Below, piece after piece: positions 1 to 64,000 of a DNA stretch of 64,000 nt (positions within the stretch are counted from its first letter, which is position 1; the number at the start of each line of letters is the position of its first letter). The translations under genes and the position numbers were made by a program. The notes beneath the pieces were generated by a model. It ran no database searches, was not told the origin of the DNA, and was given only the letters and a program-made list of their open reading frames with translations. This stretch comes from Rhodococcus marinonascens NBRC 14363 (GTDB lineage Bacteria; Actinomycetota; Actinomycetes; Mycobacteriales; Mycobacteriaceae). Location of the stretch: contig NZ_BCXB01000010.1 in NCBI RefSeq assembly GCF_001894885.1, positions 1 through 64,000 on the forward strand, written 5' to 3'.

Positions 1-82
1 CTGTCCAATTACTGGATCGGCGTAGGCGATAGCGCACTTCTGGGTGCGTTGGTGCTAGTTGGCCAGGTGACCACGAATCGAA

Positions 83-114
83 CCGGCCGCCCGTCAACGC
101 ACACGGGCGGCCGG
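83..114 (-). terminator. Hairpin terminator of the Ig-repeat protein gene
   Basis: A perfect 12-bp inverted repeat (83-94 with 103-114, 8-nt loop) lies 16 bp beyond the stop codon of the minus-strand gene at 130-2382. No T-tract follows. It is an intrinsic-type hairpin as is common in high-GC actinobacteria. Nothing else was recognised in bases 1-129. Confidence 0.7.
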
Positions 115-129
115 GGGGGCTAATTCACC

Positions 130-2382
130 TCAAGATCCGAATACGTTGCCAGCCGATCCCGTGTCCGTGCCGGTGCCGGTGCCGTCGTCGGTGACAGTGA
201 CGGTGACGGCCTGGGCGGTGGAGCCGAGGAAGCCCTGCGTTCCGCCGTAGACCGCGGAGACACGGCGATCGCCAGTCGCTGCGAAGGCGTGCGACAGCGT
301 CGCCTTTCCGTCAGCCACCTGCGCCGGGGCTCCGATCGGGGTTGCGCCATCGAAGAACTGGACCGTGCCACCTGCCGGGTTCGGGGAGACCGTCGCGATC
401 AGATCCACTGCAGCGCCCTTCTTCGCGGACGCAGGCGCAGTCAGCACCGTCGTGGTCGTGACGTCCGCTGGGTCCGGTACGGACACCGTGACGGTGTGGT
501 TGGCGGAGGTGGATCCGATGAACCCGGGGACGCCGGAGAAGACGGCGGCGATTTGGTGGGGCCCATCGGTGTCGAACGTGTGGGGCAGGTTGGCGGTGCC
601 GTCCGGGTTGACCGCTACCGCTGGGCCGAGATCAGCGCCGCCGTTCTTGAATTGGATGGTGCCTCCGGCCGGGTTCGGCGTGATCTGGGCGGTGAAGGCC
701 ACTTCGGTGCCGGCCATTGCGGTGGTCGGACCGGTCAGTGTGGTGGTGGTGACCTCGGAGACCGCGACGGAGTGGTTGGCGGAGGTTGATCCGACGAAGG
801 CCGGGGTGCCGGAGAAGGCGGCGGCGATTTCGTGGGTGCCCGCGGTGTCGAAGGTGTGCGTCAGGGTGGCGGTGCCGTCCGGGTTGACCGTGACGGTGGG
901 GCCGAGATCGGTGTCGCCGTCCCTGAATTGGATGGTGCCTCCGGCCGGGTTCGGCGAGATCTGGGCGGTGAAGGTCACCTCGGCGCCGGCCATTGTGGTG
1001 GTCGGACCGGTCAGTGTGGTGGTGGTGACCTCGGGTACGGACACCGCGACGGAGTGGTTTGCGGAGGCCGATTCGGTGAACACGGGGGTGCCGGAGAAGG
1101 CGGCGGCGATCTCGTGGGTGCCGCCGGTGTCGAAGGTGTGGTTCAGGACCGCTGTGCCGTCCGGGTTGACCGTGACGGCCGGGCCGAGGTCGATTCCGCC
1201 GTCCTTGAATTGGATGGTGCCTCCGGCCGGGTTCGGCGTGATCTGCGCGGTAAAGGCCACTTCGTCGCCGGTCAGAGCGGTGGTCGGACCGGTCAGTGTG
1301 GTGGCTGTGCCCTCGGAGACTGCGACGGTGTGGTTGGCGGAGGTCGATCCGATGACGCCCGGGATGCCGGAGTAGACGGCGATGATCTCGTGGGGACCGG
1401 CGGTGTCGAAGGTGTGGTTCAGGACCGCTGTGCCGTCCGGGTTGATCGCGACAGCCGGGCCGAGATCGGCTCCGCCGTCCTTGAATTGGACGGTGCCGCC
1501 GGCCGGGTTCGGCGTGACCTGGGCGGTGAAGACCAGTTCGTCGCCGGTCAGAGCGGTGGGCGGACCGGTCAACGTCGTGGCCGTGACCTCGGGGCCGGCC
1601 ACCGTTACGGTCTGCGTAGCCGACTCCGAGCCTTTAGCTCTCGGGGTTTCCGAGAATTTGGCAGCCAGGGTGTGCGCACCATCAGTGGCCGGAGTCCACT
1701 CGATTGTCGCAATACCGTCGCCATTCAAACGACCGTCGCCGATCTTGGTGTCTCCGTCGTAGAAGCCGAGCTTGTCGCCCTCATGGCCACCGGTCACCGT
1801 GGCGCTCAGGGTAACCGGCGCTCCGACCACGGCGCTCGGCACCGGCGCGAGCGTCGTGGACGTGTTGTTCATCTTGACCGTGACCTTCGGGCCCTTGGTC
1901 TTGTACGAGCCGCTGCCGAGCGAGCCGTCGTAGGTCATTCCGGTCTTGAGTCCGACATTGCGATCGCAGTTCGCACCGACCCGGTAAGAGAACTCGAACG
2001 TATGCGATTTCGGGTCGAAGTACGGTCTCACCGTCCATGAGCCCTTTACCTTCGCCCAATCATTCTCCCGACTGTCGAGACTCTTGGACTTTCCGTCTAC
2101 CTTCGCCGACACGAACTCCAGGCATGCCGGATGGTAGTCCTTGACCTCGTTGATGATCTCGAGGGCAATGCTCCGCTGGAACTTCGTTGACACGGTGATG
2201 GTGTCGCCCTCACGGGGGTCCACATTGCTGATCGTTCGGGTGAATTTGCTATTGCCATCGCTCCACGTGATCTTGTCGGACGCCGCACTCGCGGCGCCGG
2301 CACCGACCGTCACCGCCAATCCGGCGGCCATCGCGACAACACCCACGCCGCCGACCACGCGGCGAATGTTCCTTGCAAACAT
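130..2382 (-). CDS. Secreted protein with six tandem bacterial Ig-like domains
   Basis: A 750-residue exported protein. The ATG at 2382 is preceded by a GGAGGGG ribosome site and begins a clear signal peptide (MFARNIRR, then a hydrophobic stretch, cleavage near the AAS-ASA-AS region around residue 33). Residues 35-170 form a unique N-terminal domain with two cysteines (C87, C139) that could pair. Residues 172-735 are six repeats of about 92 residues with the pattern TTLTGP..., NPAGGT-QFKDGG, NPDGTA, HTFDT, GSTSANH, typical of Big_3-type Ig-like folds. Repeats 2-5 are nearly identical. There is no LPXTG motif or C-terminal membrane anchor, so it is secreted or non-covalently surface bound. Function is unknown; adhesion or cell-surface structure is an inference. 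Confidence 0.85.
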   Translation of the reverse strand: MFARNIRRVVGGVGVVAMAAGLAVTVGAGAASAASDKITWSDGNSKFTRTISNVDPREGDTITVSTKFQRSIALEIINEVKDYHPACLEFVSAKVDGKSKSLDSRENDWAKVKGSWTVRPYFDPKSHTFEFSYRVGANCDRNVGLKTGMTYDGSLGSGSYKTKGPKVTVKMNNTSTTLAPVPSAVVGAPVTLSATVTGGHEGDKLGFYDGDTKIGDGRLNGDGIATIEWTPATDGAHTLAAKFSETPRAKGSESATQTVTVAGPEVTATTLTGPPTALTGDELVFTAQVTPNPAGGTVQFKDGGADLGPAVAINPDGTAVLNHTFDTAGPHEIIAVYSGIPGVIGSTSANHTVAVSEGTATTLTGPTTALTGDEVAFTAQITPNPAGGTIQFKDGGIDLGPAVTVNPDGTAVLNHTFDTGGTHEIAAAFSGTPVFTESASANHSVAVSVPEVTTTTLTGPTTTMAGAEVTFTAQISPNPAGGTIQFRDGDTDLGPTVTVNPDGTATLTHTFDTAGTHEIAAAFSGTPAFVGSTSANHSVAVSEVTTTTLTGPTTAMAGTEVAFTAQITPNPAGGTIQFKNGGADLGPAVAVNPDGTANLPHTFDTDGPHQIAAVFSGVPGFIGSTSANHTVTVSVPDPADVTTTTVLTAPASAKKGAAVDLIATVSPNPAGGTVQFFDGATPIGAPAQVADGKATLSHAFAATGDRRVSAVYGGTQGFLGSTAQAVTVTVTDDGTGTGTDTGSAGNVFGS
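480..1600. repeat. Tandem direct repeats encoding Ig-like domains
   Basis: Four consecutive near-identical units of 276-282 bp inside the Ig-repeat gene. The shared string tgaattgg begins at 648, 924, 1206 and 1482. The units encode repeats 2-5 and differ by scattered substitutions and a 6-bp in-frame length change, so copy number could change by recombination. Confidence 0.85.
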
Positions 2383-2768
2383 GCAGACCCCTCCACGACG
2401 GCTCGAAGGCATCAGCAAGATGCCCGGCCGTCCAGATTTCTCGTTGTATCCAGCGCTGACAATTCCGTGCAGTAGACCACATCGATTGGTGGCGCAACGG
2501 CCTTTTCGAAGACTGGTGTGGACGGGTGTCCAACAAAGGTCCCCGCAACCAACGGAGATGGTGATCGTCGACCGGCGCATCCGGACAGGTCTCGAAGGGC
2601 GAAGACAGGAACGACCGATTGGCGGCTCTCGGACACGGTCGACGACCGCTGCGCCTTCCCTGGGGCCGGTACCCCCGGATCGGAGGCACGTGGCACCGAA
2701 TCGATTGCCGCGCAGTTGTTGCCAGAAGCCCTCCCGATGAAGAGCCCGAACGTGACGACTACCTCGAC
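2383..2768. other. Intergenic region between the Ig-repeat gene and fadD
   Basis: 386 bp without a credible gene. It must hold the promoter of the minus-strand Ig-repeat gene and the 3' end of the fadD transcript. I could not assign a convincing -35/-10 pair. The only hairpin seen is a small GGGG/CCCC stem near 2661-2676. The overlapping open frames look like composition-driven shadows. Confidence 0.5.
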
Positions 2769-4595
2769 CTACTTGGAGTAGATGGCGGCGATGTCGTCGG
2801 CGAAGCGCTCGTGTACCACGTTGCGCTTGAGCTTCATCGTGGGCGTGAGTTCACCGGTCTCCTCGGTGAAGTCGACGGGCAGGACCCGGAACTTCTTGAT
2901 CGCCTCGGCGTGCGATACGAGCGAGTTGGCCGCGGTCACGGCTGCGTCGATCTCTGCCGCGAGATCTGCATCAGCGAGCAGGTCCGCGACCTTGGTGTCG
3001 GCCGGGTTGCCGTGGCGCTCGTTCCACGCCGGGAGTGCGTCGGCGTCGATGGTGATCAGGGCTCCGATGAACGGTTGCTGATCGCCCACCAGGATGGCTT
3101 GGCTGATGAGGGGGTGGGCGCGAAGTTGATCCTCGAGTGGGCCGGGGGAGACATTCTTGCCACCCGCTGTGACGATGATTTCCTTCTTGCGACCCGTGAT
3201 GGTGATGTAGCCCTCTGCGTCGACCGAGCCGAGGTCGCCGGTGTGGAACCAGCCGTTCTCGAGCGCCTCGGCGGTGGCACTCTCGTTGTGCCAGTACCCG
3301 CCGAAGACCACAGGTCCCGACAACAAGATCTCACCGTCGTCGGCGATTCGAACCGAGTTGCCCGACAACGGCTTACCGACCGAGCCGACCTTCTGCTCGC
3401 CGATCGTGTTGACGGCGAACGCCGCCGACGTTTCGGTGAGGCCGTAGCCCTCATAGATGGTGATGCCGATCCCGCGGAAGAAGTGACCGAGGCGCGCGCC
3501 CAGCGGTGCGCCGCCGGAGATCGCCAGCTGGCATTTGCCGCCGAGCGCGACCCGCAGCTTGGAGAACACGAGCTTGTCGAACAGTGCGCGCTTGGCCTTG
3601 AGGATGAGCCCGGCGCCACCCTTGTCCTGGGCCTCGCTCCAGGCGATTGCCGTCTCGGCGGCAGCGTCGAATATCTTGCCCTTGCCCTCGTTGTGTGCCT
3701 TGCTGTGTGCGCTGTTGTACACCTTCTCGAACACGCGCGGGACGGACAGGATGAAATCGGGCCGGAACTCTCCGAACGTGGGGACGAGGTTCGGGATGTC
3801 GCTGGTGTGCCCGAGCGTGGCGCCGGCGTCGAAGGACGCGATGCTCACCGCGCGTGCGAGGACGTGCGCCATCGGCAGGAACATGAGGGTGCTGACACCG
3901 GGGGTCTTCAGCACGGTGCCGAGGCTGGAATCGAGGATGCCCTTGGACTCGGCGATGAGGTTCGCGTGGGTGAGTTGGCACCCTTTGGGTCGGCCGGTGG
4001 TGCCGGAGGTGTAGATGAGGGTGGCCGGATCGGCGGCCTTCAACGCCGCGACGCGGGACGTGACATCGGAGTCCGATATCTCGGAGCCCAGCGCGGTGAG
4101 TTCCGCGACGGCGCCGCGGCCTTCGTCGGCCGGATCGATCTGGTAGACGCCACGCAGCGCCGTAGCCTCGGCGGCGACGGACTCCACGGTTGCTGCGTGG
4201 GCGGCGTTCTCGACGACGAGATGGATCGCGGCGGAGTCCTCGAGAATCCAGCTGACCTGCCCCGCGGAAGACGTCTCGTAGATGGGGACGGTGACGCCGC
4301 CGGCGGCCCAAATAGCGAAGTCGATGAGGGGCCACTCGTACCGGGTGGCCGACATCAGCGCGACCCGGTCACCCGGCTGCACGCCGAGGGCGATGAGGCC
4401 CTTGGCCACCGCGGTGACCTGCGCCGCGAACTCGGCGGACGTGACATCGGACCAGTTTCCACCGATCTTGCGCTTGAACACGACCAGCTTCGGGTCGGCC
4501 GCGGCGTGGGCATACACCGAGTCGACCGCGGAGGAGTCCTCCGCGATGGTGTACGACAGTGGCGCGCTGAACTCGGGCACGAAAACCTCCGACAC
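2769..4595 (-). CDS. fadD15: Long-chain fatty-acid-CoA ligase (FadD15-like)
   Basis: A 608-residue AMP-forming acyl-CoA synthetase that activates fatty acids through an acyl-adenylate. The P-loop TSGTTGRPKG lies at residues 196-205, the YEGYGLTETS A-motif at 381-390, HTGDLG at 451-456, and the TGRKKEIIVTAGGKNVSP hinge region at about 467-484. Length is typical of the FadD15/long-chain group. The start is GTG at 4595. A TTGAAC / CAGTAT promoter ends five bases before it, so the mRNA is probably leaderless. The neighbours match the M. tuberculosis fadD15 locus, which supports the name. Substrate chain length is not visible from sequence. Confidence 0.9.
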   Translation of the reverse strand: MSEVFVPEFSAPLSYTIAEDSSAVDSVYAHAAADPKLVVFKRKIGGNWSDVTSAEFAAQVTAVAKGLIALGVQPGDRVALMSATRYEWPLIDFAIWAAGGVTVPIYETSSAGQVSWILEDSAAIHLVVENAAHAATVESVAAEATALRGVYQIDPADEGRGAVAELTALGSEISDSDVTSRVAALKAADPATLIYTSGTTGRPKGCQLTHANLIAESKGILDSSLGTVLKTPGVSTLMFLPMAHVLARAVSIASFDAGATLGHTSDIPNLVPTFGEFRPDFILSVPRVFEKVYNSAHSKAHNEGKGKIFDAAAETAIAWSEAQDKGGAGLILKAKRALFDKLVFSKLRVALGGKCQLAISGGAPLGARLGHFFRGIGITIYEGYGLTETSAAFAVNTIGEQKVGSVGKPLSGNSVRIADDGEILLSGPVVFGGYWHNESATAEALENGWFHTGDLGSVDAEGYITITGRKKEIIVTAGGKNVSPGPLEDQLRAHPLISQAILVGDQQPFIGALITIDADALPAWNERHGNPADTKVADLLADADLAAEIDAAVTAANSLVSHAEAIKKFRVLPVDFTEETGELTPTMKLKRNVVHERFADDIAAIYSK

Positions 4596-4600
4596 AGAAA

Positions 4601-4629
4601 ATACTGACTAGTAGAATTGTTCGGTTCAA
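4601..4629 (-). promoter_or_regulatory. Promoter of fadD giving a leaderless mRNA
   Basis: Reading the minus strand, TTGAAC (4629-4624) is followed by 17 bp and CAGTAT (4606-4601), then five bases to the GTG start at 4595. Spacing is ideal for a sigmaA-type promoter and puts the +1 at or next to the start codon. Inferred from sequence only. Confidence 0.45.
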
Positions 4630-4736
4630 CTCTAGCCCGTTCTCCTCATGGTCCGTGTCCAGCCCAACGGGCGGTGCAAAACGCAACGTCACCAGGGGTT
4701 CTTCGGAACCGGCGTGAGGACCCCGAACGGTGATAT

Positions 4737-5171
4737 GTGAAGCTAGTCGCCGTGAGCAGCATTCAGGTCGCAGACCAGACGTTCATCGTGGCCACGCCCC
4801 AGCGGGTCGCGGCGGCGATCGCGCCGCGCAGTCGCTGGCGCCGCTGGTGGCCCGATCTCACGCTCGCCGTCGGGGAGGACCGGGTCGAGAAGGGTATCCG
4901 CTGGACCGTGGCCGGTGCCCTCACCGGCACCATGGAGGTATGGCTCGAGCTGGTGATGGACGGGGTGATCGTTCACTACTTTCTTCACGCTGAACCGGCC
5001 CGGATCGGCGGGTCCCCGGATCGGGCTGCCCCCGATCTGGCTGCCCCGGATCGGGCTGCCCCCGATCTGGCTGCACTGAATCGCCGTCGCCGCGTCGAGG
5101 GCAAGGTGATGTCCTTCGAGGTGAAGAAGGAACTCGAGGCGGGGCGACCGGCCGGCGAACCACCGTCCTGA
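4737..5171 (+). CDS. SRPBCC/polyketide-cyclase-like protein with Pro-Asp-Ala repeat insert
   Basis: About 144 residues. It occupies the place of M. tuberculosis Rv2186c, between fadD15 and the TB16.3-type SRPBCC gene. The beginning (VADQTFIVATPQRVAAAIAP) and the RWTVAGALTGTMEVWLE strand resemble a START/SRPBCC ligand-binding fold, and the C-terminus ends in a helix (VKKELEAG). Between them lies an insert alternating PDRAAP and PDLAAP (about residues 93-114), encoded by two exact 30-bp repeats. The start is uncertain: GTG at 4737 or GTG at 4752, the latter giving a more family-like N-terminus (MSSIQVADQ). Function unknown. Confidence 0.65.
   Translation: MKLVAVSSIQVADQTFIVATPQRVAAAIAPRSRWRRWWPDLTLAVGEDRVEKGIRWTVAGALTGTMEVWLELVMDGVIVHYFLHAEPARIGGSPDRAAPDLAAPDRAAPDLAALNRRRRVEGKVMSFEVKKELEAGRPAGEPPS
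5014..5073. repeat. Two exact 30-bp in-frame repeats, each an inverted repeat
   Basis: The 30-bp unit at 5014-5043 is repeated exactly at 5044-5073. Each unit contains GATCGGG, five bases, CCCGATC, a perfect 7-bp dyad. The array stays in frame and encodes an Asp/Ala/Pro-rich loop in the SRPBCC-like protein. Confidence 0.85.
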
Positions 5172-5201
5172 CGCAGGTCGGTGCCGCCGCGACGGGACCG
5201 G

Positions 5202-5221
5202 CGTTGTGTCGGGGCACAACG
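5202..5221 (+). terminator. Possible hairpin between the two SRPBCC genes
   Basis: CGTTGTG (5202-5208) and CACAACG (5215-5221) form a perfect 7-bp stem with a 6-nt loop, 31 bp after the stop of the upstream gene. There is no T-tract. It could be a terminator or an operator for the next gene, which starts about 100 bp further on. Confidence 0.35.
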
Positions 5222-5324
5222 ATCGTGTGTGATGGTCGGGCAGGATAAGAGATAACGGAACCGGTAACGGTGCAGCCCGGCCATCGACGAGCGGGCCCGT
5301 CAGGCGAAAGGAAGAGTTCACTCC

Positions 5325-5762
5325 ATGCCAGAGAGGACCAAGAGGTCGATCAGAATCGAGGCGCCGCCCGCCCGGGTGATGGATGTGATCGCCGACTTCG
5401 ATGCATACCCCGTATGGGTGACTGCTGCGAAATCCGTCGAAGTTCTCGAGTCTGGAGAGCAGGGCCGGGCGGCCCGGGTGCGTTTCATGCTCGACGCGGG
5501 AATGGTCAAGGACACGTACGTCCTGCGATACGACTGGGCGCCCGACGGCAAGTCCGTCAGCTGGGAACTCGTCTCGGGCGAGATCCAGAAATCGCAGTTC
5601 GGCTCGTACGTGCTCGAGGACGCAGCGGAGGGCGGCACCACCGTTACCTACGAACTCACCGTCGACCTCACCATTCCGATGATCGGCTTGTTCAAACGTA
5701 AGGCGGAGAAGGCGATCACCGATACCGCTCTCAAAGAACTCAAGAAGCAGGTAGAAGGCTGA
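5325..5762 (+). CDS. SRPBCC family protein (TB16.3/Rv2185c-like)
   Basis: A 145-residue START-like (SRPBCC, polyketide cyclase/dehydrase) protein. Such folds bind hydrophobic ligands. The N-terminus RSIRIEAPPARVMDVIADFDAYPVW is the typical first strand and helix, and the C-terminal helix KAEKAITDTALKELKKQVE closes the fold. Start ATG 5325 has an AGGAAGAG ribosome site 9 bp upstream. The stop is followed directly by the ArsA-like ATPase gene, which appears to begin at a CTG overlapping this gene's TGA. Ligand and function are unknown. Confidence 0.8.
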   Translation: MPERTKRSIRIEAPPARVMDVIADFDAYPVWVTAAKSVEVLESGEQGRAARVRFMLDAGMVKDTYVLRYDWAPDGKSVSWELVSGEIQKSQFGSYVLEDAAEGGTTVTYELTVDLTIPMIGLFKRKAEKAITDTALKELKKQVEG

Positions 5763-7000
5763 ACGGCGAGCACCGTCCCGGGTCTGCTCGGGTCCAATTC
5801 TTCGTAGGAAAGGGGGGTGTCGGGAAGACAACGCTCGCCGCCGCGACAGCGCACGCGGCCGCGGAGCATGGCAACCGGACGCTCCTCGTTTCTCTCGACC
5901 AGGCGCATTCCCTCGCTGATGTACTCGGGATCGGCGGTGCCAGGGGCATTGTGTCGGTGGACGTCGGCCTCGACGTCATCGAACTGGACACGCTCTCGTT
6001 GCTCGAAACGCGATTCCGGGGTCTGGCAGGAGTTCTCGCCGCCACCGGCGCTCACGACCACGGTGGCCAGTTGTCGGCGCTCGAACCGGAGGAGTTGACC
6101 GGTCTTCCCGGTGTGCAGGACGTGCTCGGACTCCTTGAGATCGTTCGGTTCGCGACCGGGGGCGACTACGACGCCGTCGTGGTCGACTGCCCACCCACAG
6201 CGGACTGTCTGCGGACTCTCGCCGCGCCCACAATGGCTCTCGACTACGTCGAACGGGTGTGGCCGCAGCACCGCCGGATGACCGCGGTATTGGGATCCGA
6301 CCCTCGGCTCGTCATGCTGGTGTCGTTGATCGAACAGGTGGTGTCCTCCGTCGGCGGGGTTCGCGAACTGCTGGCAGATCGTTCGAAAACCACTGTGCGC
6401 CTGGTGACGACACCTGAGCGGATGGTCTTGACGGAAACCCGGCGAACCGTCGTCGCCGCGGCTCTCTCCGGGCTGCGCATCGACGCGATCCTCGTGAACA
6501 ACGTTCTGCCGCAATTTGATCTGCCGTCAGAACACGACGATCCCGGTGTGGCCTGGTTGATCAGGCGACGAGCGCTTCAGCAGAGGGTGCTCTCGGAACT
6601 CACCGCCTCCGCAGGTGCCACCATGATCCTCTCGGCGACCCGGTCGGTCACGGAGCCGGTAGGGTTGGCCGATCTCGGCGGTATCGCCCGAGAGTTGTAT
6701 GGCGACACCGTGGACGCGGTGGCGGTGTTGGGAAAGAACCCACCGGCAGTGCGGGTGGGGCTGGAATCGGGAGCCGGTGTGGATTCTGTGTACACGATGC
6801 GGATGTATCTGCCGCTCGTGAACCCGTCGACGTTGACGTTGGGACGAGTGGAGGACGACTTGGTAGTGGGGGCTGAAGGGGTGCGCCGTAGGGTCCGACT
6901 CGCCTCGGTTCTGCGCCGGTGTGTCGTTGCGGATGCAGAACTCGACGGATCCGACCTCGTAGTGCGTTTCACGCCCGATCCGCAGGTGTGGCCGGTATGA
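5759..7000 (+). CDS. ArsA/anion-transporting-type P-loop ATPase (Rv2184c-like), apparent CTG start
   Basis: About 413 residues. The Walker A motif GKGGVGKT, the deviant ArsA/MinD-type P-loop, would be residues 17-24, followed by TTLAAATAHAAAEHGNRTLLVSLDQAHSL-like sequence. The first ATG/GTG/TTG in this frame is GTG at 5951, which would delete the P-loop. From the in-frame stop at 5699-5701 to 5951 there is no standard start. The only sensible start is CTG at 5759, which overlaps the upstream TGA (CTGA) like the ATGA/GTGA junctions around it. The downstream gene begins in an ATGA overlap, so this is an operon. Role unknown. The family includes tail-anchored-protein and arsenite ATPases, but no metal-binding cysteines are evident. 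Confidence 0.75.
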   Translation: MNGEHRPGSARVQFFVGKGGVGKTTLAAATAHAAAEHGNRTLLVSLDQAHSLADVLGIGGARGIVSVDVGLDVIELDTLSLLETRFRGLAGVLAATGAHDHGGQLSALEPEELTGLPGVQDVLGLLEIVRFATGGDYDAVVVDCPPTADCLRTLAAPTMALDYVERVWPQHRRMTAVLGSDPRLVMLVSLIEQVVSSVGGVRELLADRSKTTVRLVTTPERMVLTETRRTVVAAALSGLRIDAILVNNVLPQFDLPSEHDDPGVAWLIRRRALQQRVLSELTASAGATMILSATRSVTEPVGLADLGGIARELYGDTVDAVAVLGKNPPAVRVGLESGAGVDSVYTMRMYLPLVNPSTLTLGRVEDDLVVGAEGVRRRVRLASVLRRCVVADAELDGSDLVVRFTPDPQVWPV

Positions 7001-7428
7001 ACGACGACCACGCACAGGTGATGGAGGAACTGCGAGTCCTCGCCGAGAGTGTCCTCGATCGTCTCGAACCGATTGTGCGGCGCGCTGCGGCCCCGCACCC
7101 GCAGGAGTCGGGCGAAGAAGTGGCTGCGGACACCAGTCAGCGGTCGGGATGCACGTGGTGCCCGGTCTGTGCTCTCGCGGCGCTGATCCGCGGTGAGCAG
7201 CACGAACTCGTGACCTTACTTGCCGGTCAGGCGTCCGTACTGATCGTGTTGCTACGACAGATTCTCGACGAGCACCGTGTCCACGGCGCCCCGGGGCCCG
7301 ACGGTGCCGGGGCTTCGAGTTCCGGCGCGACGGAAGGAACTACCGACGCCGAACCGGCCCGCGGTCCGGCGTTCGTTCCGATCACTGTGCGCGTCGCCGA
7401 TCCCGCTTCGGCACAATCGTCTCCATGA
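6997..7428 (+). CDS. Conserved small protein with a C-x2-C-x2-C motif (Rv2183c-like)
   Basis: 143 residues, starting at ATG 6997, which overlaps the ATPase stop (ATGA). An N-terminal helix (VMEELRVLAESVLDRLEP) is followed by SGCTWCPVCALAALIRGE, a compact cysteine motif that could bind a metal, a second helical segment (LVTLLAGQASVLIVLLRQIL) and a low-complexity tail. Genomic position matches Rv2183c. The tight coupling to the ArsA-like ATPase suggests they act together. Function is unknown. Confidence 0.75.
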   Translation: MNDDHAQVMEELRVLAESVLDRLEPIVRRAAAPHPQESGEEVAADTSQRSGCTWCPVCALAALIRGEQHELVTLLAGQASVLIVLLRQILDEHRVHGAPGPDGAGASSSGATEGTTDAEPARGPAFVPITVRVADPASAQSSP

Positions 7429-8420
7429 GTACAGCCGCGGGTAGCGCAACGAACGGCAGTTCGGCACTGACTATCGGCATCGATGTCGGCGGAACGAGTA
7501 TCCGGGCGTCGGTGGTCGATTCATCAGGTGAGGTACTGGATTCCCACCAGTCGCCAACGCCGGCGTCGGCGACGGCCCTCGAGAACGGCCTCGACCGCGC
7601 GGTGCGCGAGTTGGCGGCACGGCACGACATCGCCGCGGTGGGGTTGGCGGTCGCGGGGTTTGTCACGCCCGACCGCACCACGGTGCGTTTTGCGCCGCAC
7701 CTGCCCTGGGTGGGTGCGCCGGTGGGCCGAGACCTCGGACAGCGATTGGGTCTTCCGGTGGTTCTCGAACACGACGTCAACGCCGCTGCATGGGCCGAGT
7801 ACCGGTTCGGCGCGGCGGGCGGTGGTAGGAACGTGTTGATGCTCGCCATCGGAACCGGCATCGGCGCGGCGTTGCTCGCGGACGGACAGTTGTACCGCGG
7901 CACTCACGGCGTCGCACCCGAACTCGGGCACATCCAGGTCGTACCTGACGGCCGTCCGTGCGCCTGCGGCAAACGTGGCTGCTGGGAGAGGTATTGCAGC
8001 GGGACCGCACTGGTCGACACTGCGATCGAACTGTTGGCCGCGGACCCGGCAGCCTCGACACTCCTCGCCCGGGAGGTTGCGGTCGATCCCGGTGGGCTCA
8101 CTGGGCGGTTGATCGCCGGCGCCGCGCAAGACGGAGATCCGCTGGCACTGGAGACGATGCGGGAATTCGCCCGGTGGTTGGGTGTCGGACTGGCGCTGAT
8201 CGGTGATGTGTACGACCCGGATCTGGTCGTGATCGCGGGTGGTGTCGCGAGTTCGTCACCGCTGTTCATCGACGAAGCCCGCGAGCACTACGCCGCGCTG
8301 ACGACGGGGGCCGGGCACCGGCCGCTCGCTCGCATCCGGCCTACCCAGTTGGGGGAGGCGGCTGGCATGATCGGAGCGGCCGAACTTGCCCGAGCTGTCC
8401 TGCCCGATCGGGTAGGTTGA
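7425..8420 (+). CDS. ROK-family glucokinase
   Basis: A 331-residue ROK sugar kinase, probably glucokinase (ATP + glucose to glucose-6-phosphate). The phosphate-binding GIDVGGT is at residues 18-24 and EHDVNAA, holding the catalytic Asp, at 115-121. ELGHI follows at 166-170, then the ROK zinc motif with C179, C181 and C186. There is no N-terminal helix-turn-helix, so it is an enzyme and not a NagC/XylR-type repressor. Start ATG 7425 overlaps the previous stop. The hairpin over its own stop codon suggests it ends the operon. A polyphosphate-dependent or other-hexose specificity cannot be excluded. Confidence 0.85.
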   Translation: MSTAAGSATNGSSALTIGIDVGGTSIRASVVDSSGEVLDSHQSPTPASATALENGLDRAVRELAARHDIAAVGLAVAGFVTPDRTTVRFAPHLPWVGAPVGRDLGQRLGLPVVLEHDVNAAAWAEYRFGAAGGGRNVLMLAIGTGIGAALLADGQLYRGTHGVAPELGHIQVVPDGRPCACGKRGCWERYCSGTALVDTAIELLAADPAASTLLAREVAVDPGGLTGRLIAGAAQDGDPLALETMREFARWLGVGLALIGDVYDPDLVVIAGGVASSSPLFIDEAREHYAALTTGAGHRPLARIRPTQLGEAAGMIGAAELARAVLPDRVG

Positions 8421-8435
8421 CGGCTTACCCGATCG
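8405..8435 (+). terminator. Terminator hairpin over the glucokinase stop codon
   Basis: CGATCGGGTA (8405-8414) and TACCCGATCG (8426-8435) form a perfect 10-bp stem with an 11-nt loop containing the TGA stop, followed by AATTA. A second weaker stem (8441-8446 with 8462-8467) follows. Confidence 0.55.
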
Positions 8436-8550
8436 AATTAGCCCCGCGCAGCGATGCCGTCCGGGGCGCGTCGGCGTGTGTAGCGGCCCTCACCCACCCG
8501 AAGTAGAGTCGGTCCGAACAAGGCTTGGGTTGTGAACGGGAGGGAACGCG

Positions 8551-9318
8551 ATGATGTACTGGCTTTTCAAGTATGTGTTATTGGGGCCGCTACTTTGGGC
8601 GGTGGGTCGGCCGACCGTTGAGGGTGCGGAGAACATACCGGCCAAGGGCGGAGCGATCCTGGCGAGTAACCATCAGGCGGTTCTGGATTCGTTCTTTCTG
8701 CCCCTGCGGGTACCGCGGAGGATCACTTTTCTCGCCAAGAGCGAATACTTCACCGGGACCGGACTCAAGGGTGCATTCCAGCGCTGGTTCTTCTCCGCGG
8801 TCGGCCAGGTGCCGATCGACCGGACGGGCGCCGACGCCGCGCAGAACGCGTTGAACGCCGGACTGCGAATCCTGTCGGATGGCAAGCTTATGGGTGTCTA
8901 CCCCGAGGGCACCCGGTCGCCCGACGGCCGCCTCTACAAGGGCAAGACCGGCCTGGCGCGCATGGCACTCGAGTCCGGAGTGAAGGTCATTCCTGTCGCC
9001 ATGATCGGAACGGAGAAGGTCAACCCGATCGGCTCGCGGATGTGGCGCCCGGCGAAGGTCACCATCCGAGTCGGGAAGCCGATCGACTTCTCCCGTTTCG
9101 AGGGTATGAGCGGCAACCGCTTCGTCGAACGGGCGGTCACCGACGAGGTCATGTACGCGCTGATGAAATTGTCGTGTCAGGAATACGTCGACATCTACGC
9201 GGCGACACTGAGGAAGACGGCACCCACGGCAGCGGGCGCGCCGGCACCGGTGTCCGATTCGGTGCCGGCGACCGATGCCACCGACGTCACGCGATTGCCG
9301 GACACGCGGGCGAGTTAG
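8551..9318 (+). CDS. 1-acyl-glycerol-3-phosphate acyltransferase family protein (PlsC-like)
   Basis: A 255-residue PlsC-type acyltransferase, expected to acylate lysophosphatidate or a related lipid at the membrane. The catalytic NHQAVLD (NHx4D) is at residues 40-46 and the phosphate-binding YPEGTRS at 117-123. The N-terminus (MMYWLFKYVLLGPLLWAVG) is hydrophobic. A GGGAGGG ribosome site precedes the ATG at 8551. It corresponds in position to Rv2182c. The C-terminal 30 residues are low-complexity and probably disordered. Exact substrate unknown. Confidence 0.85.
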   Translation: MMYWLFKYVLLGPLLWAVGRPTVEGAENIPAKGGAILASNHQAVLDSFFLPLRVPRRITFLAKSEYFTGTGLKGAFQRWFFSAVGQVPIDRTGADAAQNALNAGLRILSDGKLMGVYPEGTRSPDGRLYKGKTGLARMALESGVKVIPVAMIGTEKVNPIGSRMWRPAKVTIRVGKPIDFSRFEGMSGNRFVERAVTDEVMYALMKLSCQEYVDIYAATLRKTAPTAAGAPAPVSDSVPATDATDVTRLPDTRAS

Positions 9319-9418
9319 AGGCCCTCTCAGCCGGCGGGCCACTCAGCTGACGGCAACCACGGCAGGAAGTTATAGGGGGGACCCGGTCGGCCCGGGCGGG
9401 TGAGGCATAGTTTACGGC

Positions 9419-9910
9419 GTGCGTTACTTCTACGACTGCGAATTCATCGAGGACGGTCGGACAATCGACCTGGTGTCGATCGGGGTGATCGCCGAGGATG
9501 GACGTGAATTCTACGCGGTGTCATCCGATTTCGACCCCGAGCGGGCGGGCAGGTGGGTGCGGAGGAATGTGCTGCCGAAGCTCCCGCAGCCGTCCTCGCC
9601 GCTCTGGAAGAGCCGTGCCCGCATTCGCGACGACCTCTTCGCCTTCCTGATTCCCCGGCCCGGTATCGTCCCCGAACTGTGGGCTTGGGTCGCGGCCTAT
9701 GATCACGTCGCCCTCTGCCAACTCTGGGGTGACATGACGGAACTGCCGCAGTCGTTGCCCCGGTACACGCATGAACTCCGGCAGTACTGGGAGGAACACG
9801 GCAGCCCGGTGCTTCCACCTGCTCCGGACGACGCGCACGACGCCCTCGCGGACGCCCGGCACAACCTTGCGAAGTTCGAAGCCGTTCAGGCTGCGCGATC
9901 ACTTCGGTGA
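9419..9910 (+). CDS. 3'-5' exoribonuclease, RNase AS type (Rv2179c-like)
   Basis: A 163-residue DEDDh exonuclease. M. tuberculosis Rv2179c, the RNase AS prototype, has the same start (MRYFYDCEF) and genomic position next to aroG. The metal ligands are D6 and E8 in DCEF, D95 in AAYDHVA, and H140 and D145 in AHDALADAR. Start is GTG 9419. A -10-like CATAGT ends seven bases before it and no ribosome site is present, so the mRNA is probably leaderless. It is expected to trim 3' RNA tails with a preference for adenylate, from work on the family. Confidence 0.88.
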   Translation: MRYFYDCEFIEDGRTIDLVSIGVIAEDGREFYAVSSDFDPERAGRWVRRNVLPKLPQPSSPLWKSRARIRDDLFAFLIPRPGIVPELWAWVAAYDHVALCQLWGDMTELPQSLPRYTHELRQYWEEHGSPVLPPAPDDAHDALADARHNLAKFEAVQAARSLR

Positions 9911-9939
9911 CCTGGCCGGCCTGACCTGACTCGCACTAA

Positions 9940-11352
<1,413 letters not shown>

Positions 11353-11375
11353 CCGCTGGCATGCACGCTCAGACC

Positions 11376-11411
11376 CTCACTGCCCTGCTCCCGCGGGGTC
11401 AGGGCAGTGAG
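11376..11411. terminator. Bidirectional terminator between aroG and pknL
   Basis: CTCACTGCCCTG (11376-11387) and CAGGGCAGTGAG (11400-11411) form a perfect 12-bp stem with a 12-nt GC-rich loop, 24 bp after aroG and overlapping the stop codon of the convergent pknL. It can terminate both genes. Confidence 0.75.
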
Positions 11412-13432
11412 ACCAGCGTGACCGTGCTTCCGGGCTTCACCAGGTCGCCGCTGCCCGGATTCTGACTGATGACGAGTGATCGGTCGGTGTCGGCGACCTG
11501 ACGCACCTTCACGTCGAGTCCGAGGCGGCCCAGTTCCGCACGCGCCGATCCGGTGTTTTCCCCGATCAGGGACGGTACCCGCACTGCATTGGACACGCTC
11601 AGCGTCACACTGGTACCTGCGTTTACGCGGGTGCCGGCCTTCGGGTCGGTGGTGATCGCGCTTCCGGCCTCGGCCTTCCGATCGAAGTCGCTGGTGGTGT
11701 CCCGCACGACGATGCCGACCGCATCGAGCGCCGCGCGCGCCTCGGCCTCCGACATGCCCATGACATCGGGAATGTCTACCGGCGGAGCACCTTTGCTGAC
11801 GATGACGTTGACCTCTGAACCGGTCGCGAGTTCGGTTCCCGGCGGTGGATCCAACGCGGCCACCCCACCGATCGGAACGTTCACGCTGAATGCCTGACCG
11901 CCATCGACCGGGGTTAAGGTACGGTTCCGGAGCTCCTGCTCGATCGGGCCGCGGTCACCGTCGGCAGGCAGGGCCGGAACGGTCGGTCTGCCGAGGGACA
12001 CCAGGAGAGCCACGGTGCCGTCACGGGAAATTCGTGAACCTCCTGCCGGATCGGTTCCCAGCACGGCGTCGACGGCAGAGTCGTCCGAATACTGGCCGCG
12101 GATCTCCGTAGTAAGCCCCGCTGATTCGATCGCGGTCACCGCGGCACCGCTGTCCAGGCCGTCGATGGACGGAACAGCGGTGTACCGGCCCGAACCCATC
12201 CACCAACCCCCGATTCCTACCGCCGAGGCGAGCATCAGAACGATGAAGAGCCACACGATCGTGGTGCGCCGCGACCGTTGGCGTCGGGCGGCGAAGCCCG
12301 CGTAGTGGTATCCGTCGTCGGTCTCGTCGGAGGTGGCGAACTCGTGCGAACCGTCGACCGGAAGGCGTGGCGTCTGGGTGGTGACGACCCGAGTGTGCTG
12401 GACGCCGGGTTGTTCGGGTATCTCCGTGGGTGGGTGGTGCACCGGGCCGGCGGGTGGGAGATGCACTGTGGCGGCGGGTGGGAGATGCACTGTGGGCGAT
12501 GGGGCCGGGTGGGGTGATGCGGTGAGCGCCGTCGCCGCTGCGACGTGTTGCGCAGAGCGTCGCGGTGCCGGCACCCGGTATGTGGGCAGGTCGAGTGAGG
12601 CAGCGATGCTGCGCAGCGACGTGCCCATCTGCTCTGCGTTGGCGAAGCGGTGGGACGGCTCGCGGTGGGTGGCTTCGGCGACGAATTCGTCGAACTCGGG
12701 CGGGACACCGGCGATGAACGAACCGGGCAGGGGAACGTCTTGGTTGATCCGCTGGTAGGCGATGGACAGCGACGTGTCACCGGTGAACGGGGCGCGTCCG
12801 GTGAGGAGTTCGAACAGGAGGACGCCGGTGGAGTAGACGTCACTGCGGGTGTCCGCAACTCCAGACGTCACCTGCTCCGGCGACAGGTACGCGGCGGTGC
12901 CCAGAATCACGCTGCTAGAGGTGGTGTTCGATGCGGCCGCGGCGCGCACCAGACCGAAGTCGGCGATTTTCACCTCGCCACTGTCGGAGATCAGGATGTT
13001 TTCGGGTTTGACGTCGCGGTGCACGAGGCCGGCCCGGTGCGCGACGGCGAGAGCATCCAGAACAGGACCCACGACCGCGGCGACGGCGTGCGGGGGCATC
13101 GGCCCGCGTTCACGCAGGAGTTCGCGGAGCGTTCCACCGTCGACGAGTTCCATTACGAGGAACACATGGCCGCGGTCGTGGCCCTGGTCGTAGACCGCGA
13201 CGAGGGACGGATGCTTGAGCCGGGCTACCGAGCGGGCCTCGAACTCGAACCGGGTGAGGAACGCTGGATCGGCGGCGAATTGCGGATCCATGACTTTGAT
13301 GGCCACCGGGCGGTCGAGGCGCGTGTCGAGCCCCCTGTAGACGGTGGACATGCCACCACGCGCGATCACGGCATCCACCCGATAGCGCCGGTCGAGCAGT
13401 TCGCCGATCAAACGTTGACCTCCATCGTGCAC
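11399..13432 (-). CDS. pknL: Serine/threonine protein kinase PknL with four PASTA domains
   Basis: A 677-residue transmembrane receptor kinase. The N-terminal Hanks kinase domain has the glycine loop at about residues 24-32, catalytic Lys46, HRDVKPEN with Asp140 and DFG at 158-160, with a Thr/Ser-rich activation loop (about 170-175). A Pro-rich linker with tandem VHLPPA repeats (about 314-336) precedes one membrane helix (about 390-412). Outside are four PASTA repeats of about 66 residues (415-677), which in relatives bind muropeptides or lipid II. The GTG start at 13432 seems leaderless. As I recall, M. tuberculosis PknL lacks PASTA domains, so this is the fuller form. Its divergent neighbour is the Rv2175c-like DNA-binding protein, a known PknL substrate in mycobacteria. 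Confidence 0.93.
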   Translation of the reverse strand: MHDGGQRLIGELLDRRYRVDAVIARGGMSTVYRGLDTRLDRPVAIKVMDPQFAADPAFLTRFEFEARSVARLKHPSLVAVYDQGHDRGHVFLVMELVDGGTLRELLRERGPMPPHAVAAVVGPVLDALAVAHRAGLVHRDVKPENILISDSGEVKIADFGLVRAAAASNTTSSSVILGTAAYLSPEQVTSGVADTRSDVYSTGVLLFELLTGRAPFTGDTSLSIAYQRINQDVPLPGSFIAGVPPEFDEFVAEATHREPSHRFANAEQMGTSLRSIAASLDLPTYRVPAPRRSAQHVAAATALTASPHPAPSPTVHLPPAATVHLPPAGPVHHPPTEIPEQPGVQHTRVVTTQTPRLPVDGSHEFATSDETDDGYHYAGFAARRQRSRRTTIVWLFIVLMLASAVGIGGWWMGSGRYTAVPSIDGLDSGAAVTAIESAGLTTEIRGQYSDDSAVDAVLGTDPAGGSRISRDGTVALLVSLGRPTVPALPADGDRGPIEQELRNRTLTPVDGGQAFSVNVPIGGVAALDPPPGTELATGSEVNVIVSKGAPPVDIPDVMGMSEAEARAALDAVGIVVRDTTSDFDRKAEAGSAITTDPKAGTRVNAGTSVTLSVSNAVRVPSLIGENTGSARAELGRLGLDVKVRQVADTDRSLVISQNPGSGDLVKPGSTVTLVSLP
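12450..12497. repeat. 24-bp tandem repeat in the PknL linker
   Basis: A 24-bp unit at 12450-12473 is repeated at 12474-12497, with a degenerate third copy just before it. It encodes the VHLPPA-type Pro-rich juxtamembrane repeats. In frame. Confidence 0.7.
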
Positions 13433-13541
13433 TGTGTTTAACCCCCCGAGTGTGTGCAGCCCGGCTATTCGGGCCTCTCAATCGTAGCCAGCTACCCCGA
13501 CCGGTAGCGCCACCCGGGAAGCAACCGGATAACTTAGGGGA

Positions 13542-13910
13542 GTGAGTGCGATCCCTTACTGTGACGATGTCCTGGACCCTTCCATCTCGCTGCTCCAGTT
13601 GGTGGATGCCGCGAAGAACCTCGGTGTGGCTGTCACCCGCGTGCAGCAACTCCTGCGCGACCACCAGTTGCTTGCCGTCCGTCGCGATGGCTTGCTGGGC
13701 GTTCCCGAACTCTTCTTCGGCAAAAACGGCGAGATTGTCCAGTGGTTGCCCGGCCTTATCGCCGTGCTGCACGACGGCGGATTCAGCGACGAGGAAATGC
13801 TGCGCTGGATGTTCCGTAGCGACGACAGCCTGCCGGGCACACCCGCGGAGGCCCTGCACGGTGACCTTGCCCGCGAGGTGATCCGGCGCGCTCAGGCGAT
13901 GGGTTTCTGA
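13542..13910 (+). CDS. Rv2175c-like winged-helix DNA-binding protein, putative PknL substrate
   Basis: 122 residues. The N-terminal half (SISLLQLVDAAKNLGVAVTRVQQLLRDHQLLAVRRDG) reads as a MerR-like helix-turn-helix and wing. The rest (GFSDEEMLRWMFRSDDSLPGTPAEALHG) matches the actinobacterial Rv2175c family. In M. tuberculosis this protein is phosphorylated by PknL and loses DNA binding. The divergent arrangement with pknL supports the same pairing here. GTG 13542 follows TAACTT closely and may be leaderless. It converges on crtB with only 4 bp between them. Confidence 0.85.
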   Translation: MSAIPYCDDVLDPSISLLQLVDAAKNLGVAVTRVQQLLRDHQLLAVRRDGLLGVPELFFGKNGEIVQWLPGLIAVLHDGGFSDEEMLRWMFRSDDSLPGTPAEALHGDLAREVIRRAQAMGF

Positions 13911-13914
13911 ACTG

Positions 13915-14856
13915 TCACGACCTCCGACCGCGGGTGGGTAGCGTGAGCCGGGCGAACTGGGGGAGTGCAACTGCCCACCGATCTCTCCGGGGCACGGTGG
14001 CGCGCCGGTCGAGAACCCGGTAGCCCCCGCGTTCGATTTCGTCGAGGATGCGCGAGTACAGCACGTACGCGGTCCGGATTCCAGGTTGCACCCGCCGGTC
14101 CAGCATGGCAATTCCAGGTTCGGCGCTCCGGTACACGGACCGTGTGATCGAGATGAGATGGGCGAGCGCCCGCACGATCCGCTGGTCGGTCGTTCCGGTG
14201 CGCCGACTGAACGCGAGAAGTTCGGTATCGACCCCGAACGCTCTCAGCTCGCGTGCCGGTAGATAAACGCGGCCTCGGTCGAGATCCTCGCCGACGTCGC
14301 GGAGGAAGTTTGTGAGCTGGAACGCCTCGCCGAGAGCCGCGGCGTGCGGTTCTGCGTCGGCCATCCGCCCGGTCGTCCCGAGGACGGGCAGCATCTGCAG
14401 CCCGACGACGACGGCCGAACCGTACATGTAGGTGCGAAGATCGGCCAGGGTGCCGTATTCGGTTCGGTGAGCCGGGGTTCCGGGCACGTCCATCCGCATG
14501 GAGTGCAGGAACGCGAAGAAGTAGTCGTGCGGAATTTCGAAGTAGGCCACTGTGTCGAGGAATGCGGGTAGCACCCGCTGCATCCCACCGGGACACGCAT
14601 GCGATCCGACTGCGCTTCGATCGGAGAAACAGAGTCGCAGCATCGCGTCGATCCGATCGAGTTCGGTGGCAACGTCCTCGGCAGACCGGCCCGCATCGAC
14701 GTCGACGATGTCGTCGACCGTGCGGGCGAACCCGTACAGTGAATGCGCCGCGGCCCGGCGACGTGCGGGAAGCAACCGGGTGGCGAGATGGTAGGTGCGC
14801 CCGTGCTCTGCAGCCACCGCGCCGCAGTACCGATAACTGTCCGCCAGATCGCTCAC
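13915..14856 (-). CDS. crtB: Phytoene synthase
   Basis: About 313 residues of the squalene/phytoene synthase family, joining two geranylgeranyl diphosphates into phytoene. Two Asp-rich diphosphate-binding sites are visible: DDIVD at residues 48-52 and DVGED at 187-191. I chose GTG 14856, 7 bp after the mptA stop, over the upstream ATG at 14892, which would overlap mptA. It is the last gene of a minus-strand run crtE-crtI-mptA-crtB that supplies and uses GGPP. Confidence 0.92.
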   Translation of the reverse strand: MSDLADSYRYCGAVAAEHGRTYHLATRLLPARRRAAAHSLYGFARTVDDIVDVDAGRSAEDVATELDRIDAMLRLCFSDRSAVGSHACPGGMQRVLPAFLDTVAYFEIPHDYFFAFLHSMRMDVPGTPAHRTEYGTLADLRTYMYGSAVVVGLQMLPVLGTTGRMADAEPHAAALGEAFQLTNFLRDVGEDLDRGRVYLPARELRAFGVDTELLAFSRRTGTTDQRIVRALAHLISITRSVYRSAEPGIAMLDRRVQPGIRTAYVLYSRILDEIERGGYRVLDRRATVPRRDRWAVALPQFARLTLPTRGRRS

Positions 14857-14863
14857 GGGCGCC

Positions 14864-16474
14864 TCACTCGATGGCGGGTGACGACGTAGCACGTGCTGGG
14901 TCGGAGGTGTGCTTGCTCTCTTGCGGGCGTTGACGTGGGGTGCGCAGACGCAACGGGTCGACCGAATGCAACGACATTGCGGCGATTACCGCCGCGAACG
15001 TTGCGAGCACTACGTGCGGGAAGGTGTAGAGGCCGATCGACCCGTCGGGTTGGAACACCAGCATCAACCAGGTGGACAACCCGACGAGGATCATCAGCGT
15101 TCGCAGCGACAACGCGAAACCTGCGGCGATCGCAATCGGCCACGAGTAGTACCAGGGCAGAGCAGCAGGCGACAGGATCACGATGGCGACCAGGACGATG
15201 AGGATTCCGAGGATCGCGTCGCGTTCGGTCTTCCGGTATCGCCACCAGGCCGCCAGCACGATCACCACGAGGGCAACAGCACTGATCGGGCGGCTGATAG
15301 CCAGTACCTCACTGAGTCGCAGATCGGCGAACCACGAGGTTCCGACCGTCACGACATGGGCGACGATCGTCGGCAACGTCAACCAGTTGATGATCTTGTT
15401 CGAGCCGGACAGCGCGCTCATCCAGCCGAGTCCGACTCCGGCGACAGCGGACGCCCCGGCGAAGATGACCACGAATACCGCGAATCCCGCGCTCGCTGTC
15501 TTCGCGAACAGCGAGAGGGGTGACGCTGGTGTGCGGCCTTCCGACTCGGCTTTCTCTTTCTCGTGCAGCATCCAGATCCACACTATGAACGGAAGTGCGG
15601 CACCCGCGGTGGCCTTGACTGCCACGGCCACCGACACGAGCGCGATTCCGGCGAGGTGGTGACGCTCGAGTGCGAGCGCGATTCCTGCCATCATCAGGCC
15701 GACCATCAGGAGTTCGTTGTGGACACCACCGATGAGGTGTATGAGGACCAGAGGATTGAGCACCGCGAGCCACAGTGCGATGGCAGGATTTCCGCCGAGG
15801 TGTCGGGCGAGGTGGGGGACCGCCCAGACCATGAGGGCGAGCCCCGGCAGCATCGTAATTCGAAGAAGCATTGTTCCCGTGATCACGTTGTCGCCGGTCA
15901 GTGCAGTGATTCCCTGACTGAGAAGCAGGAACAGTGGGCCGTAGGGCGCGGTGGTCGTGGTCCACACGTTGCTGACATTGTCGAGGAGGACTCCCGGGTT
16001 GACCACCGGTCCCACGGCGTAGGGATCGAACCCGTCACGCAGCAGCGCGCCCTGCGCCAGGTAGGAATAGGCGTCCCGGCTGAACATGGGAACGGCCAGC
16101 AGTAGAGGTGCCGTCCACGCCGGGACGATCAACCGCAACTGTCCCAAGCTGACGTTCCCACGGAGCGTTCCGCGACCCAACCGCACCCAGGCGGTGATCA
16201 TCGCGACGACACCGATCCAGACGATTATGGTCGACAGAACGTAGCCGTGACCGAACCGCAACCAGGACAAGTGCATCGATTCGAGGAGAGGGTCCACGCG
16301 GCGCACGCTGCCCGCCCCGAAACCGCCGAACGTGATCATCGCCGCGCCGGCGAAACCGAGGATCGCGGCATGCCCCTCCGGACTGCGGAGGAAGTCGGCC
16401 ACGGTGTGTAGCCGCGGCCGTTGTGGCGTGGTCGTAGCAGGCGCGACGCTCGCCTGCCGGGCAGAGGACGTCAT
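14864..16474 (-). CDS. mptA: Alpha-(1->6)-mannopyranosyltransferase MptA
   Basis: A 536-residue polytopic GT-C glycosyltransferase with about a dozen hydrophobic segments and the family acidic loop MFSRDAYSYLAQG near residue 130. It uses polyprenyl-phosphomannose outside the membrane to extend the alpha-1,6-mannan core of lipomannan/lipoarabinomannan. ATG 16474 has a GGGGAGGAA ribosome site. In mycobacteria mptA sits beside an isoprenyl diphosphate synthase gene (Rv2174/Rv2173). Here crtI separates it from crtE and crtB follows it. Confidence 0.9.
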   Translation of the reverse strand: MTSSARQASVAPATTTPQRPRLHTVADFLRSPEGHAAILGFAGAAMITFGGFGAGSVRRVDPLLESMHLSWLRFGHGYVLSTIIVWIGVVAMITAWVRLGRGTLRGNVSLGQLRLIVPAWTAPLLLAVPMFSRDAYSYLAQGALLRDGFDPYAVGPVVNPGVLLDNVSNVWTTTTAPYGPLFLLLSQGITALTGDNVITGTMLLRITMLPGLALMVWAVPHLARHLGGNPAIALWLAVLNPLVLIHLIGGVHNELLMVGLMMAGIALALERHHLAGIALVSVAVAVKATAGAALPFIVWIWMLHEKEKAESEGRTPASPLSLFAKTASAGFAVFVVIFAGASAVAGVGLGWMSALSGSNKIINWLTLPTIVAHVVTVGTSWFADLRLSEVLAISRPISAVALVVIVLAAWWRYRKTERDAILGILIVLVAIVILSPAALPWYYSWPIAIAAGFALSLRTLMILVGLSTWLMLVFQPDGSIGLYTFPHVVLATFAAVIAAMSLHSVDPLRLRTPRQRPQESKHTSDPARATSSPAIE

Positions 16475-16601
16475 GAGTGCTGAATTCCTCCCCGACGTGA
16501 GTTCGGTTGCGCCCGTAACGTGCGCATCGCGTGGTCGAGGAGTCAGTTTAATTGCTGTTGGAACCGGCTCTCACCATGCCTTGCCAATATCGCCGCACGA
16601 T

Positions 16602-18158
16602 TCAAACTTTCGACGGCCCCGTGATTCGCGCAGCGGCGAGTTTCCCTGACAACAGAACGGAAGGAACCCCGACGCCTGGAACGGTCCCCGAGCCGGCCAG
16701 GACGACGTTGTCCAGGCCCCTGACCAGGTTCGGGCGCCGGAACGGTCCGGTCTGTCGGAACACGTGTGCGGCCGCGAACGGACTGCCTGCGGCCATCCCC
16801 TTGCCGAGCCAGGTCAGTGGGGTGTCGACATGGTCGACTGCGAAGTGCGTCACGATTCCGGTGTACCCGCGTGTCTCGAGTTCACGCAGGAGCTCGCTCA
16901 CGTACGGCTCGGTCAACGAGGCCCAGTCCAGAGGTGCGCTGTGTAGGTTCGGACAAGGTGCGAGCACCGACAGCGGTTCCGCGGGGACGCCCCCACGGTC
17001 GACGACCAGACCGGGATCGGACACGGCGGGCCGGGTGAGTAGCAGCGAGGGGTCGGTCATCAGGCGCCCGCCTCCCGCCCGTGCGGTGATCTCCGCGAAC
17101 GTTTTCTTCCACGCGTGGCCGAAGTCGATCGTGTGATGGCGCCGCGCCGGCCACTGCGCACTCACCGAAGTGGGTACGGTTCCGTGCAGGACCACGGCGG
17201 ACGGCGACACTCGTACACGCCGGGGACTCCGGCGTGACACCGGGCGCAGGAGATCGTCGACCGCCGCGGTGTCCGGCGTCAGGACCAGGGCGTCGCAGCC
17301 GATCCGGTCACCCTCAGCGGTGCAGACGGCGCTGACGCGGTCGTCGGCGCCCTCGATACGCGTGACCTCGGTCTCGAATCGGACCTCGCCGCCCGCAGTG
17401 GTGAGCGCATCGGCGAGGGCGAGAGCTATCGAGCGCATCCCACCCCGGGGGAAGTAGACGCCCAGAGATGTGTCCATGTGAGCGATCGCACCGTATACCG
17501 CGAGGGCGTCGGCGGGAGCGACCCCGGCGTACAGGGCCTGGAATGTGAAGATCCGACGAAGTCTCGGATCGGTGATCGTGCGATCGACCCGAGCGCCGAG
17601 TCGGCCGAAGCCGCCGAGTGCAGCCAGTTTCGCCAGATCCCGTGCGGCCGCGGGTGAGGAGACGAGATCGAGTGGCGAGTCGAAGTTCGCGTCCATGAAG
17701 CGGTGGTATTCGGCGTCGAAGATCCGACCGAGCCAGCGTCGCAGGGTCAGGTATCTGGCTGATTCCTCCGGTCCGCACACCCGAGTGACCTCGGCGACCA
17801 TCGCATCCGGGTCCGAGTGGACGTCCAGCGACGAACCGTCCGCGAACCGTGCGTGATAGGCAGGTGACAGGCGCTCGAGGATCAGTGCGGGACGGGTGGA
17901 ATCGAGGTCGGCGCCCACGGCGGCGAGCGCGTCACGGACCAGTTCGGGCATTGTGAGCACGGTGGCGCCGTTGTCGATGTCGTAGCCGGGACCCTGGTAG
18001 GTGCCCACCCGGCCACCGGGTGACGACTCCCGTTCGAGGACGGTGACCCGCACGCCCGATCCGGTGAGGTACAGGGCGGCAGACAGACCGGCGAGTCCGG
18101 CACCGACCACCACGACATGGTCGGTGCGGCCGAGCACCGTACGGAGTGCGCGAGCCAT
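16602..18158 (-). CDS. crtI: Phytoene desaturase
   Basis: 518 residues. The FAD-binding GxGxxG (GAGLAG) lies at residues 19-24, with the carotenoid-desaturase signature GRVGTYQGPGYDIDNGATVL after it. The C-terminal motif AGSGTVPGVGVPSVLLSGK is characteristic of CrtI. It introduces double bases of desaturation into phytoene to give lycopene or a partly desaturated product. ATG 18158 lies 8 bp after the crtE stop with a GAGG ribosome site, so the two are co-transcribed. A 127-bp gap separates it from mptA. Confidence 0.9.
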   Translation of the reverse strand: MARALRTVLGRTDHVVVVGAGLAGLSAALYLTGSGVRVTVLERESSPGGRVGTYQGPGYDIDNGATVLTMPELVRDALAAVGADLDSTRPALILERLSPAYHARFADGSSLDVHSDPDAMVAEVTRVCGPEESARYLTLRRWLGRIFDAEYHRFMDANFDSPLDLVSSPAAARDLAKLAALGGFGRLGARVDRTITDPRLRRIFTFQALYAGVAPADALAVYGAIAHMDTSLGVYFPRGGMRSIALALADALTTAGGEVRFETEVTRIEGADDRVSAVCTAEGDRIGCDALVLTPDTAAVDDLLRPVSRRSPRRVRVSPSAVVLHGTVPTSVSAQWPARRHHTIDFGHAWKKTFAEITARAGGGRLMTDPSLLLTRPAVSDPGLVVDRGGVPAEPLSVLAPCPNLHSAPLDWASLTEPYVSELLRELETRGYTGIVTHFAVDHVDTPLTWLGKGMAAGSPFAAAHVFRQTGPFRRPNLVRGLDNVVLAGSGTVPGVGVPSVLLSGKLAAARITGPSKV

Positions 18159-18166
18159 CGCGGGCC

Positions 18167-19357
18167 TCAGTACGTGCGCCGCGTCGCGGCGGCGGCCATC
18201 TCGGTGAGTTGCTGTTTCGCCTCGGCGGTGGCCGTGCTGGTTGCCAGACTCGACAGTGCGTTCTCGACGAGTTCTCCGATTTGCTTTTCCACGTCGGCCA
18301 CCGCGCCGAGCGAGGTGATCGTGTCCCGCAGGGTGTCTACCTCCGCATCCGATATGTCGGATCCGACACTCCGGCGAAGCCATTCGGCAATCTCCGGGTC
18401 CTCGGAGTCGGCGCGCTGCAATGCCTTGGCGAACAGGACGGTGCGTTTGCCTGCCCGAAGGTCGTCGCCGGACGGTTTCCCTGTCACCGCAGGATCTCCG
18501 AACACCCCCAGGAGATCGTCCCGTAGTTGGAACGCGATTCCGATGTCGGTGCCGAATCGGCGGTAGGCAGAGACGAGGGCATCGTCGGCGCCGGCAAGCG
18601 CGGCCCCGAGGTGAAGTGGCCGCTCGATCGTGTAGGCCGCGGTCTTGTACCGGTTCACCTTCATGGCCGCATCGATCGACTCGTCCGCCCGCGCCTCGTT
18701 GCTGATGTCGAGGAACTGCCCGCCGAGTACTTCGGTGCGCATCGCGGACCAGACGGGGGAGATCCGCCGCGACGCCTCGGGACTGATCCCCGATTCCCGG
18801 ATCATATCGTCCGCCCAGGCCAGCGCGAGATCGCCGAGGAGAATCGCGACGGCCTCGCCGAAGTGAGCGGAATCACCGTTCCAGGCGCCGTCGCGGTGGT
18901 GCGTTTCGAACTGGACGTGGACGGTGGGACTGCCACGGCGAGTCGTGGAGGCGTCGATGATGTCGTCGTGCATGAGTGCGCAGGCCTGTACGAGTTCGAG
19001 CGCCGCGCAGGCACGGAGCACAGGCACGGCTTGCGGGCCACGCGGGTCGCCGCCCGCGCCGAGCCAACCGGTCCACGCGAAAGCCGGGCGGACCCGCTTT
19101 CCTCCGCGAAGGACGAAGTCTTCGAGGGTGGTCACGGCGTCGCGATAGCTACTGCCGACCGCGTCGACCTGCTCCTGCCGACTGGTGAAGAAGTCGCCGA
19201 GCGCAATGTCGATCTCGGCCGCGAGTGCGCCGGGGCGGGTTCCAGCGGACAGCGTTGCCTCCAGAGTCGAATTTTCAGGGTCGAATTTCAGGGTCGAGTT
19301 TGCCAGGGTCGAGTTTTCGCGTGCACCAAACTCGGCGACACGCGTCGAGACAACCAT
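18167..19357 (-). CDS. crtE: Geranylgeranyl diphosphate synthase (IdsA/CrtE-type)
   Basis: 396 residues, a trans-isoprenyl diphosphate synthase. The first Asp-rich motif DDIID is at residues 131-135 and the second region FQLRDDLLGVFGDP near 280. GGKRVRPA at 85-92 is the IPP site. It makes the C20 precursor for CrtB and for polyprenyl carriers such as that used by MptA. The N-terminal 40 residues carry an unusual repeat (ENSTLANSTL...ENSTLEATL) and are probably disordered. The start is chosen as ATG 19357; no clear ribosome site is seen. It is divergent from metF. Confidence 0.88.
   Translation of the reverse strand: MVVSTRVAEFGARENSTLANSTLKFDPENSTLEATLSAGTRPGALAAEIDIALGDFFTSRQEQVDAVGSSYRDAVTTLEDFVLRGGKRVRPAFAWTGWLGAGGDPRGPQAVPVLRACAALELVQACALMHDDIIDASTTRRGSPTVHVQFETHHRDGAWNGDSAHFGEAVAILLGDLALAWADDMIRESGISPEASRRISPVWSAMRTEVLGGQFLDISNEARADESIDAAMKVNRYKTAAYTIERPLHLGAALAGADDALVSAYRRFGTDIGIAFQLRDDLLGVFGDPAVTGKPSGDDLRAGKRTVLFAKALQRADSEDPEIAEWLRRSVGSDISDAEVDTLRDTITSLGAVADVEKQIGELVENALSSLATSTATAEAKQQLTEMAAAATRRTY
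19261..19318. repeat. 13-15-bp degenerate repeats at the crtE 5' end
   Basis: Four copies of a gggtcgaattt-like unit (19261, 19276, 19289, 19304) with lengths 13-15 bp encode the STL repeats in the N-terminal tail of the GGPP synthase. The sequence is more AT-rich than its surroundings. Confidence 0.7.
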
Positions 19358-19451
19358 AGTGGGCGGCTGGGGGTGCGCTCGGAGGTCGGGTTCTCGGTAC
19401 TCACCAAGACGCAATGAGCGCCCGGCCCCTGGCTGTACCTATGCTGGATGG

Positions 19452-20441
19452 GTGACATTCGATTCCGTCAGGGGGCGGGCCAGCAAGGGTTGGGTGACCC
19501 GCACGCCATGCATCGTCGACCGGATTCGGTCGTGCGGCGACGGCCGAGTCCCTTTTTCCGTCGAGTTCTCGCCGCCGCGGGACGAGGCCGCCGAGGCTCG
19601 TTTGTGGCGTGCGGTCCGGGAGTTCGAGCGCCTGGGTCCGGCCTTCGTGTCCATGACCTACGGTGCGGGCGGGTCGACGCGCGACCGTACTGTCCGCATC
19701 ACCGGGCAACTCGCCGAGGAGACCACGCTTCTTCCCGTGGCGCATCTCACTGCTGTATCGCACAGCGTCGACGAACTGCGCTCGATGGTGGGCGCCTACG
19801 CCGACCGTGGAATCAGCAACATCCTGGTCCTGCGCGGCGACCCACCCGGCGATCCGCTCGGTGAATGGCAGAAGCATCCCGAGGGTGTCGAGTACGCGGA
19901 AGAGCTCGTCCGGCTCGTCCGCGACCTCGGCGACTTCCACGTCGGCGTGGCATCGTTCCCAGAGGGGCACTACCGCGCGCCCGATCTCGCACACGACACC
20001 CGATACTTGGTGTCGAAGTTGCGCGCCGGTGCCGAGTATTCGATAACCCAAATGTTCTTCGACGTCGACGACTACCTGCGTCTGAGGGACAGGGTTTCGG
20101 CCCTCGACCCTGAGCAGGGTGAGAAGCCGATTATTCCCGAGATCATGCCGATCACATCCCTGCGATCGGTCCGGCGCATGCTCGAACTATCCGGATCGAG
20201 TCTCCCGGCGGAACTCGAGATGCGGCTCGACCGGGCGGCCGGTGACGGCCCCGAGGAGAATCGCGCCGCGGTGCGCGAGATCGGGATCGACCTGGCCACC
20301 GAGATGAGTGAACGACTCATCGCCGAGGGCGCACCGGGCCTGCACTTCATCACCCTGAACTTCGCCCGTGCCACCAGCGAAGTGCTGGCACGACTGGGCG
20401 ACAAAGTGGGTTCCGGGACCTCATCGGCATCGGTCAACTGA
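19452..20441 (+). CDS. metF: Methylenetetrahydrofolate reductase
   Basis: A 329-residue MTHFR TIM-barrel flavoprotein that reduces 5,10-methylene-THF to 5-methyl-THF for methionine synthesis. Recognisable blocks are FSVEFSPPRDE, FVSMTYGAGGSTRDRT (substrate loop), LVLRGDPP, and ITQMFFDVDDYLR. GTG 19452 follows TATGCT by six bases with no ribosome site, so it is likely leaderless. It overlaps the convergent glycosyltransferase gene by 8 bp at the 3' ends. Confidence 0.93.
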   Translation: MTFDSVRGRASKGWVTRTPCIVDRIRSCGDGRVPFSVEFSPPRDEAAEARLWRAVREFERLGPAFVSMTYGAGGSTRDRTVRITGQLAEETTLLPVAHLTAVSHSVDELRSMVGAYADRGISNILVLRGDPPGDPLGEWQKHPEGVEYAEELVRLVRDLGDFHVGVASFPEGHYRAPDLAHDTRYLVSKLRAGAEYSITQMFFDVDDYLRLRDRVSALDPEQGEKPIIPEIMPITSLRSVRRMLELSGSSLPAELEMRLDRAAGDGPEENRAAVREIGIDLATEMSERLIAEGAPGLHFITLNFARATSEVLARLGDKVGSGTSSASVN

Positions 20442-21594
20442 GGGACCGGCCCTTCCACTGAGTTCGTCCGCGGCGGTGGTTACGGTGTGACGACACCGCC
20501 AGCGTCGTCACCGCGGCGATCGACAGTGGGTATGCGCACGCAACGGGCACATCGGTGACGGTGAGTGGGCCACCGCGTTCGAGCGCCCGCGCACACAGTC
20601 GGGACGCCGTCGCCGCGAGGTATCCCACCGCGCCCCACCTGCGCACACGCCCCCGCCCGACCGCGAGTGCCACCGGCGGCGCGACGTAGGCCACGGCCGC
20701 CGCACCCAGCACTGCGGTCGCGCCGATGCGGGAGCCGAAGGCCGTCCACAGCCAGCGATCGTATCCGCCGCGCAACGCGGCGGCGTCCACGTACATCCGG
20801 CACGACGCGGACCTGCCTGCGAGGGCGACCTCTGTCCGCCGGCCCCGGCGGCGGAGTAGACGTGCGAGGTCGAGGTCTTCGGTGAGGCTGCCTGCGACCG
20901 CTCGGTGACCTCCGACCTGGCGGTATTCCACGGAATCGAAGACCAGGAACTGGCCGCACGCCACCGCCGTGGATGGTCGCCGCGATCGGTTTGCGGCCCG
21001 GATGGGTAGTGTCGCCGCCCAGGTCCACGCGAGTAGTGGTTGGACGAGGATTTCGGTGATCGACCGCGCCTCCTGAAACGGCCACGGACAGAGCAGCGCT
21101 GCGCCCGATTCGCGCAGTGCGGAACATGCCGCGTTCAGGGCGTCCGGGTCCAACCGCACATCCGCGTCGAGGAATACGAGAATGCCGCTGCGGCCGCGGC
21201 CCGACCCGGCGGCGTGTTCGCCTGCTCGGTGACATGCGGCGGGCTTGCCCACCCACCCGTCCGGGGGTTCCTCGGTCCCCCTTTTCACTGCCAAGCGGGG
21301 ATCCCCGGCGCACGCCTCCTCTGCCGCCGCGGCCGTTCCATCCGTGGAGGCATCGTCGTAGACCAGCACAAACAGGTCTTCGACACCGCGTTGGCGGCGT
21401 AGGTCGGCGAGGAGGTTCGGTAGTCGGTTGCGTTCGTCTCTGGCCGGAATGCACACCGTGACAGGTTCGGTGGTCGGGCTGGGGTCAGTAGGTAGCCGTG
21501 GGGCACGACACAGATTGATGACGGTCGTGACGAGTCCGGCAATCGAGATCAGCGAACCGATTCGAACCACCCGCTCGATCGGCGTCGCGCTCAC
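20434..21594 (-). CDS. GT2 glycosyltransferase, probable carotenoid glycosyltransferase (CruG-like)
   Basis: About 386 residues. GT-A features are VCIPARDERNRLPN, YDDASTDGT near 79-87, the metal-binding FLDADVRLD, and the acceptor/catalytic EDLDLARLLRRRG. There is one N-terminal hydrophobic segment and two or three at the C-terminus, so it is membrane bound. The start GTG 21594 is 23 bp after lppM. Its family and its proximity to cruF suggest it glycosylates a hydroxylated carotenoid, as CruF/CruG pairs do in cyanobacteria. This substrate is inferred, and a lipid acceptor is possible. Confidence 0.75.
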   Translation of the reverse strand: MSATPIERVVRIGSLISIAGLVTTVINLCRAPRLPTDPSPTTEPVTVCIPARDERNRLPNLLADLRRQRGVEDLFVLVYDDASTDGTAAAAEEACAGDPRLAVKRGTEEPPDGWVGKPAACHRAGEHAAGSGRGRSGILVFLDADVRLDPDALNAACSALRESGAALLCPWPFQEARSITEILVQPLLAWTWAATLPIRAANRSRRPSTAVACGQFLVFDSVEYRQVGGHRAVAGSLTEDLDLARLLRRRGRRTEVALAGRSASCRMYVDAAALRGGYDRWLWTAFGSRIGATAVLGAAAVAYVAPPVALAVGRGRVRRWGAVGYLAATASRLCARALERGGPLTVTDVPVACAYPLSIAAVTTLAVSSHRNHRRGRTQWKGRSLS

Positions 21595-21617
21595 GTCGAG
21601 CCCGATCGAACACCGGC

Positions 21618-22358
21618 TCACGACTTCGAGCGGTCCCTGTCGCGGCCACCGCCGGCCACCGGCTCCCTGTTGCGGGCGGCCACGGGTTCCCTGTTGCGGG
21701 CCATCCAGGCCAGCGCGGCGACGATCACGGCAACTCCCAGGGTTGCGCCGCCCATGATGCCGGCCCAGCCAGCGAAACTGCGTGTGCTGGGATCCTGGTA
21801 GCGCACCTCGGCTCGGATGGTCGAGGTGTCCCCCGCGGGGAGCGTCCACGACACGATGGAATCACCTTGGCGGGTTCCGTTGGTCGTGACGATTCTGGAG
21901 GGAAAGGCGACGGTGATCTGCACATCGGTGCCCTGAGCCGGTACGGAAGTGAGATCGGCCCTCCCATCGAGGGTCACGAGGTCTCCGGCCCGCTGCAACG
22001 AAATCTGGAAACTGCCGTTCGCCTGGTCTGACATTGAGCCGAGTTGTTGCACGTCGCCGAAGGTGAGGTCGCTGAAGAACGCCTGGCTGCCCACGTACCC
22101 GTCCTGCCTGTACTCCTGGACGCGGATCTTGTCCGACAGTGCGGCGGGCGGCGTGAGTTGCGGTCCCTGGTCCTGATCGTCCGTGGGCACGCTGGCGGCC
22201 ACGATCTGACCGGACACCCTGTCGTCGGCAGACACACCCATCGACACCTGAACCCGCAGGCAGCCCGCGAGCAGGGGCACGAGGAGGAGGGCGAGGGCCG
22301 CGAGGGAGAAGCCCCGGCGCCGCGAGCGGATGGAGGTCGGAACTGAGGACGGTTGCAC
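21618..22358 (-). CDS. lppM: Lipoprotein LppM
   Basis: 246 residues. The signal peptide ends in the lipobox LLAGC (acylated Cys33), and the mature part starts LRVQVSMGVSADDRVSG. A C-terminal membrane helix (FAGWAGIMGGATLGVAVIVAALAWM) is followed by a short basic tail with a duplicated ARNREPVA. Architecture and position next to the GNAT/metF region match mycobacterial LppM (Rv2171), a surface lipoprotein linked to phagosome trafficking there. Start GTG 22358 is chosen; CACGAT six bases upstream suggests a leaderless message. Confidence 0.82.
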   Translation of the reverse strand: MQPSSVPTSIRSRRRGFSLAALALLLVPLLAGCLRVQVSMGVSADDRVSGQIVAASVPTDDQDQGPQLTPPAALSDKIRVQEYRQDGYVGSQAFFSDLTFGDVQQLGSMSDQANGSFQISLQRAGDLVTLDGRADLTSVPAQGTDVQITVAFPSRIVTTNGTRQGDSIVSWTLPAGDTSTIRAEVRYQDPSTRSFAGWAGIMGGATLGVAVIVAALAWMARNREPVAARNREPVAGGGRDRDRSKS

Positions 22359-22389
22359 AGTTGTATCGTGCCAGGGGAGCGGAACGGTG

Positions 22390-23238
22390 TCAGGTGCGAG
22401 GGCGCGTGTCGTACGTCCAGGGTTGGCGGGCACGTTGCCGCATCAGGGAGATGAGCAGAGGGACTCCCAGAATTCCCATCACGATCCATCCGTACATCGC
22501 GGAGTACCGCAACTCGGGGGCGCCCAGAAAGACCGAGTGGGCCAGCGCGGAACCAAGCCACGTCCACAGGAACAACCCGATCGGGACGCCATCACTGCGC
22601 GGGGCCGCGGCGTCGACCTGGAGTTCGATTCGGCGGTTGACCCCGTGGTCGATCAGGAGGTCGATTCGGTCGACGGCGACGGCCATCACCACCGTCACCA
22701 ACAACCATCCGGCGTAATTGGTCAGCGGGATGTGCTCGAGGCCGGGAAGACCGGCATCGGCGACGCACCAGGTCCACTGGCCGTCCGCGACCATCTGCGG
22801 GTCGAGATACAGGTCCCAGCCGACGACACCGATCGTTGCCAGGAGGATACGAATTGGCCGCAGGAGCGGTCCTCGCGCGAGCACCGACGCCACGCACCAC
22901 GCAAGGTAGAAGCCGGCCGTCCACGCCAGGGGCACCACGAGGGGAACACCTGCAAGCGCAGGTCCGAGCCGGTCTGCGGTGTAGGCATAGCAGCCGTACG
23001 GGTATCCGGTGGCCGTTCCGAGGACCTCCGAGGACAGACCGAGTCCGGCGGTCACGATAACCAGCCCGGCAGTCCAGCGTGCTCCTCGGGTGGCGGCCGC
23101 ATGGGTGATACACGCCGCCGCGAGCAGCACGACCACCGATACGGTGAGCGCGTCGCGCGCCCCGCCCTGCACCAGCGGATAGAGAATTTGCGTTACGACG
23201 GCCGCTGCGGCGAGAAACACCGAGAGACGGCCAGTCAT
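22390..23238 (-). CDS. cruF: Carotenoid biosynthesis protein, CruF family (carotenoid 1',2'-hydratase type)
   Basis: 282 residues, six to eight membrane helices. The conserved DUF422/CruF blocks GYPYGCYAY, GPALAGVPLVVPLAW and WDLYLDPQMVADGQWTW are all present. CruF-type enzymes hydrate the terminal 1',2' double bond of acyclic carotenoid ends. ATG 23238 overlaps the upstream CrtO-like gene stop (ATGA), so the two are translated together. The neighbouring GT2 gene could glycosylate the resulting hydroxyl group. Confidence 0.85.
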   Translation of the reverse strand: MTGRLSVFLAAAAVVTQILYPLVQGGARDALTVSVVVLLAAACITHAAATRGARWTAGLVIVTAGLGLSSEVLGTATGYPYGCYAYTADRLGPALAGVPLVVPLAWTAGFYLAWCVASVLARGPLLRPIRILLATIGVVGWDLYLDPQMVADGQWTWCVADAGLPGLEHIPLTNYAGWLLVTVVMAVAVDRIDLLIDHGVNRRIELQVDAAAPRSDGVPIGLFLWTWLGSALAHSVFLGAPELRYSAMYGWIVMGILGVPLLISLMRQRARQPWTYDTRPRT

Positions 23239-24809
23239 CGCGCCGGCCACAGGCGCCGTAGGCCGCGCCGTGCATCGTGGAGTGCCACCTGTGCAGCGCT
23301 TCGGCCGCTCGCGCCGGATACGCCGCCACCCGGGTGTGTCGAGGCCCCGGTCAGATACAGGCGGTCGGCGCCGGGAACGCGGTGCCCCGACAGTTCGGGC
23401 AGTGGACGCCACATCATCATCTGGTCCAGCGACATTTCGACGTGCATGACGTTGCCGCCGACCAGTCCCATCTCGTCTTCGAGGTCCTGCGGCGACTGCA
23501 CGTGCCGGTCGAGCACGGATGCGCTGAAGCCGGGCGCGAGCGCGTCGATCTCAGCGATGATCCGATCGGCCTCGGGCCGGGCCAGGTCGCCCCACCTGCG
23601 ACCACCACTGAGCCGGTACGGCTGCCATTGGGACCACAGGGTCACCTGATGCTGGCCGACCGGTGCGATGGAGGGGTCCAGGCTGCTGAAGCTCATTCCG
23701 AGAACCGCTGGACGCGGGGGGAGTTCCCCGGCCAGGGCAGCGCCGTGGGCGAGTCGCAGGTGTGCACGATCGGATACCAGCAGTTGAAGCCCGTGGGTGA
23801 CTGAGGAATCGGGCGCGCTCGGGTAATCGGGGAGCGCGTCGGTGGCCAGTCGCACAGCCATCCCGATTCCTGGTCCGACGCGAATCCGGCGACGCCAGCG
23901 GTCGATTGTCTGTCTATCGTGTCCGCCACGCGCGAGGAGATCGAGGGTCGTGAGGACGTGGCAGCCCGCGACGACCACGCGCGATCGGATCTCGCGGCCC
24001 GAGGACGTTCGGGTCGTCCAGGAGTCGCCGTGACGTGTCAGCGCCGTCACCGAATCGCCGAGCGAGACTGTGCCGGAGTCCGAACGTAATCGGGACGCGA
24101 GGGCAGCGGTCAGGGCGCCGCTCCCGCCGACCGCACGGCCCGGAGGAACGGTGTGCATGAGGGCGGCGAATCCGACCATCGGCGCCGTGCCGGGCTCGGA
24201 CATCGGCGGGCCCGACTGGGCGCCGAACCAGGCGAGCGCGGCCTTGAGTCGTTCGTTGTCGAAGTACTCGTCCAGTAGAGCGTCCCCGGAGCCGAGGAAC
24301 TGTCGGGATAGGTCGCTGCCGCCCCCGCCCGCATCGAGTCCCCAGAACGAGGAGAGCAGCGCGGGCGCGGTCGGCGGCTTCGAGAACGCGCGCATGACGC
24401 GGGCGCTGCGCGGACCCCATACCTCGACGAACCGGCGGTATGCGTCGGCATCGGCGGCCCCGCAGGACTCTTGGATGGACAGGCATGTCGAGGCGAGGCT
24501 GCGGTGGAAAACGATTCCAGGCTCGCCCGCATGTGCCGGCGCCGGCGCAAAGGCCCACGGATCGCAGTCGAGGTATCTCAGGCCGTGCGCCCCTAGGTCG
24601 AGCTCTTCGACGATTCCCGTGTGGCGCACCATGATGTGCGCGGACGAACCGCGGTCGACTTTGTGTCCGGGAAAACGTTGCACCGTGGATACCGCACCGC
24701 CGAGAACGGTGTCACGTTCGATCACCTCGACGGACCATCCGGATCGTGCGAGGTAACACGCCGACACCAGGGCGTTGTGTCCCGAACCCACTACCACCGC
24801 ATCGATCAT
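23235..24809 (-). CDS. FAD-dependent carotenoid oxidoreductase (CrtO-like ketolase or desaturase)
   Basis: 524 residues of the phytoene-desaturase superfamily. The dinucleotide fold DAVVVGSGHNALVSACYLARSG starts at residue 3, the GG motif VLGGAVSTVQRFPGH follows, and the C-terminal LYLTGASTHPGGGVSGASGRSAAQ is typical of CrtO/retinol-saturase-like enzymes. Overlap with cruF shows a shared pathway. CrtO-type proteins add a 4-keto group and relatives desaturate; which applies is not decidable here. Start ATG 24809 is 25 bp after the GNAT gene stop. Confidence 0.8.
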   Translation of the reverse strand: MIDAVVVGSGHNALVSACYLARSGWSVEVIERDTVLGGAVSTVQRFPGHKVDRGSSAHIMVRHTGIVEELDLGAHGLRYLDCDPWAFAPAPAHAGEPGIVFHRSLASTCLSIQESCGAADADAYRRFVEVWGPRSARVMRAFSKPPTAPALLSSFWGLDAGGGGSDLSRQFLGSGDALLDEYFDNERLKAALAWFGAQSGPPMSEPGTAPMVGFAALMHTVPPGRAVGGSGALTAALASRLRSDSGTVSLGDSVTALTRHGDSWTTRTSSGREIRSRVVVAGCHVLTTLDLLARGGHDRQTIDRWRRRIRVGPGIGMAVRLATDALPDYPSAPDSSVTHGLQLLVSDRAHLRLAHGAALAGELPPRPAVLGMSFSSLDPSIAPVGQHQVTLWSQWQPYRLSGGRRWGDLARPEADRIIAEIDALAPGFSASVLDRHVQSPQDLEDEMGLVGGNVMHVEMSLDQMMMWRPLPELSGHRVPGADRLYLTGASTHPGGGVSGASGRSAAQVALHDARRGLRRLWPAR

Positions 24810-24834
24810 CGGGCGGATCCGCCCAATGGGCCAA

Positions 24835-25446
24835 TCACAGCGGAAGCCCTCGTCCAAGCACTGCGAAAGGGCGGTTGTCGCCGCCGAATCGGAAGTGCCG
24901 CAGGACATCTCTGAAGCCGAGGCGCCGATAGAGCCGCCAGGCACGGTTGTCCTCGTCAGCGACCTCCGGCGTGGACAGCAGGACACCCCGCTCGGGTCTG
25001 TCTTCGAGGAGCCGTAGGAGCAGCGTCTCACCGAGTTGATGCCCCTGGGCATCGGGGTGGACGTGTAGTTCGGTGAGTTCGAAGTAGTTGGCGAGGAGTA
25101 CGTCGATCTGGTCCCGGCTCCACCCCGTGTGCCGCAGCCCCGAGCGGACCTGCTGGTGCCACCACTGTCCGGGAGCGCCGCTGTACCCGTAAGCGATGGC
25201 TACGAGGCGGGGTGGCGCGTCTTCAGGAGATCCGTCTCCGACCGGGACGAGCGCGGCGACGGCGCGCCACCCCGAGCGCCGAAGATGCTCACTCCACATA
25301 GGCGCCCGGTGATACTCGGTGCCGTGGGGGTAGCCCATGGCGGCGACGTAGACCGACAGCGCCTCGTGCAGGCGGTCGCGGAACTCGGCGGCCGAGAGTT
25401 CAACCACCAGTGGGGTCTGGTCAGCGTGCGTGTCTACCGGTCTCAC
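24835..25446 (-). CDS. GNAT-family acetyltransferase (Rv2170-like)
   Basis: 203 residues. The acetyl-CoA-binding segment is LTELHVHPDAQGHQLGETLLLRLL and the later NRAWRLYRRLGFRDVLRHF is the usual GNAT C-terminal helix. It corresponds in position to Rv2170. Start GTG 25446 has an AGAAAGG sequence directly upstream, so spacing is poor and the start is provisional. A TATAGC -10-like element and a perfect SOS box lie 30-60 bp upstream, shared with the divergent HEPN gene. DNA-damage control is therefore plausible. Substrate unknown. Confidence 0.82.
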   Translation of the reverse strand: MRPVDTHADQTPLVVELSAAEFRDRLHEALSVYVAAMGYPHGTEYHRAPMWSEHLRRSGWRAVAALVPVGDGSPEDAPPRLVAIAYGYSGAPGQWWHQQVRSGLRHTGWSRDQIDVLLANYFELTELHVHPDAQGHQLGETLLLRLLEDRPERGVLLSTPEVADEDNRAWRLYRRLGFRDVLRHFRFGGDNRPFAVLGRGLPL

Positions 25447-25491
25447 CTTTCTGTTGACGACGTGTCGGTGGGTCCAGCTATATTGAATAGA

Positions 25492-25507
25492 TCGAACTGA
25501 TGTTCGA
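25492..25507. promoter_or_regulatory. SOS box (LexA operator) between the GNAT and HEPN genes
   Basis: TCGAACTGATGTTCGA matches the actinobacterial LexA consensus TCGAAC-N4-GTTCGA exactly; flanking bases extend the dyad to 7 bp per arm. It sits between the -10-like elements TATAGC (minus, 25482-25477) and TATAGG (plus, 25508-25513), where LexA would block both promoters. I saw no other match in the window. Confidence 0.85.
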
Positions 25508-25626
25508 TATAGGGGATCCGGCGATGCTCGAGGGAAGCGAGCACCACTGGACCCCCGACCTAGCACGAATTCAAAGGTCTGACTATGCCCGGCGGGGTGT
25601 TGCACCGGGGTTGGGAGGTGTTCGAA

Positions 25627-26094
25627 GTGTCGACGAACTCGGTCGCAGGACCGAACTCTGGGGATTCCCGTCGACCGGGAATCGTGCGCGACCCGGCGTC
25701 CAGGCGAGGGTCGGTGCTGCTCGATCGCGCCGACGCCCTCCTGTCGCAATCGGTGGGAGCGGGCGCGCCGGCAGACCGATTCCACAGCGCATATCTGGCT
25801 GCACTGAGAGGGGCGGGTGCGGTGTTGGCCACCGCTGAGCGGACGTCGTCGGGCAATCGAAGGACACGAACGCGTAACGCCTGGGTTCTCTTGGCCCATG
25901 CCGCGCCGGATTTGGCGAGCTGGGCCGACTACTTCGCCAGTCACTCGGCCACCCGTGCGGCAATCGAAGCCGGTATGTCGCGGATCTTGACCGATTGGGA
26001 GGCCGACGAGTTCTTCGTCGAGGTCGGGCGCTTCCTGCAGGCTGTCGAAGATCGCATCGGACATGACGCAGGTCTCGATTTGCGGGCGTCTTAG
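25627..26094 (+). CDS. SAV_6107-family HEPN-domain protein
   Basis: 155 residues, all helical in appearance: RGSVLLDRADALLSQSVGA, RFHSAYLAALRGAGAVLATAE, NAWVLLAHAAPDLASWADYFASHSA and a C-terminal helix EVGRFLQAVEDRIGHD. This is the actinobacterial SAV_6107 HEPN family. No clean R-x4-6-H ribonuclease motif is visible (R83 and H91 are seven residues apart), so nuclease activity is uncertain. GTG 25627 has GGGAGG eight bases upstream and is preferred over ATG 25585. The shared upstream region carries a perfect SOS box. Confidence 0.75.
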   Translation: MSTNSVAGPNSGDSRRPGIVRDPASRRGSVLLDRADALLSQSVGAGAPADRFHSAYLAALRGAGAVLATAERTSSGNRRTRTRNAWVLLAHAAPDLASWADYFASHSATRAAIEAGMSRILTDWEADEFFVEVGRFLQAVEDRIGHDAGLDLRAS

Positions 26095-26251
26095 CCGGGG
26101 ACGACGGCCGAAAATCGCGGGAAAGAGGTGGGTCGCACGCGAGATTGCGGTGCCCCGAACGGAGATCGGCGTGGCGGTCCGTAGGATCAGTGGCGAACTC
26201 GTACGCCGAGTAGGTGGTACGAGGATCGAACTACTCGTATTATTAGACCTA

Positions 26252-26276
26252 GGTAGTCGCCAAAAAGTCGGCTACC
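26252..26276. other. Small inverted repeat upstream of the DUF3040 gene
   Basis: GGTAGTCG (26252-26259) and CGGCTACC (26269-26276) pair with one G-T wobble around a 9-nt A-rich loop. It lies in an AT-rich patch 55 bp before the GTG start and could be an operator or 5' UTR hairpin. Confidence 0.3.
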
Positions 26277-26330
26277 CACCGACTCGCAACGCGAGGCGGT
26301 GGCCAACAATCCAGTGCCGGGGGAGGTACC

Positions 26331-26780
26331 GTGCCACTCTCCGAGCACGAGCAGCGAATGCTCGACCAGATCGAGAGCGCTCTCTACGCCGAGGATCCCA
26401 AATTCGCCTCGACGGTCCGAGGTGGTCGCATACGTGCGGCGTCGAGTCGTCGCCGAGTGCAAGCTATTGCCCTGTTCGTTCTTGGGCTCGTCCTGCTCGT
26501 CGCCGGCGTTGCCCTGCCGATCACCCGGCTGGGTGATTTTCCAATCCTCAGCCTGATCGGTTTCATCGTCATGTTCGGTGCCGGAATTCTGCTCCTATGG
26601 GGTGGAGATAAGAGCAAGTCCGGACAGGAATCTCAAGATGACTCGACCTCGCAAGGTTCGACCGCACAACAAGGCGGGACAGGTGGGCCCGATCGAGGCA
26701 AGCCCCGAAGCGGCCGCAAGAGTGGCGGATTCTCGTCACGAATGGAAGACCGCTTCAAAAAGAGATTCGACCAAGAGTAG
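26331..26780 (+). CDS. DUF3040 membrane protein (Rv2169c-like)
   Basis: 149 residues. The family signature MPLSEHEQRMLDQIESALYAEDPKFAS opens the protein, followed by two membrane helices (about 43-62 and 70-90) and a hydrophilic Ser/Gln/Gly-rich tail ending in basic residues. GTG 26331 has a GGGGGAGG ribosome site. DUF3040 proteins commonly precede mraZ in Mycobacteriales. Their function is unknown; an envelope or division role is guessed only from position. Confidence 0.85.
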   Translation: MPLSEHEQRMLDQIESALYAEDPKFASTVRGGRIRAASSRRRVQAIALFVLGLVLLVAGVALPITRLGDFPILSLIGFIVMFGAGILLLWGGDKSKSGQESQDDSTSQGSTAQQGGTGGPDRGKPRSGRKSGGFSSRMEDRFKKRFDQE

Positions 26781-26795
26781 TATCGCTCGCTCGTA

Positions 26796-26841
26796 GCATT
26801 GGCGGCGTGACATAAATATGTCGCGCCGCTAATGCATTTTT
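26796..26841 (+). terminator. Strong intrinsic terminator upstream of the dcw cluster
   Basis: An 18-bp stem (26796-26813 with 26818-26835, two G-T wobbles, loop AAAT) is followed by A and five T residues. It closes the DUF3040 transcript and insulates the mraZ promoter. It is the most classical rho-independent terminator in the window. Confidence 0.9.
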
Positions 26842-27178
26842 GGAGTGTGTTCGCAATATTCTTGCGGTTGCATCCGGTCTGCGTAATTCGGTTGGGCCAG
26901 TGAACCATCCTGGTCGTTGCGATTACCCACAACCACCCACTGGCGTTCCCCACTTCCCCCAACCGCGTCCGCGGCATTCCACGTTGCGGTGACCACGCTT
27001 GCGTGCCGCCCTCTCACCTGGGCTTCTGGTGGATTCGACGCCGCTGTGCGGCGTGGAGCCGGAAATGGATCCGATATGTCGACGGTCAGGTCCGTATTTC
27101 CCCCACCGCCTTCTATCTGCGTTGACCTGCAAATATCTAAAAGATTGGAGGACGACACTCTGCTTTCTTCCTTATGGG
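26842..27178. other. Non-coding upstream region of mraZ
   Basis: 337 bp with lower GC and no credible gene. It has a TTGACC hexamer at 27122-27127 followed by an AT-rich TATCTAAAAGA stretch, which may belong to a promoter, although spacing to a -10 is not ideal. The MraZ box and mraZ leader follow. Confidence 0.45.
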
Positions 27179-27203
27179 TGGGGGAATGTGGGGTACTGTG
27201 GTG
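27179..27203 (+). promoter_or_regulatory. MraZ box: TGGGN repeats at 10-bp period
   Basis: TGGGG (27179-27183), TGGGG (27189-27193) and an imperfect TGGTG (27199-27203) are each separated by exactly 5 bp, the arrangement bound by E. coli MraZ. TACTGT at 27194-27199 could be the -10 inside the box. mraZ starts 67 bp downstream, so autoregulation of the dcw operon is likely. Confidence 0.65.
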
Positions 27204-27270
27204 TACAGCGGGGAGCGAAGGTGAACCGCCGGGGTGTGGCGTTCGACATGAATGTGGCGGGAGGTGTCGA

Positions 27271-27702
27271 GTGTTTCTCGGTACTTACACGCCCAAGCTC
27301 GACGACAAGGGGCGGCTCACATTGCCTGCGAAGTTCCGGGATGCACTGGCGGGAGGGTTGATGGTCACCAAGGGTCAGGATCACAGCCTCGCGGTGTATC
27401 CCCGAGAAGAGTTCGCCGGCCTTGCTCGCAAGGCCGCGGCAGCGTCGAGAAGCGATGCGGAAGCGCGGGCATTCGTTCGCGGACTGGCAGCGGGCACCGA
27501 CGAGCAGCATGCAGATGCCCAGGGGCGCATCACCCTCTCGGCAGATCACCGTCGCTACGCGGGTCTCTCCAAGGACTGCGTAGTGATTGGTTCGGTCGAT
27601 TTCCTCGAAATCTGGGATGCACGATCCTGGCGGACCTACGTCGAGGAGAACGAGGAGAGCTACTCGCAGGCAACAGGAGTCGCGCTGGGCGAGATCGTAT
27701 GA
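27271..27702 (+). CDS. mraZ: Transcriptional regulator MraZ
   Basis: 143 residues, the usual length, with two SpoVT/AbrB-like halves. [23 protein letters not shown] opens the first DxxGR motif and [13 protein letters not shown] gives the second. It represses the division/cell-wall operon through TGGGN repeats, which occur upstream here. GTG 27271 has GGGAGG 8-13 bp before it. Its stop (TGA 27700-27702) overlaps an ATG at 27699 that opens the frame-split stretch before rsmH. Confidence 0.95.
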
Positions 27703-27835
27703 GCCTGATCTCGAGTGCCGCGAGGCCTCTGTCCGACGGAACCCTGACGCACTTCCCCAGCGCCAGGTTTCCTTCTCGGACAGGGACCTCGAGGCATTCG
27801 CTAAGGCAGCCGGCCGACAAAGGAAGTTCAAGTAG
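27699..27835 (+). pseudogene. Frame-split short ORF between mraZ and rsmH
   Basis: An ATG at 27699 overlaps the mraZ stop and reads MSLISS...GTLTHFPSARF up to about 27770. The same coding character continues one base back in the next frame ([21 protein letters not shown]) to a TAG at 27833-27835 that overlaps the rsmH GTG (TAGTG). With a -1 shift near 27766-27772 the joined peptide would be about 46 residues. From memory, the annotated N-terminus of M. tuberculosis Rv2165c has a similar LAYFPNARFVSSDRDL. It may be a coupled leader peptide, a frameshifted remnant or a sequence error. Confidence 0.4.
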
Positions 27836-28911
27836 TGGAAACCCGGGCACCGGATAGGTTCACCCGCACCGCAGAATCAGGAGCCGGAGGAATGATGGTG
27901 GATCAGGAGGGAGTGAGTTCCTCGCCCGCCGACAGTTTCGGTCATATCCCGGTTTTGCTCCACCGTGCACTCGAACTCCTGGGTCCGGCGCTCACCGTGA
28001 ACGACCCCCAGGGTGGGGGAGCGGTAATGATCGATGCGACACTCGGTCTCGGTGGACACTCCGAGCACTTTCTCCGGGCCTACCCTCAGCTGAAATTGAT
28101 CGCACTCGACCGTGATCCGAATGCGCTCGAGATCGCCCGCGGCAGGCTCGCGCCGTATGCAGGGCGGATCACATTCGTTCACACTCGATACGACGGCATC
28201 GAGGATGCGCTCGGTCAGGCGGATCTGCCCGCGGAGGAGTCGGTTAACGGGATCCTGTTCGATCTCGGTGTGTCGTCGATGCAACTCGATGAATCGGACC
28301 GCGGGTTCGCGTATTCCATCGACGCGCCTCTCGATATGCGGATGGACCCCACCACCGGTATCACCGCGGCGGGGGTGCTCAACACCTATGGTCACGGCGA
28401 TCTCGCTCGGGTCCTCAGCACCTACGGTGAAGAGCGATTCGCCGGCAAGATCGCGTCGGAGATCGTCCGGCAGCGCGCGAAGGAGCCGTTCACCACCAGT
28501 GCGGCGCTGGTCGAGTTGCTCTACCGCGCCATTCCTGCGGCGACCCGCCGTACCGGCGGACATCCTGCCAAACGGACGTTCCAAGCACTTCGGGTGGAGG
28601 TCAACGGTGAGCTCGATTCACTACGCACCGCGATACCGGCTGCTCTCGACGCGTTGACCGTCAAGGGACGCGTCGTGTTCATGTCGTACCAATCATTAGA
28701 AGACAGGGTCGTCAAGCAGGAAATCACACCCAGGTCGAAGTCGAAGAGCCCCGAAGGGCTTCCTGTCGAACTGCCTGGGATGGGTCCCGAGTTTCGCATC
28801 CTCACACGAGGGGCGGAACGCGCGTCCGAACAAGAAGTTGAAGAGAACCCACGATCAGCCCCGGTGCGGTTGCGCGCTGCAGAAAGAATTGCCAGGAGGT
28901 CGGCGGCATGA
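27835..28911 (+). CDS. rsmH: 16S rRNA m4C1402 methyltransferase RsmH (MraW)
   Basis: 358 residues. It methylates N4 of C1402 in 16S rRNA using S-adenosylmethionine. [13 protein letters not shown] is the family opening, [16 protein letters not shown] the AdoMet loop, and [22 protein letters not shown] and [15 protein letters not shown] are conserved blocks. GTG 27835 has AGGAAG at good distance and overlaps the preceding TAG. ATG 27892 just after GGAGGA is an alternative giving a shorter N-terminus. The first 35 residues are not part of the family core. Confidence 0.93.
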
Positions 28912-29582
28912 CGATTCAGGTGAGTTCCACCGAAACGCGGCCCGTACGTGCGGAAAAGCGTTCGGGCGCCGCAGAGCGTGCGTACAAGAAGCGCACGCAG
29001 CGTGCGTCCGCGAGCGGTAGCTCCGCCGCCACCGTGTCCGGTCGGAACCGCACCGTGGTCGCCGCCCGCATCCCGTTCGTGGCGACGATCATCGGACTGC
29101 TCGGTATCGGCCTCGCCGTGACCCTGCTGCTGACCACGCGTTCCGCGGAGGACTCGTATCAGCTGAGTGCTGCACGTGCCCACAACCAATCCCTTGCGCA
29201 AGAGAAGGCTGCGCTGCAACGTGACGTCGAGACCGCGAACTCCGCGCCGAAACTGGCGGAGGAAGCAGCCAAACTCGGCATGGTGCCGGCGAAGGATCCG
29301 GCGCGACTCGTCGTCCATGCCGACGGCAGTGTCGAGGTCGTCGGAACTCCCGCCCCGGCTTCAGGTTCCCCGGTGCCGCCGCTCGACGTCGCCGCTCCGT
29401 CCACGAACGAGGGCATCCTTGTCCCGACCGCGCCGACCCGCGGTGCCATCACCCAGTCGCCGCGCGCCACACCGCAATCTGGTCACAGCCCAGAAATTCA
29501 GGCTCGGGGTGAACAACTCGTTCCGGTGATCCCGTCGACCACCACACCGACGACTGCACCACCGCCCGGTGGTCGCCGGTGA
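28908..29582 (+). CDS. ftsL: Cell division protein FtsL
   Basis: 224 residues, bitopic. A basic cytoplasmic N-terminus (1-53), one membrane helix (about 54-76) and a periplasmic coiled coil ([30 protein letters not shown]) are as expected for FtsL, which bridges FtsQ and the FtsW/FtsI synthase. The Pro/Thr-rich C-terminal extension after about residue 145 is typical of actinobacterial versions. ATG 28908 overlaps the rsmH stop (ATGA), and its own end overlaps ftsI. Identification rests on topology plus position. Confidence 0.88.
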
Positions 29583-31429
29583 GCCGAAACGCTCCGAGAA
29601 GTCGCAACCGGCGCCCCAAGGGCGCCGGTTCGGCGGCCTTTCCGTTCAGACAGCGGATCGGACGCATGATGATGTTCGGAGCGCTCGGTGTTGCCGCGCT
29701 GCAACTTCTGTGGATCCAGGTCGTCGACGCTCCGCGGCTGTCGGCCGAGGCGGCGGATCAACGCTCTACCACCGAGGTGGATCCGGCGCTGCGTGGTTCG
29801 ATCACCGACCGCAGCGCCAATCCCATCGCGTTCACTATGGAAGCGAAGGCGCTGACCTTCCAGCCCACGCGTGTTCGTCAGGACCTCGAGGAAGCGAAAG
29901 CCAAGAGCGAGACCGCTCCCGACGTGGATTCGCGGCTCGACGCCATCGCGAAGGAGATTCACGACCGACTCGGCGAGGCCGCGCCCGAAGAGGATCTGAA
30001 GGAAAAACTTCACAGCGACGACACCTTCGTCTATCTCGCCCGCAGCGTCGATCCTGCGGTCGCCGCGCAGGTCAGCGACAAGTTTCCGGAAGTTGGCCTC
30101 GAACGTCAGGACGTCCGTGAGTATCCGGGTGGATCTCTCGCGGCCAACATCGTCGGTGCCACCGGTTGGGATGGTCACGGGTTGCTCGGTCTCGAGGACT
30201 TACTCGATTCCACTCTCGCCGGCACCGACGGATCGCAGACGTACGACCGCGGGTCCGATGGCGCGGTGATTCCCGGTAGCACGCGTGACGAACAACCGGC
30301 TGTGAACGGATCGAGTGTCGAACTCACCATCGACTCCGATCTGCAGTACTACGTACAACAGCAGGTGCAGGCGGCAAAGGACTTGTCCGGCGCCCAGGAT
30401 GCGTCGGTGGTGGTCCTGGACGCCCGCACCGGTGAGGTGCTCGCCATGTCGAATGACGACACGTTCAACCCGGCGATCGGGGTGGGTAACAATCCGCGGT
30501 CCGTTCAATTGGGCAACCTGCCGGTCACCACGCCGTTCGAACCGGGTTCTGTCAACAAGATCGTCACTGCCGCCGCAGCGATCGAGTACGGGCTGACCAC
30601 GCCGGACGAGGTGCTCCAGGTCCCGGGCAGCATTCACATGGCGGGCGTGACGGTGAAGGACGCATGGGCGCACGGTGTAGTCCCCTACACAACCACCGGA
30701 GTGTTCGGTAAGTCCTCGAACGTGGGCACGCTGATGTTGGCTCAGCGAGTGGGTGAGGACCGATATGCGGAAATGTTATCGAAGTTCGGCCTTGGTCGGC
30801 GCACCGACGTCGGGCTTCCCCATGAGAGTGCAGGCATCGTGCCGAGCCGCGACCAATGGTCGGGAGGTACGTTCGCGAATCTTCCCATCGGTCAGGGTCT
30901 GTCGATGACGTTGTTGCAAATGACCGGCATGTACCAGGCCATCGCCAACGACGGAGTCCGTATCCCGCCCCGCATCGTTCAGGCGACCATCGATGCATCC
31001 GGAAACCGGACTGAGACGGAGAAACCCGAGGAGGTGACAGTCGTCAGCCCGCAGACCGCAACGACCGTACGAGACATGTTCCGGGCCGTCACCCAGAACG
31101 ACACGGGAAACCAGCGGGGAACCGGGGTGCAGGCAGCCGTCGACGGATACCAGATCAGCGGTAAGACGGGGACGGCCCAGCAGGTCGACCCCGCGTGCAG
31201 ATGCTATTCGAACTCGAACTACTGGATCACGTTCGCTGGGATCGCTCCCGCCGACGACCCGCGGTACGTCGTCGGAATCATGCTCAACGCGCCGACACGC
31301 AGCACAGATGGTTCCGGCGGGCAGTCCGCTGCACCCCTGTTTCACAACATCGCATCCTGGATGCTGCAACGCGACAGTGTGCCGATGTCCCCGGACCCCG
31401 GTCGCAAGCTGATGTTGCAAGTCGATTGA
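29579..31429 (+). CDS. ftsI: Septal penicillin-binding protein FtsI (PbpB)
   Basis: A 616-residue class B PBP that crosslinks septal peptidoglycan. It has one N-terminal membrane helix (about 30-50) and a dimerisation domain. The transpeptidase motifs are S324-V-N-K327, SSN at 379-381 and KTG at 529-531. Two cysteines lie just after KTG (ACRC, 540-542). Start GTG 29579 overlaps the ftsL stop (GTGA). A 173-bp gap follows before murE. Confidence 0.95.
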   Translation: MSRNAPRSRNRRPKGAGSAAFPFRQRIGRMMMFGALGVAALQLLWIQVVDAPRLSAEAADQRSTTEVDPALRGSITDRSANPIAFTMEAKALTFQPTRVRQDLEEAKAKSETAPDVDSRLDAIAKEIHDRLGEAAPEEDLKEKLHSDDTFVYLARSVDPAVAAQVSDKFPEVGLERQDVREYPGGSLAANIVGATGWDGHGLLGLEDLLDSTLAGTDGSQTYDRGSDGAVIPGSTRDEQPAVNGSSVELTIDSDLQYYVQQQVQAAKDLSGAQDASVVVLDARTGEVLAMSNDDTFNPAIGVGNNPRSVQLGNLPVTTPFEPGSVNKIVTAAAAIEYGLTTPDEVLQVPGSIHMAGVTVKDAWAHGVVPYTTTGVFGKSSNVGTLMLAQRVGEDRYAEMLSKFGLGRRTDVGLPHESAGIVPSRDQWSGGTFANLPIGQGLSMTLLQMTGMYQAIANDGVRIPPRIVQATIDASGNRTETEKPEEVTVVSPQTATTVRDMFRAVTQNDTGNQRGTGVQAAVDGYQISGKTGTAQQVDPACRCYSNSNYWITFAGIAPADDPRYVVGIMLNAPTRSTDGSGGQSAAPLFHNIASWMLQRDSVPMSPDPGRKLMLQVD

Positions 31430-31478
31430 TCGAAGGTCGGCCGAATCGGGTTTCGAGATCGGTCGCGGTAATCTGACA

Positions 31479-31505
31479 CGTCGGCCGCTGACGTGAACAC
31501 AGTCT
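31479..31505 (+). promoter_or_regulatory. Possible murE promoter with inverted repeat at the start site
   Basis: In the one sizeable gap within the early dcw operon, a -10-like TAATCT (31479-31484) is followed by a perfect 6-bp inverted repeat CACGTC/GACGTG (31487-31492 and 31500-31505), about where transcription would begin. No good -35 is visible. It could be an internal promoter with an operator. Confidence 0.35.
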
Positions 31506-31602
31506 TTCGCGTGGGCGCAGTGAGTTGCCGCGTCAGCACTCTGCACCCGAACGTGCACGGCGGCCGTTGTCAACAGTGAAATCGACATCCGAGAGGAGTC
31601 CG

Positions 31603-33216
31603 GTGCCCGTTCCGCCTCGCCCGCAACCGGCGTCAATGGAGGTGAAGGTCTCCGACATCCTTCGTCCCGATCAGCCGGTCCGTACCGCGGTCGGCGCCCT
31701 GGCCGCGCTCATCGGCGCGCAAGTCGAGGCACTCGCGGGAGTCGCGGATGATGTGATCGTGACCGGAGTGAGCCTGCGCGCTCAGGCGATCGCGGCCGGC
31801 GACCTGTTCGCGGGCCTTCCCGGGGCACGAACACACGGGGCAGAGTTCGCCGCCGAGGCCCTCGAACGCGGAGCGACCGCCATCCTCACCGACAAGGTTG
31901 GATTTGCGCGCGTGTCCCACCTCGCATCCGAGGTGCCGGTGCTCGTCCACGACGACCCACGCGGGGTCTTGGGTGAATTGTCGGCCACCATCTACGGTCG
32001 GCCTTCCGAGAAGATGCAGGTCATTGGGATCACTGGAACGTCGGGCAAGACCACGACGTCGTATCTACTCGAGTCTGCGCTCATCGCGGCCGGTCGAACG
32101 ACAGGCCTCGTCGGCACCATCGAGATTCGTATGGGTGGACGGCGGGTACCTAGCGCACTCACGACCCCGGAGGCCCCGCAGCTCCACGCTCTGTTTGCGG
32201 TCATGTTGGAGCAAGGGGTCGATACCGTAATCATGGAGGTGTCCAGTCACGCGCTGTCCCTCGGCCGTGTCGACGGTGTTCGTTTCGACGTAAGTGCCTT
32301 CACTAACCTCTCACGGGACCACCTGGACTTCCACCGCGACTTCGAGGACTACTTCGCTGCCAAGGCCCGCCTCTTCTCCGCCGATTCGCTGACGCACGCC
32401 GAACGCGCTGTCATCTGCGTCGACGACAGGTGGGGGCAGCGCATGGCCGACGTGGCGCGCGGTGCGCATTCGGCCGTGACGACGGTAGCCACCACGCCTG
32501 AGGTCGCGGGCGCGTCGTGGAGAGCAGGACCCGCAACGGTGTCGCCGTCGGGCACGCAGACCTTCGGCCTCACGACCGCAGACGGGACGACGTTCGACGT
32601 GGTGCTCCGACTACCCGGCCGGTACAACGTGGCCAACGCATCCCTCGCCATCGCGCTGTGTGCCGCCCTGGGTGTCGACCCGCACGACGCCCTCGAGGGT
32701 ATCGCCGCCGTCGACGTGCCGGGCCGGGTAGAACGAATCGATCGGGGACAAGACTTCCTCGCCGTTGTCGATTATGCGCACAAACCTGCTGCGCTCGACG
32801 CGGTGATCGCGACTTTGCGTGAACAGGTACAGGGCCGGATCGTCATTGTCGTGGGTGCCGGCGGTGACCGTGACGCGCAGAAGCGGCCCCTGATGGGTGC
32901 CGCGGCCGCGCGAGGCGCCGACCTCGTGGTCATCACCGACGACAACCCGCGTACCGAGGATCCGGCCACGATCAGGGCCGCGGTCCGGGAGGGAGCTCTC
33001 GCGGTGCCCGAATCCGAGCGGGGACATGTATGGGAAGTGGCCGACCGAGCGAGGGCGATCGCCGACGCCGTCGGTTGGGTGCAGGCAGGCGATGTGGTCC
33101 TGGTTGCGGGTAAGGGACACGAGATCGGTCAGGAGATACACGGGGTGAAGTACCCATTTGACGACCGCGACGTACTGGGCGCCGCGATCGAACGAGTAGT
33201 CGGAGAAGCGCAATGA
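31603..33216 (+). CDS. murE: UDP-MurNAc-tripeptide synthetase MurE (meso-DAP adding)
   Basis: 537 residues. It adds meso-diaminopimelate to UDP-MurNAc-Ala-Glu using ATP. The ATP motif GTSGKTTT is at residues 145-152 and the meso-DAP specificity motif DNPR at 447-450. EVSSHAL and GHEIGQE are further landmarks. Start GTG 31603 follows GAGAGGAG closely. Its 3' end overlaps murF by 4 bp (ATGA). Confidence 0.95.
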   Translation: MPVPPRPQPASMEVKVSDILRPDQPVRTAVGALAALIGAQVEALAGVADDVIVTGVSLRAQAIAAGDLFAGLPGARTHGAEFAAEALERGATAILTDKVGFARVSHLASEVPVLVHDDPRGVLGELSATIYGRPSEKMQVIGITGTSGKTTTSYLLESALIAAGRTTGLVGTIEIRMGGRRVPSALTTPEAPQLHALFAVMLEQGVDTVIMEVSSHALSLGRVDGVRFDVSAFTNLSRDHLDFHRDFEDYFAAKARLFSADSLTHAERAVICVDDRWGQRMADVARGAHSAVTTVATTPEVAGASWRAGPATVSPSGTQTFGLTTADGTTFDVVLRLPGRYNVANASLAIALCAALGVDPHDALEGIAAVDVPGRVERIDRGQDFLAVVDYAHKPAALDAVIATLREQVQGRIVIVVGAGGDRDAQKRPLMGAAAARGADLVVITDDNPRTEDPATIRAAVREGALAVPESERGHVWEVADRARAIADAVGWVQAGDVVLVAGKGHEIGQEIHGVKYPFDDRDVLGAAIERVVGEAQ

Positions 33217-34727
33217 TCCCGATGACACTCGCGCGCATCGCGCAGATTGTGGGCGGTGAACTACACGACGTCGACGATCCGTGCGCCGAGGTGACCGGAA
33301 CGGTCGAGTTCGATTCGCGCGAAATTGCCGACGGCGGACTGTTCCTCGCTCTGCCCGGCGCCCGGGTCGACGGCCACGACCATGCCGCCGCCGCCGTCGA
33401 GGCTGGCGCTGTGGCGGTCCTGGCTGCCCGGCCGGTAGGTGTTCCCGCCATCGTGGTGTCCCCGACGCCCAGCGATGTCCCCAGCCGCGCGATGGCCCTC
33501 GAGTATGACGCCGACGGATCGGGCGCCGCTGTGCTGGCGGCTCTGGCGGCACTCGCGCGTGCCTCCGTCGACGGCCTCGTCGCGAATGGGTTGACTGTCG
33601 TAGGCGTCACCGGATCCGCCGGAAAGACGTCCACCAAGGATTTGCTCGCCGCAGTCCTGCGTCCGCTGGGCTCGGTGGTCGCGCCGCCCGGATCGTTCAA
33701 CAATGAACTCGGACACCCCTGGACCGCGCTTCGAGCGGATGCAGACACGCGGTTTCTCGTCCTGGAGATGTCGGCCCGCAGCCGCGGCCACATCGCCTCC
33801 CTCGCGAACATCGCGGCCCCGAGGATCGGGGTAGTTCTCAACGTCGGAACGGCACATCTCGGCGAGTTCGGTTCGCGGGACGCTATCGCCGCAGCCAAAG
33901 GTGAACTCGCGGAATCGCTGCCGTCCGCCGCCGATGGTGGCGTCGCGATCCTCAACGCCGACGATCCGCTCGTGTCGGCGATGGCGTCACGCACGTCGGC
34001 GCGGGTGGTATTGGTCGGCCAGTCGGAATCTGCAGACGTGCGGGCAACCGACGTCGCCCTCGACGAGAAGGCCAGCGCACGTTTCACGCTCACCACCCCG
34101 GCGGGCAGCGTTCGGGTGTCGCTGGTCGTGCATGGTGAACACCAGATCGGCAATGCGCTCGCAGCTGCAGCGGTGGCTCTCGAATGCGGAGCCGATCTCG
34201 AGCAGGTCGCGCGGGCACTGGGCGTCGCCTCCGCGGTGTCGGCTCGTCGGATGGATGTCCGCGACGGTCCCCACGGTGTCACGGTGGTGAACGATTCGTA
34301 CAATGCGAATCCCGACTCGATGCGGGCAGCCCTCAAGGCGCTGGTGTCGATGGCGAGGACGGGTCGCGGAGCGGCGCGGCGGAGTTGGGCCGTACTCGGA
34401 GAAATGGGCGAGCTGGGCCCGGAATCAGTGGTCGAACATGATGCCATCGGTAGATTTGCAGTCCGGCTGGACGTGAGCCGACTGATCGTCGTCGGAACGG
34501 GCCGGCCCTCCCGCGCCATGCACCAGGGTGCGGTCATGGAGGGTTCGTGGGGCGAAGAGTCGATTCTCGTTCCCGACATCAAAGCCGCAATCGCGTTGCT
34601 CGAAGAAGAAGTGGAACCGGGTGATCTGGTGCTGGTCAAAGGGTCGAATTCGGTCGGGTTATGGGAGGTCGCAGACGCGTTGCTGGCGGGAAGCACGGAA
34701 CCGAAGGGTTCGGAGGCCACACGGTGA
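33213..34727 (+). CDS. murF: UDP-MurNAc-tripeptide-D-Ala-D-Ala ligase MurF
   Basis: 504 residues. It attaches D-Ala-D-Ala to complete the UDP-MurNAc-pentapeptide. [10 protein letters not shown] at about 134-143 is the ATP site, [10 protein letters not shown] follows, and [15 protein letters not shown] marks the C-terminal domain. ATG 33213 lies in the murE stop overlap; the end overlaps the mraY GTG (GTGA). Confidence 0.95.
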
Positions 34728-35803
34728 GACAGATCCTCTTCGCGGCGGGCATCGCGCTCGCCGTCTCGATCATGTTGACTCCGGTTCTGGTCAAGGCCTT
34801 CTCCCGTCAGGGATTCGGCCAAGAGATTCGGGTCGAGGGTCCGGCGAGTCACCAGTCGAAGCGCGGCACCCCGACCATGGGCGGCGTCGCCATCCTCGCC
34901 GGACTGTGGGCCGGCTACTGGGGTTCGCATCTGATCGGCATTGGCTACAACGCGGACGGGCCGTCGGCGTCGGGACTTCTGGTGCTGGGTCTGACGACCG
35001 CACTGGGTGGCGTCGGCTTCCTCGACGATTTCATCAAGATTCGCAAGCAGCGCAACCTGGGATTGAACAAGACGGCGAAACTGGTCGGCCAGTTGGTCGC
35101 CGCCGTTGCGTTCGGCATCCTCGCCCTGCAGTTCCGCGGCGCGGACGGTCTCACACCCGGAAGTGCCCACCTGTCGTACGTCCGCGACATCGCGACGGTC
35201 TCGTTGGGCTCGGTCGTGTTCGTGGCCTTCTGTTATCTGCTGGTCAGCGCCTGGTCGAACGCCGTCAATCTTACTGACGGCCTGGACGGCCTGGCCGCCG
35301 GTTCGATGAGCCTCGTGCTCGGGGCCTACGTGATCATCACGTTTTGGCAGTACCACAACGCGTGCGGGAGGATTATCGTTCAGGGCTGCTATGACGTCCG
35401 GGATCCACTCGACCTCGCGCTGATCTGCGCGTCGGCTGCCGGTGCGTGCATCGGATTCCTGTGGTGGAACGCTGCGCCTGCCAAGATTTTCATGGGCGAC
35501 ACCGGATCCCTCGCGCTCGGTGGCCTGCTTGCAGGTTTGTCGATCACGACTCGCACAGAACTGCTCATGGTCGTGATCGGTGCGCTGTTCGTCGCCGAGG
35601 CGGCATCGGTGGTGATCCAGGTCGCGGTGTTCCGGTCCAGTCGAAGACGGGTTTTCCGGATGGCCCCATTCCACCACCACTTCGAACTTGCGGGATGGGC
35701 GGAAACCACTGTGATCATCCGCTTCTGGTTGCTGGCGGCGATCGCCTCGGCGGTTGGGCTGGCGCTGTTCTACAGCGAGTACCTGGCAGCGGTCGGGGGC
35801 TGA
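34724..35803 (+). CDS. mraY: Phospho-N-acetylmuramoyl-pentapeptide-transferase MraY
   Basis: 359 residues, ten predicted membrane helices. It transfers phospho-MurNAc-pentapeptide to undecaprenyl phosphate, giving lipid I. Family blocks: [45 protein letters not shown] and [20 protein letters not shown] 34724 overlaps the murF stop. Confidence 0.96.
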
Positions 35804-35807
35804 CGGC

Positions 35808-37334
35808 GTGGCGGAGGAACGCGGTGAGCTCGATTGGCTGCATGGTCGCCGTGTTCTCGTCGCCGGCGCGGGTATCTCCGGCAGGGCTACCATAGAGCCA
35901 CTCAATGACCTCGGCGCCTTTGTGACCGTCACCGACTCGGACGTTCACGCTCTCGCCGCGTGTGCACGTATCGGGGCTACGACGGTTCCGCTCGACAACT
36001 TGCTCCCTGATCGGGGCCGCATCGCCGAATTCGCGCTGGTCGTGGCCAGCCCGGGGTTCCGCCCAGACGCGCCTCTGCTGTCTCTGGCTGCGAGGGAAGC
36101 GGTGCCCGTCTGGGGCGACATCGAACTCTCCTGGCGGGTGGATCGAGCCGGGCTGTATGGACGGCCGCGTCGGTGGCTGGTCGTGACCGGCACCAACGGC
36201 AAGACCACCACGACCTCGATGCTGCACGCCATCCTAGAGGCGGCAGGGTTGCCGAGCCTTGCCTGCGGCAACATCGGACTACCCGTACTCGACGCCTTAC
36301 GGAAGACCACGCCCCGGGCGGAGGTGCTCGCCGTGGAACTCTCCTCCTTCCAGTTGCACTGGACACAGTCCGTCCGGCCCACAGCCGGGGTGATCCTCAA
36401 TATCGCGGAAGACCACCTCGACTGGCACGGGGGCATGCAGGCGTACATCGACGCGAAGTCGCGCGCGTTGTCCGGCGAGGTCGCGGTGCTGGGTTTGGAT
36501 GACGCCGTCGCGTCGTCGCTCTTCTCTTCGTCGCCGGCCCCTCGGACCCTGGGTTTCCGGCTGGGCGTGCCTGCGTCGGGTGAGTTGGGTGTCGAAGATG
36601 GGTATCTCCTCGACCGCGCGTTCGCCGACGGGGAGCGGCTGGCGCCGGCGGAGGGGATCATCCCGCCCGGACCAGCCGGGCTGATGGACGCACTGGCAGC
36701 CGCGGCACTTGCGCGGGCGGTCGGCGTCACGTCGGATGCCGTCGCCGACGGTCTCGCCACCCACGTGGTGGGTCCGCACCGGGCGGAGAGCGTCGCCGTT
36801 GTCGGGGGTGTGACGTTCGTCGACGATTCCAAGGCCACCAACCCGCACGCAGCCCGTTCATCGATTCTCGCCCACGAGCGGGTGGTGTGGATCGCCGGTG
36901 GCCTGCTCAAGGGTGCGCGGGTCGACGACCTGGTTCAGGAGGTCGCCGGACGCCTTTCAGGAGCTGTGCTACTGGGGCTCGATGCGGTGCAGATTGCAGA
37001 GTCGCTTTCGCGACACGCCCCCGAGGTACCCGTGGTCGGTGTCGAAACGGGAGACGATACAGGAGTGATCGAAGTCCCACGGGCGCGGGGCGCACAAAAT
37101 TGGACGCAGACCGCGGCACTACGGGTGGTACTCCCCCCGGATACCGATGGTGACGCCCTGATGGGCGTTGTCGTCCGTGAGGCTGCAGCAATGGCGGCAG
37201 CGGGCGACGCCGTCGTTCTGGCGCCCGCTGCCGCGTCCCTCGACATGTTCGACAACTACGGCCACCGGGGACGTAGCTTCGCGGACGCCGTCGGTGCGCT
37301 CGACGAATCGGACATCTCCAGGAAACTGCGATGA
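35808..37334 (+). CDS. murD: UDP-MurNAc-L-alanine:D-glutamate ligase MurD
   Basis: 508 residues. It adds D-glutamate to UDP-MurNAc-L-Ala. The N-terminal Rossmann part has [10 protein letters not shown], the ATP motif GTNGKTTTT is at 128-136, ELSSFQLHW and [12 protein letters not shown] are diagnostic. GTG 35808 is 4 bp after mraY with GGTCGGGGG upstream. Its stop overlaps the ftsW ATG. Confidence 0.95.
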
Positions 37335-38866
37335 CCTCGGCCGGATCACGGACCCGCCGCGTTCCCGACAGGCAGCGGGCCCCTGCTCGCACGGCGGCGG
37401 CGGGAGTCTCGAGTCGAGCACCGTCCGCCCCACGAACGCGCAAGCCACCACCGCGGGCACCGCGTACCCGAATCGGGACCTGGTTGTCCCGGCCGCTGGC
37501 CTCGTTCCACCTCGTAGTGACCATCGCGGCTCTGCTGACGGTGCTCGGCCTGGTGATGGTGCTGTCGTCGTCCAGCGTCGAGGCGTACGCCTCCGATGGT
37601 TCGGCCTACACCCTGTTCACCCGTCAGGTGCTCTTCGCGGGTCTCGGTGTCGTCCTCTTCTATGTGGCGCTGCAGCTCCCGATCCGGATGATGCGCAGAT
37701 CGTCGTTCCTGGCGTTCGCAAGCACGATCATCCTCCTCGTGCTGGTCCTGATCCCCGGTATCGGCACCAAATCCCAGGGCACCCGCGGCTGGTTCGTGGT
37801 CGCCGGATTCTCGCTGCAGCCCTCCGAGTTGGCAAAGATCGCGCTGGCTGTCTGGGGTGCGCACATTCTGGCGTCGCGGCGGCGCGACATCCCGAGTGTC
37901 GGGGGCATGCTCGTTCCGCTCATTCCGGCGACGCTTGTGGCGCTCGTACTGATCCTCTTGCAACCCGACCTCGGAACTACGGTCTCGCTGGCCATCATCG
38001 TGTTGGCGTTGCTGTGGTTCGCGGGACTGCCGCTCAAGCTGTTCATTGCGATCGTCGGTACAGGGCTCGTCGGCACTGTGATTCTGGCGCTCACTGCGGG
38101 CTACCGGTCTGCACGGATGCGTGAGTTCTTCAATCCGGGTACCGACCCGCAGGGCGCCGGCTACCAGTCGCGGCAGGCGATGTATTCGCTCGCGGACGGC
38201 GGAATACTGGGGCGCGGTCTAGGGCAGAGTCGCGCGAAGTGGAGTTACCTGCCGAACGCGCACAATGATTTCATCTTCGCGATCATCGGTGAGGAACTCG
38301 GGTACCTCGGCGGCGCAGCGGTGCTCGGATTGTTCGGTCTGTTCGTGTACACCGGGCTCCGTGTCTCGGCGCGTTCGGTCGATCCGTTTCTGCGGTTACT
38401 CACAGGTACGGCCACGGTGTGGATCACCGGCCAGGCGTTCATCAACGTGGGTTATGTGATCGGGTTGCTGCCGGTCACCGGACTGCAGTTGCCACTGGTG
38501 TCTGCGGGCGGAACGTCGACGGCCACTACTTTGTTCATGTTCGGCCTCGTAGCCAATGCGGCGCGGCACGAACCGGAGGCGGTTGCGGCGCTGAACTCGG
38601 GTCAGGACGGCCGCTTCGGGCGCCTTCTGCGACTGCGCAAGCCTGATGCGTACTCGCCGATGAGGGCCGAGGCTGTGCGTGCAGAGGCGGTACGGCGCGC
38701 GGAGGCGGATCGGCGTGCGGGTCGCGAGGCGGCTGCGCGTACACGCAGCGTCTCATACGAGAAGGGCCGATCCGCACGCGGTGGCAAGGGCGGCAAACCC
38801 GAACGGGGTGTACGTCAACAGCGAAGCTCGGGCGGCCGAGCAGGAGAGCGAGGATTTCGTAGGTGA
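37331..38866 (+). CDS. ftsW: Septal peptidoglycan polymerase FtsW
   Basis: A 511-residue SEDS-family glycosyltransferase that polymerises lipid II with FtsI. It has ten membrane helices. [36 protein letters not shown] and [14 protein letters not shown] are the SEDS signatures. The arginine-rich N-terminus (about 50 residues) and the C-terminal tail (from about 430) are cytoplasmic and low-complexity. The tail has a repeat [21 protein letters not shown] 37331 overlaps murD (ATGA). Confidence 0.94.
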
Positions 38867-40008
38867 GCGGCGACAAGTCTGTCCTGTCGGTGATCGTGGC
38901 CGGTGGTGGCACCGCAGGGCATATCGAACCCGCTCTGGCAGTGGCCGATGCGATCAAGGCGATCGACTACAACGTGGTGGTAACTGCGATCGGCACGGCG
39001 CGTGGTCTCGAGACCGCCCTGGTTCCGGGGCGCGGCTACCCGTTGGAGCTCATTCCTCCGGTGCCGCTGCCGCGCAAGCTTTCACTCGATCTACTGAGGC
39101 TTCCCGGTCGACTTCGAGAGTCCGTCCGGCGGACCCGCGAGGTGCTCGACAGAACCGAAGCCGACGTGATCGTCGGCTTCGGAGGCTACGTCGCCGTGCC
39201 AGCATATTTGGCTGCCGGGCGGGGGTTGCTTCGCCGCAGGCGCCGGATTCCGATCGTGGTCCACGAGGCGAACGCGAGCGCCGGAATCGCGAACAAGATC
39301 GGGGCCCGGCGTGCCGCCCGCGTCCTCGCCGCGGTCGCAGGTTCCGGTGTCGCGGCGCGCGGGCGCTCGGATGCCGAGATTCTCGGAATCCCGGTGAGGG
39401 CGTCGATCACCGGTCTGGACCGAACTGCGCTGCGGGCGCAGGCACGGGAATACTTCGGGCTTCCTGCGGAGGGTCCGGTTCTGCTGGTCTTCGGTGGCTC
39501 GCAGGGCGCCCGGTCGCTCAACGACGCCGTGTCGGCTGCGGCCGGGTCACTCGCCGCGGCCGGTGTGGCCGTCATACACGCGCACGGACCGAAAAACACC
39601 CTCGACGTTCCCGCGACGAAGGGTGGGCCGCCCTACGTCGCCGTTCCGTATCTGTCGCGGATGGACCTCGCGTATTCGGCGGCGGACGTCGCAATCTGCC
39701 GTTCCGGCGCCATGACAGTGGCAGAGGTGTCGGCCGTAGGCTTGCCTGCGGTGTACGTGCCGCTGCCGCACGGCAACGGCGAGCAGGAACTGAATGCGCG
39801 ACCGGTTGTCGCGGCCGGGGGTGGCATGATCGTCTCCGATGGAGACCTGTCCGCCGGATTCGTCGCGGAGACCGTGATCCCTCTGCTGCGCGACCCCGTG
39901 CGACTCGAGGACATGGGACGCCGCGCGGCCGGGGCGGGTCACCGGAGCGCAGCCGCCGAGGTTGCGCGGATCGTGCTCGACGTGGCCGCGCTGACAAGGG
40001 GAACCTGA
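38863..40008 (+). CDS. murG: UDP-GlcNAc:lipid I N-acetylglucosamine transferase MurG
   Basis: A 381-residue GT-B enzyme that makes lipid II on the inner membrane face. [17 protein letters not shown] near residue 14 is the acceptor loop, [13 protein letters not shown] and [12 protein letters not shown] follow, and [22 protein letters not shown] and [13 protein letters not shown] are donor-site blocks. GTG 38863 overlaps ftsW (GTGA). Confidence 0.95.
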
Positions 40009-41519
40009 TGACCGATTTGCCCGCGGATTTGGAACGCGTCCACATGGTCGGGATCGGCGGAGCCGGAATGTCTGGAATCGCGCGGATCCTGCTGGCCCGG
40101 GGTGGGCAGGTGTCCGGATCTGACGCCAAGGAGAGCCGCGGCGTACTGGCCCTTCGTGCTCGTGGTGCGCAGGTCCGCATCGGCCACGACGGCAGTGCCC
40201 TCGACCTTCTGCCCGGCGGCCCGACGGTAGTGGTCACCACGCACGCCGCGATCCCCAAGGACAACTCGGAACTGGTGGAGGCGGCCAGGCGCGGCATCCC
40301 GGTGATCTTGCGCCCCACGGTCCTCGCCTCTTTGATGCGGGGGCACCGCACCCTGCTGGTGTCGGGCACCCACGGTAAGACGTCGACGACGTCGATGGTG
40401 GTGGTGGCATTGCAACATTGCGTGTTCGATCCGTCGTTCGCCGTCGGCGGTGAACTGAACGAGGCGGGCACCAACGCCCATCACGGCAGCGGTGACGTAT
40501 TCGTGGCAGAGGCCGACGAGAGTGACGGTTCGCTGCTCCAGTACGACCCCGACGTCGTCGTCGTGACGAATATCGAGGCGGACCATCTCGATCACTTCGG
40601 CACTCCCGAGGCATACACGCAGGTGTTCGACGACTTCGCTGCCAAGCTCTCACGCGGGGGTCTGCTCATCGCCTGCCTCGACGATCCCGGATCTGCCGCG
40701 CTCGCCCAACGGGTGACAGCCAAGCAGCTGCCGGGCGTGCGGGTGCTCGGATACGGCAGTGCGGAGAACGAGGGCGGCGCTTTCGATCCGGTCGACGGCG
40801 TCGAGGTCGGTGCGCGACTGCTCAGCTTCGAGGCCAGGGACGTCGGCGGAGTCCTGCAGTTTCAGTTGGCAGGAGAACATGAGCCGAGGACCGTCCGGAT
40901 GGGAGTGCCGGGCCGGCACATGGCGCTCAACGCCCTGGCCGCCATACTCGCGGCACGCGAAGCCGGTGCCGACGTGGACGAGATCCTCGAAGGCATCGCC
41001 GGATTCGGGGGAGTGCACCGCCGGTTCCAGTTCACCGGGCGCGAACACGGGGTCCGCGTGTTCGATGACTACGCGCATCATCCGACGGAGGTCCGCGCCG
41101 TGCTCGGTGCCGCCGCCGATCTGGTTCCCAAACCCGACGAGGCTGACCGTCGCGAGTCCGAGGACTCGGTGCGCAGGGGTAAAGTCATCGTCGTGTTTCA
41201 GCCCCACCTGTACTCTCGCACAGCAACATTCGCGAAGGAATTCGGTAACGCACTCGACCTCGCAGACGAGGTCATGGTGCTCGACGTCTACGGCGCCAGG
41301 GAAGAACCACTCCCTGGTGTCAGCGGCGCACTGGTCGCGCTGGCGGTGTCCAAGCCGGTGCACTATCAGCCCGATCTGTCGCAGGTGCCGCGTCAGGTCG
41401 CGGCCCTCGCGTCGCCTGGCGACGTCGTGATCACCATGGGTGCGGGTGACGTGACGATGCTCGGCAACCAGATCCTCGATGCCCTGCGTGCGGCCCCCCG
41501 CCACGACCCGCCGCGATGA
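40008..41519 (+). CDS. murC: UDP-MurNAc:L-alanine ligase MurC
   Basis: 503 residues. It adds L-alanine to UDP-MurNAc. [13 protein letters not shown] (13-25) binds the nucleotide sugar, [10 protein letters not shown] at about 120-129 binds [13 protein letters not shown] and [15 protein letters not shown] are typical. ATG 40008 shares its A with the murG TGA (TGATG). A much longer open frame upstream in the same phase is an antisense-free shadow of ftsW/murG and is not part of the gene. Confidence 0.95.
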
Positions 41520-42394
41520 CGCAGGAGCGTCGCGGCCGGTCCGAGCGCCCAGTCCGCCGCGCCACCCAGCGCAGTCGGTCGCAGGGGCGTTCGACCGGCG
41601 CCCGGGGCGCGGCGGCTGAACGCACGACATCGCGCAAACGGACCTCGGCGGCCGCCGATTCAGGCATGGGGCACACGCAGGAATCGGCCTCGGCGGCGCG
41701 GAGGCCGGCAACGGCTGACGAGCCACCCCGGCCGTGGTACCGCAGGCCATCGGCGATGGGTGTCGTCGGTGTCGTCGTGGCCGTAGCGCTCGGTCTCGTC
41801 GCATGGTTCACGCCGCTGCTGTCGGTGCGCGAGATCGACGTCGCGGGTGCCACGTCGATCCCCGAGGAGCAGATCCGCCTGGTCTTGGCAGTCCAGCATG
41901 GGCAACCGTTGTTGCGCGTCGACACGGAGTCTGCCGCGCAACGGGTCGCGGAGATTCCCAAGGTGGCGTCTGTGCGGGTGCAACGTGTGTATCCGTCCTC
42001 GATCCGGGTCACGGTGACCGATCGGGTGCCCGTCGTGTTCATCGACACGCCAGGCGGTACTCACCTCCTCGACGCGGATGCCGTCGACTACGAGATTGCG
42101 CCCCCGCCGCCCGGTGTTCCGCGACTGGTGACAGAGAAGCCGGGTTGGGGTGATCCATCGACCGAGGCGGCACTCGACGTGCTGGAGTCGATGCCGCCGC
42201 AACTGCGAGGTCAGGTGGGGCAGATTGCCGCGACTTCGATTTCGGACATATCGGTGACCCTGCTCGACGGTCGGGCTGTGGTGTGGGGAGGTGCGGAGAA
42301 CTCCGCGCGCAAGGGTGCTGTCGCCCTGCCCCTGCTGACCCAGTCCGGGCAGACGTACGACGTGTCGAGTCCCGATCTGCCGACGGTACGATGA
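41516..42394 (+). CDS. ftsQ: Cell division protein FtsQ
   Basis: 292 residues. A long basic cytoplasmic tail (1-75), one membrane helix (about 79-98), a POTRA domain beginning [21 protein letters not shown], and the periplasmic beta domain. It links FtsL and partner proteins at the septum. ATG 41516 overlaps the murC stop. Confidence 0.93.
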
Positions 42395-42512
42395 GGGAGC
42401 GGGACTCGGATGCGAAACCGGTGTGCGGGTTCGTCAAATAACTTGGTGCGCCTCGGCGCGCCTAATGGCGTATCCCTGAACCGGTGCATAGCGTTTCGCT
42501 TTAGTCGAGCAC

Positions 42513-42541
42513 TTGACATAAACGTAACCCTATGGTTTAGG
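42513..42541 (+). promoter_or_regulatory. Candidate ftsZ promoter
   Basis: In the 214-bp ftsQ-ftsZ gap a perfect TTGACA (42513-42518) is followed by an AT-rich stretch with TATGGT (42531-42536) and TTTAGG (42536-42541). The second gives 17-bp spacing but a poor -10, and the first a better hexamer with short spacing. The TTGACA is notable in this GC-rich context, so I expect a real ftsZ promoter here. Confidence 0.45.
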
Positions 42542-42608
42542 TCGAGGCATCGTCTCGGCTGATGTGTTGTACGAAAGCGCGATTCACACTCACGGAAGGC
42601 GAGAGCCG

Positions 42609-43802
42609 ATGACGCCCCCGCATAACTACCTCGCCGTAATCAAGGTCGTCGGCATCGGCGGCGGCGGCGTGAACGCAGTCAACCGGATGATCGACCAGGG
42701 TCTCAAGGGAGTCGAGTTCATCGCCGTCAACACCGACGCGCAAGCGCTGCTGATGAGCGATGCCGACGTCAAACTCGACGTTGGCCGAGAACTCACCCGT
42801 GGGCTCGGTGCCGGCGCGGATCCCGAAGTCGGCCGCAAGGCCGCCGAAGACCACAAGGACGAGATCGAGGAAGTCCTCAAGGGCTCCGACATGGTGTTCG
42901 TGACCGCGGGCGAGGGCGGCGGTACGGGCACCGGCGGCGCGCCGGTCGTGGCGAGCATCGCGCGCAAGCTCGGGGCGCTCACCGTCGGTGTCGTCACGCG
43001 CCCGTTCTCATTCGAGGGCAAGCGGCGCGGAGGCCAGGCCGACACGGGCATTCAGTCGTTGCGTGAATCCTGCGACACGCTCATCGTCATCCCGAACGAT
43101 CGCCTGCTGCAACTCGGTGACGCCGCAGTCAGCCTGATGGATGCTTTCATCAGTGCAGACGAGGTGCTGCTCAACGGCGTCCAGGGCATCACCGACCTCA
43201 TCACGACCCCGGGTCTGATCAACGTCGACTTCGCCGACGTCAAGGGTGTCATGTCCGGTGCGGGCAGTGCGCTGATGGGCATCGGATCCTCGCGTGGGGA
43301 GGGTCGGGCCATCAAGGCGGCGGAATCAGCGATCAACTCTCCACTTCTGGAGGCGTCGATGGAAGGTGCGCGTGGCGTGCTGCTGTCGATTGCCGGTGGT
43401 AGTGACCTCGGCCTGTTCGAGATCAACGAGGCCGCGTCACTGGTGCAGGAAGCTGCCCACATCGACGCCAACATCATCTTCGGCACCGTCATCGACGATT
43501 CGCTCGGCGACGAGGTGCGTGTCACCGTCATCGCCGCCGGGTTCGACGGAGGCACTCCGACTCGTCGTCCCGTCGAGTCCGGCGTGGCAAGTCGTAGCGC
43601 CATCGGTGCTGCACGCGCAGGCGATTCAGCGCCGGCCGAGCAGCAGAGCGAGTCGGTTTCGGTGACGCGCGAAACGATCGCCCCCCCGCACCGGGGTTCG
43701 AACAGCCTGCCTCCACTTCCGGGCAAGGGCCAGTCCCGTACTGCGCCCGCGTTCGACGAGGACAGCGAAGACGACATCAACGTGCCCGACTTCATGCGTT
43801 GA
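42609..43802 (+). CDS. ftsZ: Cell division GTPase FtsZ
   Basis: A 397-residue tubulin-like GTPase that forms the Z-ring. [13 protein letters not shown] at 16-28, the tubulin signature GGGTGTGG at 103-110, and the C-terminal peptide [10 protein letters not shown] that binds SepF/FtsW in actinobacteria. ATG 42609 has GGAAGG upstream. The neighbours lack ftsA, as is usual in this phylum; SepF encoded downstream is the likely membrane tether. Confidence 0.97.
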
Positions 43803-44530
43803 GTCCGCGGTCCACCCCAAAGTTTCGGGTTCGACGAGTCGTCACCTCCCGCGTGGGGGGTGCGTCCGTCGCGCCGTACGACTCGTTCAATCTCGGTGAT
43901 CACGTCGGGGACGACCCCGCGGCGGTCCAAGCGAACCGGCGGCGACTGGCGGAGCGGATCGGCGTTGCGGGCGACCATCTGATCTGGATGGAGCAGATTC
44001 ATGGTCGCAACGTGACTGTGGTCGACGGCCCCACCGACACGGTCGTACCCGCCACGGATGCGGTGGTGACGAAGGTGCCGGGACTTGCGCTCGCGACTTT
44101 GAGTGCCGACTGCGTACCGGTGCTGTTGTCCGACGACGAGGCGGGTGTGATCGCTGCCGTCCATGCCGGCCGGATCGGCGCCCGCATCCGCATCGTTCCG
44201 CGGGTTCTCGACGTCATGGTGGCGCAGGGTGCGCGAATCGAGCGGATCGGCGGGTTCCTGGGGCCGGCTGCGAGCGGTCGCCAGTACGAGGTTCCGGCGG
44301 CGATGCAGGCGGACGTCGAGAAGTTCCTCCCAGGTAGTGCTACGCGCACTGTCAAGGGAACGCCCGGCCTCGACCTGCGCGCCGGCATTCGTCGGCAACT
44401 CCTGGATGCGGGCGTCTCGGGGGTCGCGGAGGATCCGCGGTGCACCATCGAGGACCGGACTCTGTTCAGTCACCGCCGGGAGGCTCCGACTGGCCGCCTC
44501 GCTGCGGTGATCTGGATGGATATTGGGTAG
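43799..44530 (+). CDS. pgeF: Peptidoglycan-editing/purine nucleosidase-type factor PgeF (YfiH/laccase domain)
   Basis: A 243-residue YfiH-domain protein. [24 protein letters not shown] opens the domain, [10 protein letters not shown] and AAVHAGR supply metal ligands (Cys, His), and [13 protein letters not shown] the last. It is known to edit peptidoglycan precursors and to act on nucleosides in different bacteria. The usual HAGWRG reads HAGRIGA here, as in several actinobacteria. The start is TTG 43799, overlapping the ftsZ stop (TTGA). Confidence 0.88.
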
Positions 44531-44572
44531 TCGGCGTGTGATCGCTGCCGGCGACGGTGAGAGATTCAGGGT

Positions 44573-45313
44573 GTGGGTGTGAAAACGATGAACAGGGTCG
44601 ACGAGATCGAGGCGGCACTGAAGGCCGTGCGCGAACGGCTCGATGCGGCTTGCCGGACGGCGGGTCGGGATCCCTTGGAGGTTTCGCTCCTTCCAGTTAC
44701 CAAGTTCTTCCCGGAATCGGACGTCCGTATTCTCTACGACCTCGGGTGCAGGGATTTCGCGGAGGCGCGGGAGCAGGAGGCCACTTCGAAGATCGAGGCC
44801 TTCCGCGCGGAGGTGGCCGATCAGTCGGTGCGGTGGCATATGATCGGGCACCTACAGCGCAACAAGTCCCGGGCGGTTGCGGGCTGGGCTTACTGCATTC
44901 ACTCGCTGGACCGGGAACGACTCATCGGCGCACTCGGCCGCGCTGCGGCGACCGCACTCGAGGCTGGGGAGCGGGCCCAACCCCTGCGGGTACTGCTCCA
45001 GGTGAGTCTCGACGGTGACCCGCAGCGGGGCGGGGCGGCCATCTCCGATCTCGAATACCTCGCCGAGCAGGTGCAATCGTCGCCGGGTTTGGACTATCGA
45101 GGATTGATGGCGATTCCGCCCATCGATGCCGACCCGGATGCGGCGTTCGGGGAATTGCAGGAAATTCACGCGCGACTGCGCCTCGAATATCCGGAGGCGA
45201 CGGAACTCTCGGCTGGTATGACGAATGATCTCGAGCATGCTGTTCGACACGGGTCCACCTGCGTGCGTGTCGGAACGGCCCTGTTGGGTTCGAGGCCTAT
45301 AACCTCGAAATAG
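44573..45313 (+). CDS. yggS: PLP homeostasis protein YggS/PROSC family
   Basis: About 246 residues, an alanine-racemase-like TIM barrel that carries pyridoxal phosphate. The PLP lysine is in LLPVTKFFP (K44). HMIGHLQRNK, GLMAIPP and LSAGMTNDLEHAVRHGSTCVRVGTALLG are family blocks. Starts GTG 44573, GTG 44579 and ATG 44588 are all possible; the first is given. It is a standard dcw-tail gene between pgeF and sepF. Confidence 0.88.
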   Translation: MGVKTMNRVDEIEAALKAVRERLDAACRTAGRDPLEVSLLPVTKFFPESDVRILYDLGCRDFAEAREQEATSKIEAFRAEVADQSVRWHMIGHLQRNKSRAVAGWAYCIHSLDRERLIGALGRAAATALEAGERAQPLRVLLQVSLDGDPQRGGAAISDLEYLAEQVQSSPGLDYRGLMAIPPIDADPDAAFGELQEIHARLRLEYPEATELSAGMTNDLEHAVRHGSTCVRVGTALLGSRPITSK

Positions 45314-45349
45314 ATCGCCCAGGTGATCGACTACCGGTCCGCACCGCTG

Positions 45350-45365
45350 CTACTGAATGCAGTAG
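45350..45365 (+). other. Inverted repeat upstream of sepF
   Basis: CTACTG (45350-45355) and CAGTAG (45360-45365) form a short perfect stem followed by GATTTTG, 34 bp before sepF. It could be a weak attenuator or an operator. Confidence 0.3.
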
Positions 45366-45398
45366 GATTTTGTCCGCCACGCCAAGGAAGGTCGATCA

Positions 45399-46085
45399 AT
45401 GAGCAGTCTTCACAAGTTCAAGGCTTACTTCGGCATGGTTCCCCTCGACGATTACGAGGACGAGTACCTGGACGAGCCGGAACGTGCTCGACGGACTGCT
45501 CGCCCTGCCCGCGACGGCGGACGCGATTCATATCCCGACCGCGATGATCGTGATTTCGCGGAACCGTCCTTCAGTAAGGCTGCTTACGCTCCCGGTCGCC
45601 GCGATGAACGCGATGAACGCGATGAAGAGTTCGACCGCTACGAGGCTCCGCGGCACTCGTCGCGGGTAGAGCCGGTGGGCATCCGATCGGCCCGTTCGGG
45701 TGCGAGCGGCGCAGTGCGCGGCAGCACACGCGGCGCGCTTGCCGTCGACAACCGCTCAGAGCGGGTGGAGAGTCACCGCGGACCCCTCTTCGACGAAGGT
45801 GGACCCCTGTCCAAGATCACGACGCTTCGCCCTCGCGACTACGGCGAGGCCCGCACCATCGGTGAGCGGTTCCGAGAAGGAACGCCCGTCATCATGGACC
45901 TCGTCGAGATGAGTAATGCCGACGCCAAGCGACTCGTGGATTTCGCTGCGGGACTCGCCTTCGCGTTGCGCGGATCTTTCGACAAGGTGGCGACGAAGGT
46001 GTTCTTGCTCTCACCCGCAGATATCGATGTGTCTGCAGAGGAGCGTCGCCGGATCGCGGAGACAGGCTTCTACAGTCAGAAGTAG
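45399..46085 (+). CDS. sepF: Cell division protein SepF
   Basis: 228 residues. The N-terminal amphipathic helix ([15 protein letters not shown]) binds membrane. A long disordered charged linker follows, with [10 protein letters not shown] encoded by three 9-bp repeats. The C-terminal SepF fold (about 140-220: [46 protein letters not shown]) binds the FtsZ tail. ATG 45399 has AAGGAAGG upstream. Confidence 0.94.
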
Positions 46086-46230
46086 ACCCAGGGCTGGGCG
46101 GATCGTGGCGGGTGGAGACGACAATCGGGATCGAATATCCGGAACGGGCCGACCTCGGTGACTGTGGCGGAGAACGCCCTGGCTGCGTGGCGGTTTTGAT
46201 GAAGCGGATATTCTCAGGCAGAGTGAAGGT

Positions 46231-46533
46231 GTGGCCTTGTTCTCGGTGATCTACTTGATACTGTTCGTTTTTTGGCTGCTGCTCATCAGCAGAATAATTA
46301 TCGAATTCATACGAACTTTCGCACGGGACTGGCGGCCGTCCGGCGTTGTGGTCGTCGTTCTCGAAGCGGTTTTTACGGTCACGGATCCACCGGTCAAGCT
46401 GCTTCGGCGGTTGATCCCCCCGATCAATCTCGGTGGGGTTCGGTTGGATCTGTCCATCATGGTCTTGCTGTTCATCGTGTTCATCCTGATGACGATCGTT
46501 CAGGGACAAGCACGTGCTACTGGTTTGGTGTGA
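46231..46533 (+). CDS. YggT-family membrane protein
   Basis: 100 residues with two hydrophobic blocks (about 2-26 and 72-93) and the YggT signature DPPVKLLRRLIPPINLGGVRLDLSIMVLL. GTG 46231 has GTGAAGG before it. Family members are linked to division-site or osmotic functions, and this gene lies constantly between sepF and divIVA in Gram-positive bacteria. Its own role is unproven. Confidence 0.9.
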   Translation: MALFSVIYLILFVFWLLLISRIIIEFIRTFARDWRPSGVVVVVLEAVFTVTDPPVKLLRRLIPPINLGGVRLDLSIMVLLFIVFILMTIVQGQARATGLV

Positions 46534-46634
46534 CAGAATGGTCGACATTGATCCAGTCTTGTTTCATCGTTCCGTAGACTGTCTTGTAACTGATTGCTTG
46601 CTCGACCGCCAATGATGCGCGAAGGGATCCTTCC

Positions 46635-47471
46635 ATGCCGCTGACTCCAGCTGATGTTCACAATGTCGCGTTCAGCAAGCCACCGATCGGTAAGCGGGGC
46701 TACAACGAAGACGAGGTCGATGCGTTCCTCGATCTCGTCGAGCAAGAGTTGTCGAGCCTGATCGAGGAGAACGCCGACCTTCGTCAGCGAGTGGCCGAAC
46801 TCGACCAAGAACTCGCCGATGAGAAGAAGAGCCCGCGACCCGCGTCGGCCGCACAGAGTCCCGCTGTCAAGGCGGAGCAGGCTCGCGTGGTCGAGCAGCC
46901 GAAGGCGCCCGCGATGGCGCCTGCGGCAGCCGCGTCGGCCCCCGCTCAGGGCGCCGATGCTCACATGCAGGCCGCCAAGGTCCTGGGTCTCGCGCAGGAG
47001 ATGGCAGACCGTCTCACGAGCGATGCGAAGACCGAATCCGAGCAACTGCTTGGCAATGCGCGCACGAATTCCGAGCAGCTTGTGAGCGATGCTCGTACGC
47101 GTTCCCAGACGATGATCTCGGATGCTCGTCAGAAGTCGGAAGCGCTGATCACGGACGCTCAGACTCGTTCCGAGACTCAGTTGCGCCAGGCCAAGGAAAA
47201 GGCCGACGCACTCCAGGCGGACGCCGAGAAGAAGCACACCGAGATCATGGCGACGATCAACCAGCAACGGTCTGTGCTGGAGGGCCGTATCGAACAGCTC
47301 AAGACCTTCGAGCGCGAATACCGTGTTCGCCTGAAGTCGTACCTGGAATCGCAGCTCGAGGAACTGGAGCAGCGTGGATCGGCGGTTCCGGTGGACGGCG
47401 GTCAGGATTCGTTCGCGCAGGGCGGTTCGCAGTCTAACTACAGCCAGTCCTACGCCAAGGGTGCCAGCTGA
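46635..47471 (+). CDS. wag31: Polar growth protein Wag31 (DivIVA)
   Basis: 278 residues. The N-terminal DivIVA lipid-binding domain [36 protein letters not shown] is followed by a first coiled coil, a Pro/Ala linker (about 65-110) and a second coiled coil built from 11-residue periods ([33 protein letters not shown]). It marks poles and directs apical wall growth. ATG 46635 has GAAGGG upstream; the 101-bp gap before it probably holds a promoter that I could not assign. Confidence 0.95.
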
Positions 47472-47521
47472 CTGAGCGCGCAGGAGATGCACAGCCAGTC
47501 GGGCCCGGATAGAGGTGAGCC

Positions 47522-47716
47522 GTGCTGGTCGTGACACTCGCACTAGCAGCAGTGGGGTTCGCGCTCCTGGTGGTGGCCGTAACCACTGGCTCGGTCATCT
47601 GGGCCTGGGGATGCATCGTAGTGTGCGTCGCTGGAGCAGTCCTACTGCTCGTCAGTGCACTCTCCGGTAAGAAGACGGCCGCCCCTCACGGGCAGGAACA
47701 CGGCCGGCCTGCGTGA
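47522..47716 (+). CDS. Small two-helix membrane protein (Rv2144c-like)
   Basis: 64 residues: two membrane helices (about 2-22 and 25-47) and a short hydrophilic tail (GKKTAAPHGQEHGRPA). GTG 47522 has GAGGTGA at good spacing, so it is a genuine small gene. The position after wag31 matches Rv2144c. Function unknown. Confidence 0.75.
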   Translation: MLVVTLALAAVGFALLVVAVTTGSVIWAWGCIVVCVAGAVLLLVSALSGKKTAAPHGQEHGRPA

Positions 47717-47750
47717 TGACGGCGACTGGGTCGGTCCCGACTTGGCCGAC

Positions 47751-47990
47751 TAGACTGCATTCAGCGACAAATTTCAGACAGAAAGATACGGCGGAGATCC
47801 GGCCATCACCGGGGAGTCTTCGGAAGAACAGTCGGGATACCGGCTCAGTAGAACCGAACGGGCGGGCCCGTCACAGCCCGGCACCGAGAGGCGCCCTGAG
47901 GGGTTGCAAGCGGGGTGGTACCGCGGTGGTGACGCACGAGGCGTCCCCGTCGTCCCCGTGCCGAGCACGTCAGGCACGAGGAGTTTGCCG
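47751..47990 (+). ncRNA. ileS T-box riboswitch, actinobacterial translational type
   Basis: The T-box motif GGGGTGGTACCGCGG at 47912-47926 binds the tRNA 3' end through its TGG. Upstream at about 47785-47835 is a short Stem I with isoleucine ATC codons at 47797-47799 and 47805-47807 as candidate specifiers. A -10-like TAGACT at 47751-47756 places the 5' end near 47763. The ileS ribosome site GAGGAG (47978-47983) is sequestered by a stem CGTGCC (47957-47962) with GGCACG (47973-47978). No terminator T-run exists, so uncharged tRNA-Ile would expose the ribosome site and act on translation, as in known actinobacterial ileS leaders. Confidence 0.88.
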
Positions 47991-50900
47991 GTGACCAAGA
48001 CCAGCAAAGTGAACAGCAGCAATGAGTCCTACCCCAAGGTCGACTACGGCGTCGCGGAGGATGCCGGTGTCAGGTTCCCGCGCATCGAGCAACGCGTGCT
48101 GGCAGGCTGGGAGGAGGACGATACCTTCCGCGCATCGATTGCCCAACGTGACGGTGCCCCCGAGTTCGTTTTCTACGACGGCCCGCCGTTCGCCAACGGT
48201 CTCCCGCACTACGGTCACCTCCTGACGGGGTACGTCAAGGACGTCATCCCGCGGTTCCAGACAATGCGGGGCAAGAAGGTCGAGCGCCGATTCGGTTGGG
48301 ACTGTCACGGACTACCCGCGGAACTCGAGGCCGAGAAGCAACTCGGCATCCAAGAAAAGTCCGAGATCGATGTCATGGGTCTCGAGACGTTCAACGAGTA
48401 TTGCAAGTCGTCGGTCCTGCGCTACACGGACGAATGGCGTAGCTACGTCACACGCCAGGCCAGGTGGGTCGACTTCGACAACGACTACAAGACCCTCGAC
48501 CTCGACTTCATGGAGTCGGTGATGTGGGCGTTCAAGGAACTCTTCGACAAGGGGTTGATCTACCAGGGGTTCCGGGTTCTGCCCTACAGCTGGTACGAGC
48601 AGACGCCGCTGTCGAACCAGGAGACACGGCTTGACGACGCATACAAGATGCGCCAGGATCCGGCAGTCACGGTCGATATGCCGCTACACGGCCACGGACC
48701 GCTCGATGGCGCGAATGCGCTCATCTGGACTACCACTCCGTGGACGCTGCCGTCCAACCTCGCGGTCGCCGTTCACCCAGATATCGCCTACGTCCAGATC
48801 GCGGTGGACGGAAAGCGCTACGTGTTGGCCAAGGACCGGTTGACGCACTATGCCCGCGAGCTAGGTGAGTCACCGACGGTGGTGTCCGAGCACCCTGGTT
48901 CGGACCTCCTCGGGCTCAGCTACGATCCACCGTTCGACTTCTTTCTCGGACATAACAACGCGCACCGCGTCATCTCCGCCGACTACGTCACGACGGAGTC
49001 CGGTACCGGAATCGTGCACCTCGCACCGGCTTTTGGTGAGGAGGACATGGATTGTGCCACGGCGAACGGGATCGAGATCGTTCAACCGCTCGACCCGGCC
49101 GGCAAGTTCACAGCGATGGTGCCCCGTTACGAGGGTCTCCAGGTGTTCGACGCGAACGCGGTGATCATCAAGGATCTGAAGGCTGCTGGAAAGTTGCTGC
49201 GGCACGAGACGATCGAGCACTCGTACCCGCACAGTTGGCGCAGCGGGAAGCCGCTCATTTACATGGCTGTCCCGTCATGGTTCGTCGCTGTGACGAAGTT
49301 CCGTGACCGCATGGTGGAACTGAATCAGGACATTACCTGGATGCCGGAGCACATCCGCGACGGACAGTTCGGCAAGTGGCTCGAGGGTGCGCGAGACTGG
49401 AACATCAGCCGTAACCGGTACTGGGGCAGTCCGATCCCGGTGTGGGTGTCCGACGACCCGGCGTATCCGCGCACGGACGTGTACGGCTCGCTCGACGACC
49501 TCGAGCGAGACTTCGGTGTGCGTCCGACCGATCTGCACCGGCCGATGATCGATGATCTGGTGCGTCCTAACCCGGACGACCCGACCGGTAAGTCGATGAT
49601 GCGACGCGTGCCTGAGGTGCTCGACTGCTGGTTCGAGTCGGGTTCGATGCCGTACGCGCAGGTGCACTACCCGTTCGAGAACAAGGAGTGGTTCGACGGA
49701 GGGTCGCTTGCGGGCCCGACCTTTGACGCAGGGGGGTCGCTTGCGGGCCCGACCTTTGACGCAGGGGGGTCGCTTGCGGGCCCGACCTTTGACGCAGGGG
49801 GGTCGCTTGCGGGCCCGACCTTTGACGCAGGGGGGTCGCTTGCGGGCCCGACCACGGGTGCGGGCCACTTTCCGGGCGACTTCATCGTCGAGTACAGCGG
49901 GCAGACCCGTGGCTGGTTCTACACCCTGCACGTGCTGTCCACTGCACTGTTCGATCGTCCTGCCTTCAAAACCGTTGCAGCACACGGCATCGTTCTCGGT
50001 GAAGACGGCCTGAAGATGAGCAAGTCGAAGGGCAACTACCCGGACGTCAACGAGGTGTTCGAGCGCGACGGCTCGGACGCCATGCGATGGTTCCTCATGT
50101 CCTCGCCGATCCTGCGCGGCGGAAACCTCGTCGTCACGGAGCAGGGCATCCGTGAGGGTGTCCGGCATGCGCTGCTGCCGCTGTGGAACGCGTGGAGCTT
50201 TTTGCAGTTGTACGCGCCGAAATCAGGCACGTGGCGGACGGATTCGGAGAACGTCCTGGATCGGTACATTCTCGCGAAGCTTGCTGGCACCCGGGATGTG
50301 ATTACCGACGCGCTCGAGACGATCGACATTGCCGGTGCCTGCGACGAACTACGCACGTTCTGCGACGCGTTGACGAACTGGTACGTGCGCCGGTCGCGTG
50401 CACGCTTCTGGAACGAGGATCGCGACGCCGTCGACACCCTGCATACCGTGCTCGAGGTCGTCACCCGGCTTGCCGCACCGTTGTTGCCCCTGATCAGTGA
50501 GGTGATCTGGCGCGGGCTGACGGGTGGGCGTTCGGTGCATCTCGCGGACTGGCCGGCAGGAGCGGAGCCTGCGGAGCTCCTAGGGAGGGCAGGAGCGGAG
50601 CCTGCGGAGCTCCCGGGAAGCAAGGCTGATGCACTCCCCGCTGATACGGACCTGGTGTCGGCGATGGACGAGGTCCGGTCGGTGTGCTCGACTGTCCTCG
50701 GACTCCGCAAGGCCCAGAATCTCCGGGTGCGGTTGCCGCTGCCTGAGGTGACGGTGGCATCCGACGACGCCGAGCGTCTGCGTCCCTTCCTGGATCTCAT
50801 CGCAGACGAGGTCAACGTCAAGAGGGTGGATCTCACCACCGACGTCGCCGCGCACGGCCGGTTCGAACTCGTCGTCAATGCCCGGGCTGCGGGACCGCGC

Positions 50901-51353
50901 CTGGGCAAGGATGTGCAGACCGTCATCAAGGCGGTCAAGGCCGGCGACTGGTCGGAGAATTCGGACGGTGTCGTGGTCGCGGCGGGGATCGCGTTGCTGC
51001 CCGAGGAGTACACGCGGCGGCTCGTTGCCGCAGAGCCGGAGTCGACGGCGGCGCTGCCCGACGGCGCTGGCCTGGTGCTGCTGGATTCGGTGGTCACGGA
51101 GGAACTGGAGGCCGAGGGCTGGGCGAAAGACCGCATCCGCGAGTTGCAGGACGCGCGCCGTGCCGCCGGACTCGAGGTGTCCGACCGGATCACCGTCGTT
51201 CTCGAGGTGCCGGCGGAACGACGGGACTGGGCGGTGGCCCACCAAGGATTGATCGCGGGTGAGATCCTTGCCGTCGACCTGAAACTGGCCGACGTGGAGG
51301 ACGACGCCGTCGAACTCGGTGAGGGAGTGCGGGCGGCGATCGCCAAGGCATGA
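47991..51353 (+). CDS. ileS: Isoleucyl-tRNA synthetase with two in-frame repeat inserts
   Basis: A 1120-residue class I synthetase of the eukaryote-like IleRS type. HYGH (HIGH motif) at 73-76, the KMSKS loop [10 protein letters not shown] near 675, and the [14 protein letters not shown] editing domain are intact. An insert of about 55 residues (571-625), [11 protein letters not shown] repeated four times plus a partial copy, splits ENKEWFDG from [12 protein letters not shown] in the catalytic domain. A second insert near 856-876 repeats AGAEPAEL. Both are encoded by 33-bp repeats, which explains the extra length. Start GTG 47991 uses GAGGAG under T-box control. Confidence 0.95.
49701..49853. 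repeat. 33-bp in-frame repeat array inside ileS
   Basis: Four exact 33-bp units start at 49701, 49734, 49767 and 49800, with a 21-bp partial copy from 49833. Each unit contains GGTCG, ten bases, CGACC, a 5-bp dyad with CGGGCCCG inside it. Reading frame is preserved. Confidence 0.95.
50556..50613. repeat. Second 33-bp-period repeat in ileS
   Basis: A unit beginning GCAGGAGCGGAGCCTGCGGA at 50556 recurs at 50589, a 33-bp period with 25 bp identical. Each copy contains the dyad GGAGC...GCTCC. It encodes AGAEPAEL twice in the anticodon-binding region. Confidence 0.9.
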
Positions 51354-51384
51354 TCTGTCGGACCGGGCGGGTAATTTGCACCAG

Positions 51385-52734
51385 GTGAGTCGACGGTGGG
51401 TCCTGCATCTCGATATGGACGCGTTCTTCGCGTCGGTCGAGCAACTCACCCGGCCGACGCTTCGTGGCCGCCCGGTCTTGGTCGGCGGTCTCGGCGGACG
51501 CGGAGTCGTCGCCGGGGCCAGCTACGAGGCGCGCATATTCGGCGCGTGCTCGGCAATGCCGATGCATCAGGCGCGGCGACTCGTGGGTCCCGGTGCTGTC
51601 GTGTTGCCGCCCCGTGGCCGACTCTATGGCTTGTTGAGCAAGTCCGTGTTCGACGCACTCCGCGGCCCGATGCCGGTGCTCGAGCAACTGTCGATGGACG
51701 AGGCCTTCGGCGAACCCACCGAACTGGCCGGGACGGATGCTTCTACGGTGCAACGCTATTGCGAGGGCCTGCGCGCCCTCGTTCTCGAGGAGACGGGACT
51801 GATCGCCTCGATCGGTGCCGGGTCGGGGAAGCAGGCGGCCAAGATCGCCTCGGGCCTGGCCAAGCCGAATGGGATCACGGTGATTCCACCGGCCGAACAA
51901 CGTGCGCTGTTGGACGGACTGCCGGTGCGCAAACTGTGGGGCATCGGCCCGGTCGCGGAGGAGAAGCTGAAACGGCTCGGCATCGAGACGATCGGAGGCT
52001 TCGCCCGCACCTCGGAATCGGAAGTGGCCTCCATCCTGGGCACGACGATCGGACCCGGACTGCACCGACTGGCGCGGGGGATCGACAACCGTCCGGTGGC
52101 CGAGCGTGCGGAGTCCAAACAGGTCAGTGCCGAGACCACCTTCGCCACCGACATCGTCACGCTGGGGGAGTTGCGCGGAGCGGTCGAATCGAGCGCGGCG
52201 GCGGCCTTCGCGCGACTGCACAGGGACGGCAGGGCGGCCCGGACCGTGGTGCTGAAACTGAGGAAGGCCGACATGAGTATCGTGACGCGATCCGTGACGC
52301 TGCCGTATGCCACCCTCGACCGTCAGATCCTGGTTGCCGCCGCGCAGCGTCAGGTGATCGACCCGATCGAACTCGGACCGGTGCGACTGGTCGGCGTAGG
52401 GTTCGCCGGTCTGTCGACTGTGCGCCAGGGCTCACTGTTCCCGGAGTTGGAACTGGACGTCCCCGGCTACGAGGAATCGAGAATCCAGGACGGGGGCGGC
52501 GGCGACCACGTGGCTCGCACCGCGCCGGCACCGGCTCACGAAATCGACGGTCGGTGGTATCCCGGTCTCGACGTGATGCACCAGGACTTCGGTCACGGTT
52601 GGGTGCAGGGCGCCGGACACGGGGTCGTGACGGTGCGATTCGAAACGCGCACAACGGGGTCGGGGATCGCTCGGACGTTCAACCAGGACGAGGAGCAGCT
52701 CCAACGGGCTGATATGGAAGGGTCGCTCGAGTGA
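51385..52734 (+). CDS. dinB: DNA polymerase IV (DinB/DinX, Y family)
   Basis: 449 residues. [15 protein letters not shown] and LSMDEAF supply the catalytic acids, and [15 protein letters not shown] is the fingers/palm block. A beta-clamp motif, QGSLFP, occurs near residue 350. A tail of about 95 residues follows, with [33 protein letters not shown] reading as a small beta domain. GTG 51385 follows TAATTT by seven bases, so it is probably leaderless. Translesion synthesis role from the family. No SOS box is seen upstream. Confidence 0.92.
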
Positions 52735-52886
52735 CCGGCCCGTGCCGCATCAGCGGGTGGAAGCCGGACTCGAAGAGAAGGTAGCCTCACCCGGCAATGC
52801 TTACCGTTGGGTAAATGTCGGCCCCGGGCTTCGAGATGACCAGGTCGCCCGAGAAACGAATACCCGAGAATGAAGAGGTTATCGAG

Positions 52887-53390
52887 TTGAAGCTTCATAA
52901 GATCACGGTTTCCGCAGTAGCGATCGCCGCTGCCCTCACGATGTCCGCCTGTGGTTCGGACGATGGTGACCCGGCGACCAAGACCACGACCACCACAACT
53001 TCCGCAGCTGCCGAGACCGCGGAAGAACTCGTTGTACCCACCGCGGCCGAGTTCAACTTACTTCTGATGAAGGGTCTGGATCCGGCGACGCCGCTCGAGG
53101 AGAAGTCGATGATGGTCGAGGGCTCGGAGCAGGATCCGGAGCTCATCAACCAGGTTGCCGCCGCAGCCAGGGCCAACAACGCCGAGGTCACCGTACTCGA
53201 CCCGGTCATCGACAACGGGGACGGCACCGCCAGTGGACAGTTGCAGCTGACCATCGACGGCCAGATCCTGCAGGGCGGCCTTCCGGCCATCTTCATTCCT
53301 GGCGAGAACGGAACGTGGAAGCTGTCGAATGTTACCGCGTGTCAGATCGTCTCGATGGCGCAGTTGACCTCGCCCGCATGCGTGGCCTGA
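52887..53390 (+). CDS. Mtb12-like low-molecular-weight antigen lipoprotein
   Basis: 167 residues. Start TTG 52887 (AAGAGG eight bases upstream) gives a signal peptide with lipobox TMSAC (Cys22). A Thr-rich linker and a C-terminal domain (AEFNLLLMKGLDPATPLEEKSMMVEG, GTWKLSNVTACQIVSMAQ) resembling the Mtb12/CFP2 family follow. It is probably surface-attached. Two further cysteines near the C-terminus may pair. Function unknown. Confidence 0.7.
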   Translation: MKLHKITVSAVAIAAALTMSACGSDDGDPATKTTTTTTSAAAETAEELVVPTAAEFNLLLMKGLDPATPLEEKSMMVEGSEQDPELINQVAAAARANNAEVTVLDPVIDNGDGTASGQLQLTIDGQILQGGLPAIFIPGENGTWKLSNVTACQIVSMAQLTSPACVA

Positions 53391-53436
53391 TCTCAGACTG
53401 AACCGCGCGGTCCTGACGGACAGCGTTCTCACCCGG

Positions 53437-53466
53437 ATGCCGGCGTCCCTTCCGGGGCGTCGGCAT
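53437..53466. terminator. Bidirectional terminator hairpin
   Basis: ATGCCGGCG (53437-53445) and CGTCGGCAT (53458-53466) form a 9-bp stem with one G-T wobble between the Mtb12-like gene and the convergent lipoprotein gene at 53490. Confidence 0.6.
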
Positions 53467-53489
53467 CTGTCGTTCGAGGCCCGGTTGAT

Positions 53490-54248
53490 TCAGCCGGCGG
53501 GCGCAGGCACCAGTTTGTTCACCACGGTGCGGGTCAGACCGTCGAAGACGCCTGCGTCGATCGGGTCCTGTCCCGTCGCGACGAGTTGGCTGACGGTGCC
53601 CCCGACGACGACCACCACCACGTCGGAGACGAGATCGAGGCCCGCGCTTGTGGTGACGAGCCGGAACGCAGCCGACGCATCGCCCACAGGCTCCTGGTCC
53701 CGTGCGCCGATCCGGTACTGCACTTGCACACCGTCCGCGTCCGTTCCCGAGTACTCGGCGCAGTGGTCGAGGCTGTGCTGCACCTCCGCGAACGCCTCGG
53801 CTGCGTCGGCGCCGGTTCCGTAGCTCGCCGCATCCTGGTCGATGGTGGTGAACCCCGGGCCAGCGAACGAACTCGACGCCGAGACGACCGCCCCGGCCCG
53901 CTGGTCGGCGACGGGGGAGAGGATCGCGCCGCACTGTGCCGGGTCCGTGCTCGCTGCCGGTGCTGTGCCGGGGTCCGTCGTTTCAGGGCCACGCTGCAAC
54001 CCCAGATCTTCGAGGTTGGGCACCGGCGAGAATCCGGCCGGAAGGTCACCGATGTCGAGCAGGGCCGCCCGGAGTGTCGCCTGATCAACGAACGGCACTC
54101 CAGAGGCGTCCGGCGATACGGTCACTGCTGGTCCGAGCGGAGCGAGCGATATCGCGGCCTCGGCATCGCCGTCCGCGGACGAGCACGCCGACAACGCGAG
54201 CACCGCGAGCAGCGGGCAGGTGGTGGTGGCGGCCGGGCCACGGCGCAT
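53490..54248 (-). CDS. Lipoprotein with PknH-sensor-like domain
   Basis: 252 residues. The signal peptide ends in lipobox ALSAC (Cys23). The mature part (LRAALLDIGDLPAGFSPVP, PAQCGAIL, SLDHCAEYSG, GTVSQLVATGQDP) resembles the extracellular sensor domain of mycobacterial PknH, with two conserved cysteines that could form a disulfide. ATG 54248 overlaps the stop of the upstream lipoprotein gene (TGATG), so the two are one transcription unit. The fold assignment is tentative. Confidence 0.65.
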   Translation of the reverse strand: MRRGPAATTTCPLLAVLALSACSSADGDAEAAISLAPLGPAVTVSPDASGVPFVDQATLRAALLDIGDLPAGFSPVPNLEDLGLQRGPETTDPGTAPAASTDPAQCGAILSPVADQRAGAVVSASSSFAGPGFTTIDQDAASYGTGADAAEAFAEVQHSLDHCAEYSGTDADGVQVQYRIGARDQEPVGDASAAFRLVTTSAGLDLVSDVVVVVVGGTVSQLVATGQDPIDAGVFDGLTRTVVNKLVPAPAG

Positions 54249-55202
54249 CAGGAAGTCCACTCGACGCGGTTCGACGTGGTCTGCTGCAGGCGCGTAGGGC
54301 CGTCCGGGTCGCTGTACTGCTGATCCCCGGTCACAGTGACGGTCCCGGCGACGGGCAGCGGAAGGTCGAGATCGATGGCGACACTGCCCGAACCCTGCAT
54401 CACGTACCGGTCGACGTTGAGCGTGCCCGCCCCGCCGGGCAGGGTCCAAACCGGGGAGGTCGGCTGCTGGTCGATCGTGTAGTCGACGGTCAACAGGTCG
54501 CCGTCACGGGCTGTGAGAGTCGCGACGGCAGTCTGGTCGAGCGCGATGCCGCTCATCACCTGCTGATGGATCGTCCACTGGGCTCCCACTCCTACTGGCT
54601 CCGTGGGAAACGGGATCGTTCGGTACACGGCCTGGTAGAAGGCCTGTTCGACCGCGGACCGAGCGATGTCCTGAGCATTGGCGTTCGGACGCAATTGCAG
54701 TTCGGTGATCGCACTGGTGGGCTCGATCGTGAAGCCGGCCCCTGCCCCTTCGCTCGCTTCGAGAGCGAGTCCGAGGCGCTCGTTGGGACTGGTGACGTGG
54801 CCGAATGTGAGGTCGACGGTGGTCTCGCCGTCGACGTCCTCGGGACGCTGATTGACGACGGCGGCGAGGGGCACGGTGACCTCGGGAGAAGAGAAGTCCT
54901 GGGGGGGGCTGATTATCGATCTGCTGGAACACCTGCGCGTAGGTGATCAGCGTTGCCTGCTGCGAGACACCGTCCGGTAGTCGGCGCCGAATCACCTCGC
55001 GGGGTTCCTGGCCGGGTTGCGTCACTTCGACGGTGGTGGCTGAGATGGGAACGGTCACTTCTCCGGGCGTGGGTTCGGACCCCGCGGGGCTCGGCTCCGA
55101 GGAACCGACGCCACCTCCACATCCCGCGGCGAGGACGAGCAGGGAGATGGTTGCCCCGAGCAGTCGGAATCGGGGTCGTGGAGCTTTCGAGAACAGTGGC
55201 AC
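54248..55202 (-). pseudogene. Lipoprotein gene frameshifted at a C8 tract
   Basis: The N-terminal part (55202 to about 54909) has a signal peptide with lipobox LAAGC and reads to TYAQVFQQIDNQPP. It then meets eight C residues (G8 at 54901-54908 on the plus strand). With seven C the frame would continue into QDFSSPEVTVPLAAVVNQRPEDVDGETTVDLTFGH and run to the stop at 54248, giving a protein of about 317 residues. As written, it is shifted and the C-terminal part is only open in another frame. Either a sequencing or assembly slip, a real pseudogene, or a phase-variable tract. Domain function unknown. Confidence 0.75.
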
Positions 55203-55255
55203 ATACCCAGGCTAGCTGCCGTTCGGGAGTGCGTGAGGGGTAGCTTTCCTGCGTA

Positions 55256-55822
55256 GTGGATGATGAAAGGGTGAGTCGAGACCCCACGGCAGAGAACGAG
55301 ACCGACGTCGAAGACCGACCGGAGACGCCGAAGCCTCGGCGAATGTTGCTTCTGTTTGCGGTCGCGGGTGTCGTCCTCGCCCTGGATCTGCTGACGAAGA
55401 TCCTCGCCGTCGCCAACATCGAGCCCGGCCACCCGATCTGGCTGGTCGGGGACGTCGTCTCGTTGCGATTGGTCCGCAACCCCGGTGCGGCGTTCTCCAT
55501 GGCCACGAGTATGACGTGGTTGCTCACGTTGGTTGCGGTGGGCGTGGTCATAGGTGTCATCAAGATCGGTCGTACGCTCCGGTCACCGTGGTGGGCGCTC
55601 GGTCTGGGACTGGTACTCGGGGGTGCCCTTGGCAATCTCGTCGACCGTTTCTTCCGGGCACCCGGAGTGATGCAGGGCCATGTCGTCGATTTCGTTTCGG
55701 TCGGCTGGTGGCCGGTGTTCAATGTGGCCGACTCCGGCATCGTGTGTGGCGCAGTCCTGCTCGTCGTGCTCACGCTGATAGGCCTGGACCCGGACGGACA
55801 ACGTCGGGGGGTGGAGAAGTGA
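55256..55822 (+). CDS. lspA: Lipoprotein signal peptidase LspA
   Basis: A 188-residue, four-helix membrane aspartyl peptidase that removes signal peptides from diacylated prolipoproteins. The conserved blocks [22 protein letters not shown] and [10 protein letters not shown] contain the catalytic aspartates. The N-terminus is a charged 28-residue extension. GTG 55256 is given; GTG 55271 is an alternative. It sits beside three lipoprotein genes, its substrates in principle, and overlaps the pseudouridine synthase gene. Confidence 0.93.
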
Positions 55823-56745
55823 GGGAAACACGGTCCATGCCGGTCCCGGACGGACTCGAGGCGATGAGAGTCGACGCCGGTCTCGCTCGACTGCTGGGCC
55901 TGTCGCGCACCGCGGTCGCCCAACTCACCGAGGAGGGTTCGGTGCTGGTCGACGGCGCAGCCGTCGGCAAATCGGACCGTCTGTCTGCCGGATCGTGGCT
56001 CGAGGTGGAAATGCCGGAACCACCGCGGCCTCTGGCCATCGAGGCGGAGCCCGTCGAGGGCATGGAGATCCTCTATGCGGACGACGACGTAGTCGCCGTC
56101 GATAAGCCAGTGGGTGTCGCCGCGCACGCCAGCGTGGGATGGACCGGACCGACGGTCATCGGTGGTCTCGCCGCTGCGGGCTTCCGGATCTCGACGTCGG
56201 GCGCGCATGAACGCCAAGGCATCGTGCATCGCCTGGATGTCGGCACGTCCGGGGTCATGGTGGTGGCGACGTCGGAACGCGCCTACACGCTGCTCAAGCG
56301 GGCGTTCAAGCAGCGGACCATCGACAAGCGATACCACGCCCTGGTGCAGGGTCACCCGGATCCGAGCAGCGGAACCATCGACGCGCCGATCGGAAGACAT
56401 CGCAGCAACGACTGGAAGTTCACGGTCACCGCGGACGGCAAGCCGAGTGTCACGCACTACGACACCGTCGAGGCGTTCCAGTCGGCGAGCCTGCTGGACA
56501 TCCACCTGGAGACGGGACGCACGCACCAGATCCGCGTGCATTTTGCCGCGCTGCGACACCCGTGTTGCGGCGACCTGACGTACGGGGCGGATCCGCGTCT
56601 GGCGGAACGTCTCGGTCTGGAGCGTCAGTGGCTGCATGCCCGATCCCTGGGCTTCGCACACCCTGCGGACGGGCGGTGGGTGGAGATCACATCCAAGTAT
56701 CCGAAGGATCTCGAGGTCGCCCTCGAGGTTCTCCGGTCGAACTGA
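55819..56745 (+). CDS. RluD-type 23S rRNA pseudouridine synthase (Rv1540-like)
   Basis: 308 residues. An S4 RNA-binding domain ([31 protein letters not shown]) precedes the RluA-family catalytic domain with [13 protein letters not shown], whose Asp attacks the uridine. [27 protein letters not shown] is the family C-terminal block. GTG 55819 overlaps the lspA stop (GTGA). The lspA-rluD pairing is widely conserved. The precise target uridines are not known for this ortholog. Confidence 0.9.
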
Positions 56746-56746
56746 G

Positions 56747-57433
56747 GTGACGCGTCGGCGTCAGGGGGGATACGCGGTCTCGGCTGTCGCCGCAGTGGTT
56801 CTCGCCGCAGTGGTTCTCGTTGCGGTCACCGTAGTACTCGGAGTCGTCAATCCTGTTCGGCGGGTGCCCGTGTCGACGGACACTCTGGGCCCGGAAAACG
56901 GGGAAAGAGTATCCGATTACCTGGCCCGATCGTCTCGATCGCTCGATCAGGAGTTGCGGGGCGAACGCTGGGCGCTGGTCTCGTTCGAGACCCCGGTGAC
57001 CACCGGGGTCGTGCGGGAACTCGCCTTGGGCGTGCGCGTGTCTCAGGTTATGTTCCGGGTGCCCCTCGAACGCGTGCAGACGCCCCTCATCGCCGTCTCC
57101 GTCGCTGCCGGTGACGCGGCACTCGCCCGAGCGAGCGTTCTGGCCGCCGGGCGGGTCCCGATGAAGACGGGCGAGACGGATCGGCAGGCCAACATCTCTG
57201 CGGTGTCCGCGGAGGAACTTTCCCGCAACTGCGCCTGCGTGATCGGCGTCGTCGTGCGCGCTGATCTCGATCAATTGACGGCGATGCGGTCCGCGCCGGA
57301 AGTGCGGGTGGTCGAGGCGCTCAGCGCTGACGCCGTGTTCGGCCGGTTCGCCGTACGACCGCTTCTTCCGGAACAGGTCGAGTTCGTCGAGCCCGGCCCC
57401 GACGACGGCTTCGTTCCCTGTGGTGGCTCGTGA
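56747..57433 (+). CDS. Membrane-anchored protein of unknown function
   Basis: 228 residues. A basic N-terminus (TRRRQGGYAVS) and one long membrane helix (about 12-35) precede an extracytoplasmic domain of alternating helices and strands with two close cysteines (RNCACV) and a C-terminal PCGG. GTG 56747 is 1 bp after the synthase stop and the end overlaps rarD (GTGA), so it is in the same operon. I do not recognise the family. Confidence 0.75.
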   Translation: MTRRRQGGYAVSAVAAVVLAAVVLVAVTVVLGVVNPVRRVPVSTDTLGPENGERVSDYLARSSRSLDQELRGERWALVSFETPVTTGVVRELALGVRVSQVMFRVPLERVQTPLIAVSVAAGDAALARASVLAAGRVPMKTGETDRQANISAVSAEELSRNCACVIGVVVRADLDQLTAMRSAPEVRVVEALSADAVFGRFAVRPLLPEQVEFVEPGPDDGFVPCGGS

Positions 57434-58347
57434 CGGAGAGAAAGATCGAAACGGTCGGTGCGGCGTATGGCGTCGGCGCCTACGTGATGTGGGGCGCGTT
57501 CCCGGCCTTCTTCGGCTTGCTCGGCCCTGCCGGACCGGGCGGGATCCTGGCCCACCGGATCGTGTGGACGCTGGCCCTCATGTTCGTCGTGCTCGCGGTG
57601 TCCGGTCGTATCGGCTCGCTGCGCGGACTAGGTGTGCGGACATGGCTGCTGGTTTCGGCCGCCTCGACAGCCATCGCGGTGAACTGGGGGACCTATGTCT
57701 ACGGGGTGACGTCCGGCCGAGTCATCGAGGCTGCGCTCGGCTACTTCATCAATCCCTTGGTAAGCGTCCTGCTCGGTGTGGTGATCTTCAGGGAACGACT
57801 CGTTCCGGTCCAGATCGTGGCCCTCGCACTCGCGGCGACGGCGGTGCTGGTGATCACCGTCGACTACGGTCATCCGCCGTATATCGCCCTCACGCTGGCC
57901 GCCTCGTTCGCGCTGTACGGCCTGTGCAAGAAGGTGATGCCGCTCGATCCGCGGACGAGTCTGACCGCCGAGGGAATCGTGGCCGCACCGATCGCGGTCG
58001 GCTACCTGGTGTTCCTGGCCTTCACGGGCGCCGGTACGTTCTTCGGCAACGGCTCTGGACACAGCCTGCTGCTGATGGCTGCGGGACCCGTGACTGCGCT
58101 GCCGCTCCTGCTGTTCGGGGCCGCGGCGCAGCGGGTGCCCTTGCGCACACTGGGCATGCTGCAGTACCTGACACCCGCGCTGCAGATGGTGTGGGGCATC
58201 GCAGTTCTCCACGAGGACATGCCTCCGTCGCGGTGGGTGGGATTTGCGCTGATCTGGATGGCGCTTCTGATCTTCAGTACCGACCTGCTGGTGCGGACCC
58301 GGCGAGAGAGGCGCACCGTCGACTCGACGCCGGCTCCCGTCCAGTAA
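57430..58347 (+). CDS. rarD: RarD-type EamA transporter
   Basis: 305 residues with ten predicted membrane helices arranged as two EamA halves. The RarD signature AAYGVGAYVMWGAFPAFFGLL, ILAHRIVWT, NWGTYVYGVTSGRVIEAALGYFINPLVSVLLG and LQYLTPALQMVWGIAVLHE are well conserved. The transported compound is unknown (drug/metabolite transporter superfamily). It overlaps the preceding gene by 4 bp. Confidence 0.9.
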   Translation: MTERKIETVGAAYGVGAYVMWGAFPAFFGLLGPAGPGGILAHRIVWTLALMFVVLAVSGRIGSLRGLGVRTWLLVSAASTAIAVNWGTYVYGVTSGRVIEAALGYFINPLVSVLLGVVIFRERLVPVQIVALALAATAVLVITVDYGHPPYIALTLAASFALYGLCKKVMPLDPRTSLTAEGIVAAPIAVGYLVFLAFTGAGTFFGNGSGHSLLLMAAGPVTALPLLLFGAAAQRVPLRTLGMLQYLTPALQMVWGIAVLHEDMPPSRWVGFALIWMALLIFSTDLLVRTRRERRTVDSTPAPVQ

Positions 58348-58449
58348 CTCCCGTCACGACTTCTCCGACACCGACCGTCGCCGAGAGGCGCTGTCGGTGA
58401 GAGGGCATACACTCGTGACGCTCCCAGACCTTCAGAGAGGCGCACGCAC

Positions 58450-61400
58450 GTGGCTGACTCGTTCGTACATCTGCACAACCACACCGAATATTCGATGCTC
58501 GACGGCGCGGCCAAGGTTGGCGCCATGTTCGAAGAAGCGGAGCGACTGGGCATGTCGGCGGTGGGTATGACCGACCACGGCAACATGTACGGCGCCAGCG
58601 AGTTCTACAACGTGGCGAAGAAACAGGGCATCAAGCCGATCATCGGCATCGAGGCGTATGTCGCGCCCGAGTCGCGCTTCAACACCAAACGTGTGCTCTG
58701 GGGTGACCGCGGTCAGAAATCCGACGATGTCTCCGGTAGCGGTGCGTACACCCACATGACGATGGTCGCGGAGAACACCACCGGCCTGCGCAATCTGTTC
58801 AAGCTGTCCTCGCTCGCGTCGATCGAGGGGCAACTCGGCAAGTGGGCGCGGATGGACGAAGAGCTCATCGCTGCCAATCACGAGGGCATCATCGCCACAA
58901 CCGGATGCCCGTCCGGCGAGATCCAGACGCGTCTGCGCCTCGGGCACGACCGCGAGGCACTCGAGGCTGCAGCCAAGTGGCAGGAGATCTGGGGTAAGGA
59001 CAACTTCTTTCTCGAACTGATGGACCACGGTCTGTCGATCGAACGCCGGGTCCGCGAAGGGCTGCTCGAGATCAGCAAGAAGCTCGAGATTCCTCCGCTC
59101 GCGACCAACGACTGCCATTACGTCACCAAGGAAGCCGCGGAGAACCACGAGGCGCTGCTCTGCATCCAGACCGGTAAGACGCTGTCCGACCCCACTCGCT
59201 TCAAGTTCGACGGCGACGGCTACTTTCTCAAGTCCGCGGCGGAGATGCGTGAGCTCTGGGACGACCAGGTGCCCGGCGCCTGCGACAGCACCTTACTGAT
59301 CGCCGAGCGCGTCCAGCCGTACGACGAAGTGTGGGAACACCGCGACCGGATGCCGATCTTCCCCGTTCCAGAGGGCGAGACGCAGGACACCTGGCTCCGT
59401 AAGGAGGTGCTGAGCGGTCTCGACCGGCGGTTCCCCGACGGACCGCCGCAGGACTACCTGGCCCGCGCCGACTACGAGATCGGCGTCATCCTCGAAATGG
59501 GATTCCCCGCATACTTCCTCGTCGTGGGTGATCTCATCAACCACGCCCGCGACGTCGGCATCCGTGTCGGCCCCGGTCGCGGCTCGGCCGCCGGTTCGCT
59601 CGTCGCTTACGCGATGGGTATCACCAACATCGACCCCATCCCGCATGGTCTGCTCTTCGAGCGGTTCCTGAACCCCGAGCGCGTATCCATGCCCGATATC
59701 GATATCGACTTCGATGATCGTCGTCGCGGCGAGATGGTGCGCTACGCGACGGACAAGTGGGGGAGCGACCGCGTCGCCCAGGTCATCACGTTCGGCACCA
59801 TCAAGACGAAGGCCGCAATCAAGGACTCCGCCCGAGTGCAGTTCGGCCAGCCGGGGTTCGCGATCGCCGACCAGATCACGAAGGCGCTGCCACCGCCGAT
59901 CATGGCCAAGGACATCTCGGTGTCCGGCATCACCGACCCGGACCACGAACGCTACAAGGAAGCGGTGGAGGTTCGCGCCCTCATCGACTCCAATCCGGAC
60001 GTCGCGAAGATCTACCAGACGGCCAAGGGCCTCGAAGGCCTGATCCGAAACGCCGGCGTCCACGCCTGCGCGGTGATCATGTCGTCCGAGCCGCTGATGG
60101 ACGCCATACCCGTGTGGAAGCGTGCCCAGGACGGTGCCATCATCACCGGCTGGGACTACCCGTCGTGCGAGGCCATCGGCCTGCTCAAGATGGACTTCCT
60201 CGGACTGCGGAACCTCACCGTCATCGGTGACGCCATCGACAACATCAAGGCCAACCGCGGTATTGATCTGGATCTGGACACCCTCCCACTCGACGATCCG
60301 GCCACCTACGATCTGCTCTCGCGCGGTGACACACTCGGTGTATTCCAACTCGACGGCAGCGCCATGCGCGATCTGCTCCGCCGCATGCAACCCACCGGCT
60401 TCGAGGACATCGTCGCGGTGCTCGCGCTGTACCGGCCCGGCCCGATGGGGATGAACGCGCACAACGACTACGCCGACCGCAAGAACGGGCGGCAAGAGGT
60501 CAAACCCATTCACCCGGAGCTCGAGGAACCCCTGAAGGAGATTCTGGCCGACACGTATGGCCTGATCGTCTACCAAGAGCAGATCATGCAGATCGCGCAG
60601 AAGGTGGCCGGGTACTCTCTCGGACAGGCCGACATTCTTCGCCGAGCCATGGGTAAGAAGAAACTGTCCGTTCTGGAGGAGGCCTATGCCGGCTTCCGTG
60701 AGGGCATGCTCACCAACGAATTCTCCGAGCCGGCTATCAAAGCACTGTGGGACACCATCCTGCCGTTCGCCGGGTACGCGTTCAACAAGTCGCACGCCGC
60801 CGGGTACGGACTGGTTTCGTTCTGGACCGGGTACCTCAAGGCCAATTATCCGTCCGAGTACATGGCCGGACTGCTCACGTCGGTCGGTGACGACAAGGAC
60901 AAGGCTGCGATCTACCTGGCCGACTGCCGCAGGATGGGGATCATAGTGCTCCCGCCCGACGTCAACGAATCGGAGGTCGACTTCGCTTCCGTCGGCGAGG
61001 ACATCCGGTTCGGTATGGGTGCCGTCCGCAACGTCGGCGCCAACGTCGTGAGCTCGATCATCAAGGCGCGTAGGGAGAAGTCCAAGTTCGTTGACTTCTC
61101 CGACTACCTGGGCAAGATCGATGCCGCGGCGTGCTCCAAGAAGGTCACCGAATCCCTGATCAAGGCGGGCGGTTTCGACTCGCTGGGCCACCCGCGCAAG
61201 GGTCTCCTGCTGGTCCACGCAGACGCCATCGACGCGGTGATGGGCACCAAGAAGGCGGAGTCGATCGGTCAATTCGACCTGTTCGGTGGCGCCGACGCCG
61301 ACGAGTCGATCGCCTCAGTGTTCAACGTGAAGATTCCAGAGGAGGAGTGGGACTCGAAGCACCGGTTGGCGTTGGAGCGGGAAATGCTGGGACTCTATGT

Positions 61401-61986
61401 CTCCGGGCACCCGCTGAACGGTGTCGAACACGTGCTGTCGGCGCAGTCCGATACCGCGATTGCGACGATCCTCGAGGGTGACATCAAAGACGGCACCCAG
61501 GTGACCGTCGGCGGCATCCTCGCCTCCGTGAACCGGAGGATCAACAAGAACGGCCTCACCTGGGCGTCCGCGCAACTCGAGGATCTAGCCGGTGGTATCG
61601 AGGTGTTGTTCTTCCCACAGGCCTACTCGGTCTACGGGATGGACGTCACGGAGGACTCCGTCGTGCTGGTCAAGGGACGTGTTTCGATTCGTGACGACAG
61701 GATCTCACTCATTGCCAACGACCTTGTGGTGCCCGATCTTTCGGCGGTGGGCGTCGCGAAGCCGCTGGCGGTGAGCCTGCCGCTGCGTCAGTGCACGAAG
61801 GACAAACTCGGGGCTCTGCGGCAGGTACTCACACGGCACCCGGGAACCTCCGACGTGCATGTGCGGTTGATCGGTGGAACCGAGGTCACCTTGTGGAAGG
61901 TCGACGACGTGCTGCGGGTAGAACCGTCGTCGGCGTTGATGGGTGACCTCAAGGCGCTACTGGGCCCCAGTTGCCTGTCCGTGTGA
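58450..61986 (+). CDS. dnaE1: DNA polymerase III alpha subunit DnaE1
   Basis: The 1178-residue replicative polymerase. The PHP domain begins [19 protein letters not shown] and retains [11 protein letters not shown]. The polymerase active site includes [16 protein letters not shown] and [39 protein letters not shown] lies in the fingers and an OB fold near the C-terminus follows. Length fits DnaE1 and not the shorter DnaE2. GTG 58450 has GAGAGG upstream. Confidence 0.97.
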
Positions 61987-62235
61987 CGGTTCGGCCTCGA
62001 GGTGGCCGGAAGGGCCGGAGGCGTAGAGGCGCCGCGCCCACCATACGACGACGGCTATGGCGGCGGCGGTGAGCACGGCCGCCTGCAACGTCTGGGTGAC
62101 AACGAGCACTAGCACGAAGGCCAGCAGGGCAACGCAGAGGGCCTCGAGTTTGTGGATGGGCCAGTCCGTACCTGCTATGTCGACCGTCCGGATAGCGTCG
62201 CCGTCGCGGCGCATCCCAATGCAATTAGTCGGCAT
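61957..62235 (-). CDS. Small membrane protein overlapping the dnaE1 3' end
   Basis: 92 residues with two adjoining membrane helices (about 33-70: [40 protein letters not shown]). ATG 62235 has GAGGTGA nine bases before it, a strong ribosome site. Its last 30 bp overlap the end of dnaE1 on the other strand. Function unknown. Confidence 0.65.
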
Positions 62236-62447
62236 CGCAGGTCACCTCATTGTCCGATGGCTGGGAACGCACACGCCCTCCCCATCTGATCAGGTTACTC
62301 GAAGACCTGAATTCGGCGCAACGAACAATTTGATGAGGGTCTAGTATTCCTACTCAATCGGCGAGTGGGTGGCGGGTTGTGCGGAACGTTCGGGGTGGCG
62401 ATCGCCCCGGCCAGTGCGCTCGACATTCAGTGGTGTTGACTGGAGGC

Positions 62448-62882
62448 ATGCCACTCACAGGTGAATATGAGCCCGGTTCGTTGAAATGGTCCGCAGACCA
62501 GGCCGACTTGATCGAATCCACTGATGGGGCGGAGGGGACGACACTGGCGGACATGCCCGTGATCTTGTTGACCACCCGCGGCGTGAAGTCCGGGAAGCTT
62601 CGCAAGATCCCGTTGATGCGCGTCGAACACGAGGGGGCGTACGCGATCGTCGCCTCCCTCGGCGGCGCCCCCAAGAATCCCGTCTGGTACTACAACGTGA
62701 AGGCCGAGCCGCTCGTCGAGTTGCGCGATGGGGCGTTGAAGCAGGACATGGTGGCCCGAGAGGTAACCGGCGACGAGAAGGCCAAATGGTGGGTACGCGC
62801 CGTCGCCGCGTACCCCGAATACGCCGAGTATCAGAAGAATACGGACCGGGTGATCCCCGTGTTCGTTCTCGAACCCGCATGA
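62448..62882 (+). CDS. Deazaflavin (F420)-dependent nitroreductase family protein (Rv1558-like)
   Basis: 144 residues. [59 protein letters not shown] and [10 protein letters not shown] are the hallmarks of the DDN family, which binds coenzyme F420. ATG 62448 agrees with the N-terminus of the mycobacterial homologue; GGAGG is only one base away, so initiation may not follow the usual pattern. Physiological substrate unknown; quinones are candidates in relatives. Confidence 0.88.
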
Positions 62883-63055
62883 CACCGGGTCCGGCATCAC
62901 CCTCTTCGCCGACACCGGCGCGAACCCGATGCTGACGAACGGCGGCGTGGCCGGGTGGTCGGCGAAATCGAACATATGTCGGCGACCGCCGCAATTCGAT
63001 CCGCCCGGCTGAACCCGGCTGGTACGTGATGGCGCGAGAGTGGGAATATGTTCGG

Positions 63056-64000
63056 GTGTCCACAACGCCCGATACCGCAGCCCAGAACATCACCTGTCCC
63101 CTCACTGTGGGCGAGATCGACGCGGCCATCGAGCGAATTTCCCACGTGATCGATGCGACCCCGCTGCAGCGGAATGAGCGACTGTCTGCTCTGACGGGCG
63201 CGAATGTCTACCTGAAGCGGGAGGACCTCCAGGTGGCCCGCTCGTACAAACTGCGCGGCGCCTATAACCTCATGGCCCAACTCGACGCTGAGGAGCGCAC
63301 GGCCGGAGTGGTGGCCGCCAGCGCAGGCAACCATGCGCAGGGCGTTGCGTTCGCCTGCCGTTCGATGGAGATCAGCGGCCGCATCTACGTTCCGTCGAAC
63401 ACTCCCAAGCAAAAGCGCGACCGCATCCGTGCGCACGGCGGCGAGTTCGTCGAACTGATCCTGACGGGGGAGACGTACGACGCTGCGGCCGCCGCCGCGG
63501 AGGCCGACGTCCGGCACACGGGCGCGACGATGGTTCCGCCGTTCGACGACGTCCGCACCGCTGCCGGGCAGGGCACCATCGCGGCCGAGATCCTCGCCCA
63601 ACTCGGCGCATCGCCCGACGCCGTCCTCGTTCCGGTCGGTGGCGGCGGATGCATCGCCGGCATCGCGACCTACCTGCGTGCCCGCGCGACCGGGACGGCC
63701 ATCGTGGGGGTCGAACCGACAGGCGCGGCGTCGATGACGGCGGCCCTGGTAGCCGGCGCACCCGTGACGCTGACAGAGATCGACCCCTTCGTCGACGGAG
63801 CGTCCGTGAGGCGAGTGGGCGACCTTCCCTACGCTGTCGCCTCCGCTCTGGGCGCCGAGGTGGTCTCGCACACCTCGCTGCTCCAGCCGAGCCGGTCGGC
63901 CACGATTCAACTCGACGCCGAGTCCTTCGTGATGACCAACCTCGACGAGGGTGCGCTCTGCACGACGATGCTCGAGCTGTATCAGAACGAGGGCATCATC
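63056..64000 (+). CDS. ilvA: Threonine dehydratase (partial, 3' end beyond the window)
   Basis: The first 315 residues of a fold-type II PLP enzyme that deaminates threonine to 2-oxobutyrate for isoleucine synthesis. The PLP lysine is K65 in SYKLRGAYN. ASAGNHAQGVAFACR and VPVGGGGCIAGIATYL (phosphate-binding glycine loop) are diagnostic. GTG 63056 follows GAATAT by six bases and is probably leaderless; ATG 63029 is an in-frame alternative. The regulatory C-terminal domain, if any, lies outside. Confidence 0.93.
   Translation, partial: MSTTPDTAAQNITCPLTVGEIDAAIERISHVIDATPLQRNERLSALTGANVYLKREDLQVARSYKLRGAYNLMAQLDAEERTAGVVAASAGNHAQGVAFACRSMEISGRIYVPSNTPKQKRDRIRAHGGEFVELILTGETYDAAAAAAEADVRHTGATMVPPFDDVRTAAGQGTIAAEILAQLGASPDAVLVPVGGGGCIAGIATYLRARATGTAIVGVEPTGAASMTAALVAGAPVTLTEIDPFVDGASVRRVGDLPYAVASALGAEVVSHTSLLQPSRSATIQLDAESFVMTNLDEGALCTTMLELYQNEGII

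Follow-up and report, generated by a model that had tools for sequence, protein, structure and literature searches.

Which gene does an SOS box between two divergent genes serve, and what would the product of that gene do in a cell with damaged DNA? The question is raised by an intergenic region in the window, by which we mean the whole 64 kb stretch of Rhodococcus DNA that was analysed. A first-pass annotation had described a minus-strand GNAT gene (called Rv2170-type there) diverging from a plus-strand HEPN gene across a LexA operator, and this layout is correct. It had further proposed that the operator is shared by both genes and that the pair forms a damage-induced stress or defence module. 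The features on which our analysis rests are as follows.

24835..25447, minus strand: divergent GNAT acetyltransferase (Pfam Acetyltransf_1), probable GTG start at 25447
25463-25484, plus strand: putative PafBC / RecA-NDp promoter motif, TGTCGGTG-N8-TATATT, in which TATATT at 25479-25484 is the proposed -10 element
25492-25507, no strand: LexA operator (SOS box), TCGAACTGATGTTCGA, recognised by its exact consensus TCGAAC-N4-GTTCGA and by conservation
25515..25553, plus strand: 5'-leader stem-loop with the loop AGGGAAG, between the box and the HEPN start codon
25627..26094, plus strand: HEPN_SAV_6107 protein (Pfam PF18726), 155 aa from its GTG
26331..26780, plus strand: DUF3040 / SCO2097-family protein, the next gene downstream of HEPN

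The HEPN protein scores 108.6 bits against PF18726 and thus exceeds the curated cut-off of 27.2. In our reading of the sequence its likely start is the GTG at 25627, which is preceded by GGGAGG at 25613-25618 and has a start codon at the same place in several close relatives; an in-frame alternative, ATG 25585, lies upstream. Further along, mraZ of the cell-division cluster begins at 27271, near the HEPN locus in this genome. A known cis-regulatory element that lies upstream of the mraW gene, the mraW RNA, was also recognised at 27707-27809 (RF01746, 70.6 bits).

We consider it probable that LexA controls the HEPN gene through this box, that the promoter contains a PafBC motif as well, and that the protein most likely regulates translesion DNA synthesis or serves it as an adaptor. 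More tentatively, and as a possibility that we hold at somewhat under even chances, HEPN_SAV_6107 may be an unrecognised translesion accessory of the whole class, encoded first or second in SOS polymerase operons behind a composite PafBC/LexA promoter that works as an AND gate.

The SOS box in its own genome

The box at 25492-25507 is, as the first-pass annotation had stated, the sole exact match to TCGAAC-N4-GTTCGA in the window, where sites with at most two mismatches number 12, compared with a mean of 4.84 in 100 shuffles. The 4.92 Mb genome holds two exact sites and none for a reversed-pattern control. The other exact box (L301, 11622-11637 on contig C53) falls, by our own reading, within a long open frame that precedes a ParA-like gene, in a region that is perhaps a plasmid or an integrated element.

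Sites with at most one mismatch number 54 in the whole genome, and besides the HEPN site we inspected 15 of them, in 14 stretches. Five of these 15 sit at SOS genes, and all five are one mismatch off the consensus. Two are found upstream of lexA (263.6 bits to the lexA model, contig C3) and one upstream of dnaE2 (1170.4 bits to the error-prone polymerase model); a fourth lies within the upstream part of the open frame of imuA' (NCBIfam ImuA' model), the exact start of which is ambiguous, and the fifth is just upstream of a gene read by eye as ruvC, behind which a ruvA-like gene follows. No recognisable SOS gene was seen at the other ten inspected sites. A one-mismatch box at L294 was set aside, as it lies inside a gene that we read by eye as sbcC. 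The five SOS-gene boxes indicate that this Rhodococcus genome uses the operator at other genes too, and the HEPN box is closer to the consensus than any of them. We regard it as very likely that the HEPN gene is under SOS control.

Conservation of the box upstream of HEPN

The HEPN protein is encoded in all 28 genomes of the genus. The first-pass annotation had suggested looking for the dyad in related genomes, and it is indeed present in these close relatives, being perfect before HEPN at 26 of the 28 loci and matching at 11 of 12 positions at one more; the locus that misses it is metagenome-derived, and its intergenic gap is almost gone. A further set from the same order comprised 29 loci of one other family and one of a second; 29 of these 30 have perfect boxes, and the thirtieth begins where its contig does. 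In an additional 30, of which 24 belong to the own family and six to others, the highest-scoring site per locus reached 12/12 in 12, 11 in 8, 10 in 9 and 9 in 1. For 80 named loci we took the highest-scoring site in the 450 bp before the HEPN domain; the score was 12 in 22, 11 in 16, 10 in 36 and lower in 6. The 10/12 boxes come mostly from Nocardia and typically read TCGAAT-N4-GTTCGG. Four of the six low-scoring loci do contain a perfect site at another position, and in the three cases checked it precedes a HEPN gene whose front is longer; one of the remaining two has a collapsed gap and the other is cut by a contig end.

We extended the comparison to a class panel of 60 loci from 36 families, picked by us from the listed matches at one to four per family and searched over 1.05 kb upstream. 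The box is perfect in 49 and matches at 11/12 or better in 56, and the rest of these loci, 649,005 positions, contains one perfect site and five at 11/12 or better. As box scores for 31 of the 60 panel genomes were available beforehand, we also give the 29 newly scored ones separately: 24 have perfect boxes and 28 reach at least 11/12. The four panel loci below 11/12 are L276 and three of a Streptomyces-like family, in which 9 of 18 loci repeat a 10/12 site, CCGAAC-N4-GNNCGA, 273 to 293 bases before the HEPN domain. Four small genomes of another genus, probably Corynebacterium, also have weaker best sites (10-11/12). Across relatives the half-sites of the box are invariant and the four spacer bases vary. 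As a sequence element, the box is conserved far more widely than the first-pass annotation could see, and the predicted LexA operator, in a position suited to controlling HEPN, is kept across the class (49 of 60 panel loci perfect).

A second, putative damage-response element in the promoter

Upstream of the box lies a second element that the first-pass annotation overlooked, a putative motif of the damage activator PafBC. PafBC activates a RecA-independent damage response, and genes that carry both its motif and an SOS box are known, such as recA (PMC8223512). The motif is given as TGTCGG-N10-TAnnnT, and its orientation toward the gene is reported to matter for function (PMC8151990). PafC is encoded in the Rhodococcus genome (PF19187, 140.2 bits, contig C16).

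With a relaxed form of the motif, matches no more than 75 bp upstream of the box and directed toward HEPN were found in 70 of 74 named loci with a box of at least 10/12, and on the reverse strand in none of the 74. The strict form, TGTC[AG]GTG-N8-TAnnnT, occurs in 64 of 80 named loci. In the class panel, the relaxed motif is present in 19 of the 56 boxed loci (reverse strand, 0/56; random windows, 26/11,200) and, by the same test, absent in 37. Of the 19 panel motifs, 17 end 8-11 nt before the box; in Nocardia the distance is about 18 bases. In the window, seven bases separate the proposed -10 (TATATT) from the LexA box, which should therefore cover the transcription start. A search for a sigma-70 consensus promoter at 25400-25700 returned none, which carries little weight because just 0.1 was expected.

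The PafBC pattern has three matches in the window, compared with 0.28 expected, and three were reached in none of 100 shuffles. The second (51356-51377) stands directly before a DNA polymerase IV gene (669.6 bits; probable GTG at 51385), and the third (58392-58413) before dnaE1 (1507 bits; GTG at 58450). All three matches thus precede polymerase or polymerase-linked genes.

The HEPN gene looks like one that PafBC activates and LexA represses, with binding of both proteins at this promoter predicted from their motifs. In an undamaged cell, LexA would sit over the HEPN start site and block transcription. On damage, RecA-driven cleavage of LexA would free the start site, and PafBC, turned on by a separate signal, would help RNA polymerase at the promoter. 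The gene may need both damage signals together, in the manner of an AND gate.

A further candidate element lies in the leader, downstream of the box and before the start codon. In an alignment of 20 leaders, which were chosen for having the AGGGAAG element so that the pair counts hold solely for such leaders, 92.5% of cells are paired, compared with 28.5-45.3% in slid controls. Seven pairs have changed on both sides; shuffles average 3.4, and one in 500 was as high. The stem-loop with AGGGAAG is found in many Rhodococcus and near relatives, and the loop is absent at that place in a few relatives (e.g. L037-L039, L175 and L177). It has no Rfam match. In the window strain the stem is partly mismatched and its fold (z -1.42 relative to shuffles) is not stronger than many of these; the leader folds of two relatives reach z -2.88 and -3.13. 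Our guess is that the stem-loop acts at a step after transcription.

Translesion polymerase genes as neighbours

Together with the shared control, the gene neighbourhood of HEPN is the basis for the role that we propose. Across the class we recognised a recurring row that runs from the box through DUF6504 (PF20114, at part of the loci), HEPN, a DnaE-type polymerase or ImuA'-ImuB, and a methyltransferase to DNA polymerase IV and DUF3040. HEPN is often the first or second gene behind the SOS box, and the polymerase position is filled by a divergent DnaE, or by ImuA'-ImuB and once DnaE2. In 43 of the 60 panel loci, from 29 of the 36 families, a same-strand translesion gene occurs no more than 7.5 kb downstream, as counted with neighbour profiles built from loci examined before the panel. 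Eight of the 60 genomes were already known to us when the operon idea came up; among the other 52, a translesion neighbour is present in 37. The neighbours are DnaE-type in 17 loci, ImuA' or ImuB in 8 and DinB in 34 of the 60. DUF6504 is present in 27 of the 60, and DUF3040 follows downstream of HEPN in 36 of the 60, usually after dinB.

One locus, L283, carries in order DUF6504, HEPN, ImuA', ImuB and the error-prone DnaE2 (1527.1 bits, cut-off 939), and the NCBIfam ImuA' model recognises the ImuA' of that genome (read as L194). Two loci with DUF6504 and HEPN (L244, 3440-7144; L241, 3494-7594) encode, downstream of HEPN, a divergent DnaE with similar scores to the error-prone and replicative models, below the cut-off of each; it is perhaps the DnaE2B of a 2026 survey (PMC12926913). 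Proteins of DUF6504 lie between box and HEPN at L218 (1060-1431) and L223 (922-1311). We also considered whether DUF6504 is the stand-alone ImuB-C protein of that survey (PMC12926913), and set this aside as a look-alike only: profile comparison with small alignments gave a probability of 0.24% (E 0.25). Larger alignments of DUF6504 with the C-terminal part of ImuB gave a probability of 2-3% (E 0.005-0.03), a faint resemblance that lacks statistical support, and we left this as a lead.

In the window itself, no ImuA'-ImuB-DnaE2 cassette genes were found at the locus; dnaE2 and imuA'-imuB of this genome are on contig C2, away from HEPN. In the Rhodococcus line just HEPN, DUF3040 and mraZ remain, and HEPN stands beside the cell-division cluster because this is what remains of the row.

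The neighbourhood and the shared control together argue for a translesion accessory role. Co-transcription of HEPN with the polymerase genes is what their order would predict, and a small HEPN-family protein that lacks the RNase motif would act as a regulator or adaptor of translesion synthesis; we infer a part in lesion bypass, its biochemical role included, on these grounds. The mycobacterial mutasome works (PMC10421592), so that, if the sister genus without HEPN described below is Mycobacterium, HEPN is not essential to the mutasome.

Alternatively, the box may belong to the SOS response while HEPN does something else, such as a damage-induced arrest of growth or division, with the polymerases merely sharing its switch. 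The position of the locus next to mraZ would suit an effect on division, a polymerase neighbour was not detected in 14 of the 56 boxed panel loci, and the LexA regulon of Corynebacterium glutamicum does include a division suppressor, DivS (PMC5055667). However, the order of HEPN, polymerases and DUF3040 in many families accounts for the division-cluster neighbourhood, and HEPN keeps its box at loci where no DUF3040 or mraZ was detected nearby. We regard an arrest function as rather unlikely.

The HEPN protein and the RNase question

The first-pass annotation had thought of a stress or defence module, which would make HEPN a damage-induced RNase toxin or phage-defence protein; RNase activity is indeed ascribed to the majority of HEPN domains (PMC3710099). 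The window protein contains no R-x4-6-H string, the motif of HEPN RNases, and the SAV_6107 clade is tabulated without a conserved active site (PMC3710099). An R-x4-6-H string does occur somewhere in the domain in 9 of 23 members of one set (A1) and 13 of 35 of another (A2), several of them with RYATAH near the domain start, and so active forms may exist elsewhere. The PADLOC match of HEPN (PDC-M05B) is weak, at 21.5 bits and E 5.4e-5, and neither GNAT nor DUF3040 has a PADLOC match. A search by sequence for a relative of solved structure gave none (best E 0.23).

PF18726 occurs in 242 of 298 order-level and 198 of 296 class-level genomes, nearly always as a single copy. A phylum-wide draw gave it in 32 of 296 genomes, and outside the class the scores were weak. 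The single copy in nearly all carriers and polymerase genes as recurring neighbours speak against a toxin or defence protein, in favour of which stand the RNase activity ascribed to most HEPN domains, the weak PADLOC match and the motif-bearing members elsewhere. We have set the defence reading aside, since the RNase motif is missing and the defence match is weak, and consider it improbable.

Which of the two genes the box serves

The remaining question is whether the acetyltransferase gene could be the main target of a shared operator. Since the box is 45 bp away from the GNAT start and would be expected to overlap a GNAT promoter, LexA may also affect GNAT in Rhodococcus. However, a comparison within the family, with a sister genus that is probably Mycobacterium, points the other way. 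HEPN is present in none of 148 genomes of this genus, whereas the GNAT gene is kept in 26 of 26. In all 25 retrieved loci, the gap between GNAT and DUF3040 has no box (best score 6 to 9 of 12) and no PafBC motif on either strand. A genus that lacks both HEPN and the box is close to a natural deletion experiment, and it is on this comparison that we set aside GNAT as the main target.

The converse arrangement is seen in the Amycolatopsis and Kutzneria loci that we read, where the divergent neighbour is YbaK-like by our own reading, GNAT lies beyond it, and the box still stands before HEPN. Moreover, the PafBC motif is directed at HEPN only. By this comparison of loci, the box is linked to the HEPN gene and not to the acetyltransferase, and GNAT as its main target is very improbable. 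A chance match without function, which could point to the random occurrence of two-mismatch sites, is practically negligible, since the fixed position across the class together with a variable spacer argues against it.

The initial interpretation thus survives in part. A conserved LexA operator in a position to control the HEPN gene is well in line with our results, and the two further proposals are not supported. A damage module shared by GNAT and HEPN does not agree with a box that stays with HEPN beside a YbaK-like neighbour and is absent at the GNAT gene of the sister genus. A defence role does not agree with a protein that lacks R-x4-6-H, a clade tabulated without an active site (PMC3710099), translesion polymerases as recurring neighbours, and a weak PADLOC match.

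Implications

If the translesion reading is correct, HEPN_SAV_6107 would be a missing, testable component of how actinobacteria replicate damaged DNA and acquire mutations under stress. It would also give a first functional lead for PF18726, a family known by name alone. The promoter is a natural case in which the LexA and PafBC responses appear to meet at one start site, where the logic of their cooperation can be measured, and the absence of HEPN in the sister genus provides a ready comparison.

Comparison with known systems

The probable published counterpart is cg2381 of C. glutamicum, a member of the LexA regulon (Jochmann 2009, as cited in PMC5055667) that is induced by ciprofloxacin (M 3.86) and lies three locus tags from mraZ, cg2378 (PMC5055667). 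C. glutamicum has a PF18726 protein, which served as a control, and from this match and the gene order we infer that cg2381 is the HEPN gene. The statement of the first-pass annotation that neither gene was described as damage-inducible needs correction to this extent for HEPN, provided that this identity is right. Like the window gene, cg2381 is a LexA regulon member near mraZ; it differs in that its annotation is merely 'conserved hypothetical' and in that the probable Corynebacterium genomes have weaker sites (10-11/12). Among the literature matches listed, from a search outside which most subscription journals lay, none is seen to link PF18726 to translesion synthesis.

At the level of the operator, the CCGAAC-N4-GNNCGA site of the Streptomyces-like family fits the relaxed LexA motif of S. 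venezuelae, tCGAAC-N4-GNNCGa, save for the first base (PMC9380542). At the level of the protein, the window gene product belongs to the HEPN-M clade SAV_6107 (PF18726), whose row in the published table gives neither an association nor a function (PMC3710099).

The ImuA'-ImuB-DnaE2 mutasome and the DnaE2B modules resemble the HEPN row in combining error-prone DnaE genes with small partners in actinobacteria; the DnaE2B modules are described from, e.g., Arthrobacter and Tessaracoccus (PMC12926913). The likeness extends to a single locus, where one HEPN locus carries DUF6504, ImuA', ImuB and DnaE2 together; the difference is that the window's genome carries its mutasome genes apart from HEPN. The word HEPN is absent from the main text of that survey (PMC12926913) and of a report on the mycobacterial mutasome (PMC10421592).

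Finally, the HEPN promoter shares with mycobacterial PafBC / RecA-NDp promoters the motif TGTCGG-N10-TAnnnT, aimed at the gene (PMC8151990). It differs from these cases in joining both elements in one promoter at a near-fixed spacing and, unlike them, in serving a gene that the sister genus, probably Mycobacterium itself, does not have.
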